DNA of 64,000 bases from the NCBI RefSeq assembly GCF_003473485.1, contig NC_053042.1, positions 46,649,762 to 46,713,761 of the forward strand, given 5' to 3'. This document shows positions 1 through 64,000 of the stretch, in pieces. The notes beneath the pieces are model-generated. The model had not been told where the DNA came from, made no database searches, and saw only the letters and a program-made list of their open reading frames with translations. The translations under genes and the position numbers were made by a program. This DNA is from Medicago truncatula (taxonomy: Eukaryota; Streptophyta; Magnoliopsida; Fabales; Fabaceae). Numbering within the stretch: position 1 is the stretch's first letter; every line of letters starts with the position of its first letter.

Positions 1-1199
1 CATACACCACAATTACTCAGACAAACTATTTTGTAATGGAAATAGAGAACGAAACCATGAACTTTGTGTAGATGGAGTTTTTGGTGGGTATATGGCAAAT
101 GGATCAGGTGAGTTTTGATGGATCTATAGAAATTACAATTTTCTTCGAGTTATGATGGATCTATAAAAGGTACTATTTTCTTTGATAACTATTCCCTTGT
201 TTGATAATTTAAAGTTTCTAATTAGGTTTTTAGTTGTCATATTTAATCAGTCTGAAGTAGATATGAATGTACAATCACATGTTTTGGAAATATGATAAGG
301 AATTATCAATGGAATTGGGAAACGAAATCGACGAGCGAGAACGACAAGCTAGATCAAGTGTTTTGGAAATTGAAATGGAATTTGCTCTCATTGACATCAA
401 AACAATTTAAATGGATTTCAAGATGAATCCGTGTTCATTGAGTTTTGAAAATTTAGTCGAGGGTATTAAGATTATGTAAGAATGATAAATATAGAGCTGG
501 AGATGAATTTAAGGGCCCAATTTAGGGTACAGGATGTTATACTGGATTAGTCTGAAGCTAATATAAATGTGCAACCACATTTTTGAAACATAATAGGAAA
601 TATTGATGGAATCTGGAAACATAATGATGAACGAGTACGACTGGCTCAATCACATGTTTTGGAACAAAATTTGCTTTTGTTGGCACCAAAACGTTGAAAT
701 TGAAACATAATTTGATCTTCTTGGCATCAAAACGGTTTCAATGGGTTTGAAGATGAATCCGTGTTCATTGAATTTCAAAAATTTAGTGGAGAAGGATCCT
801 AATTGCCTACTTGGAACTGCGTTCAAAGGGCTTCAAACGTACAACTATACATAAGCTTGAAAATCTAACTTTACAAAATTCACGTTCATAGGACATTGAG
901 GCACAAAAAACTCGAAGGAAATGCGAATCCAGAAAATCAACAAGAAGATTAAAATAGAGTCGAAGATGAATTTAGGGTTCCACTTTGCAAAATAGACTAA
1001 ATTTGAAGGTCAAAAGTGGTATTTTAGAAATAATCAGGCCTAAATCGACGATACATGAAAGTTGAGGGGCTAAAGTTTACGAAAGCAAAATCAATAAAAA
1101 AAAACAAAACAAATAATAAAAAAATAGTATACTAATAGCGGATTCGAAAGAAGTTGAAATATAGTTTTGCAAATGCTTTGAGATCCGCTACTACTTGAA
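1..1199. other. Intergenic DNA upstream of gene 1, with a degenerate duplication
   Basis: No coding potential is seen. Two diverged copies of a roughly 220-bp unit lie at about 249-465 and 551-790. Both contain an element reading like tctgaag-ta-atatgaatgt, then a stretch on not-quite-identical 'cacatgttttgga', and end with 'gatgaatccgtgttcattga'. The rest is AT-rich. Proximal promoter elements of the following gene probably lie after about 1080. Confidence 0.45.
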
Positions 1200-1200
1200 T

Positions 1201-1757
1201 TTCTCTCTCTCTCTCTCTATTCTTTCTCGCTAAACAAGTTCTCTTTTGTTCCTTATCGTCTCATCACGTTCTCACTTTCTTCCCCCAAACAGATTTTCCA
1301 CCTTCACCACCCAACAGAAATCCGCAACATAATTTCTCTCAGTTTCTCACCCCCCACACACATAGTCTAAGCTATAGACACCTCCCCATATTCAAATCTA
1401 CACCTCCATCCATCCATCCATGCCTTCTTATTCTCACTCACTCTTCGATCTGAAACACCGCCCCTGAATAGAAATACATATTCTCTATATATTTATTTCA
1501 ATTCTATAGGTTTTCTTTCTTCTTTGCGTTTTGAGGATTTCGGTGTCGTTTTGGAGCTGCGGCGAAGACGGAACATAGAGTTTTCCTTGCGGCGGTGTGG
1601 AATTTGTTGCCGTTTGTGGTTTCTTGTTCGATCTGTGGGCACGGAACCTAGCGAGCGGAGTTTGAATATTTAGCTCTGCAAACCCTAGATTTGCCTTGCG
1701 TCGGTTGTTTGCGGCGGTGAATACGGTGTAGCTGCCCATGCTATTGGGTTGATATTG
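1201..1757 (+). promoter_or_regulatory. 5' leader of the POWERDRESS-like gene, with CT repeat and two uORFs
   Basis: A CT microsatellite at about 1201-1219 is typical of plant core promoters and 5' leaders. Further C/T-rich sequence follows to about 1450. Two short upstream reading frames precede the main ATG at 1758. One runs 1420-1467 (15 codons plus stop). The second runs 1738-1752 (4 codons plus stop) and ends 5 nt before the main start. Whether they lie in the mRNA depends on the transcription start, which cannot be read from sequence. A leader intron is possible but was not assigned. Confidence 0.5.
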
Positions 1758-4700
1758 ATGCCGCCAGAACCATTGCCTTGGGATCGTAAGGACTTCTTCA
1801 AGGAGAGGAAGCACGACAGGTCTGAAGCGGTTGGCTCCGTGGCGAGATGGAGAGATTCTTCTCATCACCGAGATTTCAATCGTTGGGGATCCGCCGAGTT
1901 TCGCAGCCGACCACCTGGTTAGTTTCCGTTTCGCCGCCCTTCTGATTTGTTATTTATGCTTTTGTTTAGTTTTTGCAGAAATTTGTTATTAGGTTTTGCG
2001 TATTTGATATATTGTTGAAATTTGAAACTGAAACCTGCGTTTAATTTTGAAGATCTGTGGCTATAGCTGTTTTCTTTAAGCTTTTTAAGAGAGGAGGAGT
2101 TTTTTGCAAGATTTCTTTGTTCTATTTCGTTTTTTTTTTCTTCTCTTTTTTTGTGGGTAGGAATATATACTTTGCTTGTGTTGATTTTTTTTTGTTTTCC
2201 TTTTTGTTTAAATATTTTCTGAAGGTCATGGTAAGCAGGGTGGTTGGCACATGTTTTCTGAAGAGCCTGGTCATGGTTATGGTGTTTCTCGGTCCGGCGA
2301 CAAGATGTTGGAGGAAGATGGTCGGCCGTTGGTTTCACGGGGTGATGGAAAATATGGCAGAAGTAGTAGGGATAATAGAGGAGGTCCCTTTGGGCAGAGA
2401 GACTGGAGAGGTCATTCGTGGGAGGCCAGCAATGGTTCTCCAAATTTATCAAGGAGACCGCAAGATATGAATAATGAGCAGAGGTCAGTTGATGATTCCC
2501 CAACATATTCCTCTCACCCACATTCTGATTTTGTAAACACATGGGAGCAGCATAACTTGAAAGACCAGCATGCTAAGACGGGTGGTGTCAATGGGTTGGG
2601 AACAGGCCCAAGATGTGATAGAGAGAATTCTTTGAGTTCAATTGACTGGAAGCCGCTTAAATGGACCCGATCTGGAAGCTTGTCTTCTCGAGGCTCAGGT
2701 TTTAGTCACTCAAGTAGCTCAAGGAGCATGGCTGGGACAGATTCCTATGAAGGAAAGCCCAATTTGAAACACAAAAATGTCACTGCTGTTGAGTCGAATT
2801 CAGGGGAAGCCACTGCATGTGTGACATCTTCTATGCCGTCTGAAGATGCAACTTCTAGAAAGAAGCCTAGGCTAAATTGGGGCGAGGGACTTGCAAAGTA
2901 CGAGAAGAAAAAAGTTGATGTACCTGATCCAGGATCAAACAAAGATGGCTCGGTTTCGTCTGCCGGTAATATGGAGCCTTGTAGTTCCATCAGCCCCAAC
3001 TTAGTAGATAAAAGCCCAAAAGTTACAGGATTTTCAGACTGTGCATCTCCTGCAACTCCATCTTCCGTTGCCTGCAGTTCCTCACCAGGTATGTTGTGAA
3101 GCTTTCTTTACCTGTGTCAGATCCTTCTGTTGTAAGAGCAAAATGACAATTTAACTTATAGAATTTACTACAAACATCTGTTCGTGCATGATTAATGTCT
3201 TGTTGTATCACATATAGGACTGTGCTGAATCCTATTTTGTGACATTGTGGTGTTTATCTTGGTGTTCGTGAATAATTGTCTGAAATAGTAGTCAGATATT
3301 AGTTGCAATACTCTTTAGTCCTCACCACTGCTTTTTTTAGTTGCAATTTTAAGATTGGATTAGGTGCCTTTTGCTTCATTGATGTTTTCCTTTTACCGTA
3401 GTGATTTTCTCTTACCCTGTTATCTATTTCTAATCATCTTCCCTTCTTAATGTGTTTCGTTTCTTCCATTAACAAAAAACGATTTCTTTTGTTGATGATT
3501 TCATTGTCCAGTTATCTTTGATTTTTGTTTCCATTCATTTTCACTTTTAGGATGATACGATCTCTCAACATGCGTACGCTTAATATGCATCATTTCTCTG
3601 GCTTAATGAATTTCTTCTTTTATTGAAGAAGAGCAGGTTTGCTATGCTCTTTTGTTTGAAAATGTTTTTTAGGTGTAATATTCATTTAAAAAGGAATAAA
3701 CACTTTGAGGAGTCTAAGTTGAGTGGAAATCTGTTTTGAGCATATTTAATTGATTTATGGTGTTCACTAGAACTTACACTTGAACAGTTTTATTGCTGCC
3801 TTCAGTTTTCAAGTGATATTTAGATGCTGATCCTTGCACATGTATTGTGTCCCGACCTCTGCTTTTAAAAATAGGTAGTTTGAATAGGAAAATTGTACCT
3901 TAGGATATATCTTCTACAAACGTATTTCAATTTCGAGATAACTTGTCAAATAGAATGGTTAAACAAGGTCAATCTACTGACAACTATTTGTTCTTAATTG
4001 TAAATATGGTTCGACATGATCTCCTATAATTATTAAAACTATTGTTTTGGTCTCTTTATACTCTTACTTTGGCAAGATAATTTTTGCTCGAGCTTAGATG
4101 AGAGATGATAATTTTGATTTCTCATTTGATTTTCCTGTCATAGCAATTTATGTATTACGTGTACTGCTTGTGTTTACCCTGCATATATTATTTTTATGCA
4201 AAAACCTAACTTCAACCTTATTGCAGGCGTGGATGATAAATTATTGGGAAAGGTTGGAAATGCAGACAATGATGTCAGTAATTTGACTGATTCACCTGCT
4301 CCTGGTTTTCAGAATCACCTGCAGAAGTTTTATCTTAACCTTGATAAGTTGGATGTTGACTCCTTGAATAGTTTGGGCTCTTCAATTGTTGAGTTAGTAC
4401 AGTCTGATGATCCAAGTTCTGACGATTCTGGTCTAGTTCGGTCCAATGCTATTAATAAGTTGCTGATATGGAAAGCTGACATTTCGAAGGTATTGGAGAT
4501 GACTGAATCTGAAATTGATTTGCTTGAAAATGAACTGAAGTCTCTAAAATCTGAATCTGTGGATAGATCTGAGTGTCCAGTAGCATCGGGCTCCCAGCAG
4601 GCAGATAGCAGTTCAAAGTTTTACGAAGAGCGTGTTGAAGTCTCTCAGAAGGTCATTCGGCCAGTACCATTGAAAATTATTTCTTCTGATGAACCCAATA

Positions 4701-7700
4701 CAGTGAAGATGCCCCAGTCAACTAATTTATGTAGCATTCATGAAAATGACAAGGAAGAGGATATCGATAGTCCTGGATCAGCAACATCTAAATTTGTTGA
4801 GCCTCTTCCTGTAAATGCAGTTTCTTCAAGTTATACCAGGGGCTATGATAACTTATCAAGGGACATGAATGCCGTTCAATCTACTATGATGAAATGCTTT
4901 GTCCGCTGTAATAGGAAAAATACTAGTGTATCTGCCTGTAATAATGTCAATACACCTACAGAAGTAAAGGATAGCTTAGGTGATGTTACCTTTGGAGCAA
5001 ACTTATGTTCTAGCTACGGGGATACTTATAAGTCAATTATTGCTTCAAATAAAGAATCTGCTAACAGAGCGCACAAACTATTTACCAAGTTAGTTCCCAA
5101 AGAATGTAAAAAGCATGGTAACATGGGAGTCAGCAATGATTCGTTCTCTCATACATCGATTCTGCAAAAATTTGCCGAGAAAAAACAGTTTGAAAGATTT
5201 AAGGAGAGAGTTATTGCACTCAAGTTCAAAGCCTTGCATCACTTGTGGAAAGAAGATATGCGCCTACTGTCTATTAGGAAATGCCGCCCAAAATCGCATA
5301 AGAAAAATGAACTAAATGTGCGAACTACCTGTAGCAGTAATATGAAGAACCGATCTTCCATTCGTTCACGGTTTACTTTCCCTGGTATAGATCTTTCTAC
5401 GAATCTTTTGCTTAACTTATTCGAGTGATTTTGCATTGTCTTTCAATTTGATGCAGTTCAGTTATGTCATGTAGTTTACGAATGAGAATAAAAGAAATAA
5501 TGACAGGGTGGTTGTTAATGTACAGAAATAGGTTTGTTTATATTAAGTTTACCTAAATACTCTATCTTAAGAGTATAAGAGCTTTGCAAAACCTTTTCAA
5601 TTTGATTTTAAGACCTTTGAAAGTCGGTAAATTCTTTTAATACTTATGGTGTAAAATTGTTTACATGATTATCTTGCATAATATTTTTTGGTAAAAACAC
5701 CATAGTTAAATTATTTTTCTGTGTCCTGACCAAAAAAACTAAAATGTTTTTCTGTGTTTGATGTGATGATATTATTTGGCTTTCCGTTAATTGTTATGGT
5801 GTAAAGTTATTTCCGCAATTGGTTTTCATTACAACATTTTTTTTGCAGATTACTTTTTGGTAAAATTACCATAGTTAAATTATATCTTTGCCGTTTGATG
5901 TGATGAATCTATGACTCCATAGTTGCTTTTTTGTTGTCAAATTCTGATAGAAATAATTAAATACGATCAAGTGGCTCTGTGATGCTGACATCTCTGTCCC
6001 AAGGTGTGACAGTCTATTATTCTTTAGCATGCAGCTTTTATTTTTCGTATGAAAAAGAGACTTTCAATGCTAATGTTCATTTTAATGCTAGTTATACCTT
6101 CGAAATAATATAGGGTAGATACTATTATTTGACCCGGGCTTGTACAAGATTATTGTATGTAATTTTAGAGTGGTGATAAATCTCAATGTGCTACTATATT
6201 TGTGTTTTGTCATGGTAGTGCACACAACATAGCCACTTCGTTGTGCTGTTGGTATAAAACTTGTAGGAGGAGTTTTCTTTTTCGTTGATTTTTTCTCGAC
6301 TAGTTTCTTCTGATGATTTTGTTCTGAGTACCTTTCTTTTATGGGTTGTCATTCCTGTTCATTTCATTTGCAAGTTATTTGTTTGGCATGTGCTGACTGG
6401 TTGGCATGTAGGCTAGTTAACTTCTCAATTGTGTCAATAAAAATATTTGTTACTTGGTAGGGTTTTGGAGTTGATTATCAGAAATTTAATAGGTTGAGAG
6501 GTATGATGCTGAAGCAATGATTTATCTGGTACTCACAGTTTCTATGTATTGAAATAATTGATGACAATATCACTAATTTTGGGCTTCTTTTTTGGTTTGT
6601 TACTTATATTGTATTTATTATGTGTCTGTTGTATTTGTTTGTTCTGCTGTTACACAAGTTATCTTCAATTCTATGTAGGTTTTTTCTGTGATGTTTGATG
6701 TTGACAGATGATTTTTTATTTTATAGTTGTTTGTCGAGTTCCTAAAATATCTAATCTTTTTGCTGTGATGATTACTAAGTATTTTTCTCATTCTTCATTT
6801 TCCAATGAATGCAGCTGGAAACCATCTAAGCTTGGTTCCAACAACAGAGATTATTAATTTCACAAGCAAACTTCTGTCAGAATCTCAAGCACAACTTCAG
6901 AGAAACACCCTGAAGATGCCTGCATTAATATTGGACGAGAAGGAGAAGATGGTTACAAAGTTCATATCTAGTAATGGGCTGGTTGAAGATCCGTTGGCTA
7001 TTGAGAAAGAAAGGAGTATGATCAATCCTTGGACATCAGAAGAGAAAGAACTATTCTTGGAGAAATTTGCTGCATTTGGAAAAGATTTCCGGAAAATTGC
7101 TTCTTTCCTTGATCACAAGACAACTGCAGACTGCATTGAGTTCTACTACAAGAATCACAAATCCGAATGTTTTGAGAAACTGAAGAGGAAAGATATTGGT
7201 AAGCTAGGGAAGTCATATGCAGCTAAAACTAACTTGATGGCATCAGGTAAAAAATGGAATCATGAAGTTAATGTTTCTTCACTTGATATTTTGAGTGCTG
7301 CTTCAGTGATGGCAGATGTCATTGCAGGTAATAAAAGGATGCGAGGAAGAAGATACCTTCTGGGATATGGTAATGTAAAAGCATCAAGGGGTGAGGACAG
7401 CATTATAGAGAGATCAAACAGTTTTGACACTCTTGGGGATGAAAGGGAGACTGCTGCTGCAGCTGATGTATTGGCTGGTATATGTGGTTCATTTTCATCC
7501 GAGGCTATGAGTTCTTGCATAACAAGTTCAATTGATCCTGTAGATGGTAACAAGGAAACGAAGTTCTTGAAAGCAAACCCTCTATTCAAACAACCCTTGA
7601 CACCTGATATTTCGCAGAATGCTGATGATGAGACTTGTTCAGATGAGAGCTGTGGCGAAGCTACTGAGTGGACAGATGATGAGACAGCAGCTTTTCTTCA

Positions 7701-9681
7701 GGCTGTATCATCTTTTGGTAAGGATTTTGAGAAGATATCACGGTGTGTAGGTACAAAGGCCCAAGAACATTGCAAACGTTTCTTCAGCAAGACTCGGAAA
7801 TGTCTTGGATTGAATCTCGCAAACCCCGTACCTGGAATTAACGGATCCCCGTTGAATGATGATGCAAATGGCGGTGAGAGTGATACAGATGATGCATGTG
7901 TTGTTGAGGCAGGCTCAGTGGTTGATGCTGATAAGTCTGGAAATAAAACAGACGAGGACCTGCCTTCTGATGCCTTGAATACATTCCATGATGAATCCAA
8001 TCCTCTGGAAGCTACGAGCCTGTCTGCTAAATTAAATGAATCAAGAGAAATCAGTGGGACCGAAGTATGTCTTGAAAATGTAGATGTGGCTTCCGTTGCT
8101 TGTGCAATTAATGTTGAATCTAAGCTGGGCTCTGATGTTAGTGGAGTTGGCTTGTGCACAACTGACAAGTCTGGTTCAGTCAATGGAGTTGGCTTGGGAG
8201 GTACAGTTAGAGAATCTATTTCTGCTTCAGAAATAATTAAACCAAGGGAGTGTGGTTCTGTTGCTTTGGATAGAACGGTTTCCGAGGGTTCTTCTGGGGG
8301 TCTTTGTCTTGGAAGTGAAGTGGAAAGGCAAAGAGTGTCAGCACCCCACTGTGTTGTTGACAAAGATGTTGAACATGTAGCAGATGCAGGTGTTGTAGTT
8401 GAGTTGAAAAACTGTGTCTTAGAATCGAGCACTGCGGCAAATGTTTCATTCTCACCTGTGGTCAATTCATGTTCAGGATTGAGTTTTGGTTCTGAAAATA
8501 AGCATGTCTCCTTTGGAAAGCCTCATACGTCAGCACTGTCTATGAGTATGAGTGATCTTCAGGCAACTGCAAATTCATTGTTGCTAAAAGCTGCCGCTGC
8601 TCAATGTGAGAAAACAGTTAGCCAGGATAGACTGTCCTCTACTTGTGATATTCAGGGAGGTAGAGATATGCGGTGTCATAGCTCTGGTAGTAATGGTGAC
8701 CATCAGCTTCCTCTTTCCGGGAGCCATGTTGAGACTGTTAGTGTTCTCCAGGGCTATTCCATGCAAGTGCCCATCAAAAAAGAAGTGGATGGGGATGTGA
8801 ATTGCAGCAGTTCAGCAGCTGAGTTTCCTCTTCTACCCCAAAAGGTCAAACAGACTGATGGTCATTTCAAACCATCATTTCATTCTTCAAATTCAGAAAA
8901 AACATCCAGAAATGGTGACGTGAAACTGTTTGGAAAGATATTAACCAATCCATCTTCCACTCAGAATCCTAATTTGACTGCGAAGCGAAGTGAAGAAAAC
9001 GGTTCCCATCATCCTAAGTTGAACAACAAGTCTTCTAATCTGAATTTTACCGGCCATCAAAATTCTGATGAAAATTTAAATTTTTTGAAGTTTGGCCTTG
9101 AAAATGTTCCAGTGATGAGTTATGGTTATTGGGAAGGGAATGCAATACAAAGTAGACAGTCTGGTCTCTCATCCTTGCCCGATTCTTCCTTCTTGTTAGC
9201 TAAATATCCTGCTGCGTTTAGTAATTATCCTACATCATCTTCCAATTTGGAGCAACAACCACCATTGCAGGCCTTTGCCAAGAATAGTCAACGGCATTTG
9301 ACTGGTGCATCTACTTTTACAGCTAGAGACGTGAATGGTAGCAATGCTATGCTTGATTATCAGATGTTTAGAGGTAGAGATGGTCCACAAGTTCAGCCAT
9401 TTATGGTTGATGTCCAACACCGCCAAGATTTATTCTCTGAGATGCAGAGAAGACACAGTTTTGAAGCAATCTCCAGTTTGCAGCAGCAAGGAAGGGGAAT
9501 GATGGGAATGAATAGCGTTGGAAGACCTGGGATTCTAGTGGGAGGTTCGTGCAGTGGTGTCTCTGATCCTGTGGCGGCAATTAAAATGCATTATTCCAAT
9601 TCTGAGAAGTATGGTGGTCAAAATGGAAGTGTTGTTAGAGATGATGAGTCATGGGGAGGGAAAGGGGACTTAGGCAGGTAG
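1758..9681 (+). CDS. PWR: Double-SANT chromatin protein, POWERDRESS (plant NCoR/SMRT-like) orthologue
   Basis: Four coding exons: 1758-1917, 2225-3088, 4227-5384, 6815-9681. All introns are GT-AG and the frame stays open for 1682 residues, close to the usual length of the family. The N-terminus begins MPPEPLPWDRKDFFKERK, the conserved start of this family, which fixes the ATG. Two SANT/Myb-like domains lie in exon 4: about residues 797-850 (starts INPWTSEEKELFLEKF) and about 1011-1062 (starts TEWTDDETAAFLQAV). A short predicted coiled coil sits near residues 425-455 (around SEIDLLENELKSLK). The rest is Ser/Asn/Gly-rich and probably disordered. In Arabidopsis, PWR acts in the nucleus with histone deacetylase HDA9 to repress transcription; its mutants affect flowering and floral determinacy. 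The same role here is inference. The neighbouring pseudouridine synthase gene converges on it. No truncation or frameshift is seen. Confidence 0.93.
5643..5905 (+). repeat. Degenerate direct repeat in PWR intron 3
   Basis: Two related segments, about 5646-5725 and 5795-5885, share 'tatggtgtaaa-ttattt' starts and 'ttggtaaaa-caccatagttaaatta' ends. They look like an old local duplication inside the 1430-bp intron. No coding exon is hidden there, because frames on both sides join directly (codon split G|CT). Confidence 0.45.
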
Positions 9682-10666
9682 TAGATGTGCTTGGTGGCAG
9701 AAAGAGTTTTGCCGCTTCCTGTATAATAGTTTTTGTTAACAGCTCAATACAGTGTAGGGCGATTTAATGGTTCTCAAGCCCTTGTTTTTGGTAAATTATT
9801 ATAAATTAGGTGCTTTTAATGTGGCAGCAGCTTTGTATTTGTTGTATTTGATGAAAATACAAAAATAATCTCTGGAAAAAGTTAGGAGAGGGGCGATTGC
9901 CATTACTGCTCATACTTGAAATCATCTGGATATTTGTTTGAAGTTTTGACAAATCATTTCGAGGTAGAATAAGAGGGCTTGGTATGTGTTTCAAAACTCC
10001 CTTAACTTTTATAATTTCCTCTTATTTTTTTTCATTTTCTCAGTAAAATATTAGTAATAGAATCAGTGGTAATTTAAGGAGTGTCTGTTTATAGATAATA
10101 CAATTCCAAAAAAATTAATTTTTTTTAAAGAAAGATACAAGTTGTGTGTGACGGGGACCACTTTCAACATAAATTTGTATTTTAGTTAAGTAGAGAGAGA
10201 GGCATGAGAAACGGAAGAGTGGAGAATATGACTTTTTTCTGTATTATTTGCCACGTTGCCTACCTTTATTTTCGCCGGTGATGGCAGACCAATATTTCTT
10301 TATTTACTTTTCTCTTCTATCTATCTTTTTCAACACTAGTAGATTTGATGGTGTCCTTTTACCTAAGTCAAAAAAGTGAAAGCAGCCTTTCTCTGTGTAT
10401 GACTATTGTCCTATTGGGTGTGGCTGCTAGTCAAATGAGTACGAAGTTCGTTGTCTAATTGAAGCAAAGTTCGTTCACATTTCTACTTGAGGCAAATTTC
10501 TTTTTCTAATTTCACATGTCTAAATGAGGATTTCTGCGTTTGCTCAAACCTGGTAGAAGAAAAGGCTACTTTATTTGTCTTCCAACGGTACATCATCTTA
10601 AATACATCTATCTATATCATCAGTATCAGCGTTGCATCTTTCAATAGTCAAACCATCTTCAAAAAT
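9682..10666. other. 3' UTR of PWR and short convergent intergenic region
   Basis: The region holds the PWR 3' UTR (about 9682-9990) and the 3' UTR of the minus-strand pseudouridine synthase gene. It is AT-rich, and I see no further gene. The two genes end less than 1 kb apart, tail to tail. Confidence 0.6.
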
Positions 10667-13600
10667 CTAAGCAGTTGTCTGCTGCGCCTGTGCAATAGCC
10701 TCTTCATGTGTTTGGAGGATGGAAGGAAGGGGTGCAATCATTTCGATTATCTGCAAGTACACACGAAACTATTTATTTTTTGAAACCTAAGTCACCATTT
10801 GTTTTTCAAATGATGAACTGGAAATTTCTATTTATGAATGGCTAGTCCTTTTAAGTACCTCATTAGTTATTGGATGGGAGAGAAACAATCTATGTGCATG
10901 CAGATGATACCCACAATCTCCTGGAACTGGTTTGCTAGGTCTTGTATAACCCCTATACAATGATCAGCAATTTGAAAAGCTGAGAACATAACTCAAATGA
11001 ATAATTATTTTCTTCTGATATAGTAGTTAATTACAAAATATCTAGCTGCTAGAAGGACCAAGTCTAGTGATGATAATCCCAACGCCATATATGTGAAATT
11101 GATGCTCAAATTAACCATCATATATTGTCTAAAAATGCCAGCTAAAACCGATGTCAAAGAATTACGAGCATTGAATAATAAAAAAAAGTTTAAATTGAAA
11201 ACTTATTTCTAATATAGGGTTGTTTGCCGACTACCATGTCACACTTCTAAGCAAGTTTCTCACATCGGATAATAATAAGCCAATGTGTTAAGTTATTCAT
11301 CCCAAAGTTGTGTATTATTTGTTTACTGAAGAACTGAGTAAATAAAACCTATTGCCCTCATATTCCTCACTCACTAACAGAATCTATGCCATGTCAGTAA
11401 CTAACCCCCTCTTTTTCTCACCTGATCCCATTTCTCTCTAGAATTCGCCTTTGTTAGATTCTGACCCAGCTCCATTTCAGGATCCACATTGGGCCTAAGT
11501 GTCCTATCACTTCACTTGGATTATCGATCTCCCTAAGTTTACTTGATTAGTGTAAATTTTGAGTAAGATATGTGAAAGATCACCACTGCAGAACATAATT
11601 TTAACAAAATCTGACTACAAAGAAAAGAAGAATATGGTGTTAAATGAATTGAAATGTCCTTGTGTAAAATAAAAACACAAGCACTTACCCATCTTCAGCA
11701 AAACTCTCATCAAGAAAATCACAGTCCAAGCATTTTGGCTGCCCACCAACAGCATAAAGAGGATCACCTGCAAATATAAAGAATTTTATTTTTGAAAGAG
11801 TAGGATATTTGTATGAAGAAATTTGATTTCAATGAAGTAAGAACCAAACGTCTAGAATCATATCCCAAGACTAGCGAAACAAAGGATAAAATACACATCT
11901 AACAAACGTAAAATATTCACAAAGTGTAATGTTAATTTCTAAATTGAAACGCTAATAAATATTTATTTAAATCTCCATTAATAAAACCATTAACTTTGAT
12001 AAACTTAGTGACAACAACAATAAAGCAAACAGAATATTTCAAGGATATAGTTAAATTTTACTTCAAAGATTTTTGGCCATTGAAATTTAAAGGCTTAATA
12101 GGCACAAGTCAATATTGACATAATTGTAATCTTATAAGGAATCTCACTATATTTCTAAGTATGTGAAGCAGCATAAATAAACTAGCATTAAACATTGAGC
12201 TATGCTATATATAGCAAATGAATAGTTCTTGAAATCTCATAAAACCTATGTTGGGATTAAACAGGAAATGGGAAAACCGTTTTATCCACTTTAATTCCGG
12301 ATTTGGCGGAAATCACAATGGCCTGGTAGTGGTGCTACGTAGCCAATAACACTTATCGTGATGGCTTCGTGGTAAACTCTCGCTATATTTAACATTTTCC
12401 TTAAATATTTACCTAATAGAGGATGCCCTATGAAAGAGAGATGGATGCGGATTTGATGTGGTCGTCCAGATTGAATCTTCACCTGTTAAAACAAGCCAAT
12501 AGAAAAATTAACAAGGATGTTACAATTAATATAATCCAAATTTTCGCAAAGCACAGTAGTTTTTATTATAGGATACTGATGTTGGCCTGTTTTTGGTGAT
12601 AACTGATGTTGGCCTTCTATTCTTATACCCAAAGCATCTATATCTCTTCCTTTTTGCATTTAAAAGGTGTTCTTTTGAAAACAGTGATCAATTTAATGTC
12701 AGGTTGCTTATAGGCTAATGTCATTATAGCAATTGCTAATAACAGGCTATCATTATTTTGGAAAAAGCCGTGCTTAATGATAAGATTTTCAATGATTCAA
12801 ATTAAATCCATGAGGAGACAACAAAGGAAACCCTTAACCAAAGAAGATGGGAGGATAAAAGTCACCATAGAGATTGGATATGCAATTTTATAATAGCTTT
12901 ATATTTCTCCTACTGTCTCTGGACTCTTAAAGGGATCACCAAGAGATGAAAAACAAGCAAAACTTTTAGGGAGTCAAAAATTTAGATGTTGAAGTGAAAG
13001 GCAGTTTGATAGAACATCAAAGAACATTGAACGATATCTGAGAACAGAGCAATGCTGCGATTTTTTTTAATTACAAACAATGGTTCCTATGATGTTTTAT
13101 TATATAGTTTTGCAAATAGAATGATGATCAATTTCAGTAATGTTTTTATTCATAAATAGTGGTAGGTACAAGGTAGTAGATAGTTTAATTATTTTTTATC
13201 ACCCTGTCATATGTAATGTATTCTAGGTTCCCAAGTTTACAGTGATGTTGACTCATAAAAAGTAACATGTGGTCTTTGAACAAATTGGCTACCTGAACCA
13301 ATGTGCTATTTTCTTTTACATTCCTTTCTAGAACGTGCACTACACTGAGTGCTGGTTTCCCTGGTTCAATGAAAACAACTATGCATGAGTGGACAATTAA
13401 GAAAAAGATAGAGAGCAGTTTTATGATGAAAAGGAAACATTTTAACAAAAGCAGATGGGCAGAAATCAATAACGGATGAGCAATGGCTTTCCTTTTGAGA
13501 TTCCTCCATGTGGAAAAAGAATAATGTTAACAATAACCTGATTGAGAAGCAACATATAACCCTTTAGCAACACCAGGATATTTTACCATTCCAATTGGTT

Positions 13601-16229
13601 GATTAATTGTCACCTGCGAAGAAAAATAATCTTCTAGTTACACAAGCAGTGTCGATAGAAGCAGCCATGCGAAATAGGAGAGCCTTGGCGCAACAATTAG
13701 AGTTGCTGCTGCTGTCTTATCATTTTTCATTATGAATAGGCTGACATGAACTACCCATGCTTTCCTACATCATAATACTATTCCTTTTCTTCATATTTTG
13801 ATTTGGGGGTAGATGCAGTAAAAAATACGTCATACACAAGGCCAAAGAAAAAAGGAACAAATGTCGGTATATTACCTGATCATTATTAATTATCCCACTC
13901 ACAAGTGCTCGGTATATCTTTGCAATCTTCCCAAGCTCTTGGTTTGTATGTCTACTTCGATAAATAACAGAATACAATGAGTGAAACAGTAATTCAGTAT
14001 AAAATTTTAACCTCAGCTTTAAAACTTCTTTTTTCATGTGTTATAGATAAACAACTGGATACAAATTGAAGAGTAAAGTATGCAGATGCAACAAACCAAA
14101 AAGAAGGTTCTTTACAAACCCTTTTCCTTCTATGCGAGATGTTCCATCAGCAAAATAAGATGCAAGACGAGCTCTAGCTAGTTTTGTCTTTGCGCATAAT
14201 AAAATTCCTGTGATGCAATCAATCAATCATGAAAGCATTAGAAAGTGTCACAAGCTAGTTTGTTATTTATACATTAGAGTTTAGAAGGGTATCAAAAGAA
14301 AAGGTTCTACTCATGGTATAATAACATCTATGGTAGTGATGCTGAAAACTCTAAATACCACTGTTTTTAAGTTAAACAATCAACTATATAAATAGTGATT
14401 ACCAAGGGGCTTTAAATATTTTACAGGAACAGCCATGAATAGTTTTAGAATACAATAAAACTAATTTCCTCTCGTAGAGTTCAGAAATTAGCCTCAGTTC
14501 ATACATGTAACATTTTCAAAGCAAATGAAGCAACAAATATAACATAGCACTTTCATATTTCAGAAGAAATAATTAGCACAACCTGAAGTTCCTCTCCCTA
14601 GGCGATGTACTGGAACAGGGTGAGGTTTTTGGTGTGCTTCAATGGTACTCTTGTTGTTGGTTTCCCATTGAAGCTGTGTTAAAACCGTTCTTTGCTGGAA
14701 GAGACCTCCAGGCAGAACTTGCAGACCAGAAGGTTTATTTAGAGCAATCTGAATTCACAATCAACATTACAATCAGGACAATAAGTATTGAATACATTCT
14801 AATTGTTCAGTACATGCAACCATATATATATATATCGGTCGAGAGAAGGAAACGTTGTGGATATCTTAGTCTGAAGATAATAATCAAGGTAGTTAAAATC
14901 AAGATTTTACGAAAAAATCAGAAAGGGGAAGTAAAATCGTAAATTGTGCATTCACAACACTAATCGTAAGATTATGCAAAATTCATAAAACTCAAATATA
15001 TGCATATAAAATTGCATGAGTAAGACAAAGAAAACCTTAAATTACACTTAAAACACTTGTAAATTTAAATTCATTAGCATGAGAGTTTGAAGCCTCTTGG
15101 AAATGAAACAAAAGGACAAGGGAGAAGAAGATTTCTTCTTCAAACTAACGCAAGCATAATCGCTAAATCACAATAAGATTTATATGTGTACTCTTAATCG
15201 CTGAACACAAGCAAGCATAAACGCAAAATCATAAGATTTTACGATTCAAATCGGGATTTTTAACTACCATGCCAAAAATGTATAAATCTAGCCAAGACAT
15301 AACTCTCCATCTACTTTTCTTACTTTCCCACGATCCAAACTATTTATTTTATCGAAGGAACACAAGTATAATCCAAAATTCCTCAGTAGCAATCCAAAGC
15401 AATGAAATGAATTGATTTAAAAGTTTATAATCGATCAAATGAAAATATTTATAGAAAACCATTTATAAGCTACACAGAATGGTATAATATAATTATACAA
15501 ATTAAAACTTACAATGTCATCATCTTCGTACAAGACTTCTATGGTGTGCGGTGCATCAGGCTCCTTCCACGGAATTCTATGATAGACTAGCTTTGAGCCA
15601 ACTCTAGTACGAAGAAATAATGAAACATGATATAGTTTGAATGAAACGCTTTAAATAACAATAAAGAATGATAATTTTTCATTTAAATAACCTGAGGATT
15701 GTGTTTGGATCAGTAACAACTCTTGCATCAAGTGTTATCTGTAAATAACATATTAATATCAAATCAATAACAGCATTAAATATTTCTATTTCATATTATA
15801 TAGTAAAGTTTAGCTAAGTAGTTGATGATCAAACCTGGTCACTTTTTATACGCTGCAACCAACTGTTAAAAAATTAAAATCAGTACATACACTTATTAAT
15901 TATGATTATAAGCATACATATAAATATAAATAAAAGAAGAAAAGTTAGAATTTTTATGAAAAAGAAAAGAAAAGGGTAAGTGAGGTAGTTGAAGTTTTGG
16001 ATTACCCTTGCAAGGGAGCAGAACTTTTGTACTTGGTGGAGTAAAACTCAATTAGTGTTAAACCTGATGAATTAGTATAAATTCAAATGCATTTAAATTC
16101 AAATATCAATAAGAAGAAGAAGAAGAAGAAAGAGAACGAACCAGCATCGGAGGGTCGAACCACGTCGTCATAGGAAAGTCCGTCGTTGAACTCCGGCCAA
16201 GGAATACCGATTTTCTTTGGGCTCGCCAT
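10667..16229 (-). CDS. RNA pseudouridine synthase 5 (RluA family)
   Basis: Fourteen coding exons (minus order): 16142-16229, 16006-16063, 15835-15862, 15692-15738, 15513-15603, 14583-14748, 14120-14207, 13876-13951, 13538-13613, 13293-13360, 12413-12482, 11689-11767, 10859-10952, 10667-10750. All introns are GT-AG and the joined frame gives 370 residues. An S4-like RNA-binding region lies at about 45-90 (GWLQRIKSDQ..VTDPNTILRVGSKL). The RluA catalytic domain follows from about 103, with NKPSGLQVLPGG, the motif II region HRLGRGTSG (152-160) and motif III RPHQIRIHLSFIGHPLLGDPLY split between exons 11 and 12. The C-terminus contains CGYHLHAH and APLPSILQT. The family isomerises uridine to pseudouridine in structured RNA. 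The Asp of the usual HRLD motif is Gly155 here, so activity is uncertain. The order PWR/PUS5 tail to tail matches Arabidopsis chromosome 3. The substrate is unknown. Confidence 0.9.
14888..15268. mobile_element. MITE-like inverted-repeat element in a PUS5 intron
   Basis: The ends are inverted copies: left GGTAGTTAAAATCAAGATTT and right reverse complement GGTAGTTAAAAATCCCGATT. The element is about 381 bp, AT-rich and has no ORF. No clear target duplication was found, so the superfamily is not assigned. It lies in the intron between exons at 15513 and 14748. Confidence 0.6.
16108..16132 (+). repeat. (AAG)n microsatellite in PUS5 intron 1
   Basis: Seven or so AAG/GAA units lie immediately inside the first intron, close to the donor site at 16141. 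Read on the coding strand it is a CTT-rich tract. Confidence 0.8.
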
Positions 16230-17692
16230 TACTTCACTTATGTTTTGATCCTAACTTTTAAATTTGAGTAAACATCATCATTAAATTAAAATCAAATATT
16301 AAATGTGTTTTTAGTTTTACTAAATATACTAAATTTCCATTTTAATCTCTTTAAAAATTCTTTTCGGATTTTTCTTTTTTATAATTAATTTTTTTACATA
16401 AAAATTGTAGATAAAATTATATCATATGATTGATATGTTTAAAATTGTAGATAAAATTTTATTTTTATCTAGAGTGAGAATTCAATACAAATTTCATGAC
16501 GGAAGATTTGAGTTTCATATTGGTCCTTCACAGTATAAAAAAGGTTTAAATACAATTTTAGTCCTTTAACTTTTAAAACTTACGATTTTGACCCCTAAAT
16601 AAAAAAATAGCAATTTTGACCCCTAATTTACATATAAGAGGTCAAAATTGCCAAAAAAAATTCAAAAAACATGAGGGGCCAAATTTGCTATTTCTCAAAA
16701 ATAAGTGATAAAAATTACAATATTTTGTAAGTTAAGAGGTAAAATTGTTATTTTTTAAATGGTCAAAATCACAGCTTTTGAATAGTCAAACGGTCTAAAG
16801 TATATTTAAAAGCTAAAGAAATTACTTTTAAAGGTTTTTCTAACCTATGAACTTTTATGTAACAATTATGAGCCTAAATGAACTTTTATGTAACAATTTC
16901 ATCCATGTTTTTTTAAAGGAACAATCTCATCCATGTTGTTAGTTTACCATGTCACCATAAAATAGAGATAGGTCTATGAGAGTGAGTGTTGACCCAAGTT
17001 ATATTTTAGCCTAGGTGAGTTATACAATCAAATCAAATTGCGCTACAATATGCTCCCTAACAATAATAAGCGAAAGAAACACCTTAGTCCTACCAATTTC
17101 ATTGAAAATTTTACGTAGAATTTCCATATAAGGTCCAATAATTTGTGTTAACCATAAATTACTTCTACTCTTCTAGTTACGGATCAAATTTTTATCTTCA
17201 GCATGGACATTTTGATGTTTGTTCCACACACATTGGATATTTGTGACACAAAACAGAATTGATTGAACCAATAAATGCACATTTTCTAGCTTGTGCGATT
17301 ATTGGCTCATTTCGAGATTTCGATTATCATCGACAATTAATCTTTGTTTAAGAGTACATGAAGCATTGGGATCATTTTATTACAAAAATATATTCTTAAA
17401 TCTAAATGATTCCTACATTTGAACTAAAATAAGTATATAACCATGATTTTGAATGTGTCCAAAACTCAAAATGCATACACTGCAAAGCAAATCCAAAGGT
17501 ATTCAAGTAAAATAAAACTACAATATACTCTAACAAGGTTACGTATAAAATGAACCTGGAAAAATATTGGTCTAAGATGGACCAGTTTTTTGTACCGTTG
17601 GATCATATGAACCCACCAAACCTTATTATGGTCATTAAACACTAAATTTCACACATATTACCTATCACTCTCATTGACTCTCTCTAATCATT
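16230..17692. other. AT-rich intergenic DNA upstream of PUS5
   Basis: Contains the PUS5 promoter and a repeat-like stretch at about 16520-16830. In that stretch phrases such as 'ttttgacccctaa' recur in direct and inverted form, the style of a decayed foldback element. No gene seen. Confidence 0.45.
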
Positions 17693-18714
17693 GAGAATTG
17701 TTGTTCCCACTTTTGGTTTGGCTGTGCCACACGAGTAAATTACTCAAATACCCCTCGGCAGTTAACTGCCGAGGAAAACTGAAAACTTCGGCAGTTAACT
17801 GCCGAGAAAACCTCAAACCTGTTTTTTTTTTTTTTTGACAAAATTCATTAATTGTCATTAATAACAAACCTTTTTTTTTTGACAAAAACCATAAATTGTC
17901 TTTAATAATATTTATTGATTTTGAATGTTTCAATCATTATTTTGGTACGTTTTAAACAATTGCAGTATTATACTTATGTGTATATATCTTAATAAGAATA
18001 ACATTTAAATCAGTGTAAAAATTAAGCATTTGAATATTATTTTGCACATTACTTAAATACAATCGTTAAAATAATTGTGCACAACGATTTTTTTTAAGGT
18101 ATAATATGTTGTTATATTTTCTACATTAAAATAATTGTGTACAAAGATTTTTTTTTATTTAAGTAATTTGCAAAACAATATTCAAATACTCAATTTTTAC
18201 ACTTATTAAAATGTTTTTTGAGGACTTAAATGTTAAGCCTAAAACAAAGAAAAAGGAAATAAAAGAAGAAAATTTCGTGAAAGTTCTTTGAAAATAAAAT
18301 AGGCAAAAAAAGAAGAAGATCAAATGAGTAATACAATTAAAATAATTGTGAATATTTCTGTAAAAAGGAAATAAAAGAAGAAAATTCCGTGAAAGTTCTT
18401 TGGAAATAAAATATTCATTATTGTTGAAGATCAAAGCAGTTATAACAAAAAAAAAAAGATTTAAAGGAGTAATACAATTAAAATAAATAAGGAGTGCAAA
18501 TCAATAAAATTAAAAACGAATTATTAAGAAAAATCAATCAAAAATGATAAAGACCGCGGAATATTCTCAAAGAATAAAAAAAAAACAGATTTGAGGTTTC
18601 CTCGGCAGTTGACTGCCGAAGTTTTCAGTTTTCCTCGATAGTTTACTGCCGAAAGGCATTTGAGTAATTTACTCGTGTGGCATAGCCAAACCAAATGTGG
18701 GAAGAGCAATTCTC
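17693..18714. mobile_element. Mutator-like MITE, 1022 bp, with long TIRs and 9-bp target duplication
   Basis: Terminal inverted repeats of about 130 bp start GAGAATTG at both ends (17693 onward and 18714 backward on the other strand). The flanks are ctaatcatt (17684-17692) and ctaatcctt (18715-18723), an 8/9 match and the length expected for Mutator-type insertion. Each TIR carries two copies of a palindrome with core CGGCAGTTAACTGCCG. On the left they are at 17753-17774 and 17788-17805; the right copies are mutated. Inside, a second inverted repeat lies at about 18012-18205, and a roughly 55-bp direct repeat at about 18245-18300 and 18362-18415. There is no transposase ORF, so it is non-autonomous. 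Confidence 0.8.
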
Positions 18715-20889
18715 CTAATCCTTATCTTCCAGATTTTCAGAGAGGCAACAATAAAGCCTCATGAGTTTATTACTTTAATTATTTTCTTACCATTATAATA
18801 AACAATTTTAAAAGTCAGAGTTGATGGGTTCGAATATCACGATTTTAAAAGTCTAACGTTAATTAATCAAATAGTAATAAACAAGATTAGATAAAATAAT
18901 TTTTAAAAAAAACTCATAGACCGTGAAATTTTAATTACCCTCTCAATACTCACAACACAAGTGACAAACTCTATCTCTGTTTTCTATGGCTTTTTGTTAT
19001 CATTTTGGCACATGCTTGGTAATATGGTAAGCTTTTTTTGAGTTTTGAATTTTCTCACTCTAAAAGAAACGATGAAACTTGCTTTAGCCTTGCAAATGGC
19101 GTTTCTATAATATAGAGAAGTAGTGGCGGGGATTGGGAGTTTGGGTCAGCCATCTGCAGTAGAAAATTAGAATATGATATGATTTTGGGTTTTTTGGGAG
19201 TTGAGATTGTGAATGGAGCTCTTTATGGTTCTTACAATTTGATGATTAGTATTAAGCATTGAAACACTTTGAAAGAGAAAGAGAAAGCTTGCAATGATAG
19301 AGAGATGAAGTTGATGGGTTGTATTTGATGCAGATGGACTATGATAAGAATTGGTAGCTGATTTAATCTAATGGTTGAAAAAAAATTGGTCCATCTTGAA
19401 CCAAATCTGCAAAGGTCCAAGCTAAATGGCACCCTCTAACAAGGTAGAGCATATCTGTTACAGGGGCTATACAGAGGTTAAGGGGTGGAGGGGGAGGGAA
19501 ACGGTGGAGAAAAGGGATGAAGAGGGAGCAAATTTGGTGTGAAGGTTCTACTCTAGTATTTGGTGGACCTATAATCTAATGATGAAAAAAGGTTGTGCAC
19601 CATGCAACACTTGCATCAGCATACACATTAGAAAAAGCCCAGAAGATGTACATTTGTAATTTATACCTATATTCAATCCGGAAGCTAGCATGTTAAAAAA
19701 TTAAAAAAAAAAAAAAAAAAGAATGGTTGAAACTTTGGTGGATGAAGCTACAATATACCAATGTATCTTTAGTGGTTACATTGGAAGATTGAGATATGCA
19801 ATAGCTTCAGGAGAATTATAAGAGAGAAATGCACTTCTTTCTTGGATAGAAGATCAAGGAACAAAGAAACATTTAAGTCTTTTGATGATAGCTTACAATT
19901 TTACATTGAGCTTTTAACAACACTTGCTTCTTTGAATACTAAATTTTATCTCTCACCTTTTAATCAACTTTACTTGGCAATAACTTACAAGCTACAGAAA
20001 AATGAGAGAATTTTATGAAATGTTTTGGTATTCTCCAAATTTAGCTATTTTAATACTTTAATCAATGTTCCAAAGACACTCATTAAGATTCTCTTAAATA
20101 ATAACAACAATTTATAGTTAGATTAATAAAACCATTTTATCAATAAAAAAAGGTTAGATTAATTCAACCCAAAACATGATTTAAGATTTGTTTTAAATGT
20201 TTTATAAATTAAATACAAAATTTAAACTAATATTGCAGAGCCCTCAATCAAGAGAGCTCTTTCAAAAATTAACGTATGCCGTTATAAGTGACGCACACAC
20301 GGTATTCTTTAGTAAAAGGCGAAAGAATAGTTCGCTATGTGCTCATCACACGGCTCCGTGATTTGTAACAAATGAAGTCCTTTCATTTTATAATGTTAGC
20401 AACTCACTTTTATTTACAAACTAGTCGATGTGGGCTATAGACAGAACATACGCACGCTATAATACCAAGTTACCAACCCCTTATGTTAATTTCTTGTGTC
20501 GCATACGGCTATACCTTCTTCACAAAGAGACTGTTACCACAATTCTCTCCATCCACATGTCTCGTTTTCACGTTACTACAGTTTACCCTAACATAATGAG
20601 GAAAACAGATAGATTTGTTGATGGAAATATGGAAGGCTTCACTCATTTTGATCCCAAAAGCAGCAGCAGCAAAAAACTTACGAAGTTGTATTTGTTCATT
20701 GAAACATTTGGAGGCAACAAAGTCTTGGTCTTAATGTTTGTAGCATATTGGTTGTAGCAAAAGACTGAGTATATATCAAATAAATATTTAATGTTATGCA
20801 AATATGTGGATTTTCATAATAATGACAATGATGAGAAATTTATAATGTAACATATTGCCTGTTCAATCGTATGTTTACTGGTCTGAGTT
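18715..20889. other. Intergenic DNA without a recognisable gene
   Basis: AT-rich with an A18 tract at about 19700, which could be the scar of an old poly(A) retroposon. An open frame at 20428-20757 (+), about 109 codons, has no recognisable motif, and I do not call it a gene. Confidence 0.4.
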
Positions 20890-21410
20890 ATACAGGGTGC
20901 TGCAAGCATGGCAGTATGCTCAGCTGATCGAAAACTTGGAATGGGGGTGTGCTTGCGAAGTGCAACAAGGAAGTTTCTAGGAGCTATAACTGATAATTGC
21001 AGTGCTGTCATGACAGCAGCAAAAGTGGGAATGTTGGGGTTTTCTGTGTGCACTTGAATGATTGAACTCATTAGAGCGTCCCTGTGTGTATTGGAATTGG
21101 ATTGTAAAATGGTTGTTGATGATGATGTTAACAAAGATAAATCAAATCACTTAGAGTACGGTGTGATCTTGCAGATTGTAAAACTCTCCTCGTGAATCAC
21201 AACAATTACAAAGTTGTGTTTAGTAAACGTCAAGCAAACGATAACACTCATGCTCTTGTACCGACAAAAGAAGTTACACTCAACAATCAAAGAACCAAAT
21301 TCGGTGATATCCTCTGAAGGATGCTTAATGCCATCCGCCACCAACTTAATATTCATATAAGAAATAACATTCTTCAAGCTAGTAAGTTTCAAAAAAAACA
21401 TATACATCAC
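20890..21410 (+). pseudogene. Decayed RNase H-like (LINE-derived) gene fragment
   Basis: Plus-strand frames contain pieces of the plant retroelement-type RNase H domain: GMGVCLRSATRKFLGA near 20940, a segment LELDCKMVVDD near 21095, then in a shifted frame a region like YKVVFSKRQAND near 21205. Stops and at least one frameshift separate them. The order matches an RNase H fold from its first strand to the C-terminal helix. This is either a LINE 3' remnant or a decayed domesticated RNase H gene. No intact upstream reverse transcriptase is visible. Confidence 0.6.
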
Positions 21411-22195
21411 ACTAATGACCAATGAAAACTTGGACTGCATGACACACGCCTATAAGCTTTGATAGTTTTGAGCCAATTAAGAACGGATTAATGTGATTAA
21501 AATATAAAAAATTTAGATATAAACTATTTTGCTGTTTCCAGAGCCAAATTATCTTATGCAGGTGACATCAACTGATCGACAAACCAATTTAATAAATGTA
21601 TACATGTAAAAAAAAAAAAAAAACAGCGAATTTCGTGCCACAATCCTTGAGTCATTTTATACATTATTGATTATGATTTATATATGCTCGACAAATAATT
21701 CTTTTTTGAAGATGGTGCTTAACAAAATAATTAATTAATTACCTTCCTAACTTAACAAATAGTCAACGGTAAACGATCAAGTAGATGAATTAACTTAAAG
21801 TAAATAACACCAAAATTGAAAATGAGAGACAAACTGTATTTGAAATTTGAATCATAATAACCACAAAAAAAAAAAAAAAAAAAAGTGCAATGCAACACGT
21901 CCATATTCACATTATTTCTCTTTCGCCAGTGCAGAATAGTATAAGCCTTTGAGGATGAAGTAATGAATCACTCAAATAAAGCCAATACAATAGTTTTGTA
22001 TCGGCCTTTTATTTACTTATTACTTATGTCTTTGCAAGCATTATTACTTGAGCATTAAAGAAAAGTAAAGAAAAAAAGTCTAAATTGATAAAACAATTTG
22101 CCAGCCGAGGCATTCAATGTGAAAAGGGAGTAACAAAATACACACTCAGAGTACAGACACAATTACACTGCATAACACATACAAGAAACCAGCCA
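21411..22195. other. Intergenic DNA and 3' UTR of the next gene
   Basis: AT-rich with two long A tracts (about 21608 and 21866) and no gene. The 3' UTR of the minus-strand gene ending at 22196 probably occupies the last 200-250 bp. Confidence 0.5.
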
Positions 22196-23979
22196 TCAAC
22201 AAAATACATCAGTTGATGAAGTTGCTGTCAGCTGAAGAGAAGCTGGATTCCACTTCATGGCCTCATCACCACAGTGCCTGTCTTTAGATTTAACCACCGG
22301 TAACTGAACCGAACCAACATCAGATTTAACCACTGGTAACTGAACCGAACCAACATCAGAAGCTTCTATTGCAGTCAGCTTTTTTGCAGCAACCGCCTTC
22401 AAACGGTACCTCTCAGCTCTGGAGCCGATTACTTGGCCCAAAATTGATGCTGCAATAGTAAATGCCATCGCTGATTTAGGCATTAAGACCGACTTCCTAA
22501 GCATTGCTATGAATGGAACAGCTGCATGGACAGCGACAAACCATGATGGTGAAAATTTCTCCGTATGTTCTCTCCATACACCCAGGGGAACATTAACTGC
22601 CATCCCCATCATTCCAATCACAAGAACTTTTGTCGGCAAGCCCTGAGGGCGAAGATTCTTTGCAAATGCGGTGCGTGCTATAGCCGCCCGGGCCTCAACT
22701 ATTACCTGTGGGCACTTGTATTTCATACCAGCAGGAGGCTGAATAACCTTTGCTACAAGCGGAAGCACTTTACTAACAGCCTGGTATGACTTTGCAATCG
22801 GGCAATTCCCATTTTGCAGCCAGTCATTGCCTGCCTCATGCTTCGAACCATCCTGAATATCAATTAAACGAAACACATCAGAGACACTGAAAAAGTATTG
22901 CAAATCATGACTTAAGTTGTACGATCTTAAAATGATTAAAAACAAATATCTCTTTTTTTAAGATAGGCAAATGTTAGTATTTTCTCTTTTACCAGGGTTT
23001 GAACCGCAATTTTTCATTCCTTTAAACCTTAGCTCAAACTAGGCTAACTACCCAACTAAGCAATTACTTAGTTTCCACTTTCCACCACACCCTCTAGAAA
23101 GGGGAAATAAAATCAAGTTACTAGGCTTAAATGTATTATTTATAAATTTAAAACTTTCACTAGAGAATCCTTTCATGGAAAATGACTAGGCAGTGGCAAG
23201 AAAAGCAGATTGAATACACTGCATACCTTTGAAGAAGGTTCTTTTTTTGAGGACTTGGATTTTTTATTCTGGTTCTTCCACTTCTCATGAAATGAGTCAA
23301 AACCGAAAGGCCCGCCAAATCCAAATGATGACAGGCTAATAGTTGCTGCCTTTGCAGCCAAAGGATTGAATTGGGACTTCGGAGCTTCAGGCTTCACTTT
23401 GTCGAAACACTGAAAAGTTCTCTCCGATAAGGGAACTACACCATCACTCCCATGGAAAAGCCTGAATGCCAAATCAAAATTGGGACCATCTTCAAAAATT
23501 GGACCTTTAGCTGCACGCGCCTGTGTAAGAGATAATTTGTAAGAATATCAGTTTATTAAATAACAGGACAAGTAAAAAATGATGTGCTTGTATCATAATA
23601 TAGCAAGATAGCACCATAAATTGTGGACAATTTCACATTATTATAACTTGTTAAGTAACTGGAACATGGAGATAAAAAAAAACACAATTTGTTTCCAAGA
23701 ACAGAAGCTTTAATTTACAATAATCGCTTTTTGGCCTGACTTGGTATATAGATCTAAGATTTATGAGCAAAGATATTAAAGTAAAATATGCGGCAACATC
23801 CATATATGCAGGCTAAAGTAAAATATGATAAGAGAATCATGTCAGCCAAGAGGAAAACTTACAGGCATTGGAAAAGCCAAAGGTGAAACAAATGAGAAGT
23901 TAGTGGGTTCATTAATGTTCCTCAAGAAAGGACACCTAAGGATAGAATCCTCGTTAATATCTCTAGCAAAGAAGTCCAT
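22196..23979 (-). CDS. Uncharacterised plant protein with C-terminal membrane segments
   Basis: Three coding exons, 23863-23979, 23227-23520 and 22196-22852, with GT-AG introns, give 355 residues. The start MDFFARDINEDSILRCPF is the first ATG of the spliced frame. A 5'-UTR intron is likely: an acceptor lies just upstream of the ATG near 24003 and a donor near 24951. Residues about 100-140 are Lys/Ser-rich (WKNQNKKSKSSKKEP). The C-terminal half holds two or three hydrophobic stretches (VLVIGMMGMAVNVPLGV, WFVAVHAAVPFIAML, AMAFTIAASILGQVIG) followed by basic residues, suggesting an integral membrane protein. Near the C-terminus a 12-residue unit, SDVGSVQLPVVK, occurs twice in tandem. I do not recognise a named family and give no function. 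The coding nature is well supported by three frame-compatible exons and by composition. Confidence 0.8.
22950..23085 (-). mobile_element. Probable degenerate SINE in an intron
   Basis: On the minus strand it has a box A-like stretch (GCTTAGTTGGGTAGTTAGCC) and a box B-like GCGGTTCAAACCC, separated as in tRNA-derived elements. The 3' end runs into an A/T-rich tail. It lies in the second intron of the unrecognised membrane-protein gene. No target duplication was found. Confidence 0.45.
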
Positions 23980-24002
23980 TCTTCTGCTTCAAATCTAACA
24001 GA

Positions 24003-25100
24003 CCTGCACAAAGGGTTATTATAATAAGAAAGAAACTCATCATGGAATTGACAGGCACACAAACATGTAAAGTTCACATCAGGATTCAATTCCTAATGGC
24101 TAATAATGAACCATTATGATATAATAAAGCAATATTAAAATAAAAATCTAACTTTTCAGTCCAAACTTCAACCTTGAATCCTACCCCTCCTTCCTTCCCA
24201 GTCATTAACAAGTGATGAGGAAAGATTTGTCATTGAATCAAATCAACAAGGCTATAGCATTTAATATATTCATTAGTAACATCAAATCTAGCCTATGTTT
24301 TGTGCCACTTTTAGATGAGCCAAAATTGTTTCTAGAACTGCAAAACTGATTTTAAAATTGATTCTCAAGCATAATTGATTTTGTCTCTAAAATTGATTCT
24401 AACATGAAGCTAGAATTTGGAATTTTTAATTCTAGAATTGATGTTTAGACTCAAATTTATTGTTAAATCACTTTACCTTCAGCTCAATCAGTTTTAATCA
24501 TGACCGATTATAAAGAATCAATTTTTGTCACAACTAAACAGACAATTGAGCATTCTCAGTTCCCAAATTGCATTAATTCACACCACTAGAAGTTCTAACA
24601 TAGAAGAATTTTTGCATCCATGAAAGTCAACTCAAGGAAAAACTCCCAATACATTTTCTACATTCAACCCCTTTCTAATCAACAACAAATTAAGCATACC
24701 CAGTTCATAAATTCACCTATTAAATTCAAAACATATGAAAAAATCGAAACTTTTCAACAATAACATGGATCCAAATTATCACATAAAGAAAGAGGATTGG
24801 GGAAAATTAATCACCCAAATGAAGAAAATATGGATCCAAATTGCTTCAACGTAGAAACAGAGAATCAATGAATGAGGTAAAAGAAAATAAAAAAACGAAA
24901 TTATAAATAAAAACAAAAAATGAAAACAGTGAAGAAAGATAGATAGATACCTTTCGGAGATTGCAAGAGACACACGCCAATTGTAGAGAGAGAAAGTGAG
25001 GAGAGAGAAAGTGAAGAATTAAAGCAAAGAATGGGATGGTAGGTGAAAGAGAGAGATAATCTGCAATAGGAAAATAACGAAGAATTTTTTTCTTCTAAAA
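24003..25100 (-). promoter_or_regulatory. 5'-UTR intron, leader and GA-rich promoter of the membrane-protein gene
   Basis: The donor site AAAG|GTATC near 24951 and the acceptor GCAG|GTCTG near 24003 define a leader intron of about 950 bp. The leader exon upstream (about 24952-25060) is GA/CT-rich. Inside the intron a stretch at about 24300-24540 with repeated 'aaattgatt' phrases resembles a decayed MITE, but clear ends are missing. Confidence 0.45.
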
Positions 25101-26259
25101 AATTGAATGTTGTTTATTGAAATTTGTTGAAGAAAGCGTTGTTAAAGTCAATTATGGCTGTGACGTGCACACGCCAATGCATTTTAACAACCAAAGTTGA
25201 ATGTATGTGCTCTACACGAGGTTTGTTACTTGGAATTATTCATATCTTATTATTTTCATCATTTTTTATTCATTTGAAAAAAGATTAGGTCAAATTCTAG
25301 TTCTAGAAACTTTATAAATGTTTTATCCAAATTTAAAATATTAATTATAACAAACTATATTTATCTTTTTTCATTTTCTAACAATATTTATCTTTTTCAA
25401 TGATTATAACAATATAACAAAACACAATACAACAAATATAATATAAATTCTTATCTTTTTTGAATGACACCAACAAAATAATTTTTATAATAAAATTTGT
25501 TCAAAAGTATATTTGAAAGTGCAAAGGTCGGACTAAAAGTTTTTTTTTTTTTTTAATGAAGTCATACTAAAAGCATATATTTCATATATTTATATTTATA
25601 CTATATATATATAAAGAAAATACTAGGTTCTTGCACAAAAAAAATAGCTCTTTTGAACTGATTTTTTCTCCTTTCAAAATTATCCTCAACTTTCAATACG
25701 AATATCACATATAATAAATAGATAAGAGTAAATTTAAATACTATTAAAACAAAATGTATATGTCTGATTTTTTTGCTTATCATTTAAAAAAAATAATTGA
25801 TGAGAGTGAATTCAAATTTTTTAAAAAATGTAACAAACACAGTATTTTTTTGTTGCCACAAAATATATCATGTAACGAGCACGATATGAATATATGTCCA
25901 AATTTTTTCCGCTTTGACAATTATTTGTAAATAAATCGATGTACGAATAATTTTCATTAATATTTAAAAATTGTAATCAAAATTATACAAACAAACATCT
26001 TTGACAATCATTTGTAAATAAATCGATGTACAAATAATTTTCATTAAAATTTAAAAATTATAATCAAAATTATGAAAACAAACATAATAAAATAGCTCGA
26101 TAAAAAGAGCGGACAGACGGACACGGTAGTGCTCGTCATTCCGCTAGTATAGATAACATAGATACCTATATATATATATAAGGAATACACTTTTTTTTTT
26201 CTAGTTGGACTATTATTGTCAATTTTATTCTCCACCTATTATATATTTATACTATATAT
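25101..26259. other. AT-rich intergenic DNA
   Basis: No gene seen. Two near-identical copies of a roughly 70-bp phrase (ttgtaaataaatcgatgta...) lie at about 25921-25990 and 26007-26070 as a local tandem duplication. Confidence 0.45.
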
Positions 26260-26402
26260 TCCCTCCGTTTTTAATTATAAGCAAATTTTGATTTTTAGGT
26301 TCATTAAATTTATGATGTAAGTGGTCTATATTATATACCACATACATCGTTAATTGAATGAACTTAAAAGTTAAAATTTACTTATAATTAAAAAAGGAGG
26401 GA
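26260..26402. mobile_element. Stowaway-like MITE
   Basis: About 143 bp with terminal inverted repeats TCCCTCCGTTTTTAATTATA and its complement TATAATTAAAAAAGGAGGGA, flanked by TA-containing sequence. The whole unit can fold into one hairpin. This is the typical CTCCCTCCGT signature of Tc1/mariner-derived Stowaway elements. No coding capacity. Confidence 0.75.
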
Positions 26403-26533
26403 GTAATATATAAAGAGAATAGGTGGATTTTAGAAATATTTTGGGTTGACTTTTTTGTTATTTAAATTATATCTTAAACAAATCTTTCTATAAATATGTT
26501 ATATTGTTGGTGTCATTAAAAAGATAATAATTT

Positions 26534-26667
26534 GTCTCGGTGAGCATAGCTCGGTTGGCAGGGACATGCATTATTATATGCAGGGGTTGGGGTTCGAACC
26601 TCGGACACCCCACTCATTCACCTTGAAAAATGTGAATTCTAGCCACTACGCTACTTGACAACAAAAA
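26534..26667 (+). mobile_element. tRNA-derived SINE (copy A)
   Basis: 134 bp. Box A-like TAGCTCGGTTGGCAGGG and box B GGTTCGAACC mark a tRNA-derived head; the 3' end is A-rich. Flanking direct repeats agataataattt (26522-26533) and agatattaattt (26668-26679), 11/12 identical, are the target-site duplication, so both ends are fixed. Confidence 0.85.
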
Positions 26668-26973
26668 AGATATTAATTTATGTTATATTTGTTATATTAT
26701 CGTTGTCATCTTAAAAAGATAATAATTTTTGTTATATTTGTTATATTATTTTTGTCATTGAAAAAGATAAATATGGTTTGTTGAGTTTGTTAGATTTGAA
26801 AATCATAAATATCTATGCTTGTAATTTTAATTTATATTAGAAAAATTATATAAAATATCATTTGTAATTTACACGCAAAATTTCTATAAAATATCGTTGA
26901 TAATCTACACACAACGCAATAAAAAGAGCAAAAAACAGGCACGTGAGTGCCCGTATTTTTGCCAATATTATAT

Positions 26974-27130
26974 ACTCCCTCCGTTTCTTTTTAAGTGTCG
27001 TTTGAGTACGGATTTACCGTTTCTATTTAACTCTCGTTTTGGTACTTTAAGAGTACGATTTGTCAATTATACCATTTGCCAATTACTCTTATATTTATCA
27101 ATAAAACTAATTAATGTTATATATTTGAAA
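26974..27130 (+). mobile_element. Stowaway-like MITE, one end only
   Basis: Begins CTCCCTCCGTTTCTTTTTAA, the typical end of a Stowaway element, next to TA. I could not find the matching opposite end, so this is a truncated or strongly decayed copy and its right boundary is arbitrary. Confidence 0.4.
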
Positions 27131-27484
27131 AACTAAAAAAAAGATTAAAACAAAGTTTGTTTGTTTTTTTTTAAACAAAGTTTTTTCTTGTTATCTTAAA
27201 ATTGACAATTGTTTGTTATGAGAGAAATAAAGTGTGTAAAAAATAGGAATTTGTTGGAGAAAAAGATATTAACTAACAATTGTTTATTATGAGAGAAAAA
27301 TAACATACTAATTTATTTTTTATTTTTTTAAAAGACTTGTTCAAAAAATAATAATTTAAAAGATTATATTAAATTTATTGGAAAGAGAAAGTGTGCAAAA
27401 AAATATGAATATATTGGTGGATTAAACTAAGGGTATAATAGAAAGTAAATGTGCAAAAATCCATTTCGTTAATTTGGTGTTAAT

Positions 27485-27624
27485 ATTCTTCTTTTTTTGT
27501 CAAATAGTCTAGTGGCTACAGCTCACACGATTAAATGTGGAGAAGTGGGGTGTCCGAGGTTCGAACCCCGACCCCTGCATAAAATATGCATTGTCCCTAC
27601 CAACTAAGCTAAGCTCACGGAGAC
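27485..27624 (-). mobile_element. tRNA-derived SINE (copy B, same family as 26534-26667)
   Basis: 140 bp on the minus strand, with box A GCTTAGCTTAGTTGGTAGGG and box B GGTTCGAACCTC. The 3' tail ends GACAAAAAAAG. Flanks aatttggtgttaat (27471-27484) and aatttagtgttatt (27625-27638) match 12/14 as a target duplication. It is inverted relative to copy A about 1 kb away. Confidence 0.85.
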
Positions 27625-27649
27625 AATTTAGTGTTATTTTTTTTTATGC

Positions 27650-28085
27650 TTGGCAATGAGAGAGGACATGCATCAAGAGAAAACACCGACAAACCACTTA
27701 GGTTGGCACCCCGGGGAAACCTCCATCCTATGCCGCCAAACTCTAAAATTTTATTAAAAGGGGGAAAAAATATATACAGGAAGAGGGGGGACTAGGCCAA
27801 AATCCTCATAAGACAGAAAACAAAAAGAATGCTAAAGCAGACTATAGAGACCTAAGGAAACTTGTAGTTAGGCAAACCAACTCTATCACGAAAGAAGTCC
27901 AAGTGTAGCTCCGTCGGAAACGAATCTAAATCATCTCGGACATTCCAATAGAGTAGATTCATTGTGAATGAGGTTTTGTACCCTTTGCACGGGTGTTATA
28001 CGAAGCGTTTCCTAACACTTGCCTTTTCACTGCCTGCTGTTGCTTCTTGGACAATACTTGCGTAAAACCTTCATCCGCTGTCCGT
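27650..28085 (-). mobile_element. Probable LINE 3'-end remnant
   Basis: Read on the minus strand this has a T/C-rich 3'-UTR style ending with TTTTAATAAAATTTTAGAG and no open frame. The style is that of plant LINE 3' ends. There is no coding match, so the call rests on composition and layout only. Confidence 0.35.
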
Positions 28086-28380
28086 TGACACATGTTGACG
28101 TAATAAGAAGAGTAGAAAGACAAAAACGTGAGTGCAATTTGGTGTTAATTTACACATTATCCCTATCATTTATAATCTACATATGTTGACGTAATAAAAA
28201 AGTAGAAAGATAGAAAACGTTAGTGCATTTTTCAGCTGATATCATATAAAATGTGCATGAAATTCATTGCATAGAACAAATTGCATTTATCAAAAGTGAA
28301 ATTCTTTTATTTAAAAAAAGTGAAATTAAATTTATATATGTATATTAAATTAATATTTATGCTGTGAATATTGCTTCATA

Positions 28381-28618
28381 CAGGGGCGAATGTTTGTACA
28401 AGAGAGGGGTAGCTATGGCTACCCAAAAAAATAAATTTTATTGAGTTAGTAGGTATATTTTTATGTTTTTTTTTTTGAAGGAGTATATTTTTATGTTTAA
28501 CTACCCCTAATAATATATATTTGGCTACCCAAAGTTCGATTTTAGATGTAATAATTTTTTATGATTTTGATTACTTTCGGATGGCCACCTCATAAAATTA
28601 TTGCAAGCTTCGCCGCTG
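28381..28618. mobile_element. hAT-like MITE with 8-bp target duplication
   Basis: Terminal inverted repeats CAGGGGCGAA at the left and CAGCGGCGAA (complement of the right end). Flanks gcttcata (28373-28380) and gcttctta (28619-28626) match 7/8, the duplication length of hAT transposons. 238 bp, non-coding. A micro-insertion sits inside it (28469-28482). Confidence 0.8.
28469..28482 (-). mobile_element. Micro-retroposon-like insertion (14 nt)
   Basis: The insert ttttttttgaagga (TCCTTCAAAAAAAA on the minus strand) is flanked by perfect 16-bp repeats gtatatttttatgttt at 28453-28468 and 28483-28498. The target is inside the hAT MITE, so it arrived later. Signature of target-primed reverse transcription of an almost fully truncated transcript. 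Confidence 0.55.
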
Positions 28619-29129
28619 GCTTCTTATGGTTTGGTTTGGTCAATGTAGTTGGGGGGTAGTTGGTGCTGTAGTTGGTTTCGTTTTTTTATTGTTTTATAAT
28701 AGTATATGGCATTGTTGTTTTATTTTTATTATTTTATCAAACTTTGAAGAGATTCCACTCTTCCATTGACACCTCTTACGAGTCTAGTTTATTTCATAAA
28801 TTATATTGCCGTCCTTACGTGATGTTTAAGGGAGATTAAATGAGTGAATATATTAAATATTTATTTGTTCATCTCATGAAAGGTAAATATATTAATTCGA
28901 AGATAAAAAAATTATAAGAATGGGCGTGGTTTTTAATTTTTACCCCATACTTCAGATATGAATATATTATTGGGGGCTGTCAATACATCATATGTTTATT
29001 TTAATTCCTTAAACTAACTAATTTTAACGATTTGACCTTTTTTTAATAAGGGAAAGGGAAAACAATTTGCCTCTTATACTTCTACAAAACTTACATACAT
29101 GATACATGCCTATAAGAATAATTGAATTT

Positions 29130-29139
29130 TCCTAAAAAA
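29130..29139 (+). mobile_element. Micro-retroposon-like insertion (10 nt)
   Basis: The insert tcctaaaaaa lies between perfect 16-bp repeats aagaataattgaattt at 29114-29129 and 29140-29155. Confidence 0.5.
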
Positions 29140-29584
29140 AAGAATAATTGAATTTGAACATATTTTTTCTTAATATAATGAAAATTTTATCAAAGTATTA
29201 CCGTCAACGTCTATTGCAATTTTTTTTTACAATACATAGTACTTCGTGGCAATAATTTATTTACGGGGTCTTTTGATTTCTTGATCTATATATAAACACA
29301 TGGTCTTCCATGTTTTACTATCTTTTCTTCTATTTCCCAAGCAATCTTAAAGAATTCTAGCCGACCCGATGTTTCTTTTTAGAAATAAACGTCATATTCT
29401 CTTTAAGCTTTATCTTCTTCTTCTTCATCCATTAGAAAATGGATGATTTTAGGTTTTTTTTTTCACATATAAAATCTTCTATATGCATCTTCTTCTTCTT
29501 TTTGATCCAAAAAAGTGGTTTCCAATATTTTGAGTTTCTTCTTTTATTGAATTGACGAATTAAGAAACAAAGAGAGATTAAACT

Positions 29585-29760
29585 GAATATTGTCATGGGT
29601 ATTCATTGAATTGAAAGAATGTATATTACAATCTATATTAGGGAAGATACCCCAATGTGAATATATACAAAGGGAACTCAAGGAGAACCCAAACTAACTA
29701 TCCTATAATATAGGAAGTAGACTAACAAACAATATCCAATAAAATATAACATAATTTACA
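29585..29760 (-). mobile_element. Possible solo LTR
   Basis: On the minus strand it begins TGTAAATTATGTTATATTTT, then has a TATA-like TGTATATATTC and an A-rich leader resembling Copia LTRs. The right end and target duplication are not clear. Weak call. Confidence 0.3.
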
Positions 29761-30221
29761 TTAAGAAATAGTCTCTTTTATCTTTCATTTTTCTTTTCGT
29801 TTTTTTGTGTTTCAATTTGGTGTTATTTTGTTCGTTTTCTTGGTACTACGTTGTTTGATTTTCCATTTTAATGCAATGTTTGTTTGGTTTAGATCTATAG
29901 ATAAACTTCAATCAATCACAAAATTGTCAATGTTGCAGATCCAAGATCATGAATATTCAATCACTTTGAATTTGCCACATTACTTGTAAACATGTTGTCG
30001 CTACATGCCATTAACTCGAATGTTGTTGACTTGTTTACAAAATTCATTTTTTACGTTTAAATGATGTTATTTGTATTTACATTTGATGTACTCTACCCAT
30101 TTGAACCAACATCATTTTTTAGTAAATAAATACCTTTGTGATTTCCTCTTTACTTTCTTTGTCAAAGTCAATTTTGTAAGATACCGAATAATTTATAACA
30201 TATAACTTCATAGGATTAAGA

Positions 30222-30362
30222 TAAAATAGCTTTTGTCTCTATGAACATGACTCAATTGGCAGGAATGTTGTAGTACATATGAGTCGGAGTTTGAATCTCA
30301 GATTCTTTATTTATTCATTTTACGGAGGGAGTTATTAACCTATAAACCACCTAACCAAAAAA
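30222..30362 (+). mobile_element. Degenerate tRNA-derived SINE
   Basis: Box A-like ATGACTCAATTGGCAGG and box B-like GGAGTTTGAATCTC occur with the spacing of copies A and B above, followed by an A-rich tail near 30355. Diverged; boundaries approximate. Confidence 0.55.
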
Positions 30363-31807
30363 GAAATGTTTTGTACCAATTGTCTCACCACCAACCTATA
30401 AAGGTATTTATTACGATCGCTATTTTAAGTAATGTTTTGTTTTTGTTACAGTATTTTAATTGAAAAAATACATATATAAATTAAAAAATTCATTTTGTGT
30501 CATTTAATATTTATTAAATAGTACAACCGTTAATTTTATTAAACACTACAAATTCAATTTGCTATCAAATAACTTATTAAATACGTACTATTTTATCCAA
30601 GGGAGACTAAGTTTCAATTAAGTTTTTTTGTTTTATTTATTTATTTAAGTTTCAATAAAGTTGAGATGCTAACCTGAAAAAACAGTTCAGATGCCAACCT
30701 AATTATACTGCTAAAAAAACCCTCATAATAATAAAAGTATGCTAAAGACAGTTAGACACTTCCTTAATTTATATGGTTATACAGTAGAAATTCAGCATAA
30801 TAATAAGAGAAATATTAATGAGAACTTTTAGAATAGTTTTTGAGCATCTTTAATGTAAATTTTTATGAAAATACGTGTAATCAGTGCATTGAAATTTGTA
30901 ATATTTAATTTTTTTAAATAATATTTTTTAAATATAGGATCCTTAAAGAGTGTCATGGAGACACTCGTTAACAAGACCTTAATAATAATCAGCATATATA
31001 TAATATTAAAAGCCTGTCATAAAAATATATAATATTAAAGGAGTTTTTACGGTACATCTTTAAATTAAGGTGTACCGGTACACCTGTTTCATAAATCAAT
31101 AAGTTAAAGATCATTTTCATGTAACACAGAAAAAACATAATTTTATTGTTTATAAGAATCATACTAATTTTTTTACATTTTATCAAAAAAAATAATAAAT
31201 ATTCACTATTATGAGTAATAAGAAATTCAAAAATTTGAATTTTGCTTCGCCGACAATTTTGAGAAATAAAATATAGTTATTATAATTGTAAATGATAAAA
31301 AAAATAACTCATTAAACTATTAATTTAAATATGAATGTACCGGTATATTCAAATTTTTCTAATGTACCATAGAAATTGTCTAATATTAAACATAAAAGTG
31401 TGTAAAAAAAGAAGTGAGATTTGCGTGATTCACGTGCCTCAGTCTTTCCTCTCTACAATAATTGATTGATGTCCATAGATGATAATTGTGGTTTGTTTGT
31501 CTGTGGTGTTCTCACCCGACTATTATTTACCAAAAACACAATTCCAGCAACTATAGCATATTAAATCATGATTATCTACGCAAAATGAAAATCTTATTCC
31601 GCTTGTTCCATCTTTTCTCAAATAAAACGTGCTCAAGGTAAATTCCAATTAGAAATGGTGATTAAAGATATTCATGGAAGTAATTGAGTTACGTTTATCT
31701 CCAAGTTATGGTTGCACCAACCTTTTGAAACCAAATCCAACCGACAAACAAAAAAGATTTATAATATATAGAATTCATTAAAATTGAACTCACTAAATAA
31801 AATTATA

Positions 31808-31948
31808 AAATATCCAGAAGTCCTAGTTCAACTGACAAAATATCGAAATTGTTAGGCCGGATGCCATGACCTGGGTTCGAACTTCAGTACCTCCACTTGT
31901 GTTGTGTGTGTGAGTTTATAATGGCTTTGCCATTTCGTCTATCTACCA
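31808..31948 (+). mobile_element. tRNA-derived SINE of a second family
   Basis: Box A-like GTCCTAGTTCAACTGACAAA and box B GGGTTCGAAC, then a unique body (cctccacttgtg, GT repeats, ggctttgccatttcgtct) and an A-rich end. Sequence differs from copies A and B outside the promoter boxes, so it is a separate family. Confidence 0.6.
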
Positions 31949-32035
31949 AAAATAAAATAAAAAATCATATAACAATGTTTGTGCCCTGTACATCTTCCTT
32001 CTTTAATGTCTATGTACTATATGACATATCGAGTT

Positions 32036-32193
32036 CAGAACATCTCCAATAGTACTAAATTAAATTCTTGAATCAGGAGAACCGTAGTAAGTTCATTTAA
32101 GTTGTGACACTAAAATGTGACATAGCATAGGTTGGTCCACTAAAACTCACTCAAGAACCCAAAATATGTTATTCGGTTGGAGATGCTTTAATA
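32036..32193. mobile_element. Short MITE-like element
   Basis: The ends AACATCTCCAATAG and the complement of the right end AGCATCTCCAACCG form short inverted repeats around about 155 bp of non-coding sequence. No sure target duplication. Confidence 0.45.
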
Positions 32194-32887
32194 GACTATA
32201 TTATTGAAGAGGCAATAAATATTGAAAATATTTTCTCAAATTGACGAGGCTTGAGATTGCAGACTAATGGTTTGTATGGAAGAGGATCTTGAAGAGAAGA
32301 ATAAGTTTATGATAATTTTTTCCCTTTTTTGCGATTCCTTAAAAGAAAGAGAGAAAGGAACCGAGGCTTTTTTAAATACCTTTTAAAGACCTCTTCCAAT
32401 GTTTATATAGAGGTTTACCCACCCTGCCAAACAAAGACTCTGTGACAGCATCATCATATATAAAGAAGTTAATAATGATACAACAATATCTGCGAAACAA
32501 TTTAGCACACAAGAATGGAAACACAGAAAGATGAGTTCAGTGAAACCATGCTAGACATTTGACACGTTAACTATTAAGACCAACAGAAGAAAGCATGTTG
32601 CTACATTGCTTAGCCGCTTGAACTGAATAAAACAACAGGAATCAGTGCATGCTTCAGGTCCATATGTATCTATTTCATTGCTTATAAGAACTAAAAGATG
32701 CACATCATGAAGTCATATTTGATGAAACATTCAGCTCAGTTAAAAAAGAATTGATAAATCGTGCAACAGCCACTTCTAAGTTATCTATAACTGAGAACAG
32801 TGTTTACAATTACAATGGACTACACTATATAATTTTGTATTATTGGTACTATATGCATAACTGAAAAACAGCCACCTTTGATCATGT

Positions 32888-35800
32888 CTACAGGTTTTTC
32901 TTGAGACTGGATGTGGAAAATGATGATCTCGGTTTTTGATTTGATCTCTTTGTTTTGTTGCTATCTAGATCGGAATTTCTAATAATGAAAAGGAAAGTCT
33001 CAACAAGCATGGCACCCACCAACCCAAGAATTCCTCCAGCTGCATTCTGAAAACATAGATAAGAAAGAAAAAAAAAAGGATATGAAGAGATATGAGAATT
33101 CATCTAAACTATTTGACACAATAAATAGATGACAATAACATAAAGAGGGGATGCCTAGCAATCTACATGGTTTACAATAGTTGGACTATTTGGTGGCCTT
33201 GTAATCAAAAGGTGTTCAATACACAGTTTCCTTGGATGTGGAAAATATTGTTAAAGTGGCAAAACTGAAAGCATAGAATTGGCTCACTGCAGGATTATCT
33301 GGTTTTAGATATGTTGTTTCACCTTGGTTGACAAATCATGCTGCTTGTTTCGGTGTTTCTGAAAATTTCGGCACATAGTTTAATAAGTTAAGATATTTTT
33401 TTGTTCTTCAGTATTTCCCTAAGTAGTTTGTTGGGGTCCCTCTCAAGTTGATTTGTAATTCTGTGACCTAATTCGGTATCTCTTATGCTAAATTTAGCTT
33501 TTGTCAATAAATTATTTTAGCTTGTAAAAAAAGGTAATGTAAAACAGACTTTAGACAATACCATGGCAGGACTGTGATCAAACAAAGCTCTAAATGCTGC
33601 ATATCCAACAAGATAGCCAGTAAACATTGTCACCAAAACATGCAAACCTGAAAAAAAATTACAAAAGAAATCAAATAAGGATACTTCAGAGATATGCAAG
33701 CATAAACCGCATCTATAATAGATTAGAGAAACTACATCTGGCAAGTGACGCACAGACCTAGAAAATAGAGAGGGGAAAAAACTCTAGAAATTTGGTCACA
33801 TGAATTCAGTTTTCTTATAATAGAGAGAATATTAAAAGGACTGTGTTTTCAGTAATATCAATACTCGCAATCAAGGAGGAAAGTCACCAACACAAGAAAT
33901 TGCCTAACTTCTTCACTGATAACAGCAAGTAATTAAAATCAATAACTATTATCAATTACAGTAAAACATAGTACATTATCCGGTGAAAGGTTTAAATATC
34001 AAAAGTTAACTAAAGGAAGCAAAATTGTAGTTGTGATTTGAAATGATATTCAAGTGTTTGAACACCCTGTTGATATATATAACAAGTACTGTAAAGCGGT
34101 TATTGCACAAAGATAACCAACATAATCCCACTAGTACCACCAACATACTACATTACTACTACTAACATAAAGTAAAATGTTTACACAGAAAAAATCTCAT
34201 TACCAGTGTCATACATTAAGTGCCATATGCCCAACGCAATGTCCCCTTTACAAACTTAAATGCATGTTTTTTCTTTTCTATTACATATATTATGTTTCCA
34301 TGTTACTAAGTTCAATCAAGAACTTCATACAAAAAACAAAATAAACTCTGCAACGGTGGAAGCGTGTAAAATACCCAATAAAACTACAATTGAGAACATA
34401 CAGATTACAATTTTGCGAGTCCGGATTTGCTCAATTTATCTACCCTCCATTTACTGTCCATTTCTGAAAGAGATAGACACAAGTGATAGATTAGGAGGAT
34501 CCATTTTAGTAACTGGACCCCGCTAATCTTCCACTTGTGTCTATCGCTCTCATAAATGGAGGATAGATAAATGGTCAAATCCGGACTCCAACTTTGCAGC
34601 CATACTAATAACTTCTATAAACAAAACCTCTGGACAAACTGCATTACTGTGTATTGCATACTTGTCTCAGCAACTCAGTAAGGTACTTAAAAATGAGAAC
34701 ATTGAGCAAACCAAGCTACTCTATATCCAACAATACAACAACAACCAAGCCTTATCCCACTAAGTGGGGTCGCTTACATGAATCAAACGACACCATAGTG
34801 TTCCATCCAACAATGTTCAATCTAAATTAGCAAATTAATAAATCAAAGTCCCAGATACTCAAATGATTATTTATTTTAAAGTGAAAAGACAAGCTACTGA
34901 TGAAAGAAAAATAAAATCCAATAACTAAATAAATGAACAGAGAAAGATGTACAAGCTCCGCAAAAAACTTCATAGATATGCTAAACCTTCATAGCAGATA
35001 AAAGAAACAAGAATAATACCAAATCCTAATTGATCCTTGTAAGAAGAGAATGGTTCTGTAACATCTTCCTTTGGTGCAATATCCTTCACAAGCTCCTGAT
35101 ATGCTTTCCTCTCCGCTATATCTTCCAACTTTTTTAACCTTGCCTTCAATTCTTCACTCTTCACACCAAAGGGTCAACATAAAAGTTACTAACAAACAAA
35201 AATCTCAAGCAGAACTTCATAAACAATTATAACAGTAATATAGGGTCCTTTTGTATTGATTTGTTTGAGCTTAATTACTTACATAAGCAACTGTGAGACT
35301 GCACGGGAGAGCTTATGAAAACAGTTTATTACATGTCTATAAGCTATTTTCAGCTTATTTCCATAAGCTTTAAAGAATAGCTTATGAAAATACCTCATAA
35401 CTTATAGGAAACAGTTTGAATTTATTTTATCTTTTGTTGTAGAAATAGGTTATACATAAGCACTCATATATAATCACTTATGCTAAAAGTGCTTAATTAA
35501 ATTGTTTATCCAAACAAGGCCATAATCAATCATATATTTTCCACATCGAATCAATCTAATTATATCACAAGAACAAATTTTGAAACTGGAAAATAAAATA
35601 AAAATCTGAAAATTCATTTCGATGTGTGAGAATAGTGAAAAACAAGGAAATGAAAGTAGCGTTGGACCTTTTCTCTGGGTTTAGGGCTGGAGAAGATGAA
35701 GCTGGTACCCCATAAGAGTTGGGTCAATTCGGGTCTAGTGGATGGATCAGAGGCGATCCAGATAGCACGAAGTGGCTCATACGGTACGTTGGATTGGGCG

Positions 35801-35934
35801 ATCAGATCGGAGCACTTTTGTCGGAGTTCGGCGGAGAGAGTGGTGTCGGTGGAGGCTTCGGAAAGGAAAGCCCGAATGAAATGGGTACTGGATATTATTA
35901 ACCCGACCCGATTCAATATGTTCTCAGTGGCCAT
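32888..35934 (-). CDS. VMA12: V-ATPase assembly factor Vma12 (TMEM199-like)
   Basis: Four coding exons, 35668-35934, 35020-35158, 33562-33647 and 32888-33046, GT-AG introns, 216 residues, the usual size of the plant family. The N-terminal half is hydrophilic (SEELKARLKKLEDIAERKAYQELV at about 90-113 is the conserved Vma12 helix region). Two C-terminal membrane segments follow, about 140-160 (VLVTMFTGYLVGYAAF) and about 165-187 (AAGGILGLVGAMLVETFLF), giving a hairpin in the ER membrane. In yeast, Vma12 works with Vma22 and Vma21 in the ER to assemble the V0 sector of the vacuolar H+-ATPase. The protein ends in KKNL, matching the KKXX ER-retrieval signal, which agrees with this location. No truncation. 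Confidence 0.9.
34411..34590. repeat. Foldback repeat in VMA12 intron 2
   Basis: Inverted arms of about 65-75 bp: left from about 34417 (GAGTCCGGATTTGCTCAATT) and right ending about 34588, whose complement begins GAGTCCGGATTTGACCATTT. The arms share ATAGACACAAGTG and AGATTAG near the loop. No ORF; probably a MITE, but no target duplication was identified. Confidence 0.6.
34735..34820 (-). mobile_element. Au-like SINE, 3' part
   Basis: On the minus strand it ends GACCCCACTTAGTGGGATAA then GGCTTGGTTGTTGTTG, the characteristic 3' end of plant Au-type SINEs as I recall it. Located in VMA12 intron 2. The 5' head was not recognised, so it is probably 5'-truncated. Confidence 0.6.
35240..35525. repeat. 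AT-rich MITE-like repeat in VMA12 intron 1
   Basis: Left end GGGTCCTTTTGTATTGATTT; the complement of the right end reads GGCCTTGTTTGGATAAACAA. Internal 'ataagct' phrases recur in both orientations, so the unit can fold. Diverged termini and no secure target duplication. Confidence 0.5.
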
Positions 35935-36003
35935 GTTTCTCTGTAAGTGATGGTGGCACGATCATTCATGCGTGAAGAGCATGGAAATACTCCTTTTTTT
36001 TTT
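35935..36003 (-). promoter_or_regulatory. VMA12 promoter region, truncated by a repeat
   Basis: Only about 60 bp separate the VMA12 ATG from the T-rich start of the 36005-36872 foldback. The promoter must overlap the repeat or be very short. No TATA box is clear. Confidence 0.35.
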
Positions 36004-36004
36004 T

Positions 36005-36872
36005 TTTTTTTTTTAATTAAGTTTTTAATCATGTAAATATCTGCAGTTTTGTTTTTAATCCCTATAAAAATAAATCACATATTTTTGTCCCAATAAAATA
36101 TTCCGTTAATATTTTTAATTCATGTTAAATTAAAATTTGTTTAATTATGCTTAAAATTTTAAATTTTTTAATGATTTTTTACATATTTGTTTAAAACATT
36201 ATAAAATGTTCCGCCGCAATAAATTAGCTCAAAATTTTATTTTTAGATCCAAATTTTTGTTAGTTTTATCTTGAATTTTTGGCTTTTTAAAAAAATTATA
36301 TTTAATGATAAAAAATTCTAATTTTTTATAAAATAGATTATTATAATGTTCTTAACATGTCTGTTAAAAATCATTTAAAAATATAAAAGTTTAAGTATAA
36401 TTAAACAAATTTTAATTTAACAGGGACCAACACATACTTTTAGTCCTTGTAAAATTAAAATTTGCTTAATAGTGCTTAAACTTTTAAATTTTTAACATAT
36501 TGTTTACATACTTGTTTAGAACATTATACAAAGTTCCTTCCCAAAAAAGTAGCTCAAAATTTTATTATTAGGTCCGCATTTTCATTAATATAATCTTGAA
36601 ATTTTGGTTTTTAGAAAAAAATCATATTTAATTCATTACATGTTTAAAAACTAATTTTTTTTTTATAAAGAGTGTCTTACGATGTTATGAACATGTGTGT
36701 AAATTTTTTTCAAAAATTTAGAAGTTTAAGCATAATTAAACAAATTTTAATTTAACAGAAAAACACTAACGGAAAATTTTGTAGGAACTAAAAAGTGTGA
36801 TTTATTTTTATAGGGACTAAAAATAAAACTGCAGATATTTATAGGGACAAAAAATTTAATTAACTTTTTTTT
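36005..36872. mobile_element. Large foldback (inverted-repeat) element
   Basis: Arms of about 150-180 bp. Left is 36015-36165 (ttaattaagtttttaatcat...atctgcagtttt). The complement of the right arm, 36710-36868, begins ttaattaaattttttgtccc and also contains atctgcagtttt and ataaaaataaatcaca. Internal segments repeat (aaattttaatttaacag). No coding capacity. It lies directly upstream of VMA12. Superfamily not assigned. Confidence 0.65.
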
Positions 36873-37419
36873 ATTCAAAAACAAAGTTAATAGTATTTTG
36901 TAATTAAATTCAAATGAAAATAAAAAAATAATTCAATTTTATAAAGGATGTGGCACTGAATAAAAAATTTGATGATTGGAATGGTTGAGATTTGCCAATA
37001 TATATATATATATTTTACAATTGAAAAATTGTGATTTTTTTTTTGTTGTAAAAAAATAAAAAAAAGAGACACAAAGACTGGGGGTATAAGACCGGACCCA
37101 AATACCACCCAAAAGGGAATAAAATAAAACAATACAATCCAGGTAGGCCTACCCTAATTAATTCTAACAAAAAGAGCACTTCTCACGAACGCAACTCAAC
37201 ATGTCCGCGTACAAGCACGAAACTAGATTAAAAAAAAATATGAAGAGTGGACATCCATAGAATCAACAAAGATTTAATATTGGTGAATGGATCTACCGCC
37301 AACACGGTAACCAGATCCACGTACCAGCAACCCATGAACAAAGCAGCAGCAAAAAGAATGGTGAGTGCTCTATTAAAAGTGTTTACCAACTTTGTATGAA
37401 AGAATTGGTGGATACTTAT
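36873..37419. other. Intergenic DNA without recognisable gene
   Basis: AT-rich to about 37080, then more balanced sequence that may belong to the LINE remnant which becomes recognisable at about 37420. Confidence 0.4.
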
Positions 37420-38250
37420 CATCTTCGAATGTCGAGTTTATGGTAAGGTATTTGGCGGTAAAAGGTTCCCCCAAAAATCAAAATTTAGTTTGGTGCATGT
37501 GTTGAGGTTGTCTACCTACACGAGCACGGCTTCAAGACAAGCGTGTTCAATGTCCCACTAACTTTGTTAACTATGATTCTTTTTTTTTTTTTGGTACAAA
37601 AAAGAGGGCAGAGCCCTGTTAACTACGATTCTACTAATGAAGATATGGCTCATGTGATGTTTATATGTCCTTTTTCTGTTCAAGTTTTGGACTTCACAAG
37701 GCTATTACCGAAACTAGTACGACATCAGAAGCCATTTTTCTGATATCACAAATGCAACATATATGCATCTTTTTCAGGTCAGCTAAACATGACATGTATG
37801 GGTGTGTACATACGCGATGAGGCAGGGACATTTGTGTTGGCAAGGTCCTGACCATCCCCCATACCTTCTAAAGCCTTTCCAATTCTTCCATTGTCGCCAA
37901 TGACCATTGAAACTACTTTTGTGGTGCTGATTGTAGATGCCATGGCGGAAGAGTCTCAATCTGAAATTCAGAATTGTTGTTGTGGTGGTGGTGAGAGTGG
38001 AGGAAAAGCTACACAGAGAGAAAGACATTGCTAGTGGAGTTTGTCCATGTTATGATAACTTCAAAGAATATTTTTGCCTCTCACTTTAAGAACTCACAAG
38101 TTGAGTTTAATGAACAACAAACAAATAAGGTGACTTGTAATCTTTTAGCCGCGCTATCAGCTAGTTCCACCACTTATACTGATGTACCTTCTTGTATCGA
38201 AACTATTATTATTATTATTAATGAAATGTTACAAGCATCTTTATTTTAAA
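37420..38250 (+). pseudogene. LINE reverse-transcriptase tail: zinc-binding domain plus RNase H, decayed
   Basis: Plus-strand frames show the plant zf-RVT domain (VPPKIKI at about 37468, then LPTR-like, NEDMAHVMFICPFSVQV at about 37637-37690). An RNase H domain follows: GVYIRDEAGTFVLAR at about 37803 and a C-terminal stretch NSQVEFNEQQTNKVTCNLLA at about 38090. Stops and frameshifts interrupt it. The zf-RVT part is split by a 36-nt insertion (37581-37616) with a 16-bp duplication. This is the 3' half of a plant LINE ORF2 or an LINE-derived gene; no upstream reverse transcriptase core is left. Confidence 0.75.
37581..37616 (-). mobile_element. Micro-retroposon-like insertion (36 nt) in the LINE relic
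   Basis: Flanked by tgttaactatgattct (37565-37580) and tgttaactacgattct (37617-37632), 15/16 identical. On the minus strand the insert ends GTACC followed by an A12 run. Dropping the insert and one flank joins the two halves of the zinc-binding domain in one frame, so it is a real later insertion. Confidence 0.75.
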
Positions 38251-39438
38251 ATAAAAGAGTGAAAATGTATTTTCGCTCCTCTGTGACATTGTTAAAAAGC
38301 TATAAGCTAAATAGCGAGAAGATGCTATCGACAATGTTTCCTTTAAAGGATGAGCAGTAACCTGTAACCCTTATTTGCTAGCAAATTAGCACACTGATTT
38401 GCTAAGCTAATGTTGTGAGAGACTGAAGTTTTTTAAGCAGGGAGCTTAAGCAGAACCATAATCTCATAGAAGAGAGGTTTAAGATAAGCATTAGAGGATG
38501 ATCTCAAATTTACGTTGTTAACCGCAATTCTAAATTCTAATTCATACACAACTTAGGGGCTTTCTTTGATTTGACCCAACTCAATAAGCGTTGTTAGGGT
38601 TAAATTTACAAACAACAAAAGTTGAATGCTTTGTTCTTCTATTTTGCTTTTGAAAATTGCATTCAAATTTCATGAGATGCATGTGCATTTCTTGCAGCAT
38701 CACACTAGAGTGTGTTTGATTTTCAATTGGAACCTCCCAGAGTCCATTCACCAATTAATCCTAAAAACCTCCTTTCTTTTCGTTTTCAAATTGCATTCAA
38801 ATTTCGCACCAATTTTGCCTTCATCTTCAATTTGAAATTGAAATAAAAGTAATGGGGTTGCTTATGCGATATCAATTAGCAAAATGAAGCTCATTCAAAC
38901 TAATATTGCTTTTGAAATTAGACATAGCTTAAAAAAAGTTAAAATAAATGATTTGTTGGTATATTTTCTAAAAGCTTTAGAAACTTTTACTGCTTGTGTT
39001 AATTTCTTATTATTACATGCATAAAAAGCTTTGGACTTCATAAAGTTTTATAAGTACTTTTCTCTTAACCCCCAAAACACCAAACACACTACATACGCAA
39101 AATTACCGAGTACATGTTTTGGACAGTCATTGAGAAGCTCCCAAGCCAAGTTTACAGCAAAATGGCGTGGCTCATTGCTTTTGTGCAAACTGAGGATGTT
39201 ATACAATTCATGAAAAGGAAAAAGAACAGACAATAGAAGATGCTCTACTACCCCGTTTTCAATGTAGATAAATAAATGGTATGGCATTAATAAAGCAAAA
39301 AAATCTCACAATCATGTAATTGCAATATTGCATGCAAGTTCCCTAACAAACCAAGACATGCCACTAGTCCAGATATAAACAAGGTATTAGAAAGATGCAT
39401 TTCCTTCCTTCTAGAAGTTGTTTGGAACCACCTCTTCT
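38251..39438. other. Intergenic DNA and taxilin 3' UTR
   Basis: No recognisable gene. An ATT microsatellite lies at about 38204-38221. The minus-strand taxilin gene ends at 39439, so its 3' UTR probably occupies about 39150-39438. Confidence 0.5.
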
Positions 39439-42400
39439 TCATATTGGAGCCGAGTTGCTACTATTATTACTCTTGTTCTCGGATAAAATTTGCTTCCTCT
39501 CCGCCTGAAGTGACCGACATAGCGATTCAAGTTTTTCTTTTTGATTTTTCGTTTTCTCCAGTTGTTTCTTCAAGCGCTCACGCTGTTCAGACAATGAAAA
39601 GCAAACATTCATTGTTGATTCATTCTTAGAAATATGGAACCGAAATGAGACTGAATATCTTAAGGATGAAAAGCAAAAATTACCATATTTTGATAGACGG
39701 AGAAAAAAAACATACTTAAGTCTATATTACAGTGACTAACATATTGCTTTACGGTCCAATTTATCTCCCTATTTATATATTATAGAGTAATAAATGGTCA
39801 AGAACAGAACAGGAAACGCAAGCAATGTACCTCGTCAACTAACTCTATAAGTGTAACATCAGACTTTTCTGATTTACTCTTCAAAAATTGATTCTCCTTC
39901 TTGAGTTCCTTCATTGATTTTGCCATCTGATTTTGACCACAATGATGGAAAAGGCAGACGATTTAGAATTATGCTCATCCAACTAAGATATGATTCAAGC
40001 AAATATGATTTGAAAAAATGAAATATTTAAGAGAAATCAAGTTTACCTTCTCAATCTCTTGTTTAAATGTTTCAAATACATCATTGCTCTTTGTCAATGC
40101 TTCCTGAAATTCAATGCATGTTTGAAACATACAATCTTAGTAAATGTATAAACGTCTAAAGTAAATTCACATCCCACAATATGTTACAAATCAGAACCAG
40201 AAGAGCTAGGATCAGCCAAACACAATTCTAAAATAGGAATAAGGCCCCACTGAAGCGAACAATTCACTTTAAAGAGTAAAGTGAGTAATATCAACTGTTT
40301 TTAAACAAATCAATTGATATTATATGCACACATAACAAATCATGGATGATATGCAAATGATTCATAATGTTACACATTACAAAATACAATCAACACTTTT
40401 ATGCAAATAATATAAGCACATAATATAGTGAAGTAATCAAATTGTGACAGAAATGAAAAAGAGGACAAAAAGACCACCTGGAATTGTTGGAATTTCTCTC
40501 CATCAGTTGTCAGCTGCAAACGCAAATTCTTCTCAGTTGCCAATAACTGAGATACTTGTTCTGCATATAATTTCATTTGTGACTGTTCCTGAGCAGATCT
40601 TTCCTCATGTTGCTTAATTTTTAATTCTGCAATCTGTAGCTCCAATGACTTTTGCTTCAACTGTTGATTGATAAAAAAATAGTTAAGTAAACCAGACTCA
40701 AAAGTTAATAAATATGAATACAACAAATGTCAATCACAAGAAAACAGAATAAACGCCACCTTCTGGGCATATTGCTGCTCAGATAGTTCATATTGCTCAG
40801 CAAGCTGCTTTAGATTGTTTCTTAACCTGTATTGAAATCAAGTCGAATTATTGTAGGCTCGACAACAAACAATCATAGGATCCATAAATAAACGAACGCT
40901 TTTCCTTTTTTCCTTTTAAAAAGAGCCATTGTATGGTGCAGGAAAACACAAAAAAACAGAACAGAGCCCAGCTTGTGAGCTGTGGGAAGGGTGAAATAAA
41001 TGCAGGCAAAAACAATATTTTACTAAGTATTATCGGATGGTAAGATACAATAACACAGAAAAATTTAACACAAAAAATCATGTCATCATAAAAAACCTTT
41101 CAGGGTCTTACATGTCGTTCTCCTTTAGCTGAGAAAGGCAATCATCCTTTCGTTCTTCGAGCCTGATGCTCACATCCTGTAGCAAAGAGAAGTTAGCAAT
41201 GGCAATTGTTTTACAGAGAGAAAAAAAAACTCCGATTCATTTGATGAAAATAAAAATATTTAAACATCGCAGCTGAATTTGAGAACTATTGTGGTGTATA
41301 GGTCAATTAATTGTTAAAGGAAGAACCATAACAAATTCGGCAACTTTGTGGTTGCTTTGTGGTGCATTTTGATAAGATAATTGAAAAATGATTCCATATC
41401 CATGGGCCAGCTAGAAAAGATATTACTATTCTTTACAAATCGGGTAAAAACCATCAATATTCCAACCTTAATGAAGACATTTAGACTTGGGAGTAAGTAC
41501 TCAAGGTATCTGTTAAGAACCAAGAAATTGAATTGAAAAGAAATAACAACTTTATTGAAAGAAAGAGAAAGAAAAGAAGAGAGAGAGAGGGATCCGCCAA
41601 GAGTTTCCTCTTCTGCAAAAGAGTCACTGTTGTATAACTCTGTTCACTAAATATTTATAATACTTGATGAAATCCCTCTATCCTACTATCCTCTTTATCT
41701 ATACAAATATTTCTCTACTAACTAACTACTCTAATTCCCGTTTATTCTATATCCTAACAGTAGTATCACTTGCTTTTTCGATAACTTCACTGTAGATTTA
41801 TAACTCCATTCCTACCAGTTTCCATCAACTAGGCACCATTTAGATATTCTTTGTATATATAGGGAAAAAGACATGCAAGAGAAGATATTGAATGCTACTG
41901 TTCAACCCAGCTACATATATTTCAGGGATATTGACCTAAAGAATTTGCCAGAGCATTGAATAGATGCTAATTCCATAGCAAGTCGAAAAACAAGAAAGCA
42001 TCCAATAAAAGAAAAGAATTCATCCCAACAATATATACAACAACAAAAACCAAGCCTTATCCCACTAAGGCTTTGTTTGGGAGTTTGGAGGGGAGGGGAA
42101 GGAAGGGCTTTGTGGGGTGAGAAATAGAAGGGAAAATTGAAAAATCTTTTACATTTTCTTGAAGAGTATTTTTTCAGAGAGTGATAAATTAAGACTTATG
42201 ATTAATATATTTTTAATTTTAAGAATATTATAACAACATAGATTAAATTTGAAGAATTCATATAAACCCTCCCAAACCTCCCTCCAATACAATTTTTTAG
42301 TTCTCCCAAATGAGGAGGGTTTTATATTTGAAGAAAAATTAACCCCCCAAAGCCCCTCCTCCCAATGTACTCTATTTCTTCCACTTACTTCTTTCTTTTT

Positions 42401-45400
42401 TTTTCACTCAAAACTCGCAAACAAAGTCTAAGTGGGTTAACATTCACCCCAACAGTATACAAAAAGTAAAAATTACTGTTTGATCATTCGCAGGAGGTGG
42501 TCGTTCCCCTATCCTTGACATATAGGTTTATAAAACAGTTTTAAAAAAAAAAAATAGTCAATCAAACAGGCTCTAAACTGTCGTACTGATTAGTTTTTTA
42601 TTGATTTTTTTATCTGTGCCATAAATTAAAACGTGGAAATATACCAAATGTACACTTTGTTCAAAATATCATATGTATTATAAACTAGAGATAATGATCA
42701 AACCTTGATTGCATCTTGGAACTTAGCTGACAAGTCCATCCTCAAGTTTTGCCCCTCAGTTGATACACGTTTGCATTCTTCCTGAAAATAATGGAATATG
42801 AATCCTAGTTTTTTCATTAACAAAGTCAAAATGTTGCTCTTGAAGTAAAATAAATAAGAATCTGATCACACTGCCAGGTAGAAGTCACATTCATGTAATA
42901 AGAAAAGGAACTTATTAGGATAAAGAGGAGATACAACATGGAATATAAAAACTTGAATGAAACAAGACTGCTCAATCGTTCCACATATCAGTAGCAACAA
43001 CTGTCATGTAGCAACCATGACCAGAACATCAAAGATCCAGAAGGGGAAAAAAAAATACTGTAGCGAGATTAGGAGAGAAAAAAGAGACATTCTTCAAGAC
43101 GGAAGCACTCTGATAACCAGCCAAACAAAATTACATACAGTACACACAATGACATGAAAATTGAGCCTCGATACCAAAACTTTCATAACAAATCAACAAG
43201 AATTTCTCAAAGAGGAGGGACAGACAACACAGAATTACTTCCAAGAATCCCAAAAAGATTTTCCAGAGAGTAATTGCCCTGATTGCAAATGTGAGGCCTA
43301 GAAATTGCTAAAAATGTATTTGTAAATCCTGTTGAAGTACATCTATTCAGACAAAATAATTACCAGCGGGCATTGGACTTCCAAATAGGTTTCTCAAGAA
43401 GGAACTTTTTGGATGATCAGGAAAGTGAATTAGAAACTAAAAAGTTGCGCAAATATGATGCCAGGAAGATTTCACATGTACTCCCTCCATTCCAAACTTT
43501 TGGTAGTTTTAACATTTCATTTTTGTTTCAAAACGATGGATGTTTTAGAAAATCAAGATATAATTAATCTTTGTTTCCCAACTATACCCCTAGATATAAT
43601 TAAGATGGTTTATATTTATGAAATTGCTTATCGTGAGGTATTTTTGATCTTTTCAAAGAAAAAAGAGAATTTAAATAATTAAATAAGAGTACTTTCGTAC
43701 AAATATACATAAATTAAATAATTTCACAATCTGTATGCAAACACCTTACACCACCAAAGATATGGAATGGAGGGAGTTGTTTAGGAAGGGAAAATTAAAC
43801 ACAGATACTTTGGCAGGATGGGGGCTGAAAATAAAAACAAATGCTTCAGTTGAGAGAACTGAAGCATTTTTATATTTGTAGTTATTAGTGTTTCACTTTT
43901 GCACGGCCTTTAGTTTACGTGTTTATGTGAGTAGGATGTTTTTGCACTAGAGGTGGTTATAAACTAAACATGAGAAATGGCCAGGACATGCTACCATTCT
44001 TCAGAATTTAGATACCAGCAGCTCTGTACACAAGTGCCTCATCAAGGCTTATGAGTGCAAGATGAAACCCAACCCATCAAGGACTAATTTTCAATCAGCA
44101 AAGCAAACAAACAAATTCAGATTTCCATGGATGGAAACTAAAACCCGTGACCAGGTGTTCCACTACAAGCGAAATCATTTAGTAGTCAGATTAGCCCAAA
44201 ATTTGGTTTTGCAGTCAGATTAACCTCCTGCCTAATTGATTAGGTATTCAACATCTTGTAACAGAAGAATACCATCAGCATTTTATTTTGACGCTGTAAC
44301 TCCCTGCATAGTGACTCAAGCTTATCTCTGACGGCAAAAGCTACAAAAAGGAATGAAGCAGTCAATGAACAAAAATTAGTTACAGATTAAGGGCTGCAAT
44401 GTATTTAAGATTTCAAAAAAGTTTATCTAAAAATATACCATTTCCCCTAAGTGTTTCTCAAAACAACACAAGCTTACACAAAACTCCAACCTAACCCAAA
44501 TTAATACAAGAAAAAAAAATGTACCATGTTCAAATGGTCATTTAGAAAAATAAATTGTTGATACACTTACTACAATAATAGAGAAGCAATACATTTAGAA
44601 GGAAAACCAAAAGAGCAATACAATCCAATTACAGTTAAGAAGATACCATTCAAGTGCTCAATTACAAAGGTAATTACTGAATAAAGTGAAAATCCCTTCA
44701 ATATCCTAGCATCAAATTACACTGGTATAAAGTATGAAATCCAATAATTTGATTACACTATGTATCACTGTTTCTGTAGAATGAACTAATAGCTTTGTCA
44801 TCAGGAGAATTAGATGACTGTAATGTAATAGAAACTGGTTTCTATGGTTCAGAAAATAAATGAATAAACACATAATTATTACTTTGCCCTCTATAATAGC
44901 AATACATTTAAAAAGAGGTCCAAAATAACGACAGTTAATATGTTAGCCGACTTAGCACATTCAGTTATCATGTTATAAACCTATGTGAGCAGGATCTTCT
45001 AGAATTCTGTCTTAGCTGATCCTCTATAAATATCAGTGTACAGTAACAAGTGGTTGATTCATTTCTTGAATTTTAAGATTCAAACAGTCTGTCTATTTTC
45101 TCTAATCCTCTGAAATACCTTCCTTCACTTTCTCTTGATTTTTCCTATCATAATATGAAAGTTCACAAATGTTTTCCAGCAAAAAATTCAAAACACACTA
45201 TTCAAGATCAGATATATTCATTCCAACCTGCATCTCTTTCAGCCAATACTTGTTGATACTTGAGTGAAAACTCTAAGAGCTCCTTTTCTGATTTAAGTGC
45301 ACGCTTTGAACCCTTGCGTTTTTCCCCAGTTTCCTGAGAAAATTAGAAGTTTGACTATTCAGTCTCTCCTGAATGTAGCCATATAGAACATGCCAAAAGA

Positions 45401-47233
45401 GAGGAAAAAAAACTCAAATTGACCAAAAGATAAATGCAAAAAAGAAGAAATATTCTCATTGAAACTAATCTAACCCTCTGCAAGTCATTATTTTGTCAAC
45501 TAACCTAACCCTCTGAATCATTATTTTGTCAACTAATCTAACCCTTCCAAATGAATTCCCTACTCAATAGAACCTAATTGAACCCCCTGAGTCATTTTTT
45601 CTATTAAACTTGTAAGATACTGCTGTAAACAAACAAAAGAGCTAGTCAAATAAAATGTGACAGTTGATGGGTTGAACTACAGACAAAATAGCCTTATCAA
45701 AGAGAGGCAAAGTTACTCGGAGAGTCCGAGAGAAAGGCAGAGAACACAATATATAGCAGAACCATATATTTATATTTCCAATGCATGCGGAGATATACAG
45801 GAATTAACATAATTTACTAACTGATTTTTTGTTTTTTGAAGAATCAACCATCCCTGAAGCGCACGCATCCTTTACAGGCAATGCTTTTGTCTCCAAAGGT
45901 TGTTTAGCTGCAACCACAATTAAGAATGGTAACAGAACCTTATCAGATACTAAAGAAATAAGAACAAGAAGACATCAATAATGCAAGCATACACAAGAAT
46001 CCGTCAATTATGACTGTTAACAGAATCATTCCACACATTTGAAAAAAATGGAGAAGGGAAAAATTACTATTAATTAAAGTGGCACTGATGACCATTTTAC
46101 AACCTTCCCCGGGGGGATTTGAACTCCGTCTCTTGAGGTTACAAGGTCAGGCTCTTACCACTGAGCTGGCACCTCATGGACAATTGTTCAATCATATAAG
46201 ATAGTATAAGAACGCCAAGTTAAAAGATACGGTTCACCTTTCCAACAAATTTGTTCTTTGAACCATGCACATTCAATTAGCTTCAGAGCGGAAAAGTCAT
46301 TTCATGTTCAAAGTTAGACAAAATGGATAATTCAGAGAGAGGGTAATTTGAGGGTCATAACAAAGGGGATGCCTAATTTCATACAATATGGAGAATGTTT
46401 GAACTAGAACACTATAAACAAAAGAGTTTCATGGTTTTTAAGTCACATCCAGAAGTAAACATACACACATCAGCAAGGACTATTACAATTTTGACAATCG
46501 TGTATGTAATAAATAACATGAGTAGGAAAATGGGACCTATTGCACCCAGGGGCACCTAAAATTTCCATGAGTAGGAAAATGAATAAGGAAAGAAGAAAAA
46601 TTTACATTGGTACAACACATTGGTCTTGCAGGATACATAATCTACTTGATAAAGGAAGTTATAGAAGAACTTATACAAATAGCACCCGTAAGCAATGATC
46701 AATGACAACACTCTATTGTAGAGTCACCAAATTAAAACTTACTTTTAAGTAAACATCAATATGTTGCTTAAATAGCATGCAGTTACTAAATATGAAGTCT
46801 ACAAATGGGGCATCGATGGTTAGGAGAATTACATTTATCTGAACTCTGGCATTCTCCTTGTTGTTGCTCTTTTACATCACTGCTTCTGGATGGTGGAGAC
46901 TCAGAAACAGAACTAGCTAGAAGAGCTGTAATATGTGCCTCCACTGAGCAGTCTGAGGTGAAAAATACATGCTTCAGAAAACAAAAAATTAGAGACAACT
47001 TTAGTTCCCTAATTTCGCTTACCATGATTGTTTTGAAACTCCTTTTCTCCCGGCATATTTGATAATTCATTAGAATGACCACAGTCAATAAAACCATCCT
47101 CCTTGTAATCGCTGATGGGCTTCTCTTGTTCAGGGGTTGGAGTTGCAGGTGCAACAGGTTCTGCAGTGCCCTCAACAAACCCATCCGGCAATGAATCAAC
47201 TTCAGGAAGCTGGTTTGCTTCTGGATTCTGCAT
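39439..47233 (-). CDS. Taxilin family coiled-coil protein
   Basis: Twelve coding exons (minus order): 47023-47233, 46833-46952, 45822-45907, 45228-45333, 44273-44340, 42704-42781, 41112-41176, 40760-40826, 40478-40660, 40047-40103, 39831-39926, 39439-39582. The joined frame gives 426 residues. The first about 130 residues are acidic and disordered (start MQNPEANQLPEVDSLPDG). From about 150 to 415 a continuous heptad-rich coiled coil carries taxilin signatures: LCRELQRQNKMLMEECKR, LAEQYELSEQQYAQKLKQKS, LESLCRSLQAERK. Animal taxilins bind syntaxins and the nascent-chain complex and are linked to vesicle traffic; the role of plant members is not well known. The second-exon donor (AAAT|GTAATT at 46832) is the least certain junction; it was chosen for frame. 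A 5'-UTR intron is likely (donor near 47877). Several introns host transposons. Confidence 0.87.
41511..41759 (-). mobile_element. Solo LTR (Copia-like) in a taxilin intron
   Basis: 249 bp. On the minus strand it runs TGTTAGGATATAG ... GGTTCTTAACA, with short inverted ends TGTTA/TAACA, a TATA-like TATAAATATT near the middle and AATAAAG close to the 3' end, the layout of U3-R-U5. Flanks are gtatc and gtagt, so the 5-bp duplication is imperfect. Confidence 0.65.
42042..42068 (-). mobile_element. SINE (Au-like) tail split by a MITE
   Basis: Plus strand acaacaacaaaaaccaagcc ttatcccactaa is the complement of the Au-like 3' end. Its CCCACTAAGTGGG palindrome is broken at TAA by the MITE at 42069-42428; GTGGG resumes at 42432. 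Confidence 0.65.
42069..42428. mobile_element. Tourist-like (PIF/Harbinger) MITE
   Basis: Terminal inverted repeats GGCTTTGTTTGGGAGTTT and (complement of right end) GACTTTGTTTGCGAGTTT; TAA on both sides (42066-42068 and 42429-42431). 360 bp, non-coding, inside a taxilin intron. Confidence 0.75.
43481..43776. mobile_element. Stowaway-like MITE
   Basis: 296 bp with inverted ends CTCCCTCCATTCC and GGAATGGAGGGAG. Left flank is TA, right flank TT, so the duplication is imperfect. It lies in the taxilin intron between exons at 44273 and 42781. Confidence 0.7.
46072..46180 (-). mobile_element. tRNA-derived SINE in a taxilin intron
   Basis: On the minus strand a D-arm-like CAGCTCAGTGGTAAGAGCCT and a T-arm-like GGAGTTCAAATCC are followed by a short body ending in T/A-rich sequence. 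The acceptor stem does not pair, so this is a SINE and not a tRNA gene. Confidence 0.65.
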
Positions 47234-48000
47234 TTTTCCTACATTTCAAAAATCCCTTATTAAAACTCTTCAACTCCAATTTAATCCTCCCTTTACAAAA
47301 ATAAAATAAAATCAGGAAAACATCAAAACCAGTCACATATTTTGTTTTTTTTTGTCGAATAGCCTAGTGGTGAGAATAGAATTGCAGGTTCGAAACTGTG
47401 CCCTAACAATTCAAATATCCCTACAGCTACCTTCTGCTTTTGAGTTATTGCTATTGTAAGCAAAGATATTATTATGTCAAAAGCACCTAAACTACTATCA
47501 AATTTCATCAAGGGTTTTGAGTTTTGAAAATTTCTATAAATCTTCAAAACAAAAATGAACAAGTACGATGATAATTTGCATTACAATAAAATTACAACAA
47601 CGGTCATAACATCTCTCTACAATGGGAGTTAAATTTTCTACAAGCACAACCTAAACACACAAAATAAGAAATTGCAAGAGATAATTAAATTGGATACAAA
47701 ACACGTAAATCAAATCGTTGATACCAACAATTTAAAAATAGAAGAAACCGAACGAGTGCAGTGCAGATAGCTTACGTGCAACAATCTGTGATCTGGGTGA
47801 TTGAGAATAAAAGTAAAAATGATAACTTTAAAAGAAAAAATGGAAAAAAAGAAAGAGGGGTAACCATGGGGAATACCTAGCGGGAAGAATCAAAGGAAAT
47901 GAGAAAGTGATGAGAAGATCCAATAGTGTGAATGTTGTAGTAGAACTTCTTCGTGACCTTGTTTCTTCTATGTGAACTGTGAACTTTGAAGTACAGAATT
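47234..48000 (-). promoter_or_regulatory. Taxilin 5' UTR, leader intron and promoter
   Basis: Acceptor TGTAG|GAAAAATG directly before the ATG and donor GCTAG|GTATTCC near 47877 suggest a leader intron of about 630 bp. A SINE 3' fragment (about 47341-47405, minus, with box B-like TTTCGAACCTGC) sits inside it. Confidence 0.5.
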
Positions 48001-48239
48001 AACCCTTTTGTATGTTAAAAAAACATGAATTATAAGGAGATGAGTATTTTGTCATAATATAAAAATATACAATGTGAATATCCAAAAAAAATACACAATG
48101 TGCCGTAAACTAAACGAATATCTTTTGTGTGTAACTATGAAGACGAATCATAAGTTGTGTAGGATCGCAATCAGGGTCGCCTCAACTATTAGGTTAGTAA
48201 AATCATTGTTTTAGGCTTTTTTTTAATGTTTTTATTTAA

Positions 48240-48276
<37 letters not shown>

Positions 48277-49019
48277 AGTAATGAGATAATAGTAACTTTT
48301 TTATACTTACATTGAGAAAATGGTGTTGAAAGTGTAAAATCTCTATGATTGTAAATTTTACAGGTATAAGATGCTTTATGGAAATTAGGTGAAGTTAGCG
48401 ACGAACATAAAATAAAAATTGAAGTTTTTATCCACTTGTGAGCTTGAATATTTTGAGGTTTTTTTAGGCATGATTATTTGGTATGAGATATTGTTTGCAG
48501 TAAATTCAATTAGGAAGAATTTTCAAACTAAGAATACTCGTATCAATGTTGACCTAGTTGCATTTTTTAAAAATATAGGGAAAAAGGTTTTGAAGCTGCT
48601 CTAATTTATGCTAAGAAGTTGTTTTTGAAATGAACACGGAACTCAAATTCTTAAAATAAAAATAAAAATACAAGATTCAATTTGGAACATCTATTCATCC
48701 CTATTTTGCATCTAAGGTGATTGTTAAATTGATTGATTGTCTTCAATTTTTCATTTCACAAATTTGTTGTTAGTCTTAAATTGAATGATAGTTTATAAAT
48801 TGAACTCGTACCTCCTCTGTTTGTATGCCCTGTCCCGTTTGATTACCTAGGTATAACATTAGAACCACGTACTCTAAAATGTCATTGGCATTACCCAAAG
48901 ATAACTGCTGTAAATTTAGGCGCTCCTACTTAGCAATTGTAAAATTTAGATAAAATGATCGGAACATTGCGCAGGTGAACATTAAAAAATGCTCCTGACA
49001 TTCTAGGCAACAATATTGC
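48001..49019. other. Intergenic DNA
   Basis: Contains a (TA)n microsatellite at about 48242-48272. Otherwise AT-rich with no gene. Confidence 0.5.
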
Positions 49020-49422
49020 TGTTAACACCAAAAATGAAATATTTGGTGGAACTCATGATTATGTTTTCGACAAGGCAGATGGGTTATTTCAACACACTGC
49101 AAAGTGCAAAGGGATTTCGACCAATAAAAGACAGACTTCGACACACCGCAATTTCGATCAAAGACAAGGAGAAAGAATAATTCAAAGTTGCAATTGGAGC
49201 GTATGGCGGAAAACAAGGCTGAAGTGCATTGAAGATTATTTCCTATTTCCTAGTGGCTTAGTGCATGGAAGATATTTTCTAGTGTCTTAGGAAGTTATAG
49301 AAAGTTATTTTTACTTTTAATATAGACCGTAGGATTTAGTGGTAGTTTTCTCTACAAGGTCTATATATATCAGTTTGTAATAATTACAATGGGTTGGTTT
49401 CTTGATTTCTGAAACTCCAACA
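49020..49422 (+). mobile_element. LTR-like sequence
   Basis: Runs TGTTAACACC to CTCCAACA, with a TATA-like CTATATATATCA at about 49363 and T/A-rich sequence after it, the layout of a Copia LTR. The 5-bp flanks (attgc, ccctc) do not match and no primer-binding site follows, so it is degraded or misbounded. Confidence 0.4.
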
Positions 49423-50159
49423 CCCTCCCTCGTCATAGAGCATATGGGTTCATGAGTGTATGGATTGGCAGATTCCAACCACCCTTTACATTCCTGCAAT
49501 TTAATCAATGTTCTTGTTTTACTTTCCTTTTTCTTTTGCATTTCTTTTCATCTTTATTCTATTTCTTTTTATTTTCTATCACGTTGTCATGAGACAACTT
49601 GTTATTACAAGATGTTGGAAGCAATTCTGACATTAATGTTCTTATATCATAAATGAAGTGATGTCAGGCTTGAACGATCCTCCTTAAAAATACATTTGTC
49701 ACCATCAGATCGACATTTATGTCCTAAAACCATTGACGGATACCATTAATAGATAATGGAGTTTACATTACCAAAAATCGGTGTAAACAAATTGCCTAAA
49801 CCATATAGAACCATGCCCCAGCAAAAACTTAAACATCACACCAAGGAATAAACACAAAAATAAAGAGTTGATATTTAGAAACAAAGTCAGCAAGTCCTGG
49901 AACTTACTGCTTGCTTACAAAATCCAAGTGTTCAGACTAGACACAACAATTAAAGCATAAAAACAAAACAGATATAGTACTGCCACCGTCGATCTAGAAC
50001 CCAGTTCTGAGAACACAAGCTAAGAGATGAAGGTGCAGACTTGACACTTAATATGAAAAACAAGTAAACTAGAAGAGAAATAGAAATACTAAGGACCAAA
50101 GACCATTTATTGTAATAACTATGATATGCTTCCCAAGTAAATAGATCATCCTGCTCGGT
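49423..50159. other. Intergenic DNA and EF1A 3' UTR
   Basis: The EF1A 3' UTR occupies about 49990-50159 and includes an AATAAA on the minus strand near 50108. No other gene seen. Confidence 0.5.
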
Positions 50160-51597
50160 TCACTTCTTCTTCAATGCTGACTTGGTCTGCTTAAGTCCTC
50201 CACTGGGATCCTTCTTCTCCACAGCCTTGATGACCCCAACAGCCACAGTTTGACGCATGTCTCTAACAGCAAAACGGCCGAGTGGAGGATATTCAGAGAA
50301 AGTCTCAACCACCATGGGCTTGGTGGGAATCATCTTAATAATACCAGCATCGCCATTCTTCAAGAATTTGGGCTCCTTCTCAATCTCCTTACCAGAACGC
50401 CTATCAATCTTAGTAACAAGCTCAGCAAACTTGACAGCAATGTGGGAGGTGTGGCAGTCAAGAACAGGGGCATAGCCATTTCCAATCTGGCCAGGGTGAT
50501 TCATTATGATCACTTGAGATGTAAAGTTAGCAGCCTCCTTGGCTGGGTCATCCTTGGAGTTTGAGGCAACATACCCACGCTTGAGATCCTTAACAGCAAC
50601 ATTCTTGACATTAAATCCCACATTGTCACCAGGAAGGGCCTCTGTGAGAGCTTCATGATGCATCTCCACGGACTTGACTTCAGTTGTCAGTCCAGTAGGG
50701 GCAAAAGTGACAACCATTCCAGGTTTTATGACACCAGTCTCGACACGCCCCACAGGCACAGTTCCAATTCCTCCAATCTTGTAGACATCCTGAAGTGGTA
50801 GTCGGAGGGGCTTGTCTGAAGGCCTCTTAGGCTCATTGATTTGGTCAAGGGCCTCAAGAAGGGTTGGACCCTTGTACCAGTCAAGGTTTGTAGAGCGCTC
50901 GATCATGTTATCTCCCTCAAAACCAGAGATGGGAACAAATGGAATTTTGTCTGGGTTATAGCCAACCTTCTTCAAATAGGATGAAACTTCCTTCACAATT
51001 TCATCATATCTACCCTTGGAGTACTTGGGTGTAGTAGCATCCATCTGTTCAAGATAGATGCAAATTAGTACTTAAATAAATGAATTATAAAAATAATCAA
51101 ATATACAACTTCAAGGGGCTGAAAATATTAAATACCTTGTTGCAACAGCAGATCATTTGCTTCACACCAAGAGTGAAAGCAAGGAGAGCATGTTCACGGG
51201 TCTGACCATCCTTAGAAATACCGGCTTCAAAACCACCAGTAGTGGAATCAATGATGAGAACGGCACAATCAGCTTGGGATGTTCCGGTGATCATGTTCTT
51301 AATGAAATCCCTGTGTCCGGGGGCATCGATGACAGTGCAGTAGTACTTGGTTGTCTCAAACTTCCAGAGAGCAATGTCAATGGTGATACCTCTTTCACGT
51401 TCAGCCTTGAGCTTGTCAAGGACCCAGGCATACTTGAATGAACGCTTGTTCATCTCAGCAGCTTCTTTCTCAAACCTCTCAATGACACGCTTGTCAATAC
51501 CTCCAAGCTTGTAGATCAAGTGACCAGTGGTGGTTGATTTCCCAGAGTCGACATGGCCAATGACCACAATGTTGATGTGAACCTTTTCTTTACCCAT
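50160..51597 (-). CDS. EF1A: Translation elongation factor 1-alpha
   Basis: Two coding exons, 51136-51597 and 50160-51044, one GT-AG intron, 448 residues, the family length. GTPase motifs are intact: GHVDSGKS (14-21), DAPGH (about 91-95) and NKMD, whose codons are split by the intron between Lys154 and Met155. Domains 2 and 3 follow ([11 protein letters not shown], then [10 protein letters not shown] near the C-terminus), ending in a Lys-rich tail. The protein carries aminoacyl-tRNA to the ribosomal A site in a GTP-dependent way in the cytosol. A 5'-UTR intron (51611-53016) is typical of plant EF1A genes and often boosts expression. A SINE with a tRNA-Thr head sits inside that intron. No defect is seen, so the gene is probably active. 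Confidence 0.96.
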
Positions 51598-51764
51598 TAG
51601 TTCTTAAAAGCTGAAAACCACAAAAAGATCTTCCAAAGAAAATAATACATAAGCATGACCCCAAAGAAAGAAAAAAATTAAATAAATGCTACCTGTTAAC
51701 AACACACTGACTAAAAGATTTAACAATTCAGCAGAAATCAACACATAAATATGAACCCAAAGAA

Positions 51765-51900
51765 GATGACAACAACAAAATGTTATCCCACTAAGTGGGT
51801 TTGGAACTATATGAAATGAATTGCCCTCACGCAGGATCGAACTACGGACCTTCAGTTTACAAGACTGATGCTCTACCACTGAGCTATAAGGGCAAGTTGT
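51765..51900 (-). mobile_element. SINE with complete tRNA-Thr head and Au-like tail
   Basis: 136 bp flanked by perfect 16-bp direct repeats atatgaacccaaagaa (51749-51764 and 51901-51916). On the minus strand: a short ACAACTT leader, the tRNA-Thr-like head (51822-51893), a short AT-rich body, the hairpin CCCACTTAGTGGG, then GATAACATTTTGTTGTTG. The tail motif is shared with the SINEs at 34735 and 42042. Confidence 0.85.
51822..51893 (-). tRNA. tRNA-Thr(UGU)-like sequence, head of a SINE
   Basis: 72 nt fold as a full cloverleaf: acceptor stem GCCCTTA/TGAGGGC (one G-T pair), D arm GCTC/GAGC, anticodon stem TCAGT/ACTGA with loop CTTGTAA (anticodon TGT), T arm CGTAG/CTGCG with loop TTCGATC. Discriminator base A. 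Box A and box B are intact. Because it lies inside a retroposed unit with target duplications, it is probably a SINE head, though it could still be transcribed by Pol III. It is on the same strand as EF1A. Confidence 0.75.
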
Positions 51901-53016
51901 ATATGAACCCAAAGAAAAAAAATGAAAAAAAATAAAATAAAATAAATACTATAATATAGAACACACTTGGAGAAGAAATACACAATCCAAGTAAAAAATT
52001 CAACAAGTAATCTATACAACAATAACTAACATAAGCATGCTTCAAAAGAAAAAGGGACTCCACTGTAAAACAAACTTCAGTAATCAGGCACATAATTTCA
52101 GCATGATTATGATAATCGAACAAGCATGTGTGTCAGCAACAGATTCTAATCTTATCTATTAATCAGGCATGCAATCAGATTCTTCAGCAGATATAACAGG
52201 TAAAACAAACTTCAGTAATCAAGAATAAAGTATGACAATATGTCAGCAACAGAATATACATCGGGCACGAAATATGATGTTTCAGCAGAATCCAGAAACA
52301 AAAAAATATAGATACGCATGTGTATATCAGTTATGTTGTATTACATGAATGAATCAACATAAAACTCGAAAATATGGATCCAAAAAGTTAACACCATCAC
52401 AACAAAGTAAGACCACCTTTTAAAAACATAAACGATTATCACTTTTTGTATTCAGAATTACAATTAAACAGGCGCATAATTTCAGCATGATTATGATAAT
52501 CGAATACCAACTCGAAGGAAAATATAGAAACAAAAACAAACCAATTTCAACGATCCTGTAATTACACTACAACTGTAAAACTAAATTGCGAAAAAACAGA
52601 ATCCAAGTCAATAATTGAATAGCAAACAAAAGAAGTATATAACAATATAGATTCTTATTTTGTGTGTTTAGGTTGTGCTTGTAGAAAATAGCATGGTAAT
52701 AATGTGATGTTGATATAATAATGGCATGGTAATGTTAAAATGCATGAATGAAGAATGTATGAGTATAGAAAACCATCAACTCCTTGAAAACTACGATGAT
52801 TAGTAAATAAAAGAACTATTGGATTCAGAATTGCGATTAAGCATGTACATGGATGGAATGGAAAAACAAGAAATCGAAAAACAAAAGCATTATAATGTAA
52901 TCAATCGCAGATGTAAAGTAAACAACACGAATAACCTATGAATGAATTGATTATGAATACATTGATCGATCGATTGATAAGAAAAGAAATTGAAGGATTT
53001 AGGGTTGGTTTGTTAC

Positions 53017-53150
53017 CTTGAGACGAAGGAGAAAAGGCTGCGCTGCGGAAACCCTAGTCGATTTGCAAGGAACAGAATTGTGAGAATTGAGAGGAACGGT
53101 GGGGTTTTTAAATAAGGGTTTCAGGGGTTTATAAACTACTCTGCACTTAG
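53017..53150 (-). promoter_or_regulatory. EF1A core promoter and first leader exon
   Basis: On the minus strand GAAACCCTTATTTAAAAACC provides an AT-rich TATA-like element. Downstream C/T-rich sequence and CTAGGGTTTCCGCAG lead to the first leader exon ending at 53017. AAACCC/AGGGTTT telo-box-like motifs are common in plant translation-machinery promoters. Confidence 0.6.
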
Positions 53151-53537
53151 ATTGTGTCCAAAAATATAATAATGTTCAATGTTTTTTTTTCTTCAAATTT
53201 TATTCGATTTTACTATGTAGTTTTATTTTGTTTTCCTTTTTTTATAAATAATAAATAAAAGAGGTTTAAGATGAGATTATGTTTCGGTCGAAGTCAAAGT
53301 AGATGAGTCTACCAATGGAATCAGAGTTTAATGAAGTCCCCAAAACATTCAAAGATCATGTGCACAGACTAAGACGGTGAAGTATCATTTAAGACGTTCA
53401 TAGTCAGTTTAAACCTTTTAAGCATTCGAGAAATCAATTAGCCTTTATAACATACAAGTATTATCGTCAAATGCGTAAGTCCTGAAAACAAGAATCAATA
53501 AGAAGGAAAATCTTTTGAACAAGAAGAAATTATGGTT

Positions 53538-53555
53538 TTCTTTAAAAAAAAAAAA
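53538..53555 (+). mobile_element. Micro-retroposon-like insertion (18 nt)
   Basis: The insert ttctttaaaaaaaaaaaa lies between 14-bp perfect repeats aagaaattatggtt at 53524-53537 and 53556-53569. Confidence 0.55.
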
Positions 53556-54943
53556 AAAGAAATTATGGTTCTCTTGTTCTACCTGAAAACCAATGGCCAT
53601 TAAAATGCAATGTGATTGTTGTTAATTTTGAGAGTATAATGCAATGTGATGGTTGTTAGTTTCAGGAGTATAGTCGGCTCTTAATTTTGGTCGCTAGACT
53701 AATTTTTGCAGCATTATTTATGACATGTCAAATTCATTTATAACGTGACAACACTTATTAACGTGGCAACGTTTATTACGACATATGGATATTTACGTTA
53801 GCAAAAATATGTCTAGTAAACGTTGTCATATCATAAATCAATAGAACCACATCATCTAAAAATGAGACGGGGGACCAAATTTATGAAGAAGAAAAAAAGT
53901 TAAATAGAGGGACCAAAAAAAACGATTTTTAAAATAGGGGAACCAAGACTTCATTGTTTTGAAAACACGGACACCAAAGTTTCATTGTTTTGAAAGTTAA
54001 CTCATCTTCTTTCCTTCTTTCTTTTTCATTCTTATTTTCTCATTGGGGGCAATTATGGTGTCAGGTTTCATTGTTCATCATTCATATTGTCCTCCAAAGT
54101 TGATTTTCGGTATCTGCGGGATAGTACAATGGTCAATAGAAATTTTTGTATGTGTAGTTGTGGGGATAGTATGATTAGGCAAAGTGGCTTGTCCCACATC
54201 AACTTGTATTTCATATTAATTTCGATATGTGATTGTTCCCATCTTCTTGTACTATAGATTTAATTTTATTCGTCAAGCATGTTTATGCTACATAGCGTGA
54301 TTTTAACGTGAATGTATTATGAAATTTTTTCTATTAATATCTTGTGTTGTGTTGAATTAACAAATTTTGTTGTCAATTTCAAATCATGTCATTTTAATAA
54401 ATTAGTTAAATTAATAAATCGAATCTACACATAATTGGGTTAAATACAATTTGAATTATAATACAAAAAACGTCAAATACTTTCTTGTTATAAAATTCAA
54501 ACAAGATGGAGGCGCACGAGAGATGAGTAGGATGGAAAAAGAAAGGGTGGTTAGAAAGAAAATATATATTTTTAACCAAAAAATCACTTTTTTATTTTTT
54601 GTGTTTGTTTAAAAAAAAATAATCTGTTTTGTTAAAAAAAATAAAAATTGCCTCAATGAAAAGCTATTTCTAGTAGCTTTTTTCAATATTTAAAAAAAAT
54701 AAATAAAAATTCAAGTGTAAGAGCTTCAAATCTTAAAAAAGTGATTTTTATGATAGTTAAAAAACAGAAATAGCTAGAGATATTTTTTAATTTTTTTAAA
54801 AATCTTTAAAAAAAACCCTATAGATTCTTTTAATTCAAAATCTATTTTTTCAAAGGTGAAACAACCACACATTATAGTACATGTTTAGTATCTCAGTGAT
54901 CCATCGTGATTTTTTAAAAGCTACACTTTGTAGCTTCTGCAAA

Positions 54944-55055
54944 ATCATGGTGGGTCGCCGTGATTCAAGCACACACACCGGGATACCAAACATACAATTA
55001 TCATGGTGGGTCGCCGTGATTCTAGCACACCCACCAGGATACCAAACATACAATT
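54944..55055 (+). repeat. Two-copy tandem repeat, 56 bp
   Basis: The unit begins atcatggtgggtcgccgtga and ends accaaacatacaatt; the two copies differ at only a few positions. Non-coding context. Confidence 0.8.
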
Positions 55056-55820
55056 ACTAGCATATTTTTATTGTGCTAACGGATGTGAAGTGAATTACAG
55101 ACAATGTTTTATGAAATTTTGATTGCAATTATAGGTACAAATGTATGTGACTTTCAAATTGTAACAAACCATGTTTATTTTTTTCATTGACACCGGCCAT
55201 ATATTATAGACGGAAAATTTATTTAAAAGTATACTTGAGAAAATGAAAAAACCAACCTAAAGCATCTCATCATCATTGTTATAGATAGTCTTAAGTGGTA
55301 ACATACTAAACTAAAATTGCAAACAGCGAATTACAGTGTATTAAATTATATTGATGATATTCTAATATACGAAATTCCCTTGGACTCCAACGTCTAGACA
55401 CTTCTCAAAACCAACTAATGCCCAAGTCAAAATTTTAATATGTTGGATGCAGTCTACATTGAAGTTACAATTTGTAGCTTGGACATAACCAAGGTGAAAG
55501 TTGCTTTTCGATGTGAAAAATGAATCTCGTTACAGTTTAAAACAAATGCGAGTTCTTTGGCAAAGATGATGCAATGCAAGGGTCAAAGTGAAAAGGTTAA
55601 AGATAGCAAAAAGTCTTCAAAAAAATTTGAATGTAACATTAGGAAAACGTTAGCTACAGACAAAGACCTTTAAGAGTCAAACATGAAATATGCATTCAAA
55701 CAGACTAGTTTCACAAACTGCTCACCAAAGAACCATATGCCCTTGGAGTAATTTTCACCGAGGAAAATAAATATTGTTCGAGCACGTTATGGTCTCTGGG
55801 AAGGTAGATGAAAAAATAAC

Positions 55821-58800
55821 TTAATTGTAGACCATATATTTGGGAGTTGCACTGAACTTCTGGTACCCTTTGATGACTTTATTCACTGCATCAAGGAAGT
55901 CTTTCTCTGTTACAGTCTTCCTTCGTGCACGGATAGCATACATACCAGCTTCAGTGCACACACTCCTTATATCAGCTCCTAGAGAGAACAAAAAGTATAT
56001 TGGTCAGAAAAGAAAACTAATTTTTCATGGCAAAGAAAGCAAGTACTTAAAAGTTTTGACTAGAAATGATATAAGCCAGAATACTGAAGTACTTAAAAGA
56101 TTGATGGTCAGAAGGAATAAGCTAAATTAAAAATTGCCTAGTTGTTAAGATGTTCTTACCAGTGGAGTTTGGGCAAAGCCGAGCTAGAAGCTCAAAACGG
56201 ATATCCCTTTCACAGTTCATGGTTCTTGTGTGTATCTTGAATATTTGTGTCCTACTCTCTAGATCAGGCAGGCCAAATTCAACTTTACGATCCAATCGCC
56301 CAGGCCGCAATAGTGCTGGATCCAAAGTGTCAGGCCTAAAATTTGCCATTAGCTATATGGTCAGCATCACAGGGGTAAAACTTTCAAACTGAATAAATGA
56401 AGCGTCAAAAAATGAAGTTGCAAACTAGCAATGCAACCTTCATTATCGCAAGAGGATGGACAGACAATATGAGAAAAAAAGAGCAATTGCCGTGCTACAT
56501 GAATTATGGAAAATATGACTGAATACAAAGAGACACTTTCATAACATCTACAGTGAAATAGAGAAAGGAAAACCAAATAATAGTAATATCAACCAACCTG
56601 TTTGTTGCCATCAAAACTTTGATGTTTCCTCGAGCATCAAACCCATCAAGCTGATTCACAATTTCAAGCATAGTTCGCTGAACCTCATTATCACCACCAA
56701 CACCATCATCAAATCGTGCACCTCCAATTGCATCAACTTCATCAAAAAACACAATGCACGCCTTTTTTGAACGGGCCATCTAACAAGGTAACAAGTTCAA
56801 TCAAATGATACCAGATAATGGAAAAAATGATAAAAACAAAGCTATACAACATGAAACATCTACCTGAAATAGTTCACGAACCATCCGAGCCCCCTCACCA
56901 ACATATTTCTGAACAAGTTCACTTCCAATGACCCTTATAAAACAAGCATCAGTTCTATTAGCAACAGCCCTGGCCAAAAGTGTTTTGCCAGTTCCTGGAG
57001 GACCATAACAAAGCACACCCTTTGGAGGATCAATTCCAAGCTTGACAAATTTCTCTGGATGAAGCATGGGAAGTTCAACAACCTTGCAGAGAAATTAAAA
57101 ATTCAGTGCCAATTCATTTCCTTTGTCATGTGAAACATGGAAAATTTCAAAAACTTACTTCACGCATCTTCTCAATCTGTTCCTTACAACCACCAACATC
57201 ATTATATGTAACATCTGGTTTCTCTTCAACTGTCATCATGGTAACACTTGGATCAATTTTTGGAGGCAGAGGAATTTGGATCTGATATTTGGTTCTATCA
57301 ACACTGCGATGATTAAATAAAGGTCAAACAAACACGAAGACAAGGTAATAATGTTGTTACTCTTCTTTCTTAGGGTGACATATTATCGTAAGAGTTATTT
57401 TTTGGACACATACCCAACACGCATTCCTTCCTCTATGTCGGTGGGGGAAACCTTGTCTCCTAGCCCAACAACAAACTGAAATCAAAGCAACAGGAATATT
57501 AGACCGGGCGTAATTTTTTTTGCAAATCCTTGTCATATTAAACAGCATATAAACTAGTGATAAACAAATATCTATATAATAGATAAATTGAGGCTAAATG
57601 AAAAGATTGGTGTGACTTATAGGCGGCACCTTTGCAATCTGCTTCACATTGATAACATATTTGGCATCTTCAGAGTTTGGATTTATAATTTTTGTGCATC
57701 TTGCAACCTGTTCAATAATTGACCATAGTTAGGCATTCCTACAAATAATAAAAGCACTTTGAACAAATTCTACAGGATGAGAAAGAAAAAATTGCCTGAA
57801 GAGGCTGCTCCTCCTGCATCATCTGCTTATCGGAAACAAGATCCCACTGACTTGGTGTAGCTAAACCAGTATCAGACTCCTTGATACCTATATTACAACA
57901 GGAAGTTAACATCTAACGAAGCGTGCAGGTCATAACAGCATCCAACTCAAGCAACTAGGGCAAGCCACAATGAATAGAACGAAATAAAACGCCTACATAA
58001 TATCCAACTATCTAGTCGTTTCTTCAGTTTAAGATTAAATTTGGAGATAGAAATATACCTAATTAAAGAACCACTTATAACCATAAAAATAAAAATAGAC
58101 AGCGAAGGGGAATTAGAATAAACCACAAACCAAGAGAAAATATAAGATTTAATTTTCTTTAGCTAAACAATTTCAACCATCTATAAGGCAATAGAAATAA
58201 ACCCAATTAAGGGACCACTTATAACCATAAAAATGAAAATGGACAGCAAAGGGGCATAGAATAAACCACAATAAAAAGAGAAAATAAAAGATTTCATTTT
58301 CTCTAGTTAAACAATTTCAACCATCTACAATGCAATCAAGAAAAGCAGAAACAAACTAAATATTAGTCGCATACCGCACAAGTCATTCACTTTCTTTGCC
58401 ATATCTTTAATTTCCTTCTCCACTTTTTTAATGCTTGTGGAATAAGGTCCCAAACCCTGCATAAAGTGGAACAAATCAACAAAGAACCATTGATCATAGA
58501 AAAAGCATTCAGTCCAGCAACTAAGAAGCCTAGCAAGGAAAGTCAGGAATCAACAAATGAGCAAAACATCTCCATAAACATCACTAGCTTTCTGTAGAAC
58601 AGATCAAATAGACTTTAAAATCACATGATCACCACTAAATACATGGCTAAACACATTAGTAGCACCTCATTAACTCTTAATGAAACCTATTCATTGGGCA
58701 CACTTAGTAATAAAAGGTTACAAAACGTTACAGCTTTACAACATAGTATCACAATCTATACCTGGACTGATATACACAACTGTACCACATGTCTCATAAT

Positions 58801-59898
58801 ATTTCATGTTGACTATCCAGTCCCCACTCAACACTGCACTAACTTGATTGTTCAAGTCATGCCAGCTCTCCTCGCCCGGTCAGGTCCTACCTCATTACTA
58901 GCTTGATTGTTCAAGTCATACAAGCTCAGATTTCCCAGCCACATCCTACCTCTGCACTAGCTTGATTGTTCAAGTCATACTACCTCACCTCGCCCAACCA
59001 GGTCCATCCTCGGCATCAGCTTGATTGTTCAAGTCATGCCAACTCACCTTGCGCAGTTAGATCCTATCTCAGCACTAGCTTGACTGTTCAAGTCATGCCT
59101 AGAATGAATCAACCACATCAAACTCGTCGACAACTAAGTTGTGCAAGTGGTCCCCCTTCCAAACGCTTTACAACATTCTGCAGCGTAGTTATGTAAGCTA
59201 CCTGTTCACTGACTCCACGTGTCCTGTACGAACAACCAAAATCTTTGAAGCGCGTCTGGCTTCATGTACCCGTACAAGACAACCAATGAGAGACTCTGGA
59301 TTATAGCTTAATGGGCCTAGGTGACCAAAGAGAGGCCCATTAGGATTTAGGTCTACAAGGACTGTAAAAGGAGGCACTACTAGCTAAAATAGTGTATATT
59401 AATCTTAGTTATCTTAGAGTATTCTTGGAGCTCCTCCTTGTAGGAGCACTGAATAGGTCACCTGTTGTGACTTGTGTTTACATATGTGAACAATTACTAT
59501 ATCGTGAAATGAAAAACTTTGTGCATCCTCATCACGGTATATCAACAATTAACATGTATAGTTCACACTCACACAGCTACCACAAGCATCAATTTACACA
59601 AACCCTACCCAACAACTTTAACTCTTAAATCCAGAAACCCTACCTCAAACTAATTTCTTTCATTTGAGTTGCAAAATTTACAAAAAGTAACGGACATTAA
59701 TTAACAGAATCAGAAAAATTCCCAAAAATAAAAAATAAAAAAATCCACAATTGAATTGAAATAGAAGAGAAATTGGGAAACATAGGGATTTAGAGAGAGA
59801 AAGAGACATACATAGGTTTTGAGGAGAGCGATGTCATCCTCATCGAGGGGGCGAGGGTTCTTCTCGTCTTTGAGATCGTCTTCGTGTTCATTAGCCAT
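55821..59898 (-). CDS. RPT1: 26S proteasome AAA-ATPase subunit RPT1 (regulatory subunit 7)
   Basis: Ten coding exons (minus order): 59812-59898, 58375-58456, 57796-57887, 57630-57707, 57414-57475, 57159-57303, 56864-57082, 56598-56779, 56160-56335, 55821-55978; 426 residues. The N-terminal coiled-coil region and OB domain (about 80-165) precede the AAA domain, with Walker A GPPGTGKT (209-216), Walker B IVFFDE (264-269), sensor [10 protein letters not shown] and the arginine-finger region RPGRLDRK. It ends in KYMVYN. RPT1 is one of six ATPases of the 19S base that unfold ubiquitinated substrates and thread them into the 20S core. Intron 3 starts with GC and not GT (CAG|GCAATT at 57795). Intron 1 (1355 bp) carries an LTR-like insertion with a minisatellite. 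All catalytic motifs are intact. Confidence 0.95.
58768..59547. mobile_element. LTR-like insertion in RPT1 intron 1
   Basis: Between coding exons 1 and 2, compositionally distinct sequence (GC-richer than the surrounding intron) ends in CGGTATATCAACA. Inverted start candidates are TGATATAC (58768) or TGTTGA (58807). It contains a 59-bp minisatellite and promoter/terminator-like sequence towards the right. No target duplication was confirmed, so bounds are approximate; probably a solo LTR. Confidence 0.5.
58841..59100 (+). repeat. 59-bp minisatellite, four to five copies
   Basis: Copies start at 58841, 58900, 58959, 59018 and 59077 (partial), each opening with AGCTTGATTGTTCAAGTCAT or one mismatch from it. 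The remainder of each unit is C-rich and more variable. Confidence 0.9.
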
Positions 59899-60142
59899 TG
59901 CTTGTATTGGAATGCTTCAAAGTGCGACCAACCAGCTTCAGATTTGAGATTTGGCTCTTATAATATAAGGCTTATATAGTTATGCCACTCCTAATGCTGC
60001 TTTTTGAACAAGAAAGAAACTCAAATAAAATTGGGGTGATATAGTCGATTTGGTCCTCAATGTGTGACTAGTTCTTAATTATATACGTCGTTAGTTAAAA
60101 TAGTTTATAAGTTAAAATAGTTGTTTAATATTGACATTAACT

Positions 60143-60159
60143 TGCCTCTTCAAAAAAAA
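60143..60159 (+). mobile_element. Micro-retroposon-like insertion (17 nt)
   Basis: The insert tgcctcttcaaaaaaaa lies between perfect 16-bp repeats aatattgacattaact at 60127-60142 and 60160-60175. Confidence 0.6.
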
Positions 60160-60248
60160 AATATTGACATTAACTCTTTTAATATAAGAATGAGATTAAT
60201 TAAATATTTATAAGGACCAATATGACAGTAAATAAGTATATTGAGGGA

Positions 60249-60262
60249 TTATTCCTCAAAAA
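60249..60262 (+). mobile_element. Micro-retroposon-like insertion (14 nt)
   Basis: The insert ttattcctcaaaaa lies between perfect 15-bp repeats aagtatattgaggga at 60234-60248 and 60263-60277. Confidence 0.55.
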
Positions 60263-60658
60263 AAGTATATTGAGGGACTAATACGGAAATATTAACGAAA
60301 TATTTTATCGTAAGAGTTATTTTGACCAACGTAGTGCAAAATCAAAGACTTTTTAAAATTTTAATATATTGATCGACTATTGTGACTACTTGTTGCACAT
60401 ATAGACACCAAAATGAATATTACCCCAAATAAAATTACTCTAAAATTTCATAATATTTTTTATTTTCTAACATGTTTTTTATTTGGCATAAATATAAACA
60501 TTATATTAAAATAAAAAAATTACTGCAACATTATATTAAAATTTAAAATATAGAAACAACTTTTTAGAATTTTTTTCTAAAATATCATTAATATATAAGT
60601 GAAGTTATTGTGTCACATTCTTCATTTGCGCTCGAAGCTGACACACATCCTCCCTTAA

Positions 60659-61437
60659 GGGTCCGTTTGGTTCGAGATTTTTGGAGGGAAGGGGAGGGGA
60701 GATTTTTAATTTGAAGTGTTTGGTTCAATTTTTAGAAGGGAAGGGAAGGGGAGGGGAGGGGAGCAAATCTCTTTAAAATTTTATTGCATTGCCATAATTA
60801 TCCTTAAATTAATTTCAAATCTCAATATTAACCTTGTAACAACTTTTATTATTATTAGATTATATTATTTTTGTAACAATTTTATTATTATTATTAGGTT
60901 ATCTTATTCTTGTAACAATTATTATTATTATTTTGTTATATTTTCATAGTCACTTTCATGTGTCTTATTTGTTCATATGCAACAAATTTCATTTATCTTA
61001 CAATTGTTAATTAATAAGCACTATCCATGATTTTGAAAATTCTTATGTCATATATTTAAGAGCTATGCTATTTTTTACGAAAGTAATTGGAAAAAAATGC
61101 AAGGATTACAAAGAATTGCTCTTATAAAAAAAATATTACAAAGAATTGCTCCGATAAAAAAAGCCAAATATGATGCTTGGAGCAAAATACATGAGCCAGT
61201 TTAAGATAAAATAGCGGCTTAGATGTGTGCTTGTCTTTGTCAGTTTCTGAAATCGTAAAAACAAACAGTTTCTTTTATTTAATTAAGTTTAAGGGTAAAA
61301 CGGTAAAATACTGTTAAAATCCCTCCCCTCCCCTTGTGAACCAAACACACTTTTAATTAAAAATATCTCCCCTCCCCTCCCCTCCGTAAAAATCCCTCCC
61401 CTCCCCTCCCCTCCTAATTCTCGAACCAAACAGACCC
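60659..61437. mobile_element. Tourist-like (PIF/Harbinger) MITE with G-rich arms
   Basis: Terminal inverted repeats GGGTCCGTTTGGTTCGAGA and (complement of right end) GGGTCTGTTTGGTTCGAGA, with TAA duplications at 60656-60658 and 61438-61440. Arms extend about 100 bp and hold runs such as GGGAAGGGGAGGGG (left) and its complement (right). 779 bp, no transposase. Confidence 0.85.
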
Positions 61438-61440
61438 TAA

Positions 61441-61924
61441 ATTGGCTCGCTTAAGCTTTGTTTGGATTGATGGAGTCAAACAGAGCGGATTGAAACAAAA
61501 TGAAACGAAGTAAAACGAGACGGAATGGATATAAACTTCGTTTCGTGAGAAAGTTAGCCCAAGGTACCTCTATCCAAAACTATTGATTTTGATTTAAATA
61601 TGTGTACTGTGAAATCTCCTCGTGTAGTTGAGTATCACCACCATTCTTGAAAAAATAAATATGATTTTTTGTCTATTTATCTTTTACATGGAAGTGTGAC
61701 AAAAAGTACACAGTGCAAAACGTAATAAGTCTGTTTAATGGAGGCCTATGCAAAAAGAAGTTGATGTTTTTATGCTGGCTTTTTTTTTGTATAAAAATTA
61801 ATTCATAGAACTATAAACTAAAATTGAATAAAAATATTGTGGGAAATAATTTTAAAAAGAATATTGAAATTATAATTTTGGACACAATCATAATCCAAAT
61901 TCCCTTGACATGACATCGCCCATC
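61441..61924. other. Intergenic DNA, possibly LINE-derived
   Basis: No gene recognised. May contain further decayed ORF2 sequence of the LINE relic on the minus strand, but no motif was found. Confidence 0.35.
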
Positions 61925-62135
61925 GATCACAACAATTTTAGAATACTCTCATTTTGATCCCAAAAGACCTTCATCTTGTCATAAGTGGAGTGAGTTTGTG
62001 CTAGAATAGTAAAAGTATGTTGCTTACTTCTAGTTAAGCCCTTCAAATACCTTTTAGTTTTAAATTTGTTGGCTCCCCTAACATTCCAAGAGAGCACACT
62101 AACATCTTTAAACGTTGTCATCATAAACACCATCA
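61925..62135 (-). pseudogene. LINE ORF2 start: endonuclease domain fragment
   Basis: The minus-strand frame reads VSVLSWNVRGANKFKTKRYL followed by ETH-like sequence (TILAQTHSTYDKMKVFW), which matches the N-terminal motif of plant LINE apurinic endonuclease domains. It stops after about 60 codons. The ORF1 remnant upstream on the same strand (about 63.4-63.9 kb) and the Cassandra element between them indicate one LINE relic split by a later insertion. Confidence 0.65.
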
Positions 62136-62463
62136 AAGAGCAAAGTAATATGACTGCAAGGCTTGTTTAGGAGGAATGATATTTGTACAACCATTTTGCA
62201 ATAATTTTTGGACAACTTTCTCTCTCATACTCACATGACATTCTTATCCTCTCTCTTTCTTTTCCTCTCTCCATTATTTTTGATCAATAGAAAGAGAGAA
62301 AAACAAAGTTGTTATCAATTGGATTTACATATATCATTACTCCTTGTTTAGTATCCCATCCCAAAGGTTTTGTAACATCCCCGACGACTTTAATAATTGC
62401 CGACTGACCCTACAAACCAACACAAGTTTTTTCAGTGTGTTTTGTCCTCACTCGCATGCTTAC

Positions 62464-62540
62464 CGGGAAACTTCCCAGTAGGTCACCCATCCAAAGACCA
62501 CTCTAAGTCAATCACGCTTAACTGTGGAGTTCTTATGGAA
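62464..62540 (-). repeat. 5S rRNA-like segment in LTR (copy 1)
   Basis: On the minus strand it contains AACTCCACAGTTAAGCGTG and GGATGGGTGACCTACTGGGA, close to the Pol III internal control region (box A and box C) of plant 5S rRNA. The sequence before and after diverges from 5S, so this is not a 5S gene. Confidence 0.85.
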
Positions 62541-62920
62541 TGGGCTACCGAAAAGAAGATGCATCTTGTTGATATAGGTAGTATCAAACAATTCTTCTAA
62601 GCCTTCCTTCAACCATGTAGTCACATACCTACACGGCCTTAGGATCCCCTCATTCTGATGTGATTCGGTTCCTCTAGAAATTGTCGGGAGTCGCTCATTG
62701 TCATGCCTTGTGCACCGGCAACCACTCCCCGTCCTCGTCAGCCTTGGGTGTTACATGCCCACCAGCTTCCGCTTGGTTCGTCCCCGAACCACATCGTACT
62801 GGGAGAGGTCTGCTCTGATACCATTTTTGTAACATCCTTAACGACTTTAAGAATTGCTGACTGACAATACAAACCAACACAAGTCTTTTTAGCGTGTTTT
62901 GTTCTCACTCACATGCTTAC

Positions 62921-62997
62921 CGGGAAACTTCCCAGTAGGTCACCGATCCAAAGACCACTCCAAGTCAATCACGCTTAACTGTGGAGTTCTTATGGAA
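62921..62997 (-). repeat. 5S rRNA-like segment in LTR (copy 2)
   Basis: Same segment as in the other LTR; I count only two differences within it by eye, against about 30 over the whole LTR. Confidence 0.85.
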
Positions 62998-63229
62998 TGG
63001 GCTACCGAAAAGAAGATGCATCTTGTTAATATAGGTAGTACCAAACAATTCTTATAAGCCTTCCTTCAACCATGTAGTCTCATACCTACACGGCCTCAGG
63101 ATCCCTCTCATTCCGATGTGATTCGGTTCCTCTAAAAGCTGTCGGGAGCCGCTCATTGGCATGCCTTGTGCACCGGCGACCATTCCCCGCCCTCTTCAGC
63201 CTTGGGTGTTACAGGCTTTTAGTCTAATA

Positions 63230-64000
63230 AACTACATTTACACCTTCAAGAATCAAAATAGTCGTCATAACAACCTCCGTATGGTTTTGAGTCTCCAATG
63301 TATCGCTTTTAGGTTTCCCAGGATAATAAATTTCCTTCTTTTTTGAATTCAACGAGACTGGTTCAACCAAATGAGATAATTGAGTGGAATTCTCTTAGAC
63401 ACTCACACCCTGTGTAAAATTAGAATTAGAATTTCAATAGGTTGGGGATCGATGGAATTTAGTGCAACCTTGTCCAAAACGCTCGTTTATTTCACCTGTT
63501 GGCGAATCTTGAAAAGAGTCAGCATTCTCCATCCTCATGTTTTTTATTTCCTTTTTAAATGTAATGAAACTCATTATCTCCCTTTTCAAGCGTTGTTTTC
63601 AGCATGCGTAAATTTTTTCAATAACTGCGTTAATATGTTGATCGCGCCTTCACCAAAATTCTAAGGCTGCATGGTTGAACACTATATGCGGTTGGCAAAG
63701 GTATTGGACAGAACACAAAGTTTTGAGTCTCGTGGTCGTATCTTTCATAAGCTGAGAAATAACGCAGAGTCCTTCAAACACCACCTGGTACCGGTATCCA
63801 TCCACCCATACTTCTACCATGACAATCTCTTTAAGATCAATCTCAACACAAATGTGTGCGAACCTTCCTCTTTAATGTATCACACTCCACATTGTACGAA
63901 TATTCAAATAGCCATAATATCTTCGGTCTACGATTCACACATGCCCTTGAATACATTTTCATCAAGGTAAACCTTCAATAGTAGTCTATCCCCATTTTCA
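63230..64000 (-). pseudogene. LINE ORF1 (DUF4283-like) remnant, runs off the window
   Basis: On the minus strand a short frame near 63780-63850 reads RFAHICVEIDLKEIV, a signature of plant LINE ORF1 (the DUF4283 to zinc-knuckle linker). Flanking frames are broken by stops and shifts. A small frame near 63440-63550 may belong to the C-terminal part. It lies upstream of the ORF2 endonuclease fragment in the minus direction. The 5' end is outside the window. Confidence 0.55.

Follow-up and report, generated by a model that had tools for sequence, protein, structure and literature searches.

A complete threonine tRNA lies in the predicted 5′-leader intron of an EF1A gene in the 64-kb stretch of Medicago truncatula DNA analyzed here (the window). 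The initial annotation described it as the head of a 136-bp unit that carries perfect 16-bp target duplications and was inserted by reverse transcription. We find exact repeats of TTCTTTGGGTTCATAT, identical at 16 of 16 positions, at 51901-51916 and 51749-51764; as the unit is read on the minus strand, the former is the 5′ (upstream) target-site duplication (TSD) and the latter the 3′ TSD. The enclosed unit runs from 51900 to 51765, and beyond the repeats the adjoining base differs at each side. The order on the minus strand, 5′ to 3′, is T-rich flank, TSD, leader, tRNA, linker, hairpin, AT-rich joint, (TTG)3, TCATC and TSD. When the two 50-nt junctions were dinucleotide-shuffled 2000 times, the longest shared run reached 15 nt once and 16 nt never. 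Elsewhere in the window, 111 overlapping pairs of exact 16-mer repeats stand 60-400 bp apart, so the repeat by itself is not decisive; its weight comes from the exactness with which it bounds the tRNA and the tail. On this ground both parts of the earlier description stand. The unit is real and almost certainly retroposed, and it has, over 16 of 16 bp, the target-site duplication that marks LINE-type insertion in tRNA-derived SINEs.

The host intron is predicted from splice-site sequence alone, at 51611-53016 on the minus strand (GTAACA...TTTTCAG, 1406 bp); it opens with the GT at 53016, after CTCAAG, and closes with the AG ending at 51611, before CTTTTAAGAACTAATGGG. A TATA-like TTTATAAA is present near 53130. 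The coding parts of EF1A match NCBIfam TIGR00483 with E-values of 8e-75 (252 bits) and 6e-133 (443 bits); taken singly, both score below the whole-protein cut-off of 540. These matches and the predicted intron agree with the earlier placement of the unit within the 5′-leader intron and on the coding strand of EF1A, where it ends about 138 bp before the predicted acceptor.

The head of the unit was examined for its integrity as a tRNA. ARAGORN places a tRNA-Thr(TGT) at 51821-51894 on the minus strand, the sole tRNA that it reports in the 64-kb window, and Rfam model RF00005 matches 51822-51893 with 69.6 bits against a gathering cut-off of 29. The tRNA as we delimit it (51822-51893, minus strand, 72 nt) has the anticodon UGU, a discriminator A and no encoded CCA. 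All 21 stem pairs across the four stems can form, two of them as G-U, and each of the 13 conserved positions checked is kept, which bears out the description of an intact tRNA-Thr(UGU) cloverleaf. Boxes A and B are recognizable by sequence within the complete tRNA and would provide the internal Pol III promoter expected of a tRNA-derived SINE. Within the 64-kb window we count one copy that bears this head.

Simulated substitutions give a measure of how little this head can have changed. Among 20,000 simulated copies for each number of changes, all pairs and conserved positions survived one, two, three and four substitutions in 37%, 14%, 5% and 2% of cases; at three substitutions, 1045 copies (5.2%) kept every one of them. 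Given this fall in survival, and barring selection to keep it intact, the head has probably accumulated at most some three base changes since the time when it functioned as a tRNA. Its integrity thus reflects either a recent insertion or selection acting on the tRNA. We considered the TSD as a clock for a young age and rejected it. Substitution rates are of the order of 1e-8 per site per year, and at this assumed rate the probability that both copies remain free of mutation is 20% after 5 My and 4% after 10 My, so that "young" is a loose bound only. The minimum-energy fold of the unit, computed without most of the leader, is more stable than that of shuffled sequences (z -2.70; 1 of 200 shuffles as stable). 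Three arms of the cloverleaf (acceptor, D and anticodon) are present in it; the T arm is paired otherwise, and the tail hairpin forms its inner 4 bp only.

A tRNA-like stretch (AGCTCAGTGGTAAGAGC...GAGTTC) is also seen at 46121-46167 on the minus strand. It has no Rfam match at E-values up to 1, its best flanking repeat is 8 bp and implausibly placed, and it is possibly a decayed SINE head.

The 7-nt leader, ACAACTT (51894-51900, minus strand), has a CAA motif at positions -6 to -4 of the tRNA, in the expected region of Pol III initiation; in Arabidopsis tRNA genes, transcription is described as starting at a CAA within 10 nt upstream (PMC11700998). The 5′ end of the unit falls one base ahead of this CAA and 7 nt ahead of the tRNA. 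From this one coincidence we infer that the unit resembles a Pol III primary transcript and not a mature tRNA. The earliest possible Pol III terminator after the tRNA, a TTTT at 51777-51780 on the minus strand, lies 42-45 nt past the tRNA 3′ end and inside the tail. As no run of four T occurs in the 41 nt that follow the tRNA, a transcript could extend into the hairpin.

The tail begins with a 22-nt linker (51800-51821, minus strand) that has no run of four or more T. It continues with the hairpin sequence CCCACTTAGTGGG (51787-51799, minus strand), which has a possible 5-bp stem and is a candidate recognition element for a reverse transcriptase. A short AT-rich joint leads from there to the 3′ microsatellite TTGTTGTTG, or (TTG)3 (51770-51778, minus strand), and then to TCATC at 51769-51765. 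Both the hairpin and the terminal repeat are present as annotated, and the tail appears to be of LINE type. The further label of the tail as Au-type is not supported. Au is a SINE family reported from throughout the plant kingdom. The 3′ ends of Au-like SINEs are described as T tracts (PMC3747384); judged by that description, the label was rejected, as the unit ends in (TTG)3 followed by TCATC.

The 13-nt hairpin CCCACTTAGTGGG has one other exact copy in the window, at 34756-34768; chance would give 0.02 matches when one mismatch is allowed. The 31-nt tail of the unit, CCCACTTAGTGGGATAACATTTTGTTGTTGT, matches 34768-34738 at 87% identity (E 1e-5 within the window), with an ungapped score of 19, where none of 300 letter shuffles exceeded 10. 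This match belongs to a headless 70-nt tail fragment (34735-34804, minus strand) with the same hairpin and TTG end as the unit; because it sits between 10-bp ATTGTTGGAT repeats, its sequence suggests a 5′-truncated insertion. Its likeness to the unit covers the last ~31 nt only and ends at the 5′ base of the hairpin; 5′ of the hairpin, the sequences of the related tails align poorly. The second candidate relative, at 42069-42043, shares 27 nt at 81% identity (E 0.03-0.08), comprising CTTAGTGGGATAA and a T/G-rich end, and its hairpin 5′ arm is absent. No flanking duplication of at least 8 bp was found around it, and neither ARAGORN nor Rfam gives a tRNA match at either locus. The annotation had claimed the same 3′ end for two other SINEs of the window; as worded this is not confirmed, since the locus at 34.7 kb is a clear relative, the second is weak and partial, and neither is a demonstrated SINE.

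The second of these loci lies within a region, 42040-42470, where two diverged stretches are oppositely oriented (CAAACAAAGCCTTAGTGGGATAA on the minus strand and CAAACAAAGTCTAAGTGGGTTAA on the plus strand) and may be the termini of a MITE-like element. They resemble the tail of the unit, perhaps through descent or else by chance.

Searches for the tail beyond the window used collections ill suited to estimating copy number. The tail patterns had no match in viral contigs, and the longer pattern none in prokaryote genome contigs. The shorter pattern (19 fixed bases) gave two bacterial matches in 257 billion bases of prokaryote contigs searched on both strands, against about two expected by chance by our own arithmetic. 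The tail strings retrieved no plant paper from literature text, only three bacterial papers that we take from their titles to be chance matches.

The 3′ end and the insertion site bear on which LINE could have mobilized the unit. The seven RTE-clade LINE families of flowering plants tabulated in one review end in (TTG)n or (TTGATG)n; the same review describes about 100 nt in common between the tobacco TS SINE, which has a TTG end, and an RTE LINE, and lists Au-like SINEs without a partner LINE (PMC3747384). The TTGTTGTTG at 51778-51770 is an end of this RTE type. For legumes, the RTE signature is given as a T stretch, tending to at least four T, about 10 nt upstream of the site, and a TSD whose first base is T and whose next is typically A (Nishiyama and Ohshima 2018, via PMC13295347). 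The T-rich stretch upstream of the unit (51917-51932, minus strand), in which the eight positions -9 to -16 relative to the first TSD base are all T, resembles part of this signature. Six consecutive T occur at that distance from 2.2% of 600 local positions and from 0.7% of window positions. The T stretch and the first TSD base of the unit match, in what is a single case in T-rich DNA; the second TSD base is T, not A, and a TSD that begins TT counts against the RTE reading. At the 34.7-kb fragment there are just three T upstream and the TSD begins with A, likewise a point against this reading. The insertion site of the unit is not of the TT|AAAA type given for L1 in PMC13295347.

According to the same source, legume SINEs end in Tn and legume LINEs in (GTT)n (PMC13295347). 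The unit carries a LINE-like (TTG)3, unlike the Tn of those published SINEs, and this counts against its fit to a SINE of the legume type. A start of reverse transcription on a LINE RNA, followed by a switch to a tRNA precursor, would predict such an end; the point is not decisive, since TS-type SINEs end in TTG too. On balance, mobilization by an RTE-clade LINE appears to be the best fit to the sequence.

Taken together, these observations make it very probable that the unit is a tRNA-Thr-headed short retroposon of SINE type, inserted by target-primed reverse transcription. In our best reading, the unit derives from a tRNA-Thr precursor made by Pol III and carrying a 3′ end of RTE type, and it has decayed little since insertion. 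We propose that RNA polymerase III, directed by the tRNA-internal boxes A and B, would start at the CAA and continue past the tRNA. The template would be either the transcript so produced or a tRNA precursor entered by template switching from a LINE RNA, and its 3′ end, the hairpin and UUG repeat, may have been recognized by the reverse transcriptase of an RTE-clade LINE. Nicking of T-rich DNA by the LINE endonuclease, within the leader intron of EF1A, would have opened the site into which the RNA would then be copied full length. We infer these steps; the 16-bp duplication is observed. In favor of the best reading we count the exact TSD, the intact tRNA, the 5′ end next to the CAA, the similarity of the tails, the (TTG)n end, and the T stretch with the first TSD T. 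Against it we count the restriction of the tail similarity to the last ~31 nt, the mispaired T arm in the minimum-energy fold, and the TTTT at 51780-51777, which could stop Pol III ahead of the (TTG)n and so remove the proposed recognition repeat.

Within this reading, we consider a one-off chimera and a member of a SINE family equally probable. A chimera would have arisen if reverse transcription started on the RNA of an RTE LINE (or of a SINE), copied some 31-40 nt including the hairpin, and switched to a nearby tRNA-Thr precursor, the outcome being a chimeric retrogene present in one copy, or a newly born SINE. Taken over all readings, this falls somewhat short of an even chance. The intact head speaks for it, as does the clear likeness to the 34.7-kb fragment, which stops at the 5′ base of the hairpin, and the end resembles the (TTG)n of LINEs, not the Tn of the published legume SINEs (PMC13295347). 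The PittSINE, of similar plan with a tRNA head, hairpin and microsatellite, has been proposed to arise by template switching onto a tRNA (PMC5729268), and RTE-type LINEs are cited as making tRNA chimeras that became SINEs (Kojima 2018, via PMC13174262). The tRNA/L1 chimeras of mammals, of which 21 were found, are however mostly half-length and antisense, unlike the unit (PMC13174262); TS-type SINEs likewise end in TTG (PMC3747384), and the 22-nt linker is left unexplained. If the unit is instead a young member of an established SINE family headed by tRNA-Thr, which we regard as a real possibility just below the halfway mark, its SINE-like composite anatomy and the related tail in the same window are accounted for. 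SINE heads usually drift away from the parental tRNA, whereas this one retains every checked pair and position; nor is there a second head in the 64-kb window, a sample too small to weigh much.

A quite improbable account is that of an ordinary nuclear tRNA-Thr gene with an incidental tail and repeats, or of a retroposed tRNA gene kept by selection, the latter compatible with our best reading. By its sequence the unit could fold and work as a tRNA, having a CAA leader and an intact body with boxes A and B. The exact flanking duplication and the tail shared with the 34.7-kb fragment oppose an ordinary gene, as does the position of the first four-T run, 42 nt downstream and inside the tail. A further scenario, which we offer tentatively and hold to be rather doubtful, sees a nascent SINE in the unit: a single-copy fusion in which a full-length tRNA-Thr precursor with its Pol III leader was joined by template switching to the hairpin and TTG end of an RTE-clade LINE, and which would still be an expressible tRNA gene in the EF1A leader intron.

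Comparison with known elements places the best reading among established systems. The tobacco TS SINE, paired with the RTE-clade LINE RTE-1_STu, resembles the unit in its tRNA-derived 5′ part and terminal TTG repeats; as described, TS differs in being a family with ~100 nt in common with its LINE, whereas the unit shares ~31 nt with one fragment and has an intact tRNA-Thr head (PMC3747384). The RTE-associated SINEs of legumes (Nishiyama and Ohshima 2018, via PMC13295347) are like the unit in the T stretch ~10 nt upstream and the first TSD base T; they differ, by their description, in a second TSD base that is typically A (T in the unit) and in a Tn end where the unit has (TTG)3. The Au family, compared in the same way, differs in its poly(T) or short T-stretch end (PMC3747384). 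For Medicago truncatula, the elements MT_SINE-1 to -3 are listed with poly(A) ends and without data on a LINE partner, while the unit ends in (TTG)3 (PMC3747384). The closest structural parallel is provided by PittSINE/TguSINE1 of passerine birds, which have heads derived from tRNA genes, a 3′ microsatellite and a hairpin to which the reverse transcriptase is proposed to bind, and for which the gain of a new head by template switching has been proposed; they differ in being established repeated elements of a vertebrate with a CR1 tail (PMC5729268). The birth of SINEs through chimerism of a tRNA and an RTE LINE has already been proposed, as Kojima 2018 is so cited (PMC13174262). Among the literature matches listed, no title concerned a plant element that joins a tRNA-Thr head to this tail, and we make no claim that the unit is unpublished.

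The origin of SINEs from a tRNA transcript and a LINE 3′ end has mostly been deduced from families whose heads have drifted. With its intact head and Pol III-type leader, the unit is a better than average specimen of this known kind of element. The undecayed head, the leader and the perfect TSD would make it a usable specimen for asking which 3′ bases the reverse transcriptase of an RTE-clade LINE needs, given the ~31 nt in common with its relative, and whether functional tRNA genes can arise by retroposition within introns of genes that are highly expressed. Should it prove to be one copy among many, it would be an ordinary young SINE.

Two further RNA matches were observed elsewhere in the window. 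A match to the MIR2629 precursor is found at 17748-17819 on the minus strand (Rfam, 67.5 bits; cut-off 60). A U5 spliceosomal RNA gene lies at 20239-20355, also on the minus strand (Rfam, 93.1 bits, model positions 1-117 of 117); upstream of it are a CCCACATCGA stretch and a TATA-like TTATAAAA, the former of which resembles the upstream sequence element of plant snRNA genes.
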